This document shows positions 1 through 47,809 of a stretch of DNA of 47,809 nucleotides, piece after piece. Source of the stretch: Flavobacteriaceae bacterium (GTDB taxonomy: Bacteria; Bacteroidota; Bacteroidia; Flavobacteriales; Flavobacteriaceae); assembly GCA_020627885.1 (NCBI GenBank), contig JAHDGB010000004.1:1-47809 (forward strand), written 5' to 3'. The number at the start of each line of letters is the position of its first letter. Position 1 is the stretch's first letter. The notes beneath the pieces are model-generated. The model searched no databases. It was not told where the DNA came from and saw only the letters and a list, made by a program, of their open reading frames with translations. The translations under genes were made by a program, and so were the position numbers.

Positions 1-44
1 GTAAAATTACTAATTATTATATATAATGCCATTAAAAACAATAA

Positions 45-434
45 TTAATTAGATCGATTCTTTATAAAGCCAATAACCATGATACTCCAAGCTATAATCA
101 AAAACAGTCCTCCTATTGGAGTTACAAAGCCAATTGTTTTAAAATTGAAAGGTATTAATGTATTTATCGCTAATAAGTATATGGATCCTGAAAAGAGGAT
201 TATCCCTATAATTACGAAATTAAATATCCATTTTTTTCTTTTGTGAGAAAGATAAGGAGTTCCTCCTATAAGTAGTAGTAATAAAGAATGGTACATTTGA
301 TAACGCACACCTGTTTCAAAACTCATTATAAAATTAGAGGAAATTAAGGCCTTTAACCCATGAGCTCCAAAGGCCCCCAAAAGTATGCTTATTAACCCTA
401 TAATAGATCCTACAATTAAAATTTTTCTGTCCAT
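45..434 (-). CDS. DUF423 family small membrane protein
   Basis: A 129-residue, very hydrophobic protein with about four membrane helices (near residues 4-26, 45-62, 68-90 and 102-124). It carries the family signature GAFGAHGL at about residues 20-27, followed by a polar F-T-YQ-YH stretch leading into helix 2, which is typical of the DUF423 (YgdD-like) inner-membrane family. The molecular function of that family is not known. Length is normal for the family. It is transcribed away from the saccharopine-dehydrogenase-like gene, and the 100-bp gap between them holds a 14-bp palindrome. Family assignment is firm; function is open. Confidence 0.85.
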   Translation of the reverse strand: MDRKILIVGSIIGLISILLGAFGAHGLKALISSNFIMSFETGVRYQMYHSLLLLLIGGTPYLSHKRKKWIFNFVIIGIILFSGSIYLLAINTLIPFNFKTIGFVTPIGGLFLIIAWSIMVIGFIKNRSN

Positions 435-466
435 TTATTTTGCTATATTATTTTTCTATTCATTTA

Positions 467-504
467 TTTGCCTAATACATTTTACTATATTCGTAATTTT
501 ACGA
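467..504 (+). promoter_or_regulatory. Candidate promoter with overlapping palindromic operator
   Basis: Bases 491-504 read TCGTAA-TT-TTACGA, a perfect 14-bp palindrome 30 bp before the start of the saccharopine-dehydrogenase-like gene. It overlaps a TATATTCG (486-493) that resembles the Bacteroidota -7 box TAnnTTTG, and a TTTG lies at 467-470, although the 15-base spacing is short. The downstream operon includes an Lrp/AsnC regulator, and such proteins commonly bind short A+T-centred palindromes at their own promoters, so autoregulation is a reasonable inference. The gap is divergent, so the DUF423 gene could also be affected. Confidence 0.45.
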
Positions 505-534
505 TAAATAATATTACTCAATTAAAAACTTACT

Positions 535-1899
535 ATGCGAAATATTTTAATTATTGGATCTGGAAAATCATCATCATACTTAATTAAATATTTATTAAAT
601 AAATCTCATGACGAAAATCTTCACATAACTGTTGGCGATATTAATATTATTAATGCGAATAAGCTTATTGGAAAACATGAAAACGCTAATGCTATAAAAT
701 TAGATGTTTTTGATAAAAACTCTAGAGAATCTGCAATTAAAAATGCAGACCTTGTTATTTCAATGCTTCCAGCTCGATTTCATATAGAAGTTGCTAAAGA
801 TTGTATTACGTGCGGAAAAAATATGGTTACAGCATCGTATGTAAATGACGAAATGCAAGCTTTAGACAAACAAGCAAAAAACAAAGGCTTGGTTTTTATG
901 AATGAAATAGGTGTAGACCCAGGAATTGACCATATGAGTGCGATGCAGGTTATAGATCGAATTAGAGATAAAGGTGGAGAAATAATTCTTTTTGAATCAT
1001 TTACCGGAGGATTAGTTGCTCCAGAAAGTGATACAAATTTATGGAATTATAAATTTACTTGGAACCCAAGAAATGTTGTTGTAGCTGGGCAAGGTGGTCC
1101 TGCGAAATTTTTACAAGAAAATGCTTATAAATATATTCCATATAATCGCTTATTTAGACGAACTGAATTCCTTAATATTGAAGGCTATGGCAACTTTGAA
1201 GCTTATGCAAATAGAGACTCATTAAAGTACCAAAGTGTATATGGATTAAATAATATAAAGACATTATACAGAGGTACTATACGTAGAGTCGGCTTTAGTC
1301 GAGCATGGAACCTTTTCGTTGCTTTAGGCATGACAGATGACAGTTATAGCATTGAAGACAGTGAAAATATGAGTTATCGCGATTTTGTGAATTCATTTTT
1401 ACCTTACAGTTCTTCGGATTCTGTTGAACTTAAATTTAGACACACATTAAAAATTGATCAAGATGATATTATCTGGGATAAATTGTTAGAATTAGACCTA
1501 TTTAGCCGTACCAAAAGAGTTGAGTTACAAAATGCTACACCTGCAGAAATTCTTCAAAAAATATTAATGGATAGCTGGTCTTTAGATGAAAGTGATAAAG
1601 ACATGATCGTTATGTATCATAAATTTGGTTACGAACTAAATGGTGAAAAACATCAAATTGATGCAACAATGGTAACTTTAGGAGAAGATCAGACCTATAC
1701 TGCTATGGCAAAAACAGTAGGACTACCTGTAGCAATGGCCGCCTTGGCCATTTTAAATGGTAAAATAATAACTCCTGGTGTACAAATACCTATTAATAAA
1801 GAGGTTTATAACCCTATTTTAAAGGAACTGGAAGGTTATGGTATTACTTTTAAAGAAACAGAAGTCCCTTACTTTGGATATAACCCTATAAATGTTTAG
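535..1899 (+). CDS. Saccharopine dehydrogenase-like NAD(P)-dependent oxidoreductase
   Basis: A 454-residue protein. The N-terminus is a Rossmann nucleotide-binding fold (ILIIGSGKSSSYLIKYLL, residues 4-21). A saccharopine-dehydrogenase C-terminal domain follows, with the motif EIGVDPGIDHMSAMQ near residue 125. Family members act in lysine metabolism, either forming or cleaving saccharopine (lysine + 2-oxoglutarate), or in related opine-type reactions. Which direction applies here cannot be read from the sequence. It is followed 18 bp later by an Lrp/AsnC regulator on the same strand, which suggests an amino-acid-responsive catabolic unit. The ATG at 535 follows the palindromic operator candidate. 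Length and domain order are normal. Confidence 0.88.
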   Translation: MRNILIIGSGKSSSYLIKYLLNKSHDENLHITVGDINIINANKLIGKHENANAIKLDVFDKNSRESAIKNADLVISMLPARFHIEVAKDCITCGKNMVTASYVNDEMQALDKQAKNKGLVFMNEIGVDPGIDHMSAMQVIDRIRDKGGEIILFESFTGGLVAPESDTNLWNYKFTWNPRNVVVAGQGGPAKFLQENAYKYIPYNRLFRRTEFLNIEGYGNFEAYANRDSLKYQSVYGLNNIKTLYRGTIRRVGFSRAWNLFVALGMTDDSYSIEDSENMSYRDFVNSFLPYSSSDSVELKFRHTLKIDQDDIIWDKLLELDLFSRTKRVELQNATPAEILQKILMDSWSLDESDKDMIVMYHKFGYELNGEKHQIDATMVTLGEDQTYTAMAKTVGLPVAMAALAILNGKIITPGVQIPINKEVYNPILKELEGYGITFKETEVPYFGYNPINV

Positions 1900-1917
1900 A
1901 AAAGCAAACATTTAAAA

Positions 1918-2388
1918 ATGAAATTTGTAAATCAAAATATACTTATTGATGGTATAGATAAAAAAATACTTCGTGCGTTAATGGAAGATGCTCGTACTCC
2001 CATTCTTGAAATTGCTCGTCAAGTTGGCATATCTGGAGCCGCAATACATCAAAGACTTCGTAAACTCGAAAAATCGAAACTCATTTCTGGCTCTAAATTT
2101 ATTATCAACCCAAAAGCTTTAGGCTACACAACAATGGCTTTTGTTGGTGTGTTTTTAGAAAAACCAGCAAATGATCTTGAAATTATAAAACAATTTAAAA
2201 GAATACCTGAGGTAACCGAATGCCACTATACTACAGGAAACTGGAGTATCCTTATAAAAGTTCTATGTAAAGATAATTTACATTTAAAGCATTTATTAAC
2301 CACGAAAATACAGTTAATAACTGGTGTTCTAAGAACTGAAACATTTATTTCCTTAGACCAACAAATTGATCGGCAAATTAAAATTTAA
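1918..2388 (+). CDS. Lrp/AsnC family transcriptional regulator
   Basis: A 156-residue protein with the two expected parts. An N-terminal winged helix-turn-helix (about residues 10-60) begins with the IDKKILRALMEDARTP signature and has recognition-helix sequence VGISGAAIHQRLRKLE. A RAM effector-binding domain (about 68-150) follows. Members bind amino acids and act as dimers or octamers. It sits 18 bp after a saccharopine-dehydrogenase-like gene, so lysine or a related amino acid is a plausible ligand (inference). A palindrome upstream of the operon is the natural candidate site. A hairpin follows its stop codon. Confidence 0.93.
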   Translation: MKFVNQNILIDGIDKKILRALMEDARTPILEIARQVGISGAAIHQRLRKLEKSKLISGSKFIINPKALGYTTMAFVGVFLEKPANDLEIIKQFKRIPEVTECHYTTGNWSILIKVLCKDNLHLKHLLTTKIQLITGVLRTETFISLDQQIDRQIKI

Positions 2389-2421
2389 ACAAAGCTCAAA
2401 CAAATTAGTTTGCGCTTTGTT
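2388..2421 (+). terminator. Hairpin after the Lrp gene
   Basis: AACAAAGC (2388-2395) pairs with GCTTTGTT (2414-2421), and inside it CAAAC (2397-2401) pairs with GTTTG (2408-2412) with one T/C mismatch between the two stems. There is no T-run after it, so it is a weak terminator or an mRNA 3'-end stabiliser. It starts at the last base of the Lrp stop codon and lies between that gene and the convergent T9SS cargo gene. Confidence 0.5.
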
Positions 2422-2453
2422 GAAGCAACAACTAAATTATATTCAGTTTATAT

Positions 2454-3260
2454 TTACTGAATAACTATTCTCTTGATAATTGACCTCTCTTTTTTTGAAA
2501 TAATTTCAATTAAATAAACGCCTGAGGCTAATATTGAATTTATATTAAACTGTTTTTTTTTGATAATTGCTTCACTAAAATTCTGATAAAAAACAATATC
2601 CCCTGCTGAACTATAAATATAAATCGATTTTAATACGGTATTATTATGTCGTATAGTAAAAATACCATTAGACGGATTTGGAAAAACAGTAATATTATTA
2701 TTAAATTTTTTAATAGTATTACTCGTTAAAGTGTTTAAAACATCTACAGAAATATTATGAAATGCAAAATCATTTAAATCGTCTGCATCTGACGGTATAA
2801 TTTTAACCCCAGTAATATCTGCCGCATTAGTAGTATTGGTTATTGTAATAGCTCCTGCCCCCACAGAGTAGTTTTTTGCTGCAGCAATTTCATCATCATC
2901 TTGATTATTAACTGTTATAACTCCCCCTTCAACAGTATCATAATCTATCCCATTTAACATAAAATTAGTAGGGTTTCCATTTTTAGTTAAAGACAAGCTA
3001 TAAGGCAAGAGAGGGTCTATTGCACTATGATAAAAAGCCTTATCTCCTCCTCCTAAATCTAAAACTTCTTCATTCCCAGGGTGCGATATCGTCAATATAT
3101 AAGTATCTGGTCCACTTACAATAGATTCTGTTATCGAAGTTCCATTATCAGTAGCACTATCAATAGTAAAATTAATTGTTTGGCTTAACATGAAATTACT
3201 ACTTAAAAATACAAGGCAACTAAAAAAGCAATGTTCAATAAAAATATCTTTCTTTAACAT
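2454..3260 (-). CDS. Secreted protein with type IX secretion (type A) C-terminal signal
   Basis: A 268-residue protein with a hydrophobic N-terminal signal (cleavage plausible after the MLSQ near residue 27). The central domain is beta-rich and unrecognised (residues 30-180). The C-terminal domain of about 75 residues begins VFPNPSNGIFTI and ends GVYLIEII...KRIVIQ. That tail is the hallmark of T9SS type A cargo, which is exported across the outer membrane and then released or anchored. The central sequence has many Asp/Asn residues, as in calcium-binding beta domains, but I cannot name a fold or substrate. The neighbouring leftward gene (tail-collar protein) is 33 bp upstream, so the two may be co-transcribed. 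Confidence 0.85.
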   Translation of the reverse strand: MLKKDIFIEHCFFSCLVFLSSNFMLSQTINFTIDSATDNGTSITESIVSGPDTYILTISHPGNEEVLDLGGGDKAFYHSAIDPLLPYSLSLTKNGNPTNFMLNGIDYDTVEGGVITVNNQDDDEIAAAKNYSVGAGAITITNTTNAADITGVKIIPSDADDLNDFAFHNISVDVLNTLTSNTIKKFNNNITVFPNPSNGIFTIRHNNTVLKSIYIYSSAGDIVFYQNFSEAIIKKKQFNINSILASGVYLIEIISKKERSIIKRIVIQ

Positions 3261-3293
3261 TTCGAATGTTTCTTATTATTATTCAATTAAAAA

Positions 3294-3818
3294 TTAGCTT
3301 CTTGAAGGGAAAACCCCTTGTAAAGCAATAATATAATTTAATACCAAATAAGGTTGTCTATTCTCATGCGGAAAAGAGCTTCCTGTATTTCCTACCGCAA
3401 TAGCATCAGCTGCCATCGTTGTATTTTTAGAAGTTGCATATACACCACCTTCAGCCATATAAGACCCTACTGGAGTTGAAGAAGCACCTCCTCTTGGTAT
3501 TGGAGCCGTTGCCTCAATACTAGCTGTATGTTTATGCGCTGGCATTTGTCCTGTTGTTAATGTTACTTCTTCGACTCCTCCTTTTTGTCCTAATCTATAA
3601 TCTGAAAGTCCTGGTCCATTTCCTTGATGAATTGCAGATCTACCACGTAAATCTGGTAAGGCAAAAGTAGTTCTGCCATCGCCTCCGTAAGTCGTCCCTA
3701 AAATTGAAAATAAAGCTGAATACTGAGAAATTGGTAATAATTGCCCGTCGCATAATGCCCAACCTCTCGGTGCAAAATTGCCGCCAAACATAATAACCTC
3801 TCCTATAAATGGATCCAT
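3294..3818 (-). CDS. Phage tail collar domain (microcystin-dependent-protein-like) protein
   Basis: A 174-residue protein. The N-terminal collar domain contains FIGEVIMFGGNFAPRGWALC, then DGQLLPISQYSALFSILGTTYGGDG and FALPDLRGR, the repeated signature of the tail-collar family. The C-terminal half carries the QMPAHKHT motif common in these proteins. The family occurs in phage tail fibres and, in free-standing chromosomal form, as MdpB-like proteins of unknown role. There are no other phage genes around it, so it is not evidence of a prophage. In many Bacteroidota such genes occur as tandem paralogues; here there is one. It lies 33 bp upstream of a T9SS cargo gene and diverges from the four-gene operon at 4004. 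Confidence 0.85.
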   Translation of the reverse strand: MDPFIGEVIMFGGNFAPRGWALCDGQLLPISQYSALFSILGTTYGGDGRTTFALPDLRGRSAIHQGNGPGLSDYRLGQKGGVEEVTLTTGQMPAHKHTASIEATAPIPRGGASSTPVGSYMAEGGVYATSKNTTMAADAIAVGNTGSSFPHENRQPYLVLNYIIALQGVFPSRS

Positions 3819-4003
3819 AATAATATTGTTTTTAGTTATATAATATTGTTTCTACTAAACTAAATTAATACTACGACACACATAAGCGAAAAAACACTCT
3901 ATAATAAATACAGGTATAAACCCCTAATTTTATATATCTGTTTTTTTTATGAAATAGAATGATTAGATTTATGTATTAATAACCTTAAAATATTAACCAC
4001 AGT

Positions 4004-4459
4004 ATGAGCAATACTCAACCAACATTAAGAAAAAACCAAATAACTATTAAAAAAGCTGAAGATTGGGCAAAAACTTGGCAAAAAGAATGCCCTAACAATT
4101 GTAAAGCCTTTTTAATTCCTACTATTGATTTAATTGAAGCATTAGAAGAAATGGGGGTTTTAAAACAGAAAAAAAATGGAGATTATACACTTCATAAAAT
4201 TAATAATTCTGGTGTACGTGCCTATATGGCAATTGACAAAAAAGAAAAAGCTGGTAATGGTGAAAAACTATTGATTGTTGGGACTAGAATAGATAAAAAA
4301 GGCATTCATAGAGACATTATTGAAGGAGAAAAAATTCCTAGTTATGAAAATGATGAAATGACAAGTGCTATTTCTGAATTAGAGGGTAGTGGGGTTTATG
4401 ATTTTACTGCTCCTTGCCCAAGTGATTGTGACGAAAACAGCCCTTTATTTAATCCTTAA
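4004..4459 (+). CDS. Hypothetical protein with paired CPxxC-type motifs
   Basis: A 151-residue soluble protein that I cannot assign to a characterised family. Two short cysteine motifs stand out: CPNNC at about residues 30-34 and CPSDC near residues 138-142. The spacing would allow metal binding or disulphides. Between them is a mixed alpha/beta region with AYMAID and KLLIVGT strands. There is no signal peptide, so it should be cytoplasmic. It is the first gene of a four-gene run (2 bp before the 7-TM gene, then histidine kinase and response regulator). This makes it a candidate input, partner or main output protein of that signalling unit. That is inference from position only. Confidence 0.7.
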   Translation: MSNTQPTLRKNQITIKKAEDWAKTWQKECPNNCKAFLIPTIDLIEALEEMGVLKQKKNGDYTLHKINNSGVRAYMAIDKKEKAGNGEKLLIVGTRIDKKGIHRDIIEGEKIPSYENDEMTSAISELEGSGVYDFTAPCPSDCDENSPLFNP

Positions 4460-4461
4460 AA

Positions 4462-5100
4462 ATGAAATTTGTAAGCTCACTTTTTGAATATATTGGTGTA
4501 GCCATACTTTTTTTAAATACAATACTATTTTTTAAAAGCTATACTTTAAAAAGAAGTATAGCTTTTAAATATTTTAGTTTTTATCTAGGCACTTGTTTAT
4601 TAATTGTTATAACCACCTCTACATTAGCCTATTTAAAAAAGGCAAATCTTTATTTATCGCATTTTTATTTTATAAGTCAATTCATACTGCTGTCTTTATT
4701 TTACAAACAATTGTTTAACCTCATTCAAAAAAAAATAGCAAATATCATACTGATACTGGTATTAAGCATTTTAACACTCCAATACCTCCAAAACCCAAAA
4801 CTTTTCTTTAAATTCAATGTTTTTGAAATTTTTATAACCTCATTCCCTATTGTTGTATATTCCATTATTCATTTATATAATTCCATAAGCGAAAAAGGCC
4901 GTTTTTTATATATTAATGCAGGAATATTAGTCTATCTGGCGACTAGTACTTTAATATTTATTTTAGGAGATTACTTATCCGAATACAGAACCCCAGCTAT
5001 CAAAAAAATATGGTTTGTAAATAAAATATTATACGTAATTTACCTAATATTAATTACTATAGAATGGAAGAAAACATTATCGATGGGCAAGAACAAATAA
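4462..5100 (+). CDS. Seven-helix membrane protein in a two-component operon
   Basis: A 212-residue membrane protein with seven apparent transmembrane helices (around residues 5-25, 33-55, 65-85, 88-107, 112-135, 148-172 and 180-202) and short loops. I do not recognise a named family. Its start lies 2 bp after the Cys-motif gene and its 3' end overlaps the histidine kinase start by 37 bp, a strong sign of translational coupling. The kinase itself has only one membrane helix and no sensory domain. A simple inference is that this protein supplies the membrane sensing part, as separate 7-TM sensor proteins do elsewhere. No binding residues can be pointed to. Confidence 0.7.
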   Translation: MKFVSSLFEYIGVAILFLNTILFFKSYTLKRSIAFKYFSFYLGTCLLIVITTSTLAYLKKANLYLSHFYFISQFILLSLFYKQLFNLIQKKIANIILILVLSILTLQYLQNPKLFFKFNVFEIFITSFPIVVYSIIHLYNSISEKGRFLYINAGILVYLATSTLIFILGDYLSEYRTPAIKKIWFVNKILYVIYLILITIEWKKTLSMGKNK

Positions 5101-5867
5101 TTGAAGCTCTTGTTTACGGTCTTATTTTTTTAGTTTTACTCACCACGGGTCTTATCCTGTTTTTCCATTATTCCAGACGAAAAATAGTTCAAAAAGAATT
5201 AGAAAAAGCGGCTTTAAAAATTGATAATCAACAAAAAATATTAGAAACCTCAATAGCTATTCAAGAAATTGAACGCAAACGAATCGCTCAAGACTTACAC
5301 GATGCTATTAGTTCTAAGTTAAATATAGTTAGTTTGACTACAAATGTTTTATTAGTAGATAAGGCTGCAACCGATAAACAAAAAAAGGCCTTAGAGCAAA
5401 TACTAAACGTAACAACTGGCACCTTAGAAAGTTCCCGAAAAATAGCACATGATTTATTACCTCCTATTTTGGATAAATTTGGTCTTAAATCGGCATTAGA
5501 AGAACTATTTGAAGAGTATTCTTCTAATACGGATATAACAATAGAGTATAATATTGAAGAATTACCACACCTATCAAAAACAAATCAATTACATGTTTTT
5601 AGAATTCTACAAGAGCTTATTAATAATTCTATAAAGCACGGTAAGGCAAATGAGTTAGTAATTTTTATAGAACAAAATTTGTCAGGTTATATCCTAAGAT
5701 ATCAAGACAATGGTAAAGGGTTTAATATTAAAGACATTAAAGAAAAAAGTGGGATAGGCCTACAAAATATTAAAAGCAGAATAAATATTTTAAATGGAGA
5801 GTTAAAAATAGAAAGTGCTCCAAACAAAGGCAGTCAGTTTATAATACATTGTAAATATGAAGAATAA
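5064..5867 (+). CDS. Sensor histidine kinase, NarL/DesK-type (HisKA_3)
   Basis: A 267-residue kinase. One membrane helix (residues 15-35) leads into a basic coiled-coil linker (38-70), then a HisKA_3 dimerisation domain with the phospho-acceptor His79 in ERKRIAQDLHDAIS. The ATPase domain has the N box (ELINNSIKHG), the G1 box (DNGKGF) and the G2 region (GIGLQNIKSRI). It has no periplasmic or PAS sensor domain. It overlaps the 7-TM gene by 37 bp and the response regulator gene by 11 bp, so all three are likely made together. The cognate regulator is the next gene. Confidence 0.93.
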   Translation: MEENIIDGQEQIIEALVYGLIFLVLLTTGLILFFHYSRRKIVQKELEKAALKIDNQQKILETSIAIQEIERKRIAQDLHDAISSKLNIVSLTTNVLLVDKAATDKQKKALEQILNVTTGTLESSRKIAHDLLPPILDKFGLKSALEELFEEYSSNTDITIEYNIEELPHLSKTNQLHVFRILQELINNSIKHGKANELVIFIEQNLSGYILRYQDNGKGFNIKDIKEKSGIGLQNIKSRINILNGELKIESAPNKGSQFIIHCKYEE

Positions 5868-6537
5868 AATAAAAATTGCATTGGCAGATGATGAGCTATT
5901 ATTTAGACAAGGAATAAAAGCCATTTTAGAAAGTGATGATAACATTGACGTTGTTTTTGATGCCGAAGATGGAGAACATTTAATACGATTACTAAGAACT
6001 AGTGAAGAGCTTCCAGAAATTGTAGTTACTGATCTTAAAATGCCAGGCTTAAATGGAGTAGAAGCTACTAAAATAATACGAAAAGAATATCCAAGCATTA
6101 AAATTATTGCTTTAACAAGTTATTTTAGCAAGCCTTTCATATTGAATATGATTTCAATAGGAGCAGTCGCATATTTAGCAAAAAACAGTACCCCATCGCT
6201 TATGATTAAAACCATAGATGAAGTGTCTAAAAAAGGGTTTTATTATGATGATGAAGTCTTAAAATACATACATGAAAGTATCGCAAACCCTGGTGAGCGA
6301 AAAGTAAAATCTAACTTTGACACTAATTATATTACTAAACGTGAAAAAGAAGTTTTAGAACTCATATGCATGCAACATACAACTACAGACATTGCTGAAA
6401 AATTGTTCATAAGCCCTAGAACAGTTGAAGGTCATCGCAATAATTTATTATTAAAAACTGAATCTAAAAATGTAGCTGGTTTAGTTATTTATGCTTTAAA
6501 AAACAAATTAGTGACTATGGAAAACAGTAATTTCTAA
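5857..6537 (+). CDS. Response regulator, NarL/FixJ family with LuxR-type HTH
   Basis: A 226-residue protein. The receiver domain has the acidic pair D11-D12, the phospho-acceptor D59 in VVTDLKMPG, a conserved Thr near residue 88 and Lys in the YLAKN motif. The C-terminal LuxR-type DNA-binding domain (about 150-215) includes ITKREKEVLELI and FISPRTVEGHRNNLL. It overlaps the kinase by 11 bp and is the last gene of the operon. A bidirectional hairpin terminator follows at 6623-6667. Likely targets include its own operon, but I saw no clear repeated operator upstream of 4004. Confidence 0.94.
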   Translation: MKNKIKIALADDELLFRQGIKAILESDDNIDVVFDAEDGEHLIRLLRTSEELPEIVVTDLKMPGLNGVEATKIIRKEYPSIKIIALTSYFSKPFILNMISIGAVAYLAKNSTPSLMIKTIDEVSKKGFYYDDEVLKYIHESIANPGERKVKSNFDTNYITKREKEVLELICMQHTTTDIAEKLFISPRTVEGHRNNLLLKTESKNVAGLVIYALKNKLVTMENSNF

Positions 6538-6622
6538 TAATGTGATAAGGTAAAAACTAAGAATGGTTGTCTAAAATTTAAAAATAAAAACTTAAAACCG
6601 ACGAACTAATCTTGTGTTAGTA

Positions 6623-6667
6623 AAAAACAAATGACTTTGCTATAAATATAACAAGTCATTCGTTTTT
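6623..6667. terminator. Bidirectional intrinsic terminator
   Basis: AATGACTT (6630-6637) pairs with AAGTCATT (6653-6660). The stem is extended by an A-run before it and a T-run after it (GTTTTT) with one mismatch. It lies between the convergent response regulator (+) and Bax-inhibitor-like (-) genes and can serve both. Confidence 0.65.
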
Positions 6668-6690
6668 ATATTTTCAGCCATTACTGCTTA

Positions 6691-7407
6691 TTAATCTCTA
6701 GACATAAATATTTGTAAAATATACCAAAACAATAACATTAAAGCTGCGAATAAGCCTAAGGCAGCTGGTATATATTCATTTTCTGAGTATTTGGTAATCA
6801 AATTAGAGGTCTGATATAAGATAGAGCCACCCGCTAACAAACACATCGCAACAGAAAACCATAAACCCAAATTAAATCCGAATAAAGTTCCTGCCACTAT
6901 TAATCCTAGAGCTATAAAGAACCCTATAGTTAAACCTGTTTTTAAAAATGAAAAATCTTTTTTAGTTACAAAAACGACAGCAGTTAAACCAGTAAATAAT
7001 GAAAGGGTAACAATAGCTGCTTGCTGAAGAATCTCTCCACCAGAGTCCATATAAAAAGCAGCCATATATATCATTGGAATGAAAATAAACGCTTCAGCTA
7101 GAATATATAAACCAAAAGCTAAATATTGTTTCGTTTTATCTGCCGATCGTAATGCCATTCCTTCTGCATAATTCGTAATAAACATAAAACCACCTAACAT
7201 GATAAGCCATTTATAACCATCTATCATTGAGAGTGCAAAATTAACAATAGTATCGCTTTGAAGTAATAAATATTCAAAAAGAATAAACACTAAAACACCC
7301 CCTGCAACATGAGCATATGTTTTTTTATAAAACGCGACACGTTCCTCTTGAGACAATGATCCTACGAGTAATTTTGTAGGGCTTTGATTTTCGATTGGAG
7401 TTTCCAT
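6691..7407 (-). CDS. Bax inhibitor-1/YccA family membrane protein
   Basis: A 238-residue protein with a short soluble N-terminus (about 30 residues) and seven apparent membrane helices. It has the family pattern of a first helix after FYKKTYAHVAGGVLVFILFE and a last pair preceded by YTS-like sequence (YQTSNLITKYSENEY). Relatives include the YccA/YbhL proteins and the pH-sensitive calcium-leak channel BsYetJ. The precise role in this lineage is not established. It is followed on the same strand by no close gene and is preceded 111 bp upstream by the Zn metallopeptidase gene, so it probably has its own promoter. Confidence 0.9.
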   Translation of the reverse strand: METPIENQSPTKLLVGSLSQEERVAFYKKTYAHVAGGVLVFILFEYLLLQSDTIVNFALSMIDGYKWLIMLGGFMFITNYAEGMALRSADKTKQYLAFGLYILAEAFIFIPMIYMAAFYMDSGGEILQQAAIVTLSLFTGLTAVVFVTKKDFSFLKTGLTIGFFIALGLIVAGTLFGFNLGLWFSVAMCLLAGGSILYQTSNLITKYSENEYIPAALGLFAALMLLFWYILQIFMSRD

Positions 7408-7518
7408 AATTACATAAATTTATAGGTTAATACACGAAATATAGTAAAAAATACACCAAATTATAGGGTTATACTCATATTAAATTATTCCATTTTAAAT
7501 ATTCTTTAAGTAAAACAT

Positions 7519-8226
7519 CTAATCTCTTCCAAGAATTTGTAGTGCCCAATATAAAAGAGATGCTAGTGCTCCAATAGCAGCAACCAAATACGTTCTAGCT
7601 GCCCATTTTAAAGCATCTTCAGATCCTTTATATTCTTCTTGTGTTACGATATGTTTGTTTTTAAGCCATGCCAAGGCTCTATTACTGGCATCATATTCGA
7701 CAGGTAGAGTTATAAAACTAAACAGAGTTGCTGCCCCCATCATTATTAAACCAGCAATGGCGATATACTGGCCCATTACTCCCATAGCTTGAGAAGCCAT
7801 TAAAGCAATGCCTCCAAAAATAACCCATTGAGACATTTTTGATGTTACTTGAACCACAGGCACTAACTTAGATCGCATGGTTAACCAACTATATGCTGTA
7901 GCATGTTGTACTGCATGTCCTACTTCGTGAGCAGACACTGCAGCAGCGGCAGCATTGCGTTGATTGTAAACAACCTCACTTAAATTAACAGTTTTATTTG
8001 TAGGGTTATAATGATCTGTTAGTTGTCCTGGTGTTGAAATAACTTTAACGTCGGTAATACCATGATCTGCGAGCATTTTCTCTGCAATCTCAGCCCCACT
8101 CATACCATTTCTTAATTGTACTTGAGAATATTTTTTAAATTTTCGTTTTAATTGACCGCTAACTAAACTACTTATTAATGTAATTGCACCAATTAATATA
8201 TAATAGGACATCATTTCTCCTCCCAT
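7519..8226 (-). CDS. Membrane zinc metallopeptidase, YugP type
   Basis: A 235-residue protein with the zinc motif H100-E101-x-x-H104 in SAHEVGHAVQHAT, an N-terminal membrane helix and two or three more helices after the motif (about 125-170 and 205-230), matching the YugP-like neutral metallopeptidase family. The substrate is unknown. There are two possible starts: the ATG at 8226 encodes MGGEMMSYY, and its own second to fourth codons form GGAGGAGAA, a good Shine-Dalgarno sequence for the ATG at 8214 (MMSYYILIG). The shorter form may therefore be real, although this phylum seldom relies on Shine-Dalgarno pairing. Confidence 0.9.
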   Translation of the reverse strand: MGGEMMSYYILIGAITLISSLVSGQLKRKFKKYSQVQLRNGMSGAEIAEKMLADHGITDVKVISTPGQLTDHYNPTNKTVNLSEVVYNQRNAAAAAVSAHEVGHAVQHATAYSWLTMRSKLVPVVQVTSKMSQWVIFGGIALMASQAMGVMGQYIAIAGLIMMGAATLFSFITLPVEYDASNRALAWLKNKHIVTQEEYKGSEDALKWAARTYLVAAIGALASLLYWALQILGRD

Positions 8227-8312
8227 GATTTTTTATTTTTTAAAGTTTATAAACTAAAGATAACAAAAATGAAGCCAATTTCATATTAAGAAAAAATGGC
8301 AGACAAGTCTCT

Positions 8313-8573
8313 TTATTTTTTTACATATTTTAGTTTAAAATAAATTAGTAATAAGGATGAAATTACAGTTATTCCATTAGCAAAAATTAACGATAAACTT
8401 TCTTTACAGACCCCATAAACAAACCATAATGCTACACCTATAAAAAACAATGACAACATTGGTAAAGATAGCCCAGAAACATCTTTAGTTTTCCATGTTT
8501 GATACACTTGTGGTAAAAAAGCCGACGTTGTTAGTATAGCTGCAGCAAATCCTATTATCTCAACATTTATCAT
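8313..8573 (-). CDS. SemiSWEET sugar transporter
   Basis: An 86-residue protein with three membrane helices and the PQ-loop pattern FLPQVYQTWKTKDVSGLSL at about residues 19-37, followed by WFVYG. This is the single triple-helix unit of the SWEET superfamily, which dimerises to move sugars down a gradient. Length is normal. It is 34 bp downstream of leuS on the same strand and may be expressed by readthrough from it, though no functional link to leucine charging is evident. The transported sugar cannot be inferred. Confidence 0.9.
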   Translation of the reverse strand: MINVEIIGFAAAILTTSAFLPQVYQTWKTKDVSGLSLPMLSLFFIGVALWFVYGVCKESLSLIFANGITVISSLLLIYFKLKYVKK

Positions 8574-8607
8574 TCAACTCTCATACTTTTCAAAATAAAT
8601 ACAAACA

Positions 8608-11427
8608 TTAACCAACAATATTAACAATCTTACCAGGCACAACTATAACCTTTTTAGGTATTCGCCCCTCTAACTGTGCTTTCGTTTTTTCATGCGCTAA
8701 GACTTCCTTTTCAATAGCATCTTTACTCATATCCATAGGTAATTCTATAGTAAATCGCATTTTACCATTAAAAGAAATGGGATAATTCTTACTGCTTTCT
8801 ACCAAATGACTGGCATCAAAAACTGGAAATTTGGCTATTGAAATTGATTCGCTATTCCCCAATTGATGGTATAACTCTTCAGTAATATGTGGTGCGTAAG
8901 GAGACATTAAAACAAGTAAGGGCTCCAAAATGCTTTTACTAGTACATTTTTGAGCTGTTAACTCATTTACAGCTATCATAAATGTAGAAACCGACGTATT
9001 GAAAGAAAAATTTTCAATATCTTCTTCTACTTTCTTTATCGTTTTATGTAATGTTTTTAAGTTGTCTTTTGTAGGTTCATCATTATTTACATTTACACCA
9101 TCTTTACTAACATATAATTTCCATAATTTTTTAAGAAAACTATGCACACCAGTAATACCTGCTGTATTCCATGGTTTGTATTGTTCTAACGGACCTAGAA
9201 ACATTTCGTATAACCTCAAGCTATCTGCACCATATTGTTCGCATATTAAATCTGGATTTACTACATTAAACCAACGTTTAGACATTTTTTCAACCTCTCG
9301 ACCGACTATATACTTGCCTTCTTCTAAAATAAACTTAGCATTTTCATATTGAGGTTGCCAATTTTTTAATTTTTCTATAGCTATCTCATCAGAAGCATTA
9401 ACCATGTTAACATCAACCCTAATTTCCTCAACCTCATCATAATCTTCTTTCAATCCTTTTGACACATACTCATTAGTCCCAGAAATTCTATAAATTATAG
9501 CACTAGTCCCCAAAATCATACCTTGGTTAATCAACTTTTTAAAAGGCTCTTCAATGTTTACAAAGCCACGATCTTTAAGCAATTTCACCCAAAAACGAGA
9601 GTATAATAAATGCCCCGTAGCATGCTCTGCCCCTCCAATATATAAATCGACATTTTCCCAATACTTTAAGGCTTCTTCTCCTGCAAAAACACCTTCTCTA
9701 TTGGTTTCTTCCATATAACGAAAAAAATACCAAGAGCTACCTGCCCAACCTGGCATGGTATTTAATTCTAGCGGAAAAATAGTTTCGTTATCTATTTTAT
9801 CGTTACTAACTACTGCGTTACTTTCTGTACACCAAGCCCATTTTTCAGCCCGCCCTAATGGCGGTTCACCTTCTTCAGTTGGCAAATATTTTTCTACTTC
9901 TGGCAACTGTACTGGCAAATGCTCTCTGTCTATCATTCGCGGCATTCCATTAACATAATATACAGGAAATGGCTCTCCCCAATAACGTTGTCTTGAAAAT
10001 ACGGCATCACGCAAACGGTAGTTAGTTTTCCCTTGACCTTGGCCTAATTGTTCTAACTCATAGATCACACGCTTAGTTGCTTTTTTGTAGTTCATTCCGT
10101 TTAGAAAATCACTATTAGCAATAATGGTTTTTTCTTTATCTGTATATGCTTCTTCACTAATATCTACGCCTTCAAAAATGTTGGAAATAGGAATATTGAA
10201 ATGGTTTGCAAAGGCGTAATCGCGTTGGTCTCCACAAGGGACAGACATTACAGCTCCTGTACCATAACCTGCCAATACATAGTCGCCAATCCAAATTGGA
10301 ATGGGTGCTTTTGTAAATGGGTGCTCTGCGTAAGCACCAGTAAACACACCCGATATCGTTTTTACATCGGCCATTCGCTCTCGCTCACTTCGTTTGGCCG
10401 TTTTTTCAATGTAAGCTTCAATGGCTACTTTTTGATCTGGAGTCGTTATTTTTTTTACCAAATCGTGTTCTGGGGCTAATGTCATAAAACTTACCCCAAA
10501 TATAGTATCTGGTCTTGTGGTGAAAACGACTATTTTCTCATCATGATTATTAATATTAAAACTTACTGAAGCTCCGACCGATTTCCCAATCCAATTACGT
10601 TGTGTTTCTTTTAAGGAATCTGTCCAATCTAGTATTTCTAAACCTTGTAATAAACGCTCTGCATAAGCAGAAATACGCATGCTCCATTGTGTCATTTTTT
10701 TTCGAACAACAGGATGTCCTCCACGTTCAGACACTCCATTTACAATTTCATCGTTTGCCAATACAGTGCCTAATACTGGGCACCAATTGACTTCGGTTTT
10801 TGCTAAATAAGTTAACCTATATTTTAAAAGTATTTTTTGCTGTTCTTCAGGTTGTTTCGCTTTCCATTGTTCAGCAGAAAAAAGTTCTATATCATCATCG
10901 CAAGCAACATTAACATTTGCATTTCCTTCCAAAGAAAAAACAGCTATTAACTCTTTTATATCTTTTGCCTTATTATCATTATTGCAATAATACGATTCAA
11001 ATAATTGAATAAAAATCCATTGCGTCCATTTATAATAATTAGGATCACTGGTACGCACTTCTCTACTCCAATCAAAAGAAAAACCGATTTGATCTAACTG
11101 TTTTCTATATGTTTTTATATTCGTTTCAGTAGTAATTGCTGGATGTTGCCCTGTTTGAATAGCATACTGTTCAGCAGGTAAACCAAAACTATCATAACCT
11201 TGCGGATGCAATACATTAAACCCTTTAAGACGTTTGTACCTTGCATAAATATCACTAGCAATATAACCTAATGGGTGTCCTACATGCAGTCCAGCACCAC
11301 TTGGGTATGGAAACATATCTAGTACATAATACTTAGGTTTACTACTATTATTCGACGCTTTAAACGTTTGGTTTTCTGCCCAATATTTTTGCCACTTGGC
11401 CTCGATGTCATTAAAGTTATAGTTCAT
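8608..11427 (-). CDS. leuS: Leucine--tRNA ligase
   Basis: A 939-residue class I aminoacyl-tRNA synthetase that charges tRNA-Leu in the cytoplasm. The HIGH signature appears as HVGH at residues 48-51 in [15 protein letters not shown]. The KMSKS loop appears as EKMSKRW near residue 708. The editing (CP1) domain lies between, with the conserved [13 protein letters not shown] segment. Length agrees with Bacteroidota LeuRS, which carry insertions relative to E. coli. The segment near residues 630-690 is a lineage-type insertion before the KMSKR loop. A -7-like TAAATTTG lies about 80 bp upstream. The gene is complete. Confidence 0.97.
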
Positions 11428-11507
11428 TCGAAAACTTTTATTATAAATCTATAATTCTAGAAGAAACACTAATTACTAAGAACTAATGACTAACTACTAT
11501 TTTAGGC

Positions 11508-11515
11508 GCAAATTT
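11508..11515 (-). promoter_or_regulatory. -7-like element upstream of leuS
   Basis: The minus strand reads TAAATTTG, an exact match to the Bacteroidota -7 consensus TAnnTTTG, about 80 bp before the leuS ATG in the 123-bp gap below the prenyltransferase gene. I saw no good -33 TTTG at the usual distance, so this is only a candidate. Confidence 0.35.
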
Positions 11516-11550
11516 AAGCTTAATGCTTGACACTAGAAAAGCTATTTCAA

Positions 11551-12414
11551 CTAAAAAATTGGCCGAAGAAGATTACCAGAATACAAAATCCATATCATAG
11601 ATAAAATTGCTGAAAGATTTATAGCATAACCAAATAATTTCATTTGAGCTATCGTATAGTTTTTTTCCTTAAAAAAAACAAAAACATCTAGGGCTAACCA
11701 TAAAGAAAACACCCCTAAAAACCCTGCCAAAACATAATCCTGAAACCAAAATATCAAAATGTACGTTTCTAATAATAATAAACACAGCATCAATATTTTG
11801 GTGTTTTTTCTTCCTATAATTACTGCTGTTGTTTTTTTTCCAGCCAATTTATCTGGTTCAATATCCATTATCTCTCCAGCAATATGTGCTTGAAAAGCAA
11901 AGAGTGATAAGTATAAAAAAGTTTGCCATGGCAATTCTTGTAAATTATTAAGTGTAATACTAAAATAGGCTGTAATTACATATCCTATTTGTATGCAAAT
12001 TTCAAAAGGGGGACGTTCTTTTATCCTAAAAGGCTCAAAATTATATATAATATTTATTACTATCATTAATAGCAACAATAGAAACATTTGTAAACCAGAA
12101 ATAATTGTGAAATAAATTATAAAAGGAAGAATAACAAGTGCTACTTTTTTAGGCACTGAAGTTAATTGTTCTCTTGAAGATTTGGCTCCAAAAATAAAAT
12201 TACCTTTTCGTTCGTTAATAGCATCAGCTTTTAAATCGTTATAATCGTTAAGTCCATATACTAAATAGTTTAATGGAAAAGTAACGAAAACCAACCCAAT
12301 CCAAAATAGAGGTTCTTTCCAAAAAGTACTTTCTAAGCTAAAAGGGACAAAGTAAATCCATATAGTAGGAAACCATAAACCTGGACGCGATATTTTTAAG
12401 TCGTGTAAATTAAT
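11551..12414 (-). CDS. UbiA-family prenyltransferase (start uncertain)
   Basis: A membrane prenyltransferase with both Asp-rich metal/diphosphate motifs: NDYNDLKAD near the N-terminus and DIEPDKLAGKK in the middle. About eight helices are present. The first ATG/GTG/TTG in frame is a TTG at 12294, but the frame stays open to 12426 and encodes typical family sequence there (LKISRPGLWFPTIWIYFVP). No ATG, GTG or TTG exists in that extension. The real start may be the ATT at 12412-12414, or a one-base frameshift may join it to an upstream TTG in another frame. The substrate is unknown. DGGGP synthase is also a UbiA protein, and a GGGP synthase gene lies elsewhere in this window. Confidence 0.75.
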   Translation of the reverse strand: MNLHDLKISRPGLWFPTIWIYFVPFSLESTFWKEPLFWIGLVFVTFPLNYLVYGLNDYNDLKADAINERKGNFIFGAKSSREQLTSVPKKVALVILPFIIYFTIISGLQMFLLLLLMIVINIIYNFEPFRIKERPPFEICIQIGYVITAYFSITLNNLQELPWQTFLYLSLFAFQAHIAGEIMDIEPDKLAGKKTTAVIIGRKNTKILMLCLLLLETYILIFWFQDYVLAGFLGVFSLWLALDVFVFFKEKNYTIAQMKLFGYAINLSAILSMIWILYSGNLLRPIF

Positions 12415-12542
12415 GAGATAATCGTTTTATGCTTTTGCAATGTAAATTTAAACTTATTATAAGATTGTTGAAAGTTTAAGCGTTGTATTATTTAAGTAGA
12501 CAGATTTCTTTTCTATTTTTACGTGATTATTAAATTTATTTT

Positions 12543-13418
12543 ATGAGTTCATCGTTTGATAAGTATCAAAAACGCAAACTAATTTCTTCATACTTTTCAG
12601 TAATTTTAAGTATTGCTTTGGTTTTATTTCTTCTAGGGCTTCTAGGGCTTTTAGTTCTTAATGCTAAAAAAGTGGCCGATCATTTTAGAGAGCAAGTTAC
12701 TGTTACCATTTATTTAAAAGATACCGCCAAAGAAATTGAACGTAAACAACTTGAAAAAAGTTTGGCAATGGCAGATTATGTAAAATCTACTATTTATGTT
12801 TCTAAAGAGCAAGCTGCAGAATCTATGAAGGCTGAAAATGGAGAAGACTTTATGGAGTTTTTAGGGTACAACCCATTGCAAAACTCTATAGATGTAAATT
12901 TAAAAGCAGATTTTGTGACATCTGAACACCTCGAAAACATTTCTAAAGATGCTATATCCAAGACCTTTGTTGAAGAGGTATCTTATGATAATGATTTGGT
13001 CAATTTGATGAATAATAATGTTAAAAAAATTAGTCTTTGGGTTTTAATTATTAGCGCCATATTTACTTTAATAGCTGTATTATTAATAAATAGCTCAATT
13101 AGGCTTGCAGTTTACTCTAAACGTTTTACAATTAAAACGATGCAAATGGTAGGAGCAACTAAACGTTTTATTAGAAAACCTTTTATTTGGAGTAGTGTTA
13201 AATTAGGTATAACAGGAGCCATTCTAGCTCTTATAGGTATGGGAATAGTTTTATACTACATTAATAGAACCTTTCCTGAACTTTATTTTTTAAGTAATCC
13301 TATTTTTATTTCACTACTTTTTTTAAGTGTTTTTTTACTTGGTATACTAATTACTTGGGTTTCTACATTTTTTGCAACACAACGTTTTTTAAATTTAAAA
13401 ACAGATCGGCTTTACTAG
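12543..13418 (+). CDS. ftsX: Cell division protein FtsX (permease-like)
   Basis: A 291-residue protein with one N-terminal helix (about 17-40), a large extracytoplasmic domain (42-160) and three further helices (about 165-190, 215-240, 258-282), the FtsX topology. With the ATPase FtsE it controls peptidoglycan hydrolases at the division site. FtsE is not adjacent. The run KTMQMVGATKRFIRKPF before the last helices is the conserved cytoplasmic coupling loop. The following genes DUF3098, uppP and truB are a lineage-typical neighbourhood for ftsX and link it to envelope synthesis. The ATG at 12543 leaves a normal short N-terminus. Confidence 0.93.
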   Translation: MSSSFDKYQKRKLISSYFSVILSIALVLFLLGLLGLLVLNAKKVADHFREQVTVTIYLKDTAKEIERKQLEKSLAMADYVKSTIYVSKEQAAESMKAENGEDFMEFLGYNPLQNSIDVNLKADFVTSEHLENISKDAISKTFVEEVSYDNDLVNLMNNNVKKISLWVLIISAIFTLIAVLLINSSIRLAVYSKRFTIKTMQMVGATKRFIRKPFIWSSVKLGITGAILALIGMGIVLYYINRTFPELYFLSNPIFISLLFLSVFLLGILITWVSTFFATQRFLNLKTDRLY

Positions 13419-13491
13419 TAAAATATTAACTTTAACTTGTTTTAACTTTAGTTTTTAAAATTTAAAAAAAGATAGTATTAAACTATTAATT

Positions 13492-13625
13492 ATGAAACGA
13501 GTAACATTTTTGTCGTAACTGGTTTTTTTGTGGTATTAATACTATTACTTTTCATAAAACCCGAAGATCATACTAAAAAAAGTAATCCTGTTTTTTATAA
13601 AAATAAAAAAATAAAAACTTTTTAA
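13492..13625 (+). pseudogene. Frameshifted small membrane peptide (candidate)
   Basis: An ATG at 13492 gives MKRVTFLS then stops at 13516. The overlapping frame from 13515 continues as VTGFFVVLILLLFIKPEDHT and then a basic tail ending at 13625. Restoring one base near 13513 would make a roughly 44-residue single-helix protein (short basic N-terminus, helix, charged tail). The continuity of hydrophobic and charged segments argues that this was, or is, a small gene. It lies in the 451-bp gap between ftsX and DUF3098, which otherwise holds only a promoter-like box. The alternative is a chance hydrophobic frame in A+T-rich DNA. Confidence 0.35.
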
Positions 13626-13782
13626 TTAGTTAATAATACAAGAAAAACAAATCTTACTTCTCTGATCATATTACATTTAAAAATTAATTTAATGGTATGT
13701 ACTATGTTCTTAATGATGTAATTGGTCGTATACTTTTATTAAATTTAGATTTTCTTAAGACAAAAGTTTTAAATAAAACCGT

Positions 13783-13789
13783 TACTTTG
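13783..13789 (+). promoter_or_regulatory. -7-like box before DUF3098/uppP/truB
   Basis: TACTTTG resembles the Bacteroidota -7 element with a one-base-shorter spacer. It lies about 80 bp before the DUF3098 start and would drive the DUF3098-uppP-truB run. No clear -33 TTTG was seen. The rest of 13626-13869 shows nothing else I can support. Confidence 0.3.
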
Positions 13790-13869
13790 CATTTACAATA
13801 ATTATTTCAGAGTATATTGTCTAAATAGTAAATATATACTGAGTACTATTCTTACAGAATTAAATAGAA

Positions 13870-14136
13870 ATGGGAGAACAAAAACGCAAAAACCACACTA
13901 AAAATGATTTTATTTTTGGAAAAAGAAATTATAAATTTATGTTTATTGGCCTAGCTTGTATCTCACTTGGATTTATTTTAATGTCTGGAGGTGGAAGTAA
14001 TGATCCAAATGTTTTTAATCCAGAAATATTTAATTTCAGACGTATTAGATTAGCGCCTACACTTGTTTTAATTGGTTTTGGGATTCAAATCTACGCCATC
14101 TTGTTAAACCCTTTAGATAAAAATTCTAAACTATAA
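13870..14136 (+). CDS. DUF3098 membrane protein
   Basis: An 88-residue protein with a basic soluble N-terminus, then two membrane helices (about residues 25-43 and 62-80). The loop between them contains SGGGSNDPNVFNPEIFNFRRI, the typical DUF3098 signature. The function is unknown, but the family is consistently found beside ftsX and uppP in Bacteroidota, which suggests an envelope or division role (inference from neighbourhood). The uppP start follows after 36 bp. Confidence 0.9.
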   Translation: MGEQKRKNHTKNDFIFGKRNYKFMFIGLACISLGFILMSGGGSNDPNVFNPEIFNFRRIRLAPTLVLIGFGIQIYAILLNPLDKNSKL

Positions 14137-14172
14137 ACGCTTTTCACAATTCTATTTGTATATTTTTGCTAA

Positions 14173-14967
14173 ATGGATATTTTAGATTCAATTATTTTAG
14201 GAATAATTCAAGGGCTTACTGAATTTTTGCCTGTATCTTCTAGTGGTCATTTAGAATTAGGAAAAGCGATTCTTGGTGATGATTCATTACCAGAAGAAAG
14301 CTTACTCTTTACTGTTATTTTGCATTTTGCAACTGCGTTAAGTACCATAGTTATATTTAGAAAAGATATTATAGAAATTATTAAAGGCTTATTTTCTTTT
14401 GCGTGGAATGATGACACAAAGTTTATTTCAAAAATTATAATATCAATGATTCCTGCTGTTATTATTGGGGTGTTTTTCGAAAAACAATTAGAACAATTAT
14501 TCAGCAGTAATATTATGCTTGTAGGCTTTATGCTTTTAGTAACTGCCATATTATTATTCTTTGCAGATAAAGCTAAAAGCACAAATAAAAAAGTAACCTT
14601 TAAAAATGCATTTATTATAGGTGTTTCCCAAGCAATAGCAATGCTTCCTGGTATTTCAAGAAGTGGAGCTACAATATCGACTTCGGTACTATTAGGAAAT
14701 GATAAAACGAAAGCTGCCCGATTTTCGTTTTTGATGGTAGTTCCTCTTATTTTTGGAAAAATAGCAAAAGATATTATGGGAGGCGAGCTTTCTTTTGAAA
14801 ATCAAAATACAACAACTTTACTTGTAGGTTTCATTGCTGCTTTTATTTCTGGTTTATTTGCCTGTACTTGGATGATAAGATTAGTAAGAAAAAGTAAGCT
14901 TACTTACTTCTCTATTTATTGTGCTATTGTTGGGCTTATTGCTATTTTGTTTTCGACTTTAAACTAA
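14173..14967 (+). CDS. uppP: Undecaprenyl-diphosphate phosphatase
   Basis: A 264-residue integral membrane enzyme that dephosphorylates undecaprenyl diphosphate to recycle the lipid carrier for peptidoglycan and other glycans. It has both active-site signatures: GLTEFLPVSSSGHLELG (residues 14-30, with the catalytic Glu and the Ser-Gly-His) and PGISRSGATIS (near residue 160). About eight helices are present. Overexpression gives bacitracin tolerance in other bacteria, hence the older name bacA. It lies 36 bp after DUF3098 and 55 bp before truB, probably one transcript. Confidence 0.96.
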   Translation: MDILDSIILGIIQGLTEFLPVSSSGHLELGKAILGDDSLPEESLLFTVILHFATALSTIVIFRKDIIEIIKGLFSFAWNDDTKFISKIIISMIPAVIIGVFFEKQLEQLFSSNIMLVGFMLLVTAILLFFADKAKSTNKKVTFKNAFIIGVSQAIAMLPGISRSGATISTSVLLGNDKTKAARFSFLMVVPLIFGKIAKDIMGGELSFENQNTTTLLVGFIAAFISGLFACTWMIRLVRKSKLTYFSIYCAIVGLIAILFSTLN

Positions 14968-15022
14968 AACCAATGTAATTTATAATTTTCGCTATTTTCA
15001 ACATTAATCTAACAAAATATCA

Positions 15023-15730
15023 ATGACTACCATTAAAACAGCTGAAAATTATCTATCTGGCCAAGTTTTGTTAATTGATAAACCTTTAAATTGGACTTCT
15101 TTCCAAGTTGTTAATAAACTTCGTTGGGAAATACGACAGGCATTTAATATAAAAAAAATAAAAGTTGGCCATGCAGGAACCTTAGACCCTTTAGCAACAG
15201 GGTTATTGGTTATTTGTACTGGAAAAATGACAAAACAAATAGATCGTTTTCAAGGTCAAGAAAAAGAATATACAGGCACTATCATTTTAGGAAGTACAAC
15301 ACCATCTTATGATTTAGAAAGCGAAATAAACGAGATCTTTCCTACAAAACATATTAATGAAGATTTAATACACGAAACGACAAAACAATTTATTGGTGAA
15401 ATAGAACAGTTTCCGCCTATATTTTCTGCTCTAAAAAAAGATGGAAAGCGCCTGTATGAATATGCAAGAGCTGGAGAAACTGTTGAGGTAAAGTCGCGTA
15501 AAATAGTAATTTCTGACTTTGAAATTACTGCTATTGATAATTTAAATATTCACTTTAGAGTTATTTGTAGTAAAGGCACTTATATACGTTCACTAGCTAA
15601 TGATTTTGGAAAAGCACTTAACTCTGGCGGCCACCTTTCTACCTTAAGGCGTACTAAAATTGGTGATTTTTCAGTGACTAATGCTCTAAAAATTGATAAT
15701 TTTATAGATTCTTTGAAAAAAAACACGTAA
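15023..15730 (+). CDS. truB: tRNA pseudouridine(55) synthase
   Basis: A 235-residue enzyme that makes pseudouridine at position 55 in the T-loop of tRNAs. The catalytic motif GHAGTLDPLATGLL places the nucleophile at Asp55. The N-terminal motif LLIDKPLNWTSF and the later SKGTYIRSLANDFG are conserved. It is shorter than E. coli TruB because it lacks most of the C-terminal PUA extension, as is usual for this phylum. It lies in the uppP transcript. Confidence 0.96.
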   Translation: MTTIKTAENYLSGQVLLIDKPLNWTSFQVVNKLRWEIRQAFNIKKIKVGHAGTLDPLATGLLVICTGKMTKQIDRFQGQEKEYTGTIILGSTTPSYDLESEINEIFPTKHINEDLIHETTKQFIGEIEQFPPIFSALKKDGKRLYEYARAGETVEVKSRKIVISDFEITAIDNLNIHFRVICSKGTYIRSLANDFGKALNSGGHLSTLRRTKIGDFSVTNALKIDNFIDSLKKNT

Positions 15731-15805
15731 ATTACTCACTAACACTATACTTAACCTGTAATTACAACGTTTTTTTACCCGCTAACTGCCCTTAGCTACT
15801 CTATC

Positions 15806-16537
15806 ATGACTTTAAAAAACTCCCATAAAGCGATGAGCATTACGTTATTTTTAACGTGCCTATTTCTATTACTCCTAGTAAACTTTAGCCTTCCATTAGC
15901 AAAAAAACCTCATCAAGAAATCTATGTTGAAGTTATTCCTCTTGATCAAACAGAAGAGATAAAAGAGAATCGAGATAATAATGCAAAATCTACAAATGAA
16001 GCCTATAATACTTTAAAAAAAAACAAGCAATTTGCTCAAGTACACAAAATTATACCCCCTCCTAAAGATTACCATAACCCTTTATTAAATAAATATAAAG
16101 AAAAACAAAACCCTAAATCAAAATACAAGAAAAGCGAAGGAAAATCTACGGCTATTGCAAATAAAGAACTTACTGCTTTTAATAGTGTTAACGATATTCT
16201 TGCTAGACATTCTAAAGCCAATCCAGAAAATAGTGAACAAGAATCTATAAATAAAAATAGCACAATAAGCTATTCACTTATTAATAGAACTGATATCTAC
16301 ATACCAGTACCGGTATATTTATGCGAAACCAAAGGTAAAATTATAATTAATATTACAGTAAATTCTAAAGGTTTAGTTACAAAAACTTCAGTAAACACGT
16401 CATCCACTACAAAAAACGCCTGCATTATTAATCATGCAATAGAATATGCTAAAGCATCGCGTTTTAATACTTCTAAAAAAACAAAGCAATTAGGAACGAT
16501 CACTTTTAATTTTAAAGGGAAGGAGTCTATGCTTTAA
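15806..16537 (+). CDS. TonB-like protein (energy transducer-type C-terminus)
   Basis: A 243-residue protein with a single N-terminal membrane helix (about residues 10-30), a long charged and low-complexity linker rich in Lys, Asn and Glu (40-160), and a C-terminal domain from VPVYLCETKGKIIINITVNS onward. That domain follows the TonB C-terminal pattern (G-x-I-x-I-x-x-x-V-N-S-x-G-x-V). This is the topology of TonB energy transducers that reach from the inner membrane to TonB-dependent receptors. There is no exbB/exbD nearby, so the partner is unknown. Two Cys in the C-domain are unusual and could form a disulphide. It follows truB by 75 bp. Confidence 0.7.
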   Translation: MTLKNSHKAMSITLFLTCLFLLLLVNFSLPLAKKPHQEIYVEVIPLDQTEEIKENRDNNAKSTNEAYNTLKKNKQFAQVHKIIPPPKDYHNPLLNKYKEKQNPKSKYKKSEGKSTAIANKELTAFNSVNDILARHSKANPENSEQESINKNSTISYSLINRTDIYIPVPVYLCETKGKIIINITVNSKGLVTKTSVNTSSTTKNACIINHAIEYAKASRFNTSKKTKQLGTITFNFKGKESML

Positions 16538-16545
16538 AATTAACG

Positions 16546-17169
16546 TTATACTTTTAAAGATAATTTTATCAAATCTTTTATAGCCGTTTGACCTTTATCC
16601 TTATTATACCAATGCTGAAGTTCTTCTTTAAATTCTGGAGTTAACTTACCATGTTTAACTTTGTATTCATTAACAATATCTGTTGCTTTACTTGGACGTG
16701 GACCAAAAGTATTTGTTACTGTTTTAGATTCATTATCAATCATAATTAGCTTAGGGATAGATTTACTCCCATTAGTTAAAAATTGATCCATTAATGCTTC
16801 ATTTTCATCTCTAAGCACTACTCTAAACTCAATCTTATCATTTAATTCAGCTAGCTTATTCATAACTGGCATAAGATGAGCTGCATCACCACACCAACTT
16901 TCAGTTAGCACTAGCCAAGTCGTTTTTTTATTTATAGCTTCTATTTTATTTATCGATTCTTCATCGACTTTAATTGTTTTATCCCAGCGTTTCATTCTCC
17001 TATTATTTAGCATTGTATAGTTAGCTAAAGCTTCTGTTTTATTTTTTCCAGTGGTCGATTGTTTCTCTGTTAATTCACTTATAAGCTCTCTATACTCCTT
17101 ATAAGATACACTTTGAGATAAACTGTTTTCAATAATGGGTTTTAAATTAGTATTGGTAATTGTACTCAT
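16546..17169 (-). CDS. Thioredoxin-like protein with a single-Cys WCGD motif
   Basis: A 207-residue protein with an alpha-helical N-terminus and a thioredoxin-like fold from about residue 80. The active-site position reads ESWCGDAAH, so only one Cys (C93) is present where thioredoxins have CxxC. A cis-Pro motif (SIPKLIMID) follows near residue 137. This class is annotated simply as thioredoxin family and is common in Bacteroidota. With one Cys it may act as a monothiol reductase, peroxidase-like enzyme or binding protein. No signal peptide is seen, so it is cytoplasmic. A second WCGD protein is encoded at 28335. Confidence 0.85.
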   Translation of the reverse strand: MSTITNTNLKPIIENSLSQSVSYKEYRELISELTEKQSTTGKNKTEALANYTMLNNRRMKRWDKTIKVDEESINKIEAINKKTTWLVLTESWCGDAAHLMPVMNKLAELNDKIEFRVVLRDENEALMDQFLTNGSKSIPKLIMIDNESKTVTNTFGPRPSKATDIVNEYKVKHGKLTPEFKEELQHWYNKDKGQTAIKDLIKLSLKV

Positions 17170-17254
17170 AATATAATCGGGCTAAATTATTGTATTTTAA
17201 TTTTCAGTTTATACCTTAGTCCTCAATATATCAATAATCTTACATCTTCAAAAA

Positions 17255-17443
17255 ATGTCATTTGTAAAAATTGCTCAAATTGTATTAATTATTTCTTTTT
17301 TGATCCTACTATTAGGAAAACATTTAAGCTTATTTCCCGATTATATACTCTTAAAAAGTTTTTCGCTTTATCAAATTAGATATATCGTTATGGGGCTTTA
17401 TGTAATATTAAAAATATATGAATATAAACGTTTAAAAAACTAA
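17255..17443 (+). CDS. Small two-helix membrane protein
   Basis: A 62-residue protein with two hydrophobic segments (residues 6-24 and about 42-56) and a basic tail. Not assigned to a family. The gene ends 4 bp before tag, so the two are likely co-transcribed. The codon pattern matches the neighbours, which favours a real gene. Confidence 0.55.
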   Translation: MSFVKIAQIVLIISFLILLLGKHLSLFPDYILLKSFSLYQIRYIVMGLYVILKIYEYKRLKN

Positions 17444-17447
17444 CAGG

Positions 17448-18017
17448 ATGAAAAAACACAGATGTGGTTGGTGCATTGGTAATCCTTTATATGAAGAATA
17501 TCATGATAAAGAATGGGGTGTTCCTATTTATGATGACAGTTTGTTATTTGAATTCTTAATTTTAGAAACTTTTCAAGCTGGACTTAGTTGGATTACTGTT
17601 TTAAAAAAGCGTGAAAATTTTAGAAAAGCTTTTGATAATTTTGATTATAAAATTATTTCAAAATATGATCAAGCAAAAATTAACACCTTACTTTTAGACA
17701 CTGGTATTATTAGAAATAGGTTAAAAATTAATGCTACAATTTCTAACGCAAAGGCTTTTATGGAAATTCAGGAAGAGTTTGGAAGTTTTAGTAAATATAT
17801 CTGGGAATTTACAAATGGAAAACCAATAAAAAACAATTTAAAAAACCACAAGGAAGCTCCTGCAAACACGCCACTTAGTGATACTATTAGTAAAGATTTA
17901 AAAAAACACGGGTTTAAATTTGTAGGCAGCACAGTTGTTTACGCACATATGCAAGCCACTGGAATGGTTAATGACCATGAAACGAAATGCTTTAGGTATC
18001 ATGAAGTAGGATTATAA
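17448..18017 (+). CDS. tag: DNA-3-methyladenine glycosylase I
   Basis: A 189-residue base-excision-repair enzyme that removes 3-methyladenine from alkylated DNA. The zinc-site residues of the family are all visible: C6 in RCGWC, H19 in YHDKEWG, and the C-terminal His and Cys in NDHETKC. The helix-hairpin region contains ETFQAGLSWITVLKKRENFR, typical of Tag. Length is normal. It follows a small membrane protein gene by 4 bp and converges on aat. Confidence 0.95.
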   Translation: MKKHRCGWCIGNPLYEEYHDKEWGVPIYDDSLLFEFLILETFQAGLSWITVLKKRENFRKAFDNFDYKIISKYDQAKINTLLLDTGIIRNRLKINATISNAKAFMEIQEEFGSFSKYIWEFTNGKPIKNNLKNHKEAPANTPLSDTISKDLKKHGFKFVGSTVVYAHMQATGMVNDHETKCFRYHEVGL

Positions 18018-18021
18018 AAAA

Positions 18022-18648
18022 TTAAAGCAAATAGTTTAGGAAAGTGCTCCTTGAGATATTTTCAGCACCAAAACTTTCTAAATGTTTAGTATAAAGTTGA
18101 CAATCTATAAGTTCATAATTACTACTTTTTATAAAACTAATAAAAGCCATTTTACTTGCATTTGGCTCTTTCGAAAACATGCTTTCCCCACAAAAAACAC
18201 GCTCATTTATGGCAACACCATAAAACCCACCTATTAAATTTTTATTTCTCCAAACCTCAACAGATTTAGCAAATCCTAACTCATATAATTTAATATATGC
18301 GTTAATCATTTCGTCTGTAATCCACGTCCCATTTTGTCCTTTTCTTTCCATTTGAGAACATGCAGTTATCACTCCTTCAAAATCGTTATTAATCGTAACA
18401 GATAGGTCTTTATTCCTTAATACTTGCTTCATACTTTTTGAAATTTTTAGCTTCTCTGGAAATAACACAAACCTAGGATCTGGAGACCACCATAAAATGG
18501 CTTCTCCTTTTTCAAACCATGGAAAAATTCCTTTCTGATATGCTAACAATAGTCGCTCAGAAGACAAGTCTCCACCAATAGCCAACATCCCATCTTCGGA
18601 AGCTTCTGACACGTCGGGGAATTCGATCTTTGAGGTTAAAAATACCAT
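18022..18648 (-). CDS. aat: Leucyl/phenylalanyl-tRNA--protein transferase
   Basis: A 208-residue enzyme that adds Leu or Phe to proteins with N-terminal Lys/Arg, marking them for ClpAP degradation through the N-degron pathway. Conserved segments include GLLAIGGDL-like sequence (GMLAIGGDLSSERLLLAYQKGIFPWF), WWSPDPR and LIGGFYGVAI...FCGESMFS. Its stop is 4 bp from the end of tag (convergent). The upstream gene on the same strand is DUF3127, separated by a terminator hairpin. Confidence 0.95.
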   Translation of the reverse strand: MVFLTSKIEFPDVSEASEDGMLAIGGDLSSERLLLAYQKGIFPWFEKGEAILWWSPDPRFVLFPEKLKISKSMKQVLRNKDLSVTINNDFEGVITACSQMERKGQNGTWITDEMINAYIKLYELGFAKSVEVWRNKNLIGGFYGVAINERVFCGESMFSKEPNASKMAFISFIKSSNYELIDCQLYTKHLESFGAENISRSTFLNYLL

Positions 18649-18670
18649 TATTAATATGCTGTAAATTATA

Positions 18671-18699
18671 AAAAGCCTTGATATAAAACCAAGGCTTTT
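18671..18699 (-). terminator. Intrinsic terminator after DUF3127 gene
   Basis: AAAAGCCTTG (18671-18680) pairs perfectly with CAAGGCTTTT (18690-18699) around a 9-base loop, with A/T runs on both sides. It lies between the stop of the DUF3127 gene and the aat start, so aat probably has its own promoter or depends on readthrough. Confidence 0.7.
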
Positions 18700-18727
18700 A
18701 TAGTTTATTTAATTTAAAGCTATCAAT

Positions 18728-19102
18728 TTAAAATGGTAAGTCATCATGCTCATCTTCCTTCAAATTGGTTGCTGGCTCAAAGGTTTGCGCAGGTGGCACC
18801 TCAGGTATTCCAGCTGGAGCACCAGATTGAGCGCCTTCAATTCTCCATCCTTGTATAGAATTAAAGTATTTTGTTTCACCTTGAGGATTTACCCATTCTC
18901 TACCTCTTAAGTTTATATTCACTTTTACATCTTGTCCAACTTGAAAATTATTTAATAATTCACATTTGTCTTGAACAAACTCAACGAGTATATGCTGAGG
19001 GTATTGCTCCTCAGTCGTTACAACTAATTCTCTTTTTCTAAACCCATTACTTCCAAATGTTTGAACTTCTCCAATAAGTTTTACTTTCCCTTGTACTTCC
19101 AT
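18728..19102 (-). CDS. DUF3127 OB-fold-like protein with SSB-like acidic C-terminal tip
   Basis: A 124-residue protein of the DUF3127 family. Residues 1-90 are beta-rich, with the pattern expected of an OB fold (VQGKVKLIGEVQTFG, KRELVVTTEE, VNINLRGREW, FNSIQGWRIE). A Pro/Ala-rich linker follows, and the protein ends EDEHDDLPF. That ending resembles the DDDIPF tip by which single-stranded-DNA-binding protein recruits repair and replication proteins. The family has no settled function; nucleic-acid binding is a good inference from fold and tail. It sits between a flavin reductase gene (upstream) and aat. Confidence 0.85.
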   Translation of the reverse strand: MEVQGKVKLIGEVQTFGSNGFRKRELVVTTEEQYPQHILVEFVQDKCELLNNFQVGQDVKVNINLRGREWVNPQGETKYFNSIQGWRIEGAQSGAPAGIPEVPPAQTFEPATNLKEDEHDDLPF

Positions 19103-19165
19103 TATTAAATTTATTGTTTATTTCTATTCTCTGTTATCTTTTAAAATGTTTTTGAATTTCGAGTC

Positions 19166-20023
19166 TTACGATAATAAAATACTCCAAGCACTTTTTACAT
19201 CACCATAACTTATGTAGTGCTTTGCTTTTTCGTGTTTCTCATTTAGGTTTAATGTTTTTTCGATATTATGTTTATTTACAAAAGCCCTAATTTCTTCTTT
19301 ACTAGGTAAATTTTCGACATTGCCTAATGCTCCTAAATCATTACCTGTAAGTATTTTGCTATTTTTTATTTCATCCGATATGGCATCAACTCCAATTCCT
19401 AATGTTGCTGTAGGTTTAGGAATTTCGAAAAAACCAGATCTAGCTCTACTATAATAGCTCCCTCCTGCCCTAGAAACCAAATCCATTTTATATTGATCTA
19501 TTGTTCCATCCTCTAATAACACATCGTCACTTATATGCAACTTAACGACTTCGCAAATCACTAAATTTCCAGCACCTCCTTCATTTCCTAATTTAACAAC
19601 TTCATTAACTCTACATTCTAACTGTACAGGAGATTCTGCAACTCGGAAAGGCTTTACCAGATCAGATTTCAGCATTGTTAACCCAGCTTTTTCAAACTCA
19701 TTAACTCCTTTTCCGTACTCAGTACTCGTTAAAGACATTTGTTGTACAATATTATAATTCACAACATTTATAACCACCTCTTTTGTATTTTCCGAGTTTT
19801 CTAAAGTATGTTTTATTGTATTATCTCTCACCCTTCTCGCTGGTGAAAAAATTAATATAGGTGGATTGGCACTAAATACATTAAAAAAACTAAATGGAGA
19901 AAGGTTTGGTCTTCCTTCATTATCTATAGTACTAGCAAAAGCTATTGGCCTAGGTGCTACAGCACTTAATAAGTAGCCATGTAATTTCCCTGTTGTTAAA
20001 TCTTTAGGCGTAAAAGATGTCAT
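19166..20023 (-). CDS. Flavin reductase family protein (FMN-binding split barrel)
   Basis: A 285-residue protein with the flavin-reductase-like split-barrel domain in residues 10-200. It contains the typical PRPIAFASTIDNEGRPNLSPFSFFN opening and the later FSPARRVRDNT...TLENSENTKEVVINVV. Such proteins bind FMN and reduce flavin or act as related oxidoreductases. The C-terminal 80 residues are helical and lineage-specific. The substrate is unknown. A TACATTTG -7-like box lies only 16-23 bp before the ATG, which would give a very short leader. Confidence 0.88.
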   Translation of the reverse strand: MTSFTPKDLTTGKLHGYLLSAVAPRPIAFASTIDNEGRPNLSPFSFFNVFSANPPILIFSPARRVRDNTIKHTLENSENTKEVVINVVNYNIVQQMSLTSTEYGKGVNEFEKAGLTMLKSDLVKPFRVAESPVQLECRVNEVVKLGNEGGAGNLVICEVVKLHISDDVLLEDGTIDQYKMDLVSRAGGSYYSRARSGFFEIPKPTATLGIGVDAISDEIKNSKILTGNDLGALGNVENLPSKEEIRAFVNKHNIEKTLNLNEKHEKAKHYISYGDVKSAWSILLS

Positions 20024-20038
20024 TACTATATTTTTTTA

Positions 20039-20046
20039 CAAATGTA
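20039..20046 (-). promoter_or_regulatory. -7-like element before flavin reductase gene
   Basis: The minus strand reads TACATTTG, matching TAnnTTTG exactly. It lies within 23 bp of the ATG at 20023, so transcription from it would start roughly 10 bases before the start codon. The -33 position has only TTTA. Candidate only. Confidence 0.35.
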
Positions 20047-20141
20047 ATCAATCCCTTATTTAACTAAAAATGATTTGGTTTGCTTCTAACATAATATTAT
20101 TAACAGATTTTACATTATATTGAGACTAAAATTAATTATAA

Positions 20142-21293
20142 ATGTTTTTTACCAAACACCATCAATTAGGGCGTTGGATTATTATTATTGCTTCGTTTCT
20201 TATTATCTCTTTAATTTTATGGAATACTTATATCTTTTTTCAAAACTTTAAAGCTGAAGAGCGTTTAAAAATGGAAAATTGGTCACATGCACAAAAAGAA
20301 ATACATCAAAACTCAAACCTTAATAAAGATATAGGGAGTTTATCTATAAAAATTTTAGAAAGTAACCGATCTACTCCTATGATAACGGTTAATGAAGAAG
20401 GCGAAATTGTTTACAAAAATATAGATCCAAAAAAAGCAAAAGACTCTATTTTTATTAAGTCTCTTATTAAGAAATTTGAAAAAGAAAACATTCCTATACA
20501 AAGTATATATAATGGTAAAGTTATTGAAACCCTATATTATGGCAATTCCCCTCTATTAAATAAGCTAAAGTATTATCCTATAGCCTTATTACTTATCATT
20601 TTTTTATTTGGGGCTGTAGTTTACTTATTTTACACAAGTTCCAAAACAGCTGTACAAAACAAGTTATGGTCAGGTATGGCAAAAGAAACTGCTCATCAAA
20701 TAGGCACGCCTTTATCATCCCTTATTGGCTGGACAGAAATTTTAAAAAATGAAAACACAAACCCTGCATACATTATAGAAATCGAAAAAGACATTACAAG
20801 ACTATTGACGATTACTGATCGTTTTAGCAAAATAGGATCTTTACCTGTACTTGAAAAAACAAACATTGTCTCTGAAACAATTGAGGCCTATGATTATCTT
20901 AAAACGAGATCATCTAAGCTTATTGAATTTAAATTAATTGTTCCGGAAAGAGATATTTTTGTAAATTTAAACAAACAGTTGTATAGTTGGACTATAGAAA
21001 ATTTAGTAAAAAATGCAATAGATGCCATGAAGGGTAAAGGGAAACTTATTGTTGAAATAATCCCAACTGAAAAGAGTGTTAAAATTAATGTTATAGATAC
21101 TGGAAAAGGTATTCTTAAAAAAGATTTTAATACCATTTTTGAACCCGGACATACTACAAAAAAGAGAGGATGGGGCCTAGGTTTATCTTTAGCTAAACGT
21201 ATTGTTGAAGATTTTCTTGATGGAAAAATTAAAGTATTGCATTCGGAAATAAAAAAGGGTACAACTATGCAAATAACACTTAAATTGGCTTAA
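20142..21293 (+). CDS. Membrane sensor histidine kinase
   Basis: A 383-residue kinase. Two membrane helices (about 12-34 and 146-166) enclose an extracytoplasmic region of about 110 residues. A HisKA domain follows with His185 in MAKETAHQIGTPLSSLIGW, then an ATPase domain with N box (LVKNAIDAM), G1 (DTGKGI) and G2 (RGWGLGLSLAKRIVE). No response regulator is adjacent, so it is an orphan kinase. The extracytoplasmic part contains TPMITVNEEGEIVYKNID, which looks PAS-like. It diverges from the flavin reductase and is followed after 11 bp by a small Cys-rich membrane protein, probably in the same transcript. Confidence 0.93.
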   Translation: MFFTKHHQLGRWIIIIASFLIISLILWNTYIFFQNFKAEERLKMENWSHAQKEIHQNSNLNKDIGSLSIKILESNRSTPMITVNEEGEIVYKNIDPKKAKDSIFIKSLIKKFEKENIPIQSIYNGKVIETLYYGNSPLLNKLKYYPIALLLIIFLFGAVVYLFYTSSKTAVQNKLWSGMAKETAHQIGTPLSSLIGWTEILKNENTNPAYIIEIEKDITRLLTITDRFSKIGSLPVLEKTNIVSETIEAYDYLKTRSSKLIEFKLIVPERDIFVNLNKQLYSWTIENLVKNAIDAMKGKGKLIVEIIPTEKSVKINVIDTGKGILKKDFNTIFEPGHTTKKRGWGLGLSLAKRIVEDFLDGKIKVLHSEIKKGTTMQITLKLA

Positions 21294-21304
21294 ACCAATA
21301 AATT

Positions 21305-21652
21305 ATGTCTAAAAAATTTCTTACTATAAAGGAAGTTGATCTAAATAACAATTGTCCTGAATGCTTTAATAAAGAAGGTTTACAACTTACATTTAAACAA
21401 CAGTTTAAAGAGACTTCATTATATAAATCGTTAACCCAAGAAATTGTTCATGAAATTACATGTAAAACATGTGAAACTTCAATATACCCTATACGGTGGA
21501 CCGATGATATTGAACGTGTTTTTGATTATCATCTAAAGGCTTTTCAACCCAAAAAATCATCATTCAAATTAAAAAAATTGTCGTGGATTATATTACTAAC
21601 AATTAGCCTTATTATAATTAGTATAATCACATTTTTACTCTTTATAAATTAG
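21305..21652 (+). CDS. Small zinc-ribbon-like protein with C-terminal membrane helix
   Basis: A 115-residue protein with two CxxC pairs (CPEC near residue 18 and CKTC near residue 53), consistent with a zinc ribbon, and one C-terminal membrane helix (about 92-113), so the ribbon should face the cytoplasm or be tail-anchored. I do not recognise a named family. It follows the orphan histidine kinase by 11 bp and its 3' end overlaps the convergent HIT gene by 11 bp. It may be an accessory to the kinase (inference). Confidence 0.7.
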   Translation: MSKKFLTIKEVDLNNNCPECFNKEGLQLTFKQQFKETSLYKSLTQEIVHEITCKTCETSIYPIRWTDDIERVFDYHLKAFQPKKSSFKLKKLSWIILLTISLIIISIITFLLFIN

Positions 21653-22031
21653 CACTAATTGCTTGTGAAATGGCTACAAATTCCTTTTCACTAAGTTTTT
21701 CTTTTTTAATAAAACGAGCATCCTCCATAGAGTTTAAAGGAATTAAATGCACATGAGCATGGGGCACTTCTAACCCAATTACAGACATTCCTATTCTCTC
21801 GCAACAAACTGCTTTTTCAATAGCAATAGCTACTTTTTTAGAAAACGACATTAAACCATTATATGCTTTTTCATCAAGATCAAATAAATTATCAATCTCT
21901 TTTTTAGGAATACACAAAGTATGTCCTTTCACATTAGGATTTATATCTAAAAAGGCCAAATAATCTGTTGTCTCTGCAACCTTATAACAAGGTATTTCTC
22001 CATTAACAATCTTAGTAAAAATTGAAGGCAT
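21642..22031 (-). CDS. HIT family protein
   Basis: A 129-residue nucleotide-binding hydrolase or transferase with the histidine triad H91-x-H93-x-H95 in PHAHVHLIP. The N-terminal segment FTKIVNGEIPCYKV and the DINPNVKGHTLCIPK segment are standard for HIT proteins (HinT/Fhit-like), which hydrolyse AMP-linked substrates. The Cys found in the zinc-binding classes is absent near the start except C15. It lies downstream of greA on the same strand (82 bp), an arrangement common in this lineage. Confidence 0.94.
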   Translation of the reverse strand: MPSIFTKIVNGEIPCYKVAETTDYLAFLDINPNVKGHTLCIPKKEIDNLFDLDEKAYNGLMSFSKKVAIAIEKAVCCERIGMSVIGLEVPHAHVHLIPLNSMEDARFIKKEKLSEKEFVAISQAISANL

Positions 22032-22113
22032 TAATTGCTATTAAATTGTTTCTCTTGTAAAGGTAACAAGAATCTTATTTAATTAAAAAACTAAATATTC
22101 TTAACTAATTATT

Positions 22114-22587
22114 TTATCTAGATATCTCAATAATATCAAATTTCATAATACCACTAGGCACTTGTATTTCGGCAACATCTCCAACAGTTTTTCCTAATAA
22201 ACCTTTTCCTATAGGGGAATTAACCGATATTTTTCCTGAAGCAAGATCTGCCTCTCCATCTGCTACTAAGGTATAATTCATTTCCATACCATTAGTCTGA
22301 TTTTTTATCTTTACTTTCGACAAAACGAGTATTTTAGAGGTATCCATTTGAGATTCATCTATAACTCTTGCTCCAGCTAATTGATCTTCTAGTTTAGAAA
22401 TTCTCATCTCAAGCATTCCTTGAGCCTCTTTAGCAGCATCATACTCTGCGTTTTCACTTAAATCCCCCTTGTCTCTAGCCTCAGCAATAGCCTTCGATGC
22501 TTTTACACGCTCAACATCTTTTAATTGTTTTAATTCGTCTCTAAGTTTTTTTAACCCTTCTGCTGTATAATAAGATACTTTACTCAT
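22114..22587 (-). CDS. greA: Transcription elongation factor GreA
   Basis: A 157-residue factor that rescues backtracked RNA polymerase by stimulating transcript cleavage. The N-terminal coiled coil (about 1-75) includes the acidic tip motif ARDKGDLSENAEYDAAKEAQG, with the conserved Asp and Glu. The C-terminal globular domain ends with SPIGKGLLGKTVGD and PSGIMKFDIIEI. Length is typical. Upstream lies a -7 box followed at once by a perfect hairpin and a T-run, suggesting leader-level control (see the leader feature). Confidence 0.97.
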   Translation of the reverse strand: MSKVSYYTAEGLKKLRDELKQLKDVERVKASKAIAEARDKGDLSENAEYDAAKEAQGMLEMRISKLEDQLAGARVIDESQMDTSKILVLSKVKIKNQTNGMEMNYTLVADGEADLASGKISVNSPIGKGLLGKTVGDVAEIQVPSGIMKFDIIEISR

Positions 22588-22644
22588 AATTTATTCGTTA
22601 CATGATACACCGTACATTTTTAACGCACGTATAGATTAACGCAA

Positions 22645-22682
22645 AAAATCTCGTATACACGAGATTTTATATGTCAAATATA
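22645..22682 (-). promoter_or_regulatory. greA promoter and 5' leader hairpin followed by a T-run
   Basis: On the minus strand TATATTTG (22682-22675) exactly fits the -7 consensus and points toward greA. Transcription would begin near 22668, the first base of a perfect 10-bp hairpin (22645-22654 with 22659-22668, 4-base loop). T bases follow the hairpin directly, the form of an intrinsic terminator. It lies about 58-81 bp upstream of the greA ATG. It could stabilise the 5' end or attenuate transcription. No -33 TTTG was found. Confidence 0.5.
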
Positions 22683-22744
22683 CAAAATATTTATTTTTAA
22701 CTATTCTTTTATTTTAAATTGCATATTAATTAATATTCATACAA

Positions 22745-23200
22745 ATGAAAAAGGTTTTATTTTATGTATTCTTTTTTTTATTTACACTATTTTCATGTAA
22801 TAAGAATGATGATGATAATACTAACGGCAACCCTAATATTCCAAGAGCCGTTTTTGATACCGGAAATCAAATAAACACCAATTTACCTCAGTACAATCAA
22901 TTACTTTTTGCAGGAAACTTTATAGTATTAAATAATAATAACTATGGTATTAACGGTATAGTCGTTTTTTACAGCGGAGGAGAAAACTATAGTGCTTTTG
23001 AATTAACTGACCCCAACCACCCAATTAATACCTGCTCTAAACTTTCTGTAGATAATGCTATTGCAAGTTGCTCTTGTGATGATAGTAATACTTATGAAAT
23101 ATCCAATGGCCTTCCTCTAGAAGGCACTACAGGGCAATACCCATTAACTCGTTATTTTGTTGAGGCAAATGGAAGCATTATTCGCGTATATAATAACTAA
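22745..23200 (+). CDS. Hypothetical lipoprotein
   Basis: A 151-residue protein with a lipoprotein signal (KVLFYVFFFLFTLFSC, lipobox Cys at about residue 18) followed by an Asp/Asn-rich linker, as in Bacteroidota surface lipoproteins. The mature part has a short Cys cluster (CSKLSVDNAIASCSC near residues 99-113) and conserved-looking NGLPLEG. That resembles the end of small Rieske-like or nitrite-reductase-like lipoproteins in this phylum, but the His ligands are missing, so I do not assign that function. It diverges from greA and overlaps the convergent arfB by 4 bp. Confidence 0.75.
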   Translation: MKKVLFYVFFFLFTLFSCNKNDDDNTNGNPNIPRAVFDTGNQINTNLPQYNQLLFAGNFIVLNNNNYGINGIVVFYSGGENYSAFELTDPNHPINTCSKLSVDNAIASCSCDDSNTYEISNGLPLEGTTGQYPLTRYFVEANGSIIRVYNN

Positions 23201-23607
23201 TCTAATTTAGGTCGTTTTCTACTGGCTTTACGCTCCGATCTTAATTTCTTATTTTTAAGACGCTTTTTTATAATTGCCCTTGGTATTTTTGTTAGCTTTC
23301 TACTTTTAGGAATTAATAATGCTGTATTTATGATATTAAAAAGACGAGTTATGGCTTCTTCTTTATTTCTATGCTGACTCCGAGTATTTTCGCAATAAAT
23401 AATAAGTGTCTTTTCTTTAGTTAATCGAGATTTTAATTTTTCTATCAGTCTTTTTTTTTGTTCTGTATTAAAAACTTTAGATTCGTTAATATTTAAAGTC
23501 AATTCTATTTTGGAAGACACTTTATTAACATGTTGTCCCCCACTCCCAGAACTCCTAATCGCTTTTATCTTAAGCTCTTTTTTTAACAGTTCTTCATCAT
23601 AATTCAT
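23197..23607 (-). CDS. arfB: Alternative ribosome-rescue factor ArfB-like peptidyl-tRNA hydrolase
   Basis: A 136-residue class I release-factor-like protein. The catalytic GGQ is at residues 23-25 in RSSGSGGQHVNKVSSKIEL. There is no codon-recognition domain, and the C-terminus is a strongly basic tail (KKRLKNKKLRSERKASRKR) that, in ArfB (YaeJ), enters the empty mRNA channel of stalled ribosomes. The start ATGA overlaps the end of the DUF4301 gene by 4 bp, so translation is probably coupled. Confidence 0.92.
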   Translation of the reverse strand: MNYDEELLKKELKIKAIRSSGSGGQHVNKVSSKIELTLNINESKVFNTEQKKRLIEKLKSRLTKEKTLIIYCENTRSQHRNKEEAITRLFNIINTALLIPKSRKLTKIPRAIIKKRLKNKKLRSERKASRKRPKLD

Positions 23608-25157
23608 AATATTTGATGCGTCACTTTTAGTAGGTCATTTACTGTTTTTACAGGGTTAAAAGTCACTATCGGTACCTCAACAAAAATAGTATTCCAATTA
23701 GCCATACTACCATTCCATAAACCAGGTAATTCTAGCGCTTTTAATTGTTTTCCTTCCTTCGTTTTAGTCGTAATAAAAGCGGTTTTATGATCCACAAACT
23801 TTTGCAAATCATAAGTTTCTCCTTTATAATTTTTAATTGCGCAAACAATATCTACCGGGTTAAAATGTGTCGCATTTTTAACAATTCCTTTTTGAAGTTT
23901 ATCTGTTTTATTTATTTGAGCAGATTCAACAATTTGTAACGAAACTTTTCCGCTTTCGTCCTTAACCCAAAACGGGCCACCTCCAGGCTCTCCTTCATTT
24001 ACAACCATGCCACAAACTCGAATTGGTCGATCTAGCTTTTCTAATAAATACTCAATTTTATAGGCATGAGAATACCTCTCAAATTCAGATGAAACAATAA
24101 CATTAAGCTTAGATCTTAAAAACTGAGCAATTGTATTTATTTCATTTTCATTTAGTTCATTGTTTTTCAGTCTTCTTATTTGAATAAATGCTTCTTCTTT
24201 CACTTTCAATAATATCCCTGCCAACATTTTTTTTGCTTGAGAAACACGCTCTTCATATTGAAAAATAACAACATTATCTATATTTTTAATAAAAATTAAA
24301 TCGGCATCTAATTTATTTAAATTATCCAATAGGGCACCATGTCCTGAAGGTCTAAAAAGCAAACTCCCGTCTTTGTTTTTAAATGGTTCATTATTTAAAT
24401 TAACAGCTATAGTATCTGTTGATTCTTTCTGAAAAGAAAAAGAAACATTAAATTTTGTTTTGGTTTTTTCTTCTACAATATTTTTAATATTATTAAATTC
24501 TTTCTCAAAATATGGCTTATGCTGTTTTAATATTGTAAAATGTAAGTTCGCTTTCCCATTAGAGGAAGCATATAAAGCCGCTTCAAATAAATGTTCTTCA
24601 AAAGCAGACGCTACATGATCTTTATATTTATGAAAAGGGAATAGTCCTTTTGGCAAAAAGCTATAATTCAATTTATCTTTATCCAGTAACATTTTTATTG
24701 TCGCCAATACTTTTTCATCATCTGAAAAAGACTCATAATTAGGATAAGTTTCTTTTGTTTTTTTTAAAACAGTATCATAGAAGGGTTGTTTTTCTATACC
24801 GACTAAAAAAAGCAGCATTTTAGCCGCTTTCTGCTTATTTATATATGCATTTATTGTTTCTTTATTGGGGTTATATTCTTCCAAAAACTGGAATAAAAAC
24901 TTAAACATTCGAGTAGCAGCTCCAGAAGCAGGAACAAATTTTAAAATAGAAAGGTTATTTCGTTTATTCTCATAATAAGAAATAAATTCATTTTTGTTTT
25001 TTTCTTTAATCACAGAAATCCCATTATTTATTGAAGCAGCTTCTTTTAGATTAATCATAGGCAATCCATTTATAAAAAGTTTTAATTGCCTATTTACTTT
25101 TTCTTCAGTTAATCCTTTACTTTCAATTTGCTGTATTTCTTCTTTCGTGAATTTCAA
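23604..25157 (-). CDS. DUF4301 family protein
   Basis: A 517-residue protein of the DUF4301 family, found mainly in Bacteroidota. A glycine- and alanine-rich segment LKFVPASGAATRMFKFLFQF lies near residue 75 and FRPSGHGALLDNL near residue 270. Both resemble nucleotide- or sugar-phosphate-binding loops of nucleotidyltransferase-like enzymes, but the activity is not established. GEPGGGPFWVKDESG and a later Cys/His-containing stretch are conserved-looking. It lies between GGGP synthase (78 bp upstream) and arfB (4-bp overlap). No signal peptide; cytoplasmic. Confidence 0.88.
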   Translation of the reverse strand: MKFTKEEIQQIESKGLTEEKVNRQLKLFINGLPMINLKEAASINNGISVIKEKNKNEFISYYENKRNNLSILKFVPASGAATRMFKFLFQFLEEYNPNKETINAYINKQKAAKMLLFLVGIEKQPFYDTVLKKTKETYPNYESFSDDEKVLATIKMLLDKDKLNYSFLPKGLFPFHKYKDHVASAFEEHLFEAALYASSNGKANLHFTILKQHKPYFEKEFNNIKNIVEEKTKTKFNVSFSFQKESTDTIAVNLNNEPFKNKDGSLLFRPSGHGALLDNLNKLDADLIFIKNIDNVVIFQYEERVSQAKKMLAGILLKVKEEAFIQIRRLKNNELNENEINTIAQFLRSKLNVIVSSEFERYSHAYKIEYLLEKLDRPIRVCGMVVNEGEPGGGPFWVKDESGKVSLQIVESAQINKTDKLQKGIVKNATHFNPVDIVCAIKNYKGETYDLQKFVDHKTAFITTKTKEGKQLKALELPGLWNGSMANWNTIFVEVPIVTFNPVKTVNDLLKVTHQIL

Positions 25158-25235
25158 TTCTATAGTTTTTAATAATTATCGCAATTTCCTATTAGTAAAA
25201 TTAGAGACATTAGTATAAATTATCCTAAATAAATT

Positions 25236-25961
25236 TCAAAATATATCTTTTAATTCATCAAAAAATGAATTATTCTCCTCAAAAATATTACCAATTACAA
25301 CCATATCTGCTCCTGCTTTGTATATTCTCTCTAATGTTTTCTTATTTCTTATCCCACCTCCAACAATAAGCGGACTATTTAAAATCTTTTTAACGTCTAT
25401 AATAATTTTCTCATCAACATGCTTCATCGCCCCGCTCCCAGCTTCTAAATATATTAATTGCATCCCTAATAATTCCCCAGCTCTAGCTGTATTTGAAATA
25501 GCATTTATGTCGCTCAATGGCTTGGTCCTTGTAACTTTTTGTACTGCTGTTTCTTTTCCGCCTTCAATTAAAATATACGCTGTAGGAATGACTTCTAAAT
25601 TCATATCCTTTAACACAGAAACTGCCTCAACCTGCTTTCCTATTAAATAATCTGGGTTTCTTCCAGATAATAATGATAAAAACAATATCGCATCTGCATG
25701 ATTCGAAATCTGACTAACATCTCCAGGAAACAAGACTAATGGCAACTTTGTTAATGGTTTAATAGCCAGAACTAGCTTTTGAGTTATATTAGTTTTAACG
25801 GTGCTACCTCCAATAAAAACATGCGTAACTACTGATTTATTGATTTTATCGATAAATAATGGCAATAAATTTAAATCCATTTTTTCTGGATCTATGAGCA
25901 CAGCTAGTAATTTTTTATTCTCTTTAACCGATCTTTTTATATTTTCTAGTACTTTTTCCAT
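25236..25961 (-). CDS. Geranylgeranylglyceryl/heptaprenylglyceryl phosphate synthase
   Basis: A 241-residue TIM-barrel prenyltransferase of the GGGPS/PcrB family, which couples a polyprenyl diphosphate to sn-glycerol-1-phosphate to make an ether lipid precursor. Visible motifs are LIDPEKM near the start, HVFIGGST, the phosphate-binding IYLEAGSG and the final VGGGIRN...ADMVVIGN. Known Bacteroidota enzymes of this family (group II) are active in vitro, although the cellular role of the lipid is not settled. The gene is 28 bp downstream of a phosphopantetheinyl transferase gene. No glycerol-1-phosphate dehydrogenase was seen in the window. Confidence 0.93.
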   Translation of the reverse strand: MEKVLENIKRSVKENKKLLAVLIDPEKMDLNLLPLFIDKINKSVVTHVFIGGSTVKTNITQKLVLAIKPLTKLPLVLFPGDVSQISNHADAILFLSLLSGRNPDYLIGKQVEAVSVLKDMNLEVIPTAYILIEGGKETAVQKVTRTKPLSDINAISNTARAGELLGMQLIYLEAGSGAMKHVDEKIIIDVKKILNSPLIVGGGIRNKKTLERIYKAGADMVVIGNIFEENNSFFDELKDIF

Positions 25962-25989
25962 TCATTAATTTATAAGTCAATATCACTAT

Positions 25990-26616
25990 TTATACCGAAA
26001 CATAAACACAAGTAAACCCTTCAAACTCCACAAAGTTTGCACTATACTTATATTTCTTGTTTTCGTAATCTATCCAAGCTGTCGTTTGGTTTTCATCTAA
26101 TGAAAAAGGAATAACCAAAAAATGTGTTTTAAAAAGCATTCCTGGGATAGCAAATAATTTATACAATGACTCTTTCACTCCCCATATTATGGTTAGTTTA
26201 TTAATGTAATTTTTGTCCGTTTTTGAAAGGTACTTAAACTCGTAATCTATAAACTTTTTAGCAATAATAGCTATTTTTTCTCTTTGCTTTTCAATGTCTA
26301 TTCCGACTTTAACTGTACTTACTATTATTGCAGAGAAATGAAATGAATGCGTTATTGAGATATGCTTTCCATCTTTTAAATACGGTTTTCCATTAGCATC
26401 GTAAAACAAATCTGCATCTTCATAACCAAACTCTGCTAACAGATGACGAATACTTATAAAACCACGACGATGCAATTCGCTTTTCATAGCATTTACCCTA
26501 TTTAAACTCTCTGTCTTTAAATTTAACGGAGTAAGTAAATCTTCAAACGACTCTGTAATCTTCCATATTTTAACTGTCGTTTCCGAGTTTACAACTATGG
26601 TTTTATATAATGGCAT
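25990..26616 (-). CDS. 4'-phosphopantetheinyl transferase superfamily protein
   Basis: A 208-residue protein with the PPTase signatures: GKPYLKDGKHISITHS, then VGIDIEKQRE with the Mg-binding acidic residues, and WGVKESLYKLF corresponding to WxxKEAxxK. It transfers 4'-phosphopantetheine from CoA to a carrier protein Ser. In this phylum such stand-alone enzymes serve acyl carrier protein or secondary-metabolite carriers; the target is unclear because no carrier protein is nearby. It diverges from ahcY and heads a leftward run PPTase-GGGPS-DUF4301-arfB. Confidence 0.92.
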   Translation of the reverse strand: MPLYKTIVVNSETTVKIWKITESFEDLLTPLNLKTESLNRVNAMKSELHRRGFISIRHLLAEFGYEDADLFYDANGKPYLKDGKHISITHSFHFSAIIVSTVKVGIDIEKQREKIAIIAKKFIDYEFKYLSKTDKNYINKLTIIWGVKESLYKLFAIPGMLFKTHFLVIPFSLDENQTTAWIDYENKKYKYSANFVEFEGFTCVYVSV

Positions 26617-26633
26617 ATATCGATCTTATTGAT

Positions 26634-26670
26634 TATCTTTGTTATCCTTTTATTTACGTGAATAATTCAC
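26634..26670 (+). promoter_or_regulatory. ahcY promoter candidate with adjacent inverted repeat
   Basis: TATCTTTG (26634-26641) matches the -7 consensus TAnnTTTG and points to ahcY, about 115 bp upstream of its ATG. Just downstream, where the transcript would begin, GTGAAT-A-ATTCAC (26658-26670) is a perfect inverted repeat that could bind a regulator. No -33 TTTG was found, and no known SAH or SAM riboswitch shape was recognised in the leader. Confidence 0.4.
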
Positions 26671-26754
26671 ATAATATTAATGAACAATCTAAATAAACGA
26701 AATTACTCTTTATAAGACGTTTCGCCAAAACTGTTCACTTTAAAAAAAATAAAA

Positions 26755-28071
26755 ATGAGTACAAAAAGTGTTACTTACACTCCATATAAGGTTAAAGACA
26801 TCTCTCTAGCCTCATGGGGAAGAAAAGAAATTGAATTAGCCGAAGCTGAAATGCCTGGCTTAATGAGTCTTCGTGAAGAGTTTAAAAATACTCAACCACT
26901 TAAAGGCGCTCGGATTGCAGGTTGTTTACATATGACAATTCAAACTGCTGTTTTAATAGAAACCTTACAAGCTTTAGGAGCAGAAGTAACTTGGAGTTCC
27001 TGTAATATTTTTTCAACCCAAGATCAAGCTGCTGCTGCAATTGCTGAAGCTGGAACTTCAGTTTACGCATGGAAAGATATGACTGAAGAAGAGTTTGATT
27101 GGTGTATTGAACAAACTTTGTTTTTTGGAGAAGATAAAAAACCTTTAAACATGATTCTTGATGATGGAGGTGATTTAACAAACATGGTTTTAGATAAATA
27201 CCCTGAGTTAACCTCAGGAATCAAAGGCCTTTCTGAAGAAACTACCACAGGAGTACATCGTTTATATGAACGTGTAAAAAATGGAACTTTACCATTGCCT
27301 GCAATTAATGTAAATGATTCAGTAACTAAATCTAAATTCGATAACAAATATGGCTGTAAAGAGAGCGCTGTAGATGCGATACGTAGAGCAACAGATCTTA
27401 TGCTAGCTGGAAAACGTGTTACAGTCTGTGGTTATGGGGATGTTGGAAAAGGAACAGCTGCATCTTTTAAGGGTGCTGGTAGTATTGTTACTATAACAGA
27501 AATAGATCCTATTTGTGCTCTTCAAGCTGCTATGGATGGATTTGAAGTAAAACGCTTAGAAACTGTTATTGGTAATTCAGACATTATAATTACAACAACT
27601 GGAAACAAAGATATTGTACAAGGTCGTCATTTCGAAGCCCTAAAAGACAAAGCTATTGTCTGTAATATTGGTCATTTTGATAATGAAATTGATATGGCTT
27701 GGCTAAATAAAAACTACGGAAATACAAAAAACACAATAAAACCGCAAGTAGACAAATATACTATTAACGGTAAAGATGTTATCATTTTAGCAGAAGGAAG
27801 ACTGGTCAACTTAGGCTGTGCTACTGGACACCCTAGTTTTGTAATGAGTAATTCTTTTACAAATCAAACCTTAGCCCAAATCGAACTTTGGAACAATAGC
27901 GACAACTACGCAAATGAAGTATATATGCTGCCTAAGGCTTTAGACGAAAAAGTAGCAAAATTACACTTAGCAAAAATCGGTGTTGAGCTAACCGAACTTC
28001 GAAAAGATCAAGCGGACTATATAGGTGTAACTGTTGAGGGGCCATACAAGCCAGAACATTATCGATATTAA
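26755..28071 (+). CDS. ahcY: Adenosylhomocysteinase
   Basis: A 438-residue enzyme that reversibly hydrolyses S-adenosylhomocysteine to adenosine and homocysteine, relieving product inhibition of methyltransferases. It has [16 protein letters not shown] (adenosine binding), DDGGDLT, the NAD motif [19 protein letters not shown] near residue 224 and the C-terminal [14 protein letters not shown]...YKPEHYRY ending. Length is normal. It is monocistronic here: a strong terminator follows at 28120, and upstream the PPTase gene diverges. Confidence 0.98.
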
Positions 28072-28119
28072 TATCTTTTTACATAAAAAGAAGGACTTAA
28101 AAATAAGGTTGTAAGTTTC

Positions 28120-28156
28120 AAAAAACACAGGATTGGATTTCAATCCTGTGTTTTTT
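28120..28156 (+). terminator. Strong intrinsic terminator after ahcY
   Basis: A perfect 16-bp stem: 28120-28135 (ending ACACAGGATTG) pairs with 28141-28156 (starting CAATCCTGTGT) around the 5-base loop GATTT, with a T-run on its 3' side. A weaker outer pairing (AAGGTTGT near 28105 with ACAACCTT near 28186) encloses it. It works on either strand. Confidence 0.9.
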
Positions 28157-28334
28157 ATAGTATAGTTTTTCTACCAAAAACTACAACAACCTTCTGTTTT
28201 TCAATATAAAAATTAACTTTAACCCTATTATTTCTTTCATATATCACTATAAGTTTGCTGTTCGTACAAATTATTATGAATGCGTCTATTCGTAATTTAT
28301 TTTTGAGCTTATAACAAACTTAATTTTAGAATTT

Positions 28335-29228
28335 ATGAATCAAATAGTTGTTTTAATGGCCTTATTTCTTAGTCTTTCTATTAGCCACTCTCAAAGTATA
28401 AACCAAGTCGTAGAATATGGAAAAGATAAGAAGATGCTACTTGGAAAAATAAATAAAAAGGGACTAACTAAAAAACCTTTTAAACAATGGTTTACAAAGA
28501 ATTACAATGACTATTTAGTAAATGAAAAAATAGTAAACAAGTTAGAGGGATTGCTTAAAGATTATAAAATTAAAGTTTTTTTAGGAACTTGGTGTGGCGA
28601 TAGCAAACGAGAAGTCCCTCGGTTTTATTCATTGTTAGAAAAAGCGAATTTTCCAAAAAAACAATTAGAAGTTATTGCTTTAGACCGTAGAGAAGAAGCT
28701 TATAAAAAAAGTCCTAATGGAGAAGAAAAAGGACTAAATATACACCGAGTACCAACTTTCATTTTCTACAAAGACGGTAAAGAAGTAAACCGTATTGTAG
28801 AGTCGCCTAAAGAAACTTTTGAGCGCGATATTTTAAAAATCATTACAGCTACTAATTATAGACCCAATTACCAATCAGTAAATTACATTAATAACCTTCT
28901 AGAAAACAAAACGATTTCGGAGCTTAAAGACATGGAGATTGATCTTGTTCCAAGACTTGCAGAGTATGTTAAGGGCAGTAGAGAGTTTAATACCTTTGGT
29001 TACGTTCTTTTAAGAAAAGAAGAGAACGAAAAGGCATTGTACATATTCGATTTAAATACAAAAATATTTCCTTATAAACATAGTGTTTATGATAGTTTAG
29101 GAGAAGCTTATTTTACTCTTAAAAACTACAATGAAGCTTTAAAAAACTATTATAAAGTATTAAGTATTCAACCAGATGATAAGAATGCTTTGGAGATGAT
29201 TGATAAAATTAATGAGTCAAAAATTTAA
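28335..29228 (+). CDS. Secreted thioredoxin-like protein with C-terminal TPR
   Basis: A 297-residue protein with a signal peptide (about residues 1-20, ending SHSQS). The thioredoxin-like domain (about 65-170) has TWCGDS, so a single Cys (C87) replaces CxxC, and the cis-Pro segment HRVPTFIFY is present. A C-terminal helical repeat region (about 205-295) includes TPR-like FDLNTKIFPYKHSVYDSLGE and NYNEALKNYYKVLSIQP. It is a periplasmic or outer-membrane-associated protein whose partner is unknown. It overlaps the convergent MutS-like gene by 4 bp. A TATTTTTG -7-like box at 28298-28305 lies 30 bp upstream. Confidence 0.85.
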   Translation: MNQIVVLMALFLSLSISHSQSINQVVEYGKDKKMLLGKINKKGLTKKPFKQWFTKNYNDYLVNEKIVNKLEGLLKDYKIKVFLGTWCGDSKREVPRFYSLLEKANFPKKQLEVIALDRREEAYKKSPNGEEKGLNIHRVPTFIFYKDGKEVNRIVESPKETFERDILKIITATNYRPNYQSVNYINNLLENKTISELKDMEIDLVPRLAEYVKGSREFNTFGYVLLRKEENEKALYIFDLNTKIFPYKHSVYDSLGEAYFTLKNYNEALKNYYKVLSIQPDDKNALEMIDKINESKI

Positions 29229-30994
29229 ACAATTTCCATTTTTTTTAACAAAAAACTAGCATTCATATTCTGGCATATGCCTTTTTTAAAGGTGTAATCA
29301 AAAAACAATTCGTTGTTTATTATTTGAGCATCAAAATAGTAATTTTTTACTGGTGTTAATTGGTTTTCAATTTCGCAAAGACTTAAATCATGCGTAGCTA
29401 TAATTCCAGTAGCATTACCCGCGACAAGTTTTTCAACAAATTTTTTAGACCCAATAGCTTTATCTTTACTATTTGTTCCTTTAAGTATTTCATCTAAAAT
29501 AATAAAATAGGAATTCGTTTCTATAGTATCTACAATATACTTGAGACGTGTTAATTCCGAAAAGAAATACGAGCTATCATCGGTTAATGAGTCGTTAGTC
29601 CTCATGCTAGTTATTAGCTTAACAGGAGCGTAGGTGCTAGATTTAGCACAAACAGGCAACCCCATATTTGCCATAACAATATGTAAAGAAACTGTTCTTA
29701 AGAACGTACTTTTCCCAGCCATATTTGCACCAGTTATTATATAGAATTGCTGATTGTCTATTATAAAATCGTTGTCTACTCGTTTTTTAACATCAAGAAG
29801 CGGGTGGCCAAGTTGAGTGACTTGGGTTTTTCCTTCCAAATCAGTAACTTCTGGATAAACGTAATGTGGGTAATTAAAAGCATAATTACCTAAACTATTA
29901 TAAGCATCAAAAAAAGCTATAGTATCAAACCATTCGCTAATAGTTGTATTGTATTTCTTTATCCATTTTTCTATAGTAAAACTATGTCGTAAGTCGGTTA
30001 AAAAATAACCATTTCCAAAAATGGCAGAAATGATATTGTTTCTATTATCCAAAGCATCCATAGCTTTAGATAATTGATTTAATATCGTTGATGCTTTCTC
30101 ATTTTTTAGTTGAATGGCTTTTTGTTTTTCTATAAGTAATTCTGAAGTAAAGGTTTCATTTTCTATAGCATTTAATAGTAAAGCATATTGCCTAAAAGTA
30201 TCTCTTATTTTATCTGTATTAGTCGATAGCGCATTAATTTTTTTTAAATAGCGCCCTGTTATAAATAATCCTAGAAGTAACCAGTAACCAATAATTGATG
30301 AGGGGATAATTTCCATAATAATTAACCCAATAATTATTAGGGAAGTAATAGATATCAGTATGGGCAACCATTTTGTAAATTGAGGCAGAAATGGCTTGTA
30401 ATTTTCCAACCACTTTACGACTTCTTTTGTTTTAGTTCCTGCTTTAGTTAAACTTGAAGTAGCTTGAAAGTTTTGGCGCCATTCGGGTTTATTAGATAAT
30501 TCTTTTATAGCGTCTTGCCGGTTTTTAATTAACGTTATAGAGTTTGCTTTTAACATATTTGCTAAATATAAAGCACTATCTTTAAGCTGAGTTCTATCTA
30601 TAAATTGAAAAAAAGAGCCATGACCAAATAAATCAATATCTAAGCAATAGCTGTGTTTGGGGTCTAAAAACTCTATCCCTTCCGCTTTATCAAAAAAATC
30701 TCCAGCCTCTATTCTTAACTCTTCCTTATTAATTTTTACTAAAGCCTTATTGAGAAGGTGTTCTTTCTTTAATGAAGCATGTTTAGATAAGAGGTATAAA
30801 AACAATATAGATCCCAAAAGCCCAACGCCTATTGCTAAAGTCCAATTCGAAAAGGTAAAATAAATAGTAACAGTGGTTATTAAAAAGGTTATAAGGCGAG
30901 CAATACTATAATAAGTTAATGTCTTATATATAGAAGAAACTTTTGCTTCATAATGATCTAATTTCGAACTATAATAAGATTTTATATTTGACAT
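29225..30994 (-). CDS. Membrane-anchored MutS-family ATPase
   Basis: A 589-residue protein. The N-terminus has two hydrophobic helices (about 28-48 and 51-70) and another pair near residues 210-245, so it is likely membrane-bound. The helical core resembles the MutS lever/clamp domains. The C-terminal ATPase is complete: Walker A ITGANMAGKSTFLRT, a later TSMRTNDSLTDDSSYFF signature and Walker B FIILDEILKGTNSKDK with ATHD. The N-terminal mismatch-binding domain of MutS is absent. Such proteins are annotated in Bacteroidota as DNA mismatch repair-like, but the membrane helices make a role in mismatch repair doubtful. M28 peptidase lies 17 bp upstream. Confidence 0.85.
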   Translation of the reverse strand: MSNIKSYYSSKLDHYEAKVSSIYKTLTYYSIARLITFLITTVTIYFTFSNWTLAIGVGLLGSILFLYLLSKHASLKKEHLLNKALVKINKEELRIEAGDFFDKAEGIEFLDPKHSYCLDIDLFGHGSFFQFIDRTQLKDSALYLANMLKANSITLIKNRQDAIKELSNKPEWRQNFQATSSLTKAGTKTKEVVKWLENYKPFLPQFTKWLPILISITSLIIIGLIIMEIIPSSIIGYWLLLGLFITGRYLKKINALSTNTDKIRDTFRQYALLLNAIENETFTSELLIEKQKAIQLKNEKASTILNQLSKAMDALDNRNNIISAIFGNGYFLTDLRHSFTIEKWIKKYNTTISEWFDTIAFFDAYNSLGNYAFNYPHYVYPEVTDLEGKTQVTQLGHPLLDVKKRVDNDFIIDNQQFYIITGANMAGKSTFLRTVSLHIVMANMGLPVCAKSSTYAPVKLITSMRTNDSLTDDSSYFFSELTRLKYIVDTIETNSYFIILDEILKGTNSKDKAIGSKKFVEKLVAGNATGIIATHDLSLCEIENQLTPVKNYYFDAQIINNELFFDYTFKKGICQNMNASFLLKKMEIV

Positions 30995-31011
30995 TGTTTT
31001 TAATATGAATA

Positions 31012-31953
31012 TTATAGTTGCATACCATCTAATTTTTTAAAAATAGAGATAGCAGTATAAACTGAATTTTGATAAAAAATAGGCTGGATACCTTCATAAT
31101 CATCTGTAGGTTGGTGATAATCTTTATGATCTTCAACTCCAAAATATAAAAAGGGAATCCCTTTAGAATGAAAAGAAGCATGATCTGATGAGTTTGTCCA
31201 ATTTATGCCTTTCCCTATTCCATCATGCTCATCAGAAATAATTTGCAAACCTAAACTTTTTTCTGGTATAACAGACTGTAATTGTTTATAATGATTTGTT
31301 CCTATGATGTATAATTCTGAGGTATCACTGCGGCCAATCATATCCATATTAAGATTTAATTTTATGCTATTTAGAGGAATAATAGTATTATCTACAAAAT
31401 ATTTAGAGCCTATTAAACCCAATTCTTCGGCATCAAAAGCAGCAAAAATAACAGAATGTTTTGGAGGGTTCTTTTTTAAAAAATTAGCAAAAGTAATTAA
31501 AGCACTGATTCCTGAGGCATTATCATCTGCTCCGTTATAAATCTCTCCATTTTTAATACCTTCATGATCATAGTGAGCAGAAAGAACAATATATTTTTCA
31601 GGGTAGATACTCCCCTTTATAATACTTAATATGTTTTCCCCTCTATAAGAGGTATTACTTTTTTTAAAACTAAAAGGTTGAATGTAATTAGGAGCAAGAG
31701 GTAAAACAGCTAAGTTTCTTAATTCTGATACAATAAAATCTTTAGCCTTCTTTGCGCCATTGCTTCCTGTTTCTCTCCCTTCATACTCATCTGATGATAG
31801 TATTTTTACACGGTCTAGTAATGTTTTACCATTAAACCAATTTTGGGGGATTAATTTAAACTGATCTTTAGTGAGTTGTTTTTTTTGTACATTACAATTA
31901 AGTAACAAAACATAAAAGAGTAATAAATAAAATTTTGTAGGGCGAAAATTCAT
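31012..31953 (-). CDS. M28 family metallopeptidase lipoprotein
   Basis: A 313-residue aminopeptidase-type enzyme with a lipoprotein signal (LLLFYVLLLNC, Cys near residue 20). The co-catalytic zinc ligands are recognisable: SAHYDHEG, GADDNASG, AFDAEELGLIGS, NMDMIGRSD and the late SSDHASFHSKGIP. The fold is the M28 (Aminopeptidase S-like) one, so it probably trims peptides in the periplasm or at the cell surface. It is 17 bp upstream of the MutS-like gene on the same strand. Confidence 0.93.
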   Translation of the reverse strand: MNFRPTKFYLLLFYVLLLNCNVQKKQLTKDQFKLIPQNWFNGKTLLDRVKILSSDEYEGRETGSNGAKKAKDFIVSELRNLAVLPLAPNYIQPFSFKKSNTSYRGENILSIIKGSIYPEKYIVLSAHYDHEGIKNGEIYNGADDNASGISALITFANFLKKNPPKHSVIFAAFDAEELGLIGSKYFVDNTIIPLNSIKLNLNMDMIGRSDTSELYIIGTNHYKQLQSVIPEKSLGLQIISDEHDGIGKGINWTNSSDHASFHSKGIPFLYFGVEDHKDYHQPTDDYEGIQPIFYQNSVYTAISIFKKLDGMQL

Positions 31954-32029
31954 TACATTGAGCAGTGTTAGCTATTAAAATACTTAAAAACATATAGTTA
32001 TCCCTCCTTACTTAAGAGAAAAATTATAA

Positions 32030-32776
32030 TTAACCTTTTAGTGAAGCTGTTAAAAACTCGCGATTCATTCTAGCTATGTTTTCTAAAGATATTCCTTTAG
32101 GACATTCTACTTCACAAGCACCTGTATTGGTACAATTTCCAAAACCTTCTTCATCCATTTGATTTACCATATTTAGAACACGATCTGTAGCTTCTACTTG
32201 ACCTTGAGGTAGCAATGCAAATTGTGATACTTTTGCCGATACAAATAGCATCGCACTAGAGTTTTTACAGCTTGCAACACAAGCGCCACATCCTATACAT
32301 GTAGCGGCATCAAAAGCCTTATCCGCATTTACTTTTTCAATAGGAATAGCGTTGGCATCTTGAGTATTACCAGAAGTGTTAACAGAAACAAAACCACCAG
32401 CATGCTGTATACGATCAAAAGCGCCTCTATCTACAACTAAATCTTTAATAACTGGAAATGCTTTTGCCCTAAAAGGCTCTATAAAGATAGTATCACCATC
32501 TTTAAATTTACGCATGTGTAATTGACAAGTAGTAACCAATCGATCTGGTCCATGAGCTTCTCCATTAATATATAATGAACAGGCTCCACATATCCCTTCA
32601 CGACAGTCATGATCAAAAGCAACAGGTTCTTCTCCTTTAGTGATTATCTCACTATTTAAAACGTCTAACATTTCAAGAAAGGACATGTCAGGAGAAACAT
32701 TACTAATTTGATAGTCTACTATTTTTCCTTTGTCGTTTGCGTCTTTCTGACGCCATATTTTTAATGTTAAATTCAT
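32030..32776 (-). CDS. sdhB: Succinate dehydrogenase/fumarate reductase iron-sulfur subunit
   Basis: A 248-residue subunit that passes electrons from the flavoprotein to quinone. The [2Fe-2S] ligands are C58, C63, C66 and C84 (CREGICGAC...C). The [4Fe-4S]/[3Fe-4S] ligands are C160, C163, C166 and C170 ([11 protein letters not shown]) and C215, C221 and C225 ([11 protein letters not shown]). It is the last gene of the operon sdhC-sdhA-membrane protein-sdhB, but is separated by 97 bp from the membrane protein, more than the other gaps. Confidence 0.97.
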
Positions 32777-32873
32777 CCGTTTTTTTATTTTTATTTGTCA
32801 GATGTAATTCGCATAATCGAAAATTTCTTTAGTGGAGAAATTCTTCTTTTATACTCATTTCATAACTATTTTT

Positions 32874-33227
32874 TTAATCAATTGTAGGTTTTTCTATTTG
32901 AGAAACATCTAATCCAGATTTTTCAAAATCAATATCTAAACCTCCGGTTTTCTTTAGAATAAAATTCAGTAACATTGTTGAAATTACACCTATAATAAAT
33001 CCAAAAATGCCACATAGAATAGGAGCAAATAGTAACATTACTGCACCTTCTCCAAACAATGCGGAAGCGCCAGTAATATCAGAAGCTAACCCAGCAACTC
33101 CAAAAACACTAGCAATTAACATAACTGGCACAAATACAATTAAAGAAATAAGCACCATCAATAATGCAGTGATAACTGCATATTTTACTGGGTCTATCCG
33201 TTTTAGTTTTAATCGCAATGTACTCAT
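32874..33227 (-). CDS. Hypothetical membrane protein between sdhA and sdhB (DUF3566-like)
   Basis: A 117-residue protein that begins with a basic LRLKLKRIDPVKYAVITALL, then three hydrophobic segments (about 14-45, 58-90) and a soluble acidic tail (DIDFEKSGLDVSQ). The opening KRIDP and the helix pattern resemble DUF3566 membrane proteins. It is not a cytochrome b subunit, since that is encoded by sdhC and this protein lacks heme-ligand histidines. Position 26 bp after sdhA and on the same strand implies co-transcription. A role in assembling or regulating the complex is only an inference. Confidence 0.7.
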   Translation of the reverse strand: MSTLRLKLKRIDPVKYAVITALLMVLISLIVFVPVMLIASVFGVAGLASDITGASALFGEGAVMLLFAPILCGIFGFIIGVISTMLLNFILKKTGGLDIDFEKSGLDVSQIEKPTID

Positions 33228-33253
33228 GTTTTTAGCTAGTTTATAATAGGCAA

Positions 33254-35251
33254 CTATTTATAACTTCTTTCTTTAACTTCAATATTTTTGTACTCTAATT
33301 CTTCTTTATGTAGTACTGCATCTTTAGGTTCTCCTTTATATTCCCAAGCCGATACAAATTGAAACTCTTTACGACGCATCGCTTCTCCTTCTCCTGTTTG
33401 GTATTCGTCTCTAAAATGTCCTCCTGCAGATTCCTCTCTAACTAGAGCATCTTTAGCAAATAATTCTCCTAACTCTAAAAAATCGGCAACACGCCCTGCT
33501 TTCGCTAATTCTTCATTAAATTCATTAGCAGTTCCAGGAACACGAACATCTTTCCAGAATTCGGCTCTTAACGCAGAAATATCTTCAATGGCTTCTTTTA
33601 ACTCTTTTTCATTACGAGCCATTCCGCATTTATTCCACATAATTTTCCCTAAACGTTTATGGAAATAATCGACAGGCTTAGTACCGTTATTATTAATTAA
33701 ATGCTCAATTTCAGATTTTACTTTTTGTTCAGCCTCTTTAAATTCTTTAGTTTCTGTAGAGATTGGCCCAGTTCTAATATCGTTAGATAAATAATCACCA
33801 ATAGTATAAGGTAATACAAAATAACCATCGGCTAAGCCTTGCATTAAAGCCGATGCTCCCAAGCGGTTAGCACCATGATCTGAAAAATTAGCTTCCCCTA
33901 TAGCATATAACCCAGGAACTGTTGTTTGCAAATTATAATCTACCCAAATACCTCCCATAGTATAATGTACCGCAGGGTATATCATCATAGGTGTTTCGTA
34001 CGGATTTTCATCTACAATTTTCTCATACATTTGAAATAAATTCCCGTATTTATTTTTAACAACTTCTTGCCCTAATTTTTTAACTAAAGCAGCATCATTT
34101 TGATCTAGGTGTTTTATTTGTGCTTGTTCCTTTCCGTAACGTTGTATTGCAGAGGCAAAATCTAAATAAACAGCTTCTCCTGTTGCATTAACTCCAAACC
34201 CAGCATCACAACGTTCTTTAGCAGCTCGAGAGGCAACATCTCTAGGAACTAAGTTACCAAATGCAGGATAACGACGCTCTAAATAATAATCGCGATCTTC
34301 TTCTTTTAACTGTGTTGGCTTTAATGTTTTGTTACGAATAGCATCAACATCTTTTTTGTGTTTTGGCACCCATATACGGCCATCGTTTCTTAAAGATTCA
34401 GACATCAATGTTAATTTAGATTGATGATCTCCAGAAACAGGAATACATGTTGGATGAATTTGAGTGTAACATGGGTTAGCAAAATAAGCGCCACGCTTGT
34501 GCGCCTTCCATGCCGCGGTTACATTACTCCCCATTGCATTTGTAGATAGGAAAAACACATTTCCATAACCTCCCGTACCTATAACAACAGCATGTGCCGA
34601 ATGTCTTTCTATCTCTCCTGTAACTAAGTTACGTGTAATTATACCTCTGGCTTTTCCATCGACAATTACAACATCTAACATTTCATGGCGGTTATACATC
34701 TTTATTTTACCTCGCCCAATTTGCCTGTTCATCGCAGAATAAGCCCCCAACAAAAGCTGTTGGCCAGTTTGCCCTTTAGCATAAAATGTACGAGAGACTA
34801 GCACTCCTCCAAAAGAACGGTTGTCAAGTAACCCTCCATAGTCACGTGCAAAAGGAACACCCTGCGCAACGCATTGATCTATAATATTTGCCGAAACTTC
34901 TGCTAAACGGTATACGTTAGCTTCCCTAGAGCGATAATCGCCACCTTTTACAGTATCGTAAAATAATCGGTAAGTAGAATCGCCATCGCCTTGATAGTTT
35001 TTTGCAGCATTGATTCCTCCTTGGGCAGCTATTGAGTGTGCACGTCTTGGAGAATCTTGAAAACAAAAAGCTTTCACATTATACCCTAACTCTGCTAAAG
35101 TTGCTGCTGCCGAGCCTCCTGCCAAACCAGTTCCTACGATGATAACGTCTATAAGACGCTTATTAGCAGGGTTTACTAAATTAATATGATTTTTATGATT
35201 TGTCCACTTATCTGCTAATGGACCTTGAGGTATTTTTGAATCTAAAGCCAT
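33254..35251 (-). CDS. sdhA: Succinate dehydrogenase/fumarate reductase flavoprotein subunit
   Basis: A 665-residue FAD-linked subunit that oxidises succinate in the TCA cycle. It contains the dinucleotide-binding [19 protein letters not shown] near residue 41, and [20 protein letters not shown] with the His that carries covalent FAD in this family. The substrate and active-site segments [10 protein letters not shown] and [15 protein letters not shown] follow. Length and the long C-terminal domain match the Bacteroidota enzyme, which resembles the fumarate-reductase-type sdhCAB with a single cytochrome subunit. Gaps are 13 bp to sdhC upstream and 26 bp to the membrane protein downstream. Confidence 0.98.
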
Positions 35252-35264
35252 GTTCTATGCTATT

Positions 35265-35939
35265 TTAGTGGTTAAAATGATGAAATAAAGCAATAAAAAT
35301 AAATCCTAAAGGAATCCCTATTGCATAAACTTTACTAAATCCTTTTAACGCTTTAGTATACTTGTTATTTGCTCCTACCGATTGAAAAGCAGAGTTAAAA
35401 CCATGCAATAAGTGTAATGCAAGAAAAACAAAAGCTAAAACATAAGCTCCAACTCTTAATGGACTTACAAATTTATGAGTTAACTCTTCATAATATCTAA
35501 ACTCTCCATTTGGTAATAAACCAGACATGTCGCCATCTATAAATTTTGTATTTATTTCTGGGATCCAGAAATCAATAAAATGTAATACTATAAAAGCAAG
35601 AATAGCTAAGCCACTCCATATCATATTCCTACTCATCCAACTAGAATTTGCAGCGCCATTGTTTTTTGCATAGCTAACTTGTCTTGCTTTATTATTTTTT
35701 AATTCTAAAACAAAACCCATTACAAAGTGAAAAATAACACCAAAAATTAATACGGGCTGTAATAAATATTGCACAGCCCAAAAGGTTCCCATAAAATGAG
35801 AGGCTTCATTAAAAGCGTTGGGACTAAATACAGAAAGAATATTAATTGCAAAGTGTTGAAGTAAAAAAAACATTAGGAAGAGTGCTGAAATTGCCATGGC
35901 AAATTTTCTTCCAATAGACGAATTTAAAATTCCGCTCAT
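35265..35939 (-). CDS. sdhC: Succinate dehydrogenase cytochrome b subunit
   Basis: A 224-residue membrane subunit with five helices. Histidines in positions expected for two b hemes are visible: LQHFA (near 28), FGVIFHFVMG, VLHFIDFW and LALHLLHGF. It anchors SdhAB to the membrane and reduces menaquinone. This is the single-subunit, di-heme (type B) form found in this phylum. It is the first gene of the operon, and a well-formed promoter lies 45-76 bp upstream. Confidence 0.95.
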   Translation of the reverse strand: MSGILNSSIGRKFAMAISALFLMFFLLQHFAINILSVFSPNAFNEASHFMGTFWAVQYLLQPVLIFGVIFHFVMGFVLELKNNKARQVSYAKNNGAANSSWMSRNMIWSGLAILAFIVLHFIDFWIPEINTKFIDGDMSGLLPNGEFRYYEELTHKFVSPLRVGAYVLAFVFLALHLLHGFNSAFQSVGANNKYTKALKGFSKVYAIGIPLGFIFIALFHHFNH

Positions 35940-35983
35940 TATTTTTGTTATTTATTTAATTAGAATCTAAAAGATAGATTTTA

Positions 35984-36015
35984 CAAAGATAACGCTCGTT
36001 AGCTGGTCTTACAAA
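35984..36015 (-). promoter_or_regulatory. sdh operon promoter
   Basis: On the minus strand TTTG (36015-36012) is followed by a 20-base spacer and TATCTTTG (35991-35984). This fits the Bacteroidota consensus (TTTG, 17-23 bases, TAnnTTTG) in both boxes. Transcription would start near 35977, leaving a leader of about 38 bases before sdhC. It is the best promoter match in the window. Confidence 0.7.
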
Positions 36016-36050
36016 CTTTAATAATTTTTTCGTTAAAATTTAGAATGGTT

Positions 36051-36938
36051 TTAATTAGATATATATGGTATTAATCCGCGAAGCCCCATATCTACAACTT
36101 GTTCCCCTGCACTAGGTTCGTATTTGCCATCTACATTTACTTCGGTCCATTCAAAACTATTATTAACAGAGAAAGATAAAGTTATGGTAATGTCTTCATT
36201 TTCTTCTCCTGTAATTGTAAACTCATTTTCAAACTGGCCAGTAACAACACATGAGCCTTGTGGTATTGGAGAGGAGTTAAATATTGGGTTCGGAACAGTC
36301 GTTGCGCCTTCAGGAGCTTGCCCTTGAGTTGTAGTGCCCAACACATCAAAAGCCCAAAATCCTTGTAGTTTGTTCTCATTAATTTCTAACGGATCAGAAG
36401 TACTGCCATTAAAGTTTAACGATTCTATATAAGTGTTGTAGCCTACAAAACTTGCTAGCGTTCCGGTAAAATCCATTCCTGTAGCACTACGAACATCTAT
36501 ATCGCCTTCTTGGTAGGCTAACGAAATGCGTACCCAGTTATAGGTTCCTGGGGTTAATTGATTTAATGGAATGCTTAAGAAAACTTCTTTGTTTCCTGCA
36601 AATTTTGCGTTTTTAAAATCGATAGCTTTTTCTCCACCAATAGTCGTTTCCGAGCCTTCAAAAATTATTTCGCCCTCTCCTAGAAGAGTATTAGCACTTG
36701 GTGCAAATTCTATGTAATTAGCGCTCATCCTTGCAAAATTTGGAGACTGTGCTGCATTGCCAGCAGGAATTAACGCAAGTTCCCCTAAATTATTTAAACG
36801 TTTTTGAGTAGGGTCAAATTTAAATTTTATAATAAGTTGCTTTGATTCTTGAGGATTAGGAGTGCAGCAATCATCATTTGTTTTACAAGAATAAAGTAAA
36901 ATAGATAAGCTCAATAAAATTAATCGTATAATTTTCAT
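36051..36938 (-). CDS. Hypothetical surface lipoprotein
   Basis: A 295-residue protein with a lipoprotein signal (LILLSLSILLYSC, Cys near residue 18) followed by a Cys-rich linker (CKTNDDCC) and beta-rich sequence with alternating polar residues. The family is one of many beta-rich Bacteroidota lipoproteins of unknown role. Several aromatic residues and Gly/Asn turns suggest a beta sandwich. It is 41 bp downstream of the 926-residue BNR-repeat protein on the same strand and may be co-transcribed with it. I cannot name a substrate. Confidence 0.75.
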   Translation of the reverse strand: MKIIRLILLSLSILLYSCKTNDDCCTPNPQESKQLIIKFKFDPTQKRLNNLGELALIPAGNAAQSPNFARMSANYIEFAPSANTLLGEGEIIFEGSETTIGGEKAIDFKNAKFAGNKEVFLSIPLNQLTPGTYNWVRISLAYQEGDIDVRSATGMDFTGTLASFVGYNTYIESLNFNGSTSDPLEINENKLQGFWAFDVLGTTTQGQAPEGATTVPNPIFNSSPIPQGSCVVTGQFENEFTITGEENEDITITLSFSVNNSFEWTEVNVDGKYEPSAGEQVVDMGLRGLIPYISN

Positions 36939-36979
36939 GGGGTAATATTTTAGTTTTAATCATGTTAAGATAATAAAAA

Positions 36980-39760
36980 TTATTCTACAATTAACTCTTT
37001 TGATATGCCATTAATAGTAACACTATATTCCCCTTTAGGTAAATAATATTTATTGTTTTTTGCTTTAATAATATCTATACTCGTATTTTCTTTTAATAAT
37101 TTTTTTCTGCCTTTTTCGGTTATTGTTAAATCGTAGTCTATGTAATTAAACCCTTTGTCAGTCTCAACTTCAATAGTCTTTAATATTGATTTTTTATCTG
37201 ATTTAATTTCTATTTTAATGTTCGTTTTAACGTTACTAAAAAAATTAATTGTAGCACTAGGCTCATAAGGCTTCATCCATTTGCTCCATGAGTCGCCCCA
37301 TCTTGACGATTGTTTAATTGGTTTAATATTAAAAATGGTTATTGGGTTACGCATTAAATCTGGATTCATTTTTTGCAACGGTTCTACATTTGTTAAATAA
37401 ATGCTTCTGCCATGAGTGCCAATTAACAAATCGTTCGTATCTTCCTGAATTACAATATCGTGTACCGCTACAGCTGGTAAGTTATTAGAAAAAGCATTCC
37501 ATTTTTTTCCAGAATTAAAGGAGACATATGCACCGTTATCAGTTCCTATGTACAATAGGTTTTCATTTACAGGATCTTCCTTAATAACATTTACAGGAGC
37601 ATTTGAAACCCCAGAAACGATACTGGTCCATGTTTTTCCGTAATCATCACTTTTATAAACATAGGGCTTAAAATCGTCCCATCGGTAACCATTTAAAGTT
37701 AAGTAAACTCGTTCTTTTTTATGTTTGGAAGCAATAACTCGGCTTACCCATAAACTATCTGGGATTTTACTCGAAAGGTTGTTCCAACTTACTCCGCCAT
37801 CTTTAGTAATATGTACCAAACCATCGTCGGTACCAACATAAATAACTCCAAACTCAAAAGGCGATTCGCTAATAGTGGTTATTGTCCCATAAGCTACATT
37901 TCCTTTTTTTCCGCCTTCGGTTAGGTCGTTAGAGATAGCACTCCAATCTTTTCCTTGGTTTAAAGATCGCATGAGTTTATTAGCGCCTAGGTATAAAATG
38001 TCTTGATTATGACGTGATAAATGTATAGGTGTTTGCCAGTTAAAACGATAAGGGCTTTCTCCTAATTTATGCTTAGGCTTAATAGACTCTCTTGCATCGG
38101 TTAAAAGATTTAAACGGTAATAATTACCAAATTGAAAGCCAGTATATATAATATTATTGTTACGATTATCTATCTCTATTTGCATACCATCGCCTCCCAT
38201 AATACTTTTCCATGGGTATTGACCATTTTGGTGCCATCTTTTATTTTCTGGTGCATTATGAGCGCCTTTCCAAACACCGTTATCTTGTAGCCCACCGTAT
38301 ACATTGTAAGGTGTTGCATGGTCTACATTAATAGCATAGAATTGACCCACAGCTGGACTATTGTTTTTTATCCAGTTTTTTCCATCATCGTAAGTAATAT
38401 TTACACCACCATCATTTCCGTTTATTAAATGCTTAGGATTGTTAGGATTTATCCATAAGGCATGATGATCGGCATGAACATTCTCAGCACTAATGGATGT
38501 AAATGTTTTCCCGCCATCTTTAGACTTTATAATAGGAACACCATAAATGTATATGTTGTCTTTATTATTAGGAGCAACATAAATATGACCAAAATAATAC
38601 CCATAGCTGTAATAGATGTCGTCTAAATAATCGCGATGTGTTTTTTTCCACGTTTTTCCACCATCAGTACTTTTGTATACTTCAGCACCAATAACAGGAG
38701 TGTCGAATAACATGGTATTTGCGTCTTCAAGATAATGAGCAATATCTATAGGTTTAATACTGCCGCTTTTAATCATTTGTTTTACATTTTCTGCTTTATA
38801 TTTTTGTTGAAAGTCATTTGTTTTAAGGAAACGATTTAATTTTTTGTTATCAATACTTAAAAGTTGAGAAACCTTCATCGTTTTAAAATCTTCTTTTTGC
38901 AGTCTTCTTACTTGTTCTTTTTCATCTTTAATAGGGCGCCTATTTTGGTTATCGTGCACGGCATAGACTATGTTATCATCGTAAACTGCCAATCCTATTC
39001 GACCTACACCATTACCAGTAGGGAATCCGCTTGTTTTAGTAGAAATTCTTACCCATGTTTCCCCGGCATCTGTACTTTTAAATAGTGCCGAATTATTACC
39101 ATTACCATTAAAATTCCATGCTTTTCTGTCTTTAGTCCAAGAAGAAGCAAACATAATATTGTAGTTATTTGGAGAATGCTGTAAATCAATTATTCCGCTA
39201 ACATCATCTATAAATAATGTTTTAATCCATGTTTTTCCTCCATCTTTAGTTTTGTAGATGCCTCTTTCTTCATTTTTAGAATACAAATGCCCTGTTACAC
39301 CTACCACCAATTCGTTAGCATTATTGGGGTTAATTAAAATACGGCCTATATGATGCGATTCTGGCAAACCTGCAAATTCCCATGAGGCTCCGTTATTTGT
39401 CGATTTTAATAAACCTATTCCTGCGTAGGAAGAACGCGAACTATTATTTTCTCCTGTACCTACCCATATGGTTCTTGTTTTCCAGTCTACAGCAATATCT
39501 CCAACATTTTGCGTTTTAGCCGTATCTAATATAGGAGTAAAGCTTGTGCCATTATTTGTAGTATGCCATACACCTCCCGAGGCATAGCCTACATAAAATT
39601 CAATAGGGTTTTCAGGGTTTACAGCCAAATCAGTAACACGACCACTCATAACAGTAGGGCCAATATTTTTAAAAGGGACATTTTTAACTATGGAAGACTG
39701 CTGCGCATTAATTTTAATGAAAAAGAATATGAAGAATACGAGGGAAAATTTAGAAGACAT
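36980..39760 (-). CDS. Secreted sortilin/BNR-repeat (VPS10-like) protein
   Basis: A 926-residue protein with a short signal peptide (about residues 1-20). It has at least ten Asp-box-like BNR motifs, for example STNNGASWEF, KTKDGGKTWIK, KSTDAGETWVR, KSTDGGKTWKK, TKDGGVSWNN and KSDDYGKTWTS. These mark a many-bladed beta-propeller as in sortilin (VPS10) and sialidase-type folds. Annotations in this phylum often say glycosyl hydrolase, but I see no catalytic residues that support hydrolysis. The C-terminal 120 residues are a separate beta domain, and no T9SS tail is obvious. It probably binds or processes extracellular polymers (inference). Confidence 0.88.
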   Translation of the reverse strand: MSSKFSLVFFIFFFIKINAQQSSIVKNVPFKNIGPTVMSGRVTDLAVNPENPIEFYVGYASGGVWHTTNNGTSFTPILDTAKTQNVGDIAVDWKTRTIWVGTGENNSSRSSYAGIGLLKSTNNGASWEFAGLPESHHIGRILINPNNANELVVGVTGHLYSKNEERGIYKTKDGGKTWIKTLFIDDVSGIIDLQHSPNNYNIMFASSWTKDRKAWNFNGNGNNSALFKSTDAGETWVRISTKTSGFPTGNGVGRIGLAVYDDNIVYAVHDNQNRRPIKDEKEQVRRLQKEDFKTMKVSQLLSIDNKKLNRFLKTNDFQQKYKAENVKQMIKSGSIKPIDIAHYLEDANTMLFDTPVIGAEVYKSTDGGKTWKKTHRDYLDDIYYSYGYYFGHIYVAPNNKDNIYIYGVPIIKSKDGGKTFTSISAENVHADHHALWINPNNPKHLINGNDGGVNITYDDGKNWIKNNSPAVGQFYAINVDHATPYNVYGGLQDNGVWKGAHNAPENKRWHQNGQYPWKSIMGGDGMQIEIDNRNNNIIYTGFQFGNYYRLNLLTDARESIKPKHKLGESPYRFNWQTPIHLSRHNQDILYLGANKLMRSLNQGKDWSAISNDLTEGGKKGNVAYGTITTISESPFEFGVIYVGTDDGLVHITKDGGVSWNNLSSKIPDSLWVSRVIASKHKKERVYLTLNGYRWDDFKPYVYKSDDYGKTWTSIVSGVSNAPVNVIKEDPVNENLLYIGTDNGAYVSFNSGKKWNAFSNNLPAVAVHDIVIQEDTNDLLIGTHGRSIYLTNVEPLQKMNPDLMRNPITIFNIKPIKQSSRWGDSWSKWMKPYEPSATINFFSNVKTNIKIEIKSDKKSILKTIEVETDKGFNYIDYDLTITEKGRKKLLKENTSIDIIKAKNNKYYLPKGEYSVTINGISKELIVE

Positions 39761-39949
39761 AAGTGCTAAATATTAAAAGTAGCTCAAGATAGTTAAACAT
39801 TACAAAAAAAAACACCCAGTCTCATCATATTTTTATTAAAAACAGACTAAGTAATAAACTTATATTTAAATGTTTAAACTGTTTTTTCTTCGAGCTTAAA
39901 AAATAATTCACTAAATTACTTACTAATTAACTAAATAAAACACAATATA

Positions 39950-40255
39950 ATGGAAGAGTATTTACCTTTAATCATTCAACTTGTAACTGGTGCCGCTGGC
40001 GGTAACATAGCAGGTAAACTTATGAGTAATTTATCTTTAGGAACTGTTGGAAATACAATTGCCGGACTTTTGGGCGGGGGTATTGGAGGACAAGTTCTGG
40101 GTATGTTAGGCCTAGGAGGAGGTGCTGAAGTTGCAGAGGCTGCATCTAGCATGGATTTAAGTAGCATTCTAGGAAGTGTTGCTGGTGGTGGTGTTGGAGG
40201 AGGTATTATCATGGCCATAGTAGGTTTCATTAAAAAAGCCATGAATAAAGGATAA
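39950..40255 (+). CDS. Small glycine-rich hydrophobic protein
   Basis: A 101-residue protein rich in Gly, Ala and Leu, with repeated GG and GLLGGGIGGQVLGMLGLGGG stretches and a basic end (KKAMNKG). It looks like a compact membrane-active or glycine-zipper peptide family seen in many Bacteroidota, with no proven role. There is no signal peptide. The gene is isolated: 189 bp upstream to the BNR-repeat gene (divergent) and a perfect terminator right after it, which suggests a separately controlled and well-expressed transcript. The ATG at 39950 is the first in frame. Confidence 0.7.
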   Translation: MEEYLPLIIQLVTGAAGGNIAGKLMSNLSLGTVGNTIAGLLGGGIGGQVLGMLGLGGGAEVAEAASSMDLSSILGSVAGGGVGGGIIMAIVGFIKKAMNKG

Positions 40256-40282
40256 ATTATTATCTTATTTTCAAAGTATTAA

Positions 40283-40312
40283 AAAAGGAGCTTAACAAAT
40301 TAAGCTCCTTTT
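40283..40312 (+). terminator. Strong intrinsic terminator after the Gly-rich gene
   Basis: AAAAGGAGCTTAA (40283-40295) pairs with TTAAGCTCCTTTT (40300-40312) over all 13 bases around the loop CAAA, ending in a T-run. It closes the transcript of the Gly-rich gene. Confidence 0.9.
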
Positions 40313-40364
40313 CTATTTATAGAAAATGATTAATTTGCATTTTCAATGTTATCAAACCTAAAAA

Positions 40365-40949
40365 GTGACCGCAAATAAAGACCGTTTAGAGCATTACATT
40401 CAAACCATTATTAACGATGAATCGTTAGAAAGCACATTGCCAGAAATATGCAATGCTTTTTCTTTAATAGAGGTAAAAAAGAACGATTTTTTTGTTAGAG
40501 AAGGTACTGTTTGTAAATATTTTTGCTATGTAGATAGCGGTATTTTACAACATTCAATAACTGTTTTAGGCGAAAACAAAACAACATATTTAGCTTTAAG
40601 GCAATCGTTTACTTCAGCTTTAAATAGCTTTAAAAATAAACAACCTTCAAGAAAAAACATTAAAGCATTGAGCGATTGTAGTTTGTGGGTTGTTAATTTC
40701 GAAGCTTTTCATAATTTGCTAGAAAACAATATTGGCTTCAATACTTTTTATTATAACTTAATTGAAAATCAGATTTTTTTAATTGACGACTACCGTATCG
40801 ATTTACTTACCTTATCCCCTGAAGCGCGTTATAAAAAACTGTTAAATAATGAACCTCATTTATTGCAAGAGGTTCCACTCCATTATTTGGCTTCTTTTTT
40901 AGGGATTTCTTCTCGGCATATGACCAGAATTAGAAAAAATATTAAATAA
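40365..40949 (+). CDS. Crp/Fnr-type transcriptional regulator
   Basis: A 194-residue protein with a cyclic-nucleotide-binding-like beta-barrel (about 20-125), a helix, and a C-terminal helix-turn-helix (VPLHYLASFLGISSRHMTRIRKNI, about 168-192). The residues that bind cAMP in true Crp (RAEPSS-type) are not obvious, and no Cys cluster for Fe-S is seen, so the signal is unknown. The start is GTG at 40365. The gene is 110 bp before aminopeptidase P and might control it. Confidence 0.88.
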   Translation: MTANKDRLEHYIQTIINDESLESTLPEICNAFSLIEVKKNDFFVREGTVCKYFCYVDSGILQHSITVLGENKTTYLALRQSFTSALNSFKNKQPSRKNIKALSDCSLWVVNFEAFHNLLENNIGFNTFYYNLIENQIFLIDDYRIDLLTLSPEARYKKLLNNEPHLLQEVPLHYLASFLGISSRHMTRIRKNIK

Positions 40950-41058
40950 AAAGGACATATGGCTACTTAAATAAAATAAGTGTTAAGTATTTTTGGCAAG
41001 TATCAAATTAAAAATCATTCTTTCAATTTGGTATACGTTGAATAAAAAAATAATTTAT

Positions 41059-42348
41059 ATGAAATATCATCAAATAGATAGTAGTCTCTTTATAAAAAAC
41101 CGAAAAAATTTTAAAGCACAAATGCTACCAAAAAGCATAGCGGTTTTTAACTCCAATGATATTTATCCCGTAAGTGCAGATTCAACCTTACCTTTTGAGC
41201 AACATCGCGATATTTTTTATCTCAGTGGTGTCGATCAAGAAGAAAGTATTTTGGTCCTTTTTCCAGATTGCCCTAATGAGAAACATAGAGAGATTTTATT
41301 TTTGAAAGAAACAAATGCCCATATTGCGGTATGGGAAGGTGAAAAATTAACGAAAGAGGCCGCTTTAAAAACAAGCGGTATAAAAACAGTTTACTGGTTA
41401 GAAGATATGGAAAAAGTGTTTTCCGAAATTATGACGCAATGTGATATTGTTTATATAAATACCAATGAGCATTATAGAGCAAATGTAGAAACTCAAACTA
41501 GAGAAGATCGTTTTACAAAATGGTTAAAAGAAAAATACCCCGCACATAGTGTAGCAAAAAGCAACCCTATTTTACAACGGTTAAGGTCTGTTAAAGATAA
41601 CATAGAAATAGATTTAATACAAACAGCTTGCTCTATTACCGAGAAAGGATTTAGACGTGTTTTAGAGTTTGTGAAACCTGGTGTATGGGAGTTTGAAATA
41701 GAGGCAGAATATATTCACGAATTTACAAGAAATCGCTCAAAGAAATTTGCATATACACCAATTATAGCTTCTGGAAACAATGCTAATGTTTTGCATTACA
41801 TAGAAAATAATAAACAGTGTAAAGCCGGCGATCTTATTTTAATGGATGTTGGTGCAGAGTACGCAAATTATGCAAGTGATATGACACGAACAATACCTGT
41901 TTCTGGACGTTTTACTAAACGCCAGAAAGAAGTGTATAATGCAGTAAATAGAGTAAAAGAAGCAGCGACAAAATTATTAACACCAGGAACTATTTGGGCT
42001 CAGTACCATATTGAAGTTGGCAAGCTAATGACTAGCGAGTTATTAGGATTAGGATTAATTGATAAGGCAGATGTAAAAAATGAAAACCCAGATTGGCCAG
42101 CTTATAAGAAATATTTTATGCATGGCACCTCTCATCATATGGGGTTAGATACGCACGATTATGGCATTTTAACCGAGCCAATGCAAGAAAATATGGTATT
42201 TACTGTTGAACCTGGAATATACATTCCTGATGAAGGTTTTGGCATTCGGTTAGAGGATGATGTTGTTATCCAAAAGACAGGTGTACCTTTTAATTTAATG
42301 AGCAATATTCCGATAGAAGCCGATGAAATTGAAACGTTAATGAATTAA
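41059..42348 (+). CDS. pepP: Xaa-Pro aminopeptidase (aminopeptidase P family, M24)
   Basis: An enzyme of 429 residues, if the start is the ATG at 41059 (MKYHQIDSSLFIKN). An upstream TTG at 40993 would add 22 residues that do not look like family sequence. The creatinase-like N-domain begins with NSNDIYP...LPFEQHRDIFYLSGV. The C-terminal pita-bread domain has the metal site residues: DVGAEYANYASDMTRT (two Asp), HGTSHHMGLDTHD (His), EPGIYIP (Glu) and the late RLEDDV (Glu). It releases an N-terminal residue before proline. It is followed by a terminator. Confidence 0.95.
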   Translation: MKYHQIDSSLFIKNRKNFKAQMLPKSIAVFNSNDIYPVSADSTLPFEQHRDIFYLSGVDQEESILVLFPDCPNEKHREILFLKETNAHIAVWEGEKLTKEAALKTSGIKTVYWLEDMEKVFSEIMTQCDIVYINTNEHYRANVETQTREDRFTKWLKEKYPAHSVAKSNPILQRLRSVKDNIEIDLIQTACSITEKGFRRVLEFVKPGVWEFEIEAEYIHEFTRNRSKKFAYTPIIASGNNANVLHYIENNKQCKAGDLILMDVGAEYANYASDMTRTIPVSGRFTKRQKEVYNAVNRVKEAATKLLTPGTIWAQYHIEVGKLMTSELLGLGLIDKADVKNENPDWPAYKKYFMHGTSHHMGLDTHDYGILTEPMQENMVFTVEPGIYIPDEGFGIRLEDDVVIQKTGVPFNLMSNIPIEADEIETLMN

Positions 42349-42385
42349 TATTGTTTTTTAGCATAATTTATTCTTAATAAATAAT

Positions 42386-42421
42386 AAATCATCCTAAACT
42401 AGTTTTGGGATGATTTTTTTT
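42386..42421 (+). terminator. Intrinsic terminator after pepP
   Basis: AAATCATCC (42386-42394) pairs with GGATGATTT (42408-42416) and the stem continues with AAAC/GTTT inside. A T-run of eight runs to 42421. It lies 40-70 bp after the pepP stop. Confidence 0.85.
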
Positions 42422-42497
42422 GTAGATATTAAACCATTCCTTTTGGTGGTTTCTACAATGAGCCATATATTTATAATAAATTAACTGTAAAATTTTA

Positions 42498-42854
42498 GTG
42501 AATTTTTTAAACACCTTTAAAGTTTTTATGTTCTTTTTTACTGCAATTACTATTTCATCATGTAGTAATGATAATAACTTAATTGGAAAGTGACAAAGAA
42601 GCGATTTTAATAATGAGTTTAAATATAATTTGGTTTTCTATCCTGATAGTACAGGATATACTACATTGCGAGAAGGGAGTATGGAAGCGCAGATTACTTC
42701 TAGTCTTAGATCGTTTAATTGGGCTGTAAATGATAATTTATTGCAACTAAATTTTGATAATAAAGAAATTATAAAAACAAAATTTTCTGTTAATAATGAT
42801 GGCCAACTCTTTTTGAGTGATTTTACAGATTTATACTTTAATAAGCTTGATTAA
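42498..42854 (+). pseudogene. Lipocalin-like lipoprotein interrupted by a TGA stop
   Basis: From GTG 42498 (or ATG 42528) the frame encodes a lipoprotein signal with lipobox SSC (Cys codon at 42561), then SNDNNLIGK, and stops at TGA 42591-42593. The same frame continues without interruption as QRSDFNNEFKYNLVFYPDST, then SFNWAVNDNLLQLNF and a final FTDLYFNKLD, ending at TAA 42854. A change of TGG to TGA would turn LIGKW, the usual opening of lipocalin-like proteins in this phylum, into LIGK-stop. The intact product would be about 118 residues. It sits between pepP and the 2-hydroxyacid dehydrogenase. Confidence 0.65.
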
Positions 42855-42870
42855 TTTTAAACTAAATAAT

Positions 42871-43815
42871 CTAGCTGTTAAAGTGTTTCTTAATTTTATC
42901 GACTATAGTTTGAGCTAGTTTTTCTTTGCTTTCTATTGTCCAGCCAGCAACATGTGGAGATAGTATTACATTTTGTGCCTTTATCAAGTAATTAAATGCT
43001 TCGGGAAGCTCATTCGTTGTATTAAATAAGTTCTCAAACGATTTTTTTTCATATTCTAAAACATCCAAACCAGCACCTAATATTTTTTTGCTTTTTAAAG
43101 CAGAAACAAGATCTTTAGTAACTACACTTGTTCCCCTTGCTGTATTAATTAACCAAAACGGATTTTTAAAAGCATTAATAAATTTAGAATTAACCATATC
43201 TATAGTTAAAGGTGTTTGCGGGGTATGTAAACTCAATACATTAGCTTGCTGTTGTAGTTTGCTTAATGACACCTGTTTTGCATTGTCATCACCTACATTT
43301 GGTTTTATGTCATAGCATAAAACGGTAACATCAAACCCTCTTAGTTTTTTTGCAAACGCTTTTCCCATATTACCATAGCCAATTAATCCTACGGTTTTTC
43401 CATTTAGTTCTATACCTCTATTGTCTTCCCTTAGCCATAACCCTTGTCGTACCTCATGATCCGCCTTATTTAATTTGTTAAACAAGCTGAGCAACATCGC
43501 TAAGCTGTGTTCTCCTACTGCATTACTATTACCTTCTGGGGCAGCAATAAGCTTAACACCTTTGTTTTTAGCATAATTACAATCAATATTTTCTAAACCT
43601 GCACCAACACGGCCAATAAATTTTAATTGTTTTGCAGCATCTAAAAACGATTGGTCTATTGAAAAACGACTACGAATAATAAGACCATCATAGTTATGTA
43701 TATTGTTTTGTACTTCGGTTTTAGAAGACGTGTAATCCTCATCGTTGGTATAGCCTAACTGATTAAGTTGACTTATAAGTAATGGGTGGTTGCTGTCTAA
43801 ATGAAGTATTTTCAT
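42871..43815 (-). CDS. 2-hydroxyacid dehydrogenase family protein (phosphoglycerate dehydrogenase-like)
   Basis: A 314-residue NAD-dependent enzyme of the D-isomer-specific 2-hydroxyacid dehydrogenase family. The nucleotide-binding motif VGLIGYGNMGKAFAKKL is near residue 142. The catalytic set is recognisable: Arg in NTARGTSVV, Glu in VLEYEKKSF and His in LSPHVAGWTIES. It is shorter than classical SerA and lacks an ACT domain, so substrate assignment as 3-phosphoglycerate is not certain; glyoxylate or hydroxypyruvate are other options. It converges on the pseudogene at 42498. Confidence 0.88.
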   Translation of the reverse strand: MKILHLDSNHPLLISQLNQLGYTNDEDYTSSKTEVQNNIHNYDGLIIRSRFSIDQSFLDAAKQLKFIGRVGAGLENIDCNYAKNKGVKLIAAPEGNSNAVGEHSLAMLLSLFNKLNKADHEVRQGLWLREDNRGIELNGKTVGLIGYGNMGKAFAKKLRGFDVTVLCYDIKPNVGDDNAKQVSLSKLQQQANVLSLHTPQTPLTIDMVNSKFINAFKNPFWLINTARGTSVVTKDLVSALKSKKILGAGLDVLEYEKKSFENLFNTTNELPEAFNYLIKAQNVILSPHVAGWTIESKEKLAQTIVDKIKKHFNS

Positions 43816-44137
43816 GGTGTTTTTTTATATGTTGTAATATAAAAAAAGATCCTAAAAAAGGGCTGTTTTATTACTCTAACTTCTTAGTGATATTTTAATA
43901 CTAAATAAGCCTCCAAATAGTCTGTTAAATTCTTTTTTTTGGTAATAAGTTAATCAACTTATATGTACCAAAAACACAAAAAAAGGGTCGAATAATTAAG
44001 TTATGGGCTTTTTTGTCCCATTAGAAACACTACCTCCACACTTGTCCATTGATAGGTATGAGTATTTTGAGTAAAAAAATGTATTTTTAAATGCAAAAAG
44101 AAATATTCTATTATATTGAACTAGTAACATACCATAC
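43816..44137. other. Intergenic region (322 bp) with the first copy of a direct repeat
   Basis: A 322-bp gap between the divergent dehydrogenase and double-HTH genes. It contains one recognisable element, the repeat at 43981-44023. The rest is A+T-rich with no open frame I would call. Confidence 0.6.
43981..44023 (+). repeat. Direct repeat copy 1 with internal hairpin
   Basis: This 43-bp sequence begins AAAAGGGTCGAATAA and ends TTTTTTGTCCCATTA. It aligns with 44660-44703 with only five substitutions and one one-base gap. It includes a small inverted repeat (ATGGG ... CCCAT around a T-run). It lies 114 bp upstream of the double-HTH gene, in the same orientation as that gene. It could be an operator, a terminator-like signal or the scar of an insertion. 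Confidence 0.75.
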
Positions 44138-44626
44138 ATGAGAAAAACAAAAAATATAGGAGAGAATATATGTTATTTCAGGAATTTAAGAGGATTAACA
44201 AAAACAGAACTCGCAAATAAAATACAGGTAGATATAACAACTATAATGCACTATGAGCAAAATAAATATTCTCCCAAAAATGAAAAGCTAAGAAAGATTG
44301 CCCTAGTATTAAATTTAGAAGATGAAAATATTTTAAAAAGACCTTTAAAGATTAAAAATAAAAGCAATAGAATACTAATTAGAATAGGAAATAATATTCG
44401 TTTTTATAGGTTAAAAATGGGGTTGAATCAAAAAGAATTAGCCAAAAAAGCAAAACTAAGTGAAGCTGTTATTTCTGAGTATGAGAATAATAAAATTAAG
44501 CATAATCCGGTGGTTTTAAAAAAAATAGGAAAAGCTTTGGAGTTAAAAGACTTTAATATTTTGATGGCGAGCAATAATAAAAAACTTGATAAGCCTTATT
44601 TAGTTTTAGAGGGTAAAGAATTTTAA
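44138..44626 (+). CDS. Protein with two tandem XRE-family helix-turn-helix domains
   Basis: A 162-residue protein with two HTH_3-like domains. The first spans about residues 8-60 (GENICYFRNLRGLTKTELANKI...ITTIMHYEQNKYSP), the second about 82-135 (GNNIRFYRLKMGLNQKELAKKAKLSEAVISEYENNKI). A basic linker joins them. The protein has no other domain. Two HTH units in one chain suggest binding to paired sites, or an origin by internal duplication. It lies between two copies of a 44-bp repeat, one upstream of it and one between it and the next gene. Autoregulation and control of that neighbour is an attractive inference. Confidence 0.85.
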   Translation: MRKTKNIGENICYFRNLRGLTKTELANKIQVDITTIMHYEQNKYSPKNEKLRKIALVLNLEDENILKRPLKIKNKSNRILIRIGNNIRFYRLKMGLNQKELAKKAKLSEAVISEYENNKIKHNPVVLKKIGKALELKDFNILMASNNKKLDKPYLVLEGKEF

Positions 44627-44659
44627 TATTTAAAATATAAAAATGCTTTATCTTGTATA

Positions 44660-44703
44660 AAAAGGGTTCAAATAAATAAGTTGTGGGATTTTTTGCCCCA
44701 TTA
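44660..44703 (+). repeat. Direct repeat copy 2
   Basis: Starts AAAAGGGTTCAAATAAATAAG and ends TTTTTTGCCCCATTA. It differs from copy 1 (43981) at five positions plus one extra base. It lies 32 bp upstream of the secreted-protein pseudogene and in the same orientation as both genes. The internal inverted repeat has TGGG...CCCA conserved. Confidence 0.75.
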
Positions 44704-44734
44704 AGTATGCTGTAAGTAATTAAAAATATCGAAA

Positions 44735-45311
44735 ATGAATAAAAACTATTATTACCTATTTTTAACATTCTTATTTATAAATATAAACTTACATAGCCAA
44801 AATAAAACCGAAAAAGACCCCATTATAACTAAATGGGTAACAATAAAATATAAAGAACGTAATGTTGAATTCTTACTGCCAGAGAACAACTATAAAATTT
44901 CTAAAGATACTTTTATAGGTCAGGATGTAGGTAAAATTGAATCTATATCTTACACATTAACAAGAACTAATTCAAAAAGTAAACTATTAAGCTACGGTTA
45001 TACTTTTGATCATTATAAATTTCCAAATTATAAATTCAAAAAAAAAAGAAATCGATGATTATCTTCAGAGCGCTGTAGATAACCTTGTAGAAATGACTAA
45101 TGGTAATCTTTTTTTTAATAAAAAAATATCTTTTAATGGATATCCAGGACGTGAAATATACTTTTCTGTACCTAATTGCATTTTTTATTTTAATATTAAA
45201 ATGTACCTAATCAAAAATGAACAATACACAATGACAGTATTAACTGAAAAAGACAATTTATTAAATACTTCTATAAACAAATTTCTAAACTCATTTAAAA
45301 TTATTGACTAG
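44735..45311 (+). pseudogene. Secreted protein split by a frameshift at an A10 run
   Basis: The first frame (44735) encodes a signal peptide (MNKNYYYLFLTFLFININLHSQ) and then a beta-rich sequence, reading FKKKRNR and stopping at 45058. The second frame, read from the 10-A run at 45038-45047, continues as KKKEIDDYLQSAVDNLVEMT and runs to 45311. Nine A bases would join the two into one protein of about 191 residues. The parts fit seamlessly, so this is one gene with a one-base insertion. The alternatives are a sequencing error or transcriptional slippage on the A-run that restores some full-length product. The family is unknown to me. Confidence 0.75.
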
Positions 45312-45312
45312 C

Positions 45313-45750
45313 ATGAAATCAATTTATTTATTCATTTTAATATTAACTACTCTCTCTTGTTCTGAAAGCAATTTTGAATATAAAGAACTTAAAGATTGTA
45401 ACTTTGAAATGATTAAACTCAAAGAACAAGTGAAAATTAAAATATTATCATATTCTGGAGGTAAATATTGTGATAATGATATTAAATATTATTATCAATT
45501 TATTGGCATAAATCAAGAAACCTTAGATACAGTTAGAGTATTAAGTCTATGTCAAAAATATGAATTTATAGAAGGCAAAAAACTTGGTTCATTCACTACT
45601 AAAGGAGATTTTTCTGATATAATAAACCAAATTGGTAATGAACTTGGTTTAGATAATAATAGCTATGAAAAGAAGGTAGTATTTAATAAAGAGCGATCTG
45701 ATTTTGAGTCAGGAAATCATAAGACTGCTATTGGTTCTCTTAGTTTCTAA
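45313..45750 (+). CDS. Hypothetical lipoprotein
   Basis: A 145-residue protein starting at the ATG 45313 (a TTG at 45304 would add three residues). The lipoprotein signal MKSIYLFILILTTLSC puts the lipid-attached Cys at residue 16. The mature part is Lys-rich with two further Cys (in DNDIKYYYQF and LCQKYEF contexts) and no recognised domain. It starts just after the end of the frameshifted secreted-protein gene and may have been expressed with it. It is cut off from its downstream neighbour by the IS110 element. Confidence 0.65.
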   Translation: MKSIYLFILILTTLSCSESNFEYKELKDCNFEMIKLKEQVKIKILSYSGGKYCDNDIKYYYQFIGINQETLDTVRVLSLCQKYEFIEGKKLGSFTTKGDFSDIINQIGNELGLDNNSYEKKVVFNKERSDFESGNHKTAIGSLSF

Positions 45751-45757
45751 TAAAAAC

Positions 45758-45796
45758 TACTTACAACAATTTGTATAATGCATATACCCCCGTATT
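45758..45796 (+). repeat. Flank of the IS110 element: cassette-like repeat, left part
   Basis: The sequence ACTTACAACAATTTGTATAA (45758-45777) followed by TGCATATACCCCCGTATT contains a small inverted repeat TACAA-CAAT-TTGTA. The ACAAC...TTGTATAAT shape resembles the gene-end repeats I associate with flavobacterial genomes; I cannot check copy number here. The probable second half lies at 47073-47171 on the other side of the IS element. Together the two halves would form a structured repeat of about 120-140 bp. Confidence 0.4.
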
Positions 45797-45812
45797 CTAT
45801 GATTAAAACAAG

Positions 45813-45833
45813 AAAAAAACAAACTATTTTGTT
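45813..45833 (-). terminator. Transposase terminator
   Basis: Reading the minus strand, AACAAA-ATAG-TTTGTT (45833-45818) is a 6-bp hairpin followed at once by five more T bases (45817-45813). It begins 10 bp after the transposase stop codon and would end the transposase transcript. Confidence 0.6.
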
Positions 45834-45842
45834 AATAAAGAT

Positions 45843-46838
45843 TTAAGCGGCAAACTTCATAGTATCTACATATGGGGTTTGCCTTTTTACAACTGCAAAA
45901 ACTCTAGCAATTAATTTATTTCTAATAATGTTAATTGTACTCATTTTGTTTTTGCCTTCCAAGACTCTTTTTTGATCATATTGTTTCATTTCAGGGTTGT
46001 GTTGTATGGCAGAGATAGCACACATATTAATAATAGCCTTCAGCTTTTTATTTGCTAAATGTGAGACTTTAGTTCTACCTTTTATACTCGATCCAGATTG
46101 ATAAGGAAAAGGAGCTATTCCTGAATAAGAAGCAAATTTTCTCCAATTTTGAAACTTAGTAAAATTATCTGTAAAAACAATCATGACTAAAGCTGTTTGC
46201 ATGCCAATTCCTTTGACACTAGTAACCAGTTTATAGGTTTGTTTTAACTCGGTGTTTTTATCTATAATACTTTGCATGGTCGTATTAATTTTATCTATTT
46301 GTTTGGTTAAATCTTTAATCATTTTTTGTTGTACTTCAAATATGATTTTATAGTCTTTTGAGGAATAAATTGTTTTTTGCTCTTTCAAAGTCCCTTTAAA
46401 CCCTGCTCTTTGTTTATTAAGTTTAGTACGTAATGATAAAAGGCTTTTTATCCGTAGTATATCATTATCAGGGAGTTTTGAAGGTTTTAATTCTTCTTTT
46501 AGGCGATAGCCATATAACGCAATACGTTTAGCATCAATTTGGTCATCTTTACCACGCGCTATTCCAATAGATCTTTTAATTTCTAATCCTGAAGCTATAA
46601 AAAAAGAATATTCTTTTTCTGTCAGAAAGAGTGACAATAAATGAGAATACATTCCAGTATGTTCAAAAACAAATAGCGTTTCTTGTCTTGAAAAAGAGGT
46701 ATTGTATACTATCCAATTTTCCATTAATTGAAAGCCTTTTTTTGTATTGTTAAATTGAGCAATAATTTGTTCTGAATCAATGCAAACATCAATTACAGTT
46801 TTACTTACATCAATGCCAATAATTTCTTTTGTTTTCAT
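45843..46838 (-). CDS. IS110 family transposase (recombinase)
   Basis: A 331-residue recombinase. The N-terminal RuvC-like DEDD domain has candidate metal ligands D10 (IIGIDVSKT), E59 (FVFEHTGMYS) and D99/D102 (GKDDQIDAKR). A coiled-coil middle (about 120-195) follows, then the C-terminal transposase domain (VKGIGMQTALVMIVFTDNF and SYSGIAPFPYQSGSSIKGR) with the conserved Ser in QSGSS that acts as the nucleophile in IS621. It is full length with no frameshift, so it is potentially active. In this family the recombinase is guided by a bridge RNA from the leader, and such an RNA is visible directly upstream. Confidence 0.95.
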   Translation of the reverse strand: MKTKEIIGIDVSKTVIDVCIDSEQIIAQFNNTKKGFQLMENWIVYNTSFSRQETLFVFEHTGMYSHLLSLFLTEKEYSFFIASGLEIKRSIGIARGKDDQIDAKRIALYGYRLKEELKPSKLPDNDILRIKSLLSLRTKLNKQRAGFKGTLKEQKTIYSSKDYKIIFEVQQKMIKDLTKQIDKINTTMQSIIDKNTELKQTYKLVTSVKGIGMQTALVMIVFTDNFTKFQNWRKFASYSGIAPFPYQSGSSIKGRTKVSHLANKKLKAIINMCAISAIQHNPEMKQYDQKRVLEGKNKMSTINIIRNKLIARVFAVVKRQTPYVDTMKFAA

Positions 46839-46863
46839 AATTTTGTTATTACAGATATTAAAT

Positions 46864-47016
46864 AGTTACTTAAACTAAGACCTTTAATAAGGACGGAAAC
46901 TGAAATTCTATATGGTTCTAAGTAACTTGAAAAGAGAACGGAGACTAATACAGGGGATGGCTCTTGAAAAAGCTAGCTGGCCGCCAAAGTTCACTCCGTT
47001 CTTTTTATGTTTTTAG
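46864..47016 (-). ncRNA. Candidate bridge RNA of the IS110 element
   Basis: Reading the minus strand, two large stem-loops follow each other between the element's left end and the transposase ATG. Stem A: AGAACGGAG (47002-46994) with CTCCGTTCT (46943-46935), loop of 50 bases. Stem B: AGTTACTTA (46927-46919) with TAAGTAACT (46872-46864), loop of 46 bases. Two consecutive loops of this size match the target-binding and donor-binding loops of bridge RNAs. In loop A the bases next to the two stem arms are TGAACTTT and CCCCTGTATTAGT, the expected position of left and right target guides. A TATTTTG -7-like box at 47030-47024 would place the 5' end near 47016. Confidence 0.6.
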
Positions 47017-47072
47017 TTATCAACAAAATAAAGGCTATTAATAAAGAAAAAAAGAAGCAAAAAAAGAAAGTT

Positions 47073-47171
47073 CATCATCATTATCATGATTTTATTTAAG
47101 TATATTTTTCTATTTGCTAATCTAAAGGCTCCCTTCGGGAAGCTAACACAACGTAAAAGATACGTTGTGTA
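47073..47171 (+). repeat. Cassette-like repeat, right part, with two hairpins
   Basis: GCTCCC-TTCG-GGAAGC (47128-47143) is a hairpin with a TTCG tetraloop and one mismatch. ACACAACGTA-AAAGA-TACGTTGTGT (47146-47170) is a perfect 10-bp hairpin and immediately precedes the TPM-domain gene. Such ACAACG...CGTTGTGT palindromes recall folded recombination sites and gene-end repeats of flavobacteria. The proposed companion half lies at 45758-45796 beyond the IS element. The stretch 46839-47200 has no gene; it holds the bridge RNA candidate and this repeat. Confidence 0.45.
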
Positions 47172-47200
47172 AACCATTTCCCTTTACGAACATACGAAAA

Positions 47201-47740
47201 ATGAGAATCGGAACTAAAATATTAATCCTTTTTCTGACTTTAAATTTGCTTTCTTGCAAAGGTTCAGTTCAGGAAATTGAAACAAAAAAACCGGCACCAG
47301 AATTTGACTTTTCGGAAATGTTAAAAAACAATTTTCCGAAACCGATTGGAATTATAAACGATTACGGACAAATATTTACTGAATCACAACGGACTGAATT
47401 AACTAAAATCCTTTATGATTATGATATTGAAACTACAAGACAAATTGTAGTAGTAACAATTGATAGCATAAAACCTTATAATAATATTCAGAAATACGCG
47501 ACTGATTTAGGAAATGATTGGGGAATTGGAACAACGGAAAAAAATAACGGATTGACAATAGTTGTGTGCAATCCTTGTCGACAAATCGGAATAGCAACTG
47601 GAACTGGAACTGAACTGATTTTGACAGATGAAATCTGCAAAAATGTAATTAACCAAACCATAATTCCCGAATTTAAAAAAGGAGCCTATTATACCGGAAT
47701 TAAAAATGGAGTGGCTAAATTAATAGAAAAATGGAAATAA
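47201..47740 (+). CDS. TPM-domain (YgcG-like) lipoprotein
   Basis: A 179-residue protein from ATG 47201 (an upstream TTG at 47165 lies inside the palindrome and adds non-family sequence). The lipoprotein signal MRIGTKILILFLTLNLLSC puts the lipid Cys at residue 19. The TPM domain (about 50-175) starts GIINDYGQIFTESQRTEL and includes RQIVVVTIDSIKPY and DWGIGTTEKNNGLTIVVC. In plants this domain family acts in photosystem II repair; in bacteria its role is uncertain. Its base composition seems less A+T-rich than its neighbours, and it follows a strong palindrome, so it may be a mobile-cassette gene (inference). Confidence 0.88.
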   Translation: MRIGTKILILFLTLNLLSCKGSVQEIETKKPAPEFDFSEMLKNNFPKPIGIINDYGQIFTESQRTELTKILYDYDIETTRQIVVVTIDSIKPYNNIQKYATDLGNDWGIGTTEKNNGLTIVVCNPCRQIGIATGTGTELILTDEICKNVINQTIIPEFKKGAYYTGIKNGVAKLIEKWK

Positions 47741-47777
47741 ACGTACTGTGATTTACACAAGTTAAAGACCAGGATTT

Positions 47778-47796
47778 TATCTTCTTCTAGAAGATA
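47778..47796. repeat. Perfect short palindrome at the window end
   Basis: TATCTTCT (47778-47785) and AGAAGATA (47789-47796) form a perfect 8-bp hairpin with a 3-base loop, about 40 bp after the TPM gene. It may be a terminator-like stem or the start of another repeat, but the window ends 13 bases later. Confidence 0.4.
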
Positions 47797-47809
47797 CAAA
47801 TTTAGAGAG

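What the first reader, a model, noticed from the sequence alone, without database searches (positions are those of the whole stretch)
46864..47016. IS110 leader folds into two consecutive large loops: a probable bridge RNA
Seen: two perfect 9-bp inverted repeats in tandem (46935-46943/46994-47002 and 46864-46872/46919-46927), each enclosing 46-50 bases, between the element end and the ATG of an intact IS110 recombinase, read in the same direction. Known: IS110-family recombinases such as IS621 use a leader-encoded bridge RNA with a target-binding loop and a donor-binding loop in that order. Inference: this is a bridge RNA of a flavobacterial lineage, with guides readable in the sequence.
Basis: partly seen in the sequence, partly recalled or inferred. 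Interest (0 to 1): 0.75.

Follow-up and report, generated by a model that had tools for sequence, protein, structure and literature searches.

The report
Flavobacterial IS110 bridge RNA
The leader of this flavobacterial jumping gene very probably encodes a two-loop guide RNA that tells its enzyme where to insert the element; the RNA structure and the guide-to-site matches recur in dozens of relatives, so it is a new lineage of the known "bridge RNA" kind, with some differences in detail.

Summary
The two stems exist exactly as described, on the minus strand, in the leader of an intact 331-aa IS110 recombinase. Alone they are weak evidence: tandem 9-bp inverted repeats arise in 16 of 200 random windows, and the fold z-score is -1.9. 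Comparison settles it. The same RNA heads related IS110 genes in Flavobacteriaceae and beyond. Its stems covary: 12 of 23 pairs change on both sides in an unfitted 18-sequence alignment. Loop 1 reads the insertion site: 32 distinct left guides match their own left flank at 6.84 of 9 positions versus 3.19 for other elements' flanks; later loci repeat this, 7.0 versus 3.17. Loop 2 follows the element's own end (7.44 of 8 versus 6.42). So this is a bridge RNA, target-binding loop then donor-binding loop. Caveat: the window copy's own left guide matches its site at only 5 of 9 positions, no better than background, though its right guide matches the first 4 of 4. Differences from IS621: no 5' stem-loop seen, and the second core base is shared by both ends in only 3 of 28 elements. 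No RNA or recombination data exist here. New variant of a known kind.

The parts
45793..47127 (-). whole IS110 element (about 1335 bp); ends placed to within about 1 nt because one C is shared by both junctions
   Evidence: ends CTTTAG... and ...ATAGAATA are those fixed by multi-copy relatives; the leader up to this left end is 79% identical to L009 over 126 nt, the aligned stretch running about 10 nt past the motif into both flanks, so the exact base rests on the motif
46861..47006 (-). bridge RNA body (match of model R1, positions 1-142)
   Evidence: the window sequence is one of the 18 used to build R1
46935..47002 (-). stem-loop 1 = target-binding loop (stem arms 46994-47002 and 46935-46943)
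46864..46927 (-). stem-loop 2 = donor-binding loop (stem arms 46919-46927 and 46864-46872)
46976..46987 (-). left target guide (12 nt; the 9 nt next to the core are 46976-46984)
   Evidence: position by homology; matches own left flank at only 5 of 9
46951..46956 (-). right target guide, core included (reads CA-GGGG; site has CG-GGGG)
46904..46911 (-). left donor guide ATAGAATT (element end is ATAGAATA, 7 of 8)
46881..46886 (-). right donor guide, reverse complement CCTTTA (left junction reads CCTTTA)
45843..46838 (-). IS110 recombinase, 331 aa; D10, E59, D99, D102 and S248 align with IS621 D11, E60, D102, D105 and S241
   Evidence: IS621 numbering from PMC11208158, matched to the PDB alignment by motif
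47128..47136 (-). left target flank (GAAGGGAGC)
45787..45792 (-). target core CG and right target flank GGGG

Best explanation
The leader encodes a bridge RNA. After excision as a circle (inferred), the RNA is transcribed and bound by the IS110 recombinase (inferred from IS621). The 5' stem-loop is the target-binding loop: its 5' side (9 nt) carries the same letters as the left target, and its 3' side (4 nt plus core) is complementary to the right target. The second stem-loop is the donor-binding loop and reads the element's own right end (ATAGAATA) and left end (CCTTTA) in the same way. The recombinase, which keeps all five residues essential in IS621, would then join target and donor. Shown here: structure, covariation, guide-to-flank and guide-to-end matching across the family, element ends, empty sites in two relatives. 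Not shown: transcription, binding, recombination, activity of this copy.
For: Covariation: 18-leader MAFFT alignment A2, 12 of 23 pairs change on both sides, score 0.279 versus 0.153 shuffled (0 of 500 reach it) and at most 0.134 when slid; 50 distinct rows aligned to the model, 22 of 23 pairs, 0.626 versus 0.216 (fitted alignment). Target guides: 32 unique left guides, 6.84 of 9 versus 3.19 mismatched, permutation p 5e-5; 28 right guides, 4.5 of 8 versus 2.12, p 5e-5. In one fixed register, left positions 1-9 match in 18-26 of 32 elements and positions 10-11 in 8 and 12; mismatched pairs match at 24-31% (57% at position 1). Right positions 1-4 match in 21-26 of 28 and positions 5-10 in 4-10. 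This is close to the 8-9 and 4-7 nt reported for IS110 (PMC11208160). Later loci with automatically found ends: 18 loci, 7.0 versus 3.17 of 9; first four right positions, 11 loci, 2.82 versus 0.95 of 4. Donor: 27 elements, 7.44 of 8 versus 6.42, p 5e-5. Recombinase matches IS621 (E 5.8e-17) and ISCro4 (4.1e-18) in PDB. Empty sites: 9 copies of AGACTTTGCGCAGC in G742 and 3 of TTCGACTCCGCTCA in G691; the reversed control patterns gave 0.
Against: The window copy's left guide matches its own left flank at 5 of 9; 6 of 32 flanks, its own included, score 5 with that guide. Its right guide scores 4 of 8, equalled by three and beaten by one of the 27 other right flanks; over the first four bases only it and L004 of 28 match fully. 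Its right guide reads core CA where the site has CG. One measure of covariation in A2, the number of pair types, does not exceed shuffles (22 versus 21.6). No second full copy in the genome (the genome is 81% complete). No expression data. An empty-site pattern for G684, and the G742 pattern in G652, found nothing. The single-sequence fold is only weakly better than shuffles, and single-sequence folds of some relatives (for example L013, L015) do not show both stem-loops. L072 has the RNA but no recombinase match in the fetched 3.1 kb.
Confidence: 0.94

Rival explanations
1. The leader is only a cis-acting regulatory structure (attenuator or translation control) of the recombinase mRNA.
For: It lies directly upstream of the ATG and folds as two stem-loops; a dual role is possible.
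Against: A control leader does not explain why the variable loop 1 matches the DNA next to each insertion over 9 plus 4 positions, nor why loop 2 follows the element's end variants.
Confidence: 0.03
2. The inverted repeats are chance or DNA-level repeats (for example subterminal binding sites) with no RNA role.
For: Tandem 9-bp inverted repeats occur by chance in 16 of 200 random windows; Rfam has no match at its thresholds.
Against: Changes on both sides at 12 of 23 pairs in an unfitted alignment, and none of 500 shuffles reach the covariation score; guide matching.
Confidence: 0.02
3. It is a bridge RNA by descent, but this copy is no longer programmed for the site in which it sits: the left guide changed after insertion, or the element landed at a poor match. 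Compatible with the main explanation.
For: Left guide 5 of 9 and, by eye, one base longer than most (12 instead of 11 nt before the core), right guide 4 of 4 next to the core; only one full copy found.
Against: ORF and catalytic residues are intact; donor guides still read both element ends.
Confidence: 0.4

Closest known systems
IS621 bridge RNA and recombinase (IS110 group; PMC11208160, PMC11208158)
   Same: RNA in the left end, target loop before donor loop, left guide of 8-9 nt, short right guide, core read by the guides, the five essential residues of the recombinase
   Different: No 5' stem-loop seen in this family (columns upstream of stem 1 unconserved; seven elements have only 23-24 nt between the left-end TTA and the RNA match). 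IS621 and related orthologues have CT cores at both ends, the T almost invariant; here the first core base is shared in 25 of 28 and the second in 3 of 28.
ISCro4 recombinase (PDB 9t56)
   Same: Best sequence match among solved structures, E 4.1e-18
   Different: Distant; its RNA was not compared here
ISEc21 and ISEc11 seekRNA (PMC11187229)
   Same: Non-coding region RNA guides target choice; abutted ends generate a promoter in the circle (passages)
   Different: ISEc11 is described there as of the IS1111 group; neither sequence was compared here

Membership tests
IS110 family (IS110 group) | DEDD RuvC-like domain plus Tnp domain with catalytic serine | tested here: met
   Pfam PF01548 and PF02371; D10, E59, D99, D102, S248 align with the IS621 residues
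IS110 family (IS110 group) | long non-coding left end carrying the RNA, short right end | tested here: met
   left end 289 nt (46839-47127), right end 50 nt (45793-45842)
bridge RNA | two consecutive stem-loops with internal loops | tested here: met
bridge RNA | first loop matches target on both sides of the insertion | tested here: met
   at family level; for the window copy itself only the right side next to the core (4 of 4), left 5 of 9
bridge RNA | second loop matches the donor ends | tested here: met
   window 7 of 8 on the left donor guide, CCTTTA on the right donor guide
bridge RNA (IS621 type) | 5' stem-loop before the target-binding loop | tested here: inconclusive
   none conserved; not modelled separately
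bridge RNA (IS621 type) | same core dinucleotide at both element ends | tested here: not met
   second base shared in 3 of 28, first in 25 of 28
bridge RNA | RNA expressed and bound by the recombinase; needed for recombination | not testable with these tools
   no transcript or biochemical data

The most novel reading that the evidence does not exclude
This Bacteroidota lineage is a bridge-recombinase branch in which donor and target need to share only one base (usually C) at the crossover; the second core base of the target is instead read by the right target guide (it matches in 23 of 28, versus 38% for mismatched pairs), so site choice is freer than with the CT core of IS621. The circle junction would double as a Bacteroidota-type promoter: TTG begins 19-20 nt from the right end in 23 of 28, to be joined to TAnnTTTG-like sequence at the left end in 24 of 32 (one-base variants counted, no control for the left-end count).
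Probability: 0.35. Interest if true: 0.6.

Novelty: new variant of a known kind. Interest (0 to 1): 0.42.

Why it matters
It extends bridge RNAs, with element ends, guides and natural targets readable together, to a set of Bacteroidota elements and gives a covariance model for them. If the relaxed core is real, such recombinases could reach sites closed to CT-core enzymes, and comparing them with IS621 would show how core choice is set.

Tried and rejected
The left end was first placed at AATAGCCTTTATTTTG (25 nt before the RNA) and then moved: the leader is homologous to that of L009 for 126 nt, through that spot and up to CCTTTAG, so the end lies 119 nt before the RNA. A scan of viral contigs found no relative; genome contigs gave 4 loci, one of them close; plasmids gave one partial match, 27% of the query at 66% identity. 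A search of the own genome for the site that the window's guide would prefer, allowing 3 mismatches, found one place with 3 mismatches, judged chance. Rfam at E up to 1 gave one unrelated weak match. The empty-site pattern for G684 found nothing; the G742 pattern was absent from G652. Relatives of the double-loop element L014 were sought in 198 genomes; at E 1e-110 only the query itself was found.

Rows dropped and limits of the guide test: 43 rows shown, 11 left out as near-duplicate guides. Not entered: L070 (contig edge), L072 (no recombinase found for orientation), L074, L048 and L049 (another architecture), L030-L035, and L044, L046 and L090 (RNA not located by exact search); most further copies of multi-copy elements were not entered. 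Right ends were taken as missing for L007, L014, L015, L017, L041 and L073; L007 and L017 had a candidate that I judged not credible. L066 was kept although its right flank fits its guide badly (1 of 8). Left ends were picked by hand from motif candidates and not blind to the loops; one search repeats the test with ends found by weight matrix on 19 later loci, 18 usable, not stripped of near-duplicates (for example L104 and L118), weak left-end scores included. The score takes the better of two registers for true and mismatched pairs alike; one search chose among three registers, so its left-hand border is partly by construction and one search gives the fixed register. A2 misaligns part of stem 2, which lowers that helix to 67.6% paired; A3 is fitted to the model and includes second and partial matches.

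Full report
WHAT IS THERE. The fold of 47020-46839 shows two tandem stem-loops. The ORF 46838-45843 minus (331 aa) is an IS110 recombinase. In PDB it matches ISCro4 and IS621, and D10, E59, D99, D102 and S248 fall on the five residues whose mutation abolishes IS621 recombination (PMC11208158, passages; positions). By themselves the repeats prove little: 16 of 200 first-order Markov windows hold a tandem pair, and the window has two other such spots.

RELATIVES. In 397 genomes of the family, the own one included, 32 hold a homologue at E 1e-60 or better. One of them, G072, has the contig length and place of the Flavivirga aquatica record found (list), which puts the window in Flavobacteriaceae. 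The leaders of 18 relatives, window included, align over their whole length with two stem-loops; single-sequence folds show both in many but not all. In this alignment A2, 12 of 23 pairs change on both sides, 89.8% of cells pair, the covariation score is 0.279 against 0.153 for shuffles, and sliding the partner lowers it to 0.134 or less; the count of pair types alone does not exceed shuffles. A covariance model R1 built from A2 matched 20 of 395 genomes of the order and 15 of 395 of the class, own genome included in both. Of 17 of the loci so fetched that I checked (L060-L074, L080, L082), 14 have an IS110 gene (31-42% identity, one segment 48%) in the same locus; L072, L074 and L082 gave no hit, L074 being cut by a contig end and L082 an internally deleted copy. 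Over 50 distinct rows, 22 of 23 pairs change on both sides (fitted alignment).

ELEMENT ENDS. Copies at different sites in the same genomes give the ends: the left end mostly starts CTTTAGATT(A/T)G, CTTTAGTTTG or CTTTACTTTG, the right end stops at ATAGAATA, TTGGAATA, TTAGAATG and the like. For the window the left end is CCTTTAGATTAGC at 47128-47116 and the right end ATAGAATA at 45800-45793. The window leader and that of L009 are 79% identical over 126 nt; the alignment runs about 10 nt past CCTTTAG into both flanks (CCGAAG...), so the exact base rests on the motif.

GUIDES. In loop 1 the 9 letters before the core position equal the left flank, and the 4 letters on the 3' side are the reverse complement of the right flank. 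Own flank versus other elements' flanks: 6.84 versus 3.19 of 9 for 32 unique left guides; 4.5 versus 2.12 of 8 for 28 right guides; permutation p 5e-5 each. In a fixed register, left positions 1-9 match in 25, 20, 22, 25, 26, 23, 18, 20 and 24 of 32, positions 10 and 11 in 8 and 12; right positions 1-4 match in 26, 23, 23 and 21 of 28, positions 5-10 in 4 to 10. On later loci, with ends found by weight matrix, 7.0 versus 3.17 of 9 (18 of 19 loci) and 2.82 versus 0.95 of 4 (11 loci). Loop 2 follows the right-end variants: 7.44 versus 6.42 of 8, 27 elements, p 5e-5. In L068 and L071, whose left junction reads CTATTA instead of CCTTTA, the right donor guide has changed with it. Undisturbed target sites exist in two relatives, 9 in G742 and 3 in G691; two other such searches, for G684 and G652, found none.

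THE WINDOW COPY. Its right target guide reads GGGG at its own site (4 of 4; only L004 of the 27 other flanks does as well) but scores 4 over 8 bases, equalled by three and beaten by one other flank, and reads CA at the core where the site has CG. Its left target guide matches at 5 of 9, a score that 6 of 32 flanks, its own included, reach with this guide. Its donor guides read both of its ends. So it is a bridge RNA by descent and structure, but its own insertion is not a good example of guide reading. The same genome has one more R1 match, an internally deleted copy at G000:C262 (L082) that lacks the second loop; its left guide matches its left flank 9 of 9, its right guide 1 of 8.

MECHANISM. 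By analogy with IS621 (PMC11208160: abstract, sections 7 and 12 and passages read; PMC11208158: passages): the circle's joined ends drive transcription; the RNA binds the recombinase; loop 1 pairs with the target and loop 2 with the donor; strands are exchanged at the core. Sequence evidence here covers guides, ends and protein. Transcription, binding and exchange are inferred. TTG begins 19 or 20 nt from the right edge in 23 of 28 elements, at most 4 at any other position of the last 60; the left end has TAnnTTTG (7), TAnTTTG (7) or TAnnTTAG (10) of 32, without a control count. TAnnTTTG is the flavobacterial -7 box (PMC9723704, passages). The upstream TTG box and its usual spacing I recall; they come from no call. 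A circle-junction promoter is therefore plausible but untested.

DIFFERENCES FROM IS621. No 5' stem-loop is conserved ahead of loop 1, and seven elements leave only 23-24 nt there. Of 28 elements the first core base is shared by both junctions in 25 and the second in 3; the commonest pattern, in 10, is CC at the left and CG at the right. In G742 the empty site AGACTTTG-CG-CAGC shows that only one C is shared, whereas in G691 CT is shared. IS621 and related orthologues are described as having CT at both ends with the second base nearly invariant. The donor core is read from the left junctions; no circle was seen.

NOVELTY. Bridge RNAs were predicted for 85.7% of the IS110 elements of ISfinder (PMC11208160 section 12), so the kind is known. 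Words beginning Bacteroid and Flavobacter do not occur in the main text of PMC11208160 or PMC11187229, and the capped lists of searches showed no title on a flavobacterial bridge RNA; supplements, preprint servers and most subscription papers were not seen. I file it as a new variant of a known kind because of the core and the missing 5' stem-loop.

Noticed in passing
L014:1236-1336, L015:1236-1316, L017:2669-2758(-): Three relatives carry a second target-binding loop upstream of the usual one, with similar but not identical guides and stems that differ compensatorily by eye (R1 second matches; sequences). In L017, by eye, the upstream copy reads the presumed right flank including the core base, the downstream copy without it. 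One search (4 papers listed) showed no title about double target loops.
   Followed up: partly
L042, L044, L020, L026, L046, L027, L047: Several elements of the 40%-identity clade sit at (C)AACG before attC-like repeats (CGTGTATGGTTAGTTGCG...TTATACACGTTGT), by eye; this recalls the IS1111-attC group (seen only in a reference list).
   Followed up: no
window 45740-45792 and 47128-47190: The window element's own flanks look, by eye, like two halves of a palindromic, attC-like repeat (TTACAACAATTTGTATAATGCATATACCCC and CTCCCTTCGGGAAGCTAACACAACG...CGTTGTGTAA); a weak similar stretch lies at 42999-43096 (65% identity).
   Followed up: partly
L082:1501-1610 (G000:C262): Internally deleted IS110 derivative in the same genome: left end, target loop, last codons of the recombinase and right end, no donor loop; left guide matches its site 9 of 9.
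   Followed up: partly
L051:1501-1598 (G326:C281): A genome of the same genus holds a remnant of a related element: 87% identity to window 45796-45892 (right end and last codons), no full copy found there.
   Followed up: no
L072:1501-1649(-): An R1 match without any recombinase match in the fetched 3.1 kb: a solitary or decayed leader.
   Followed up: no
L007, about 1296-1336: A long perfect hairpin (TTTTCTCCACCTTCAAAATAATATTTTGAAGGTGGAGAAAA) lies just upstream of the target loop in this one relative.
   Followed up: no
L013, L014, L015, L016, L017: Shared stretch TTGAAAAGAGGGGGTC(T/C)GGGGGAGACTCATAACT between the left end and the RNA in these elements, of unknown role.
   Followed up: no
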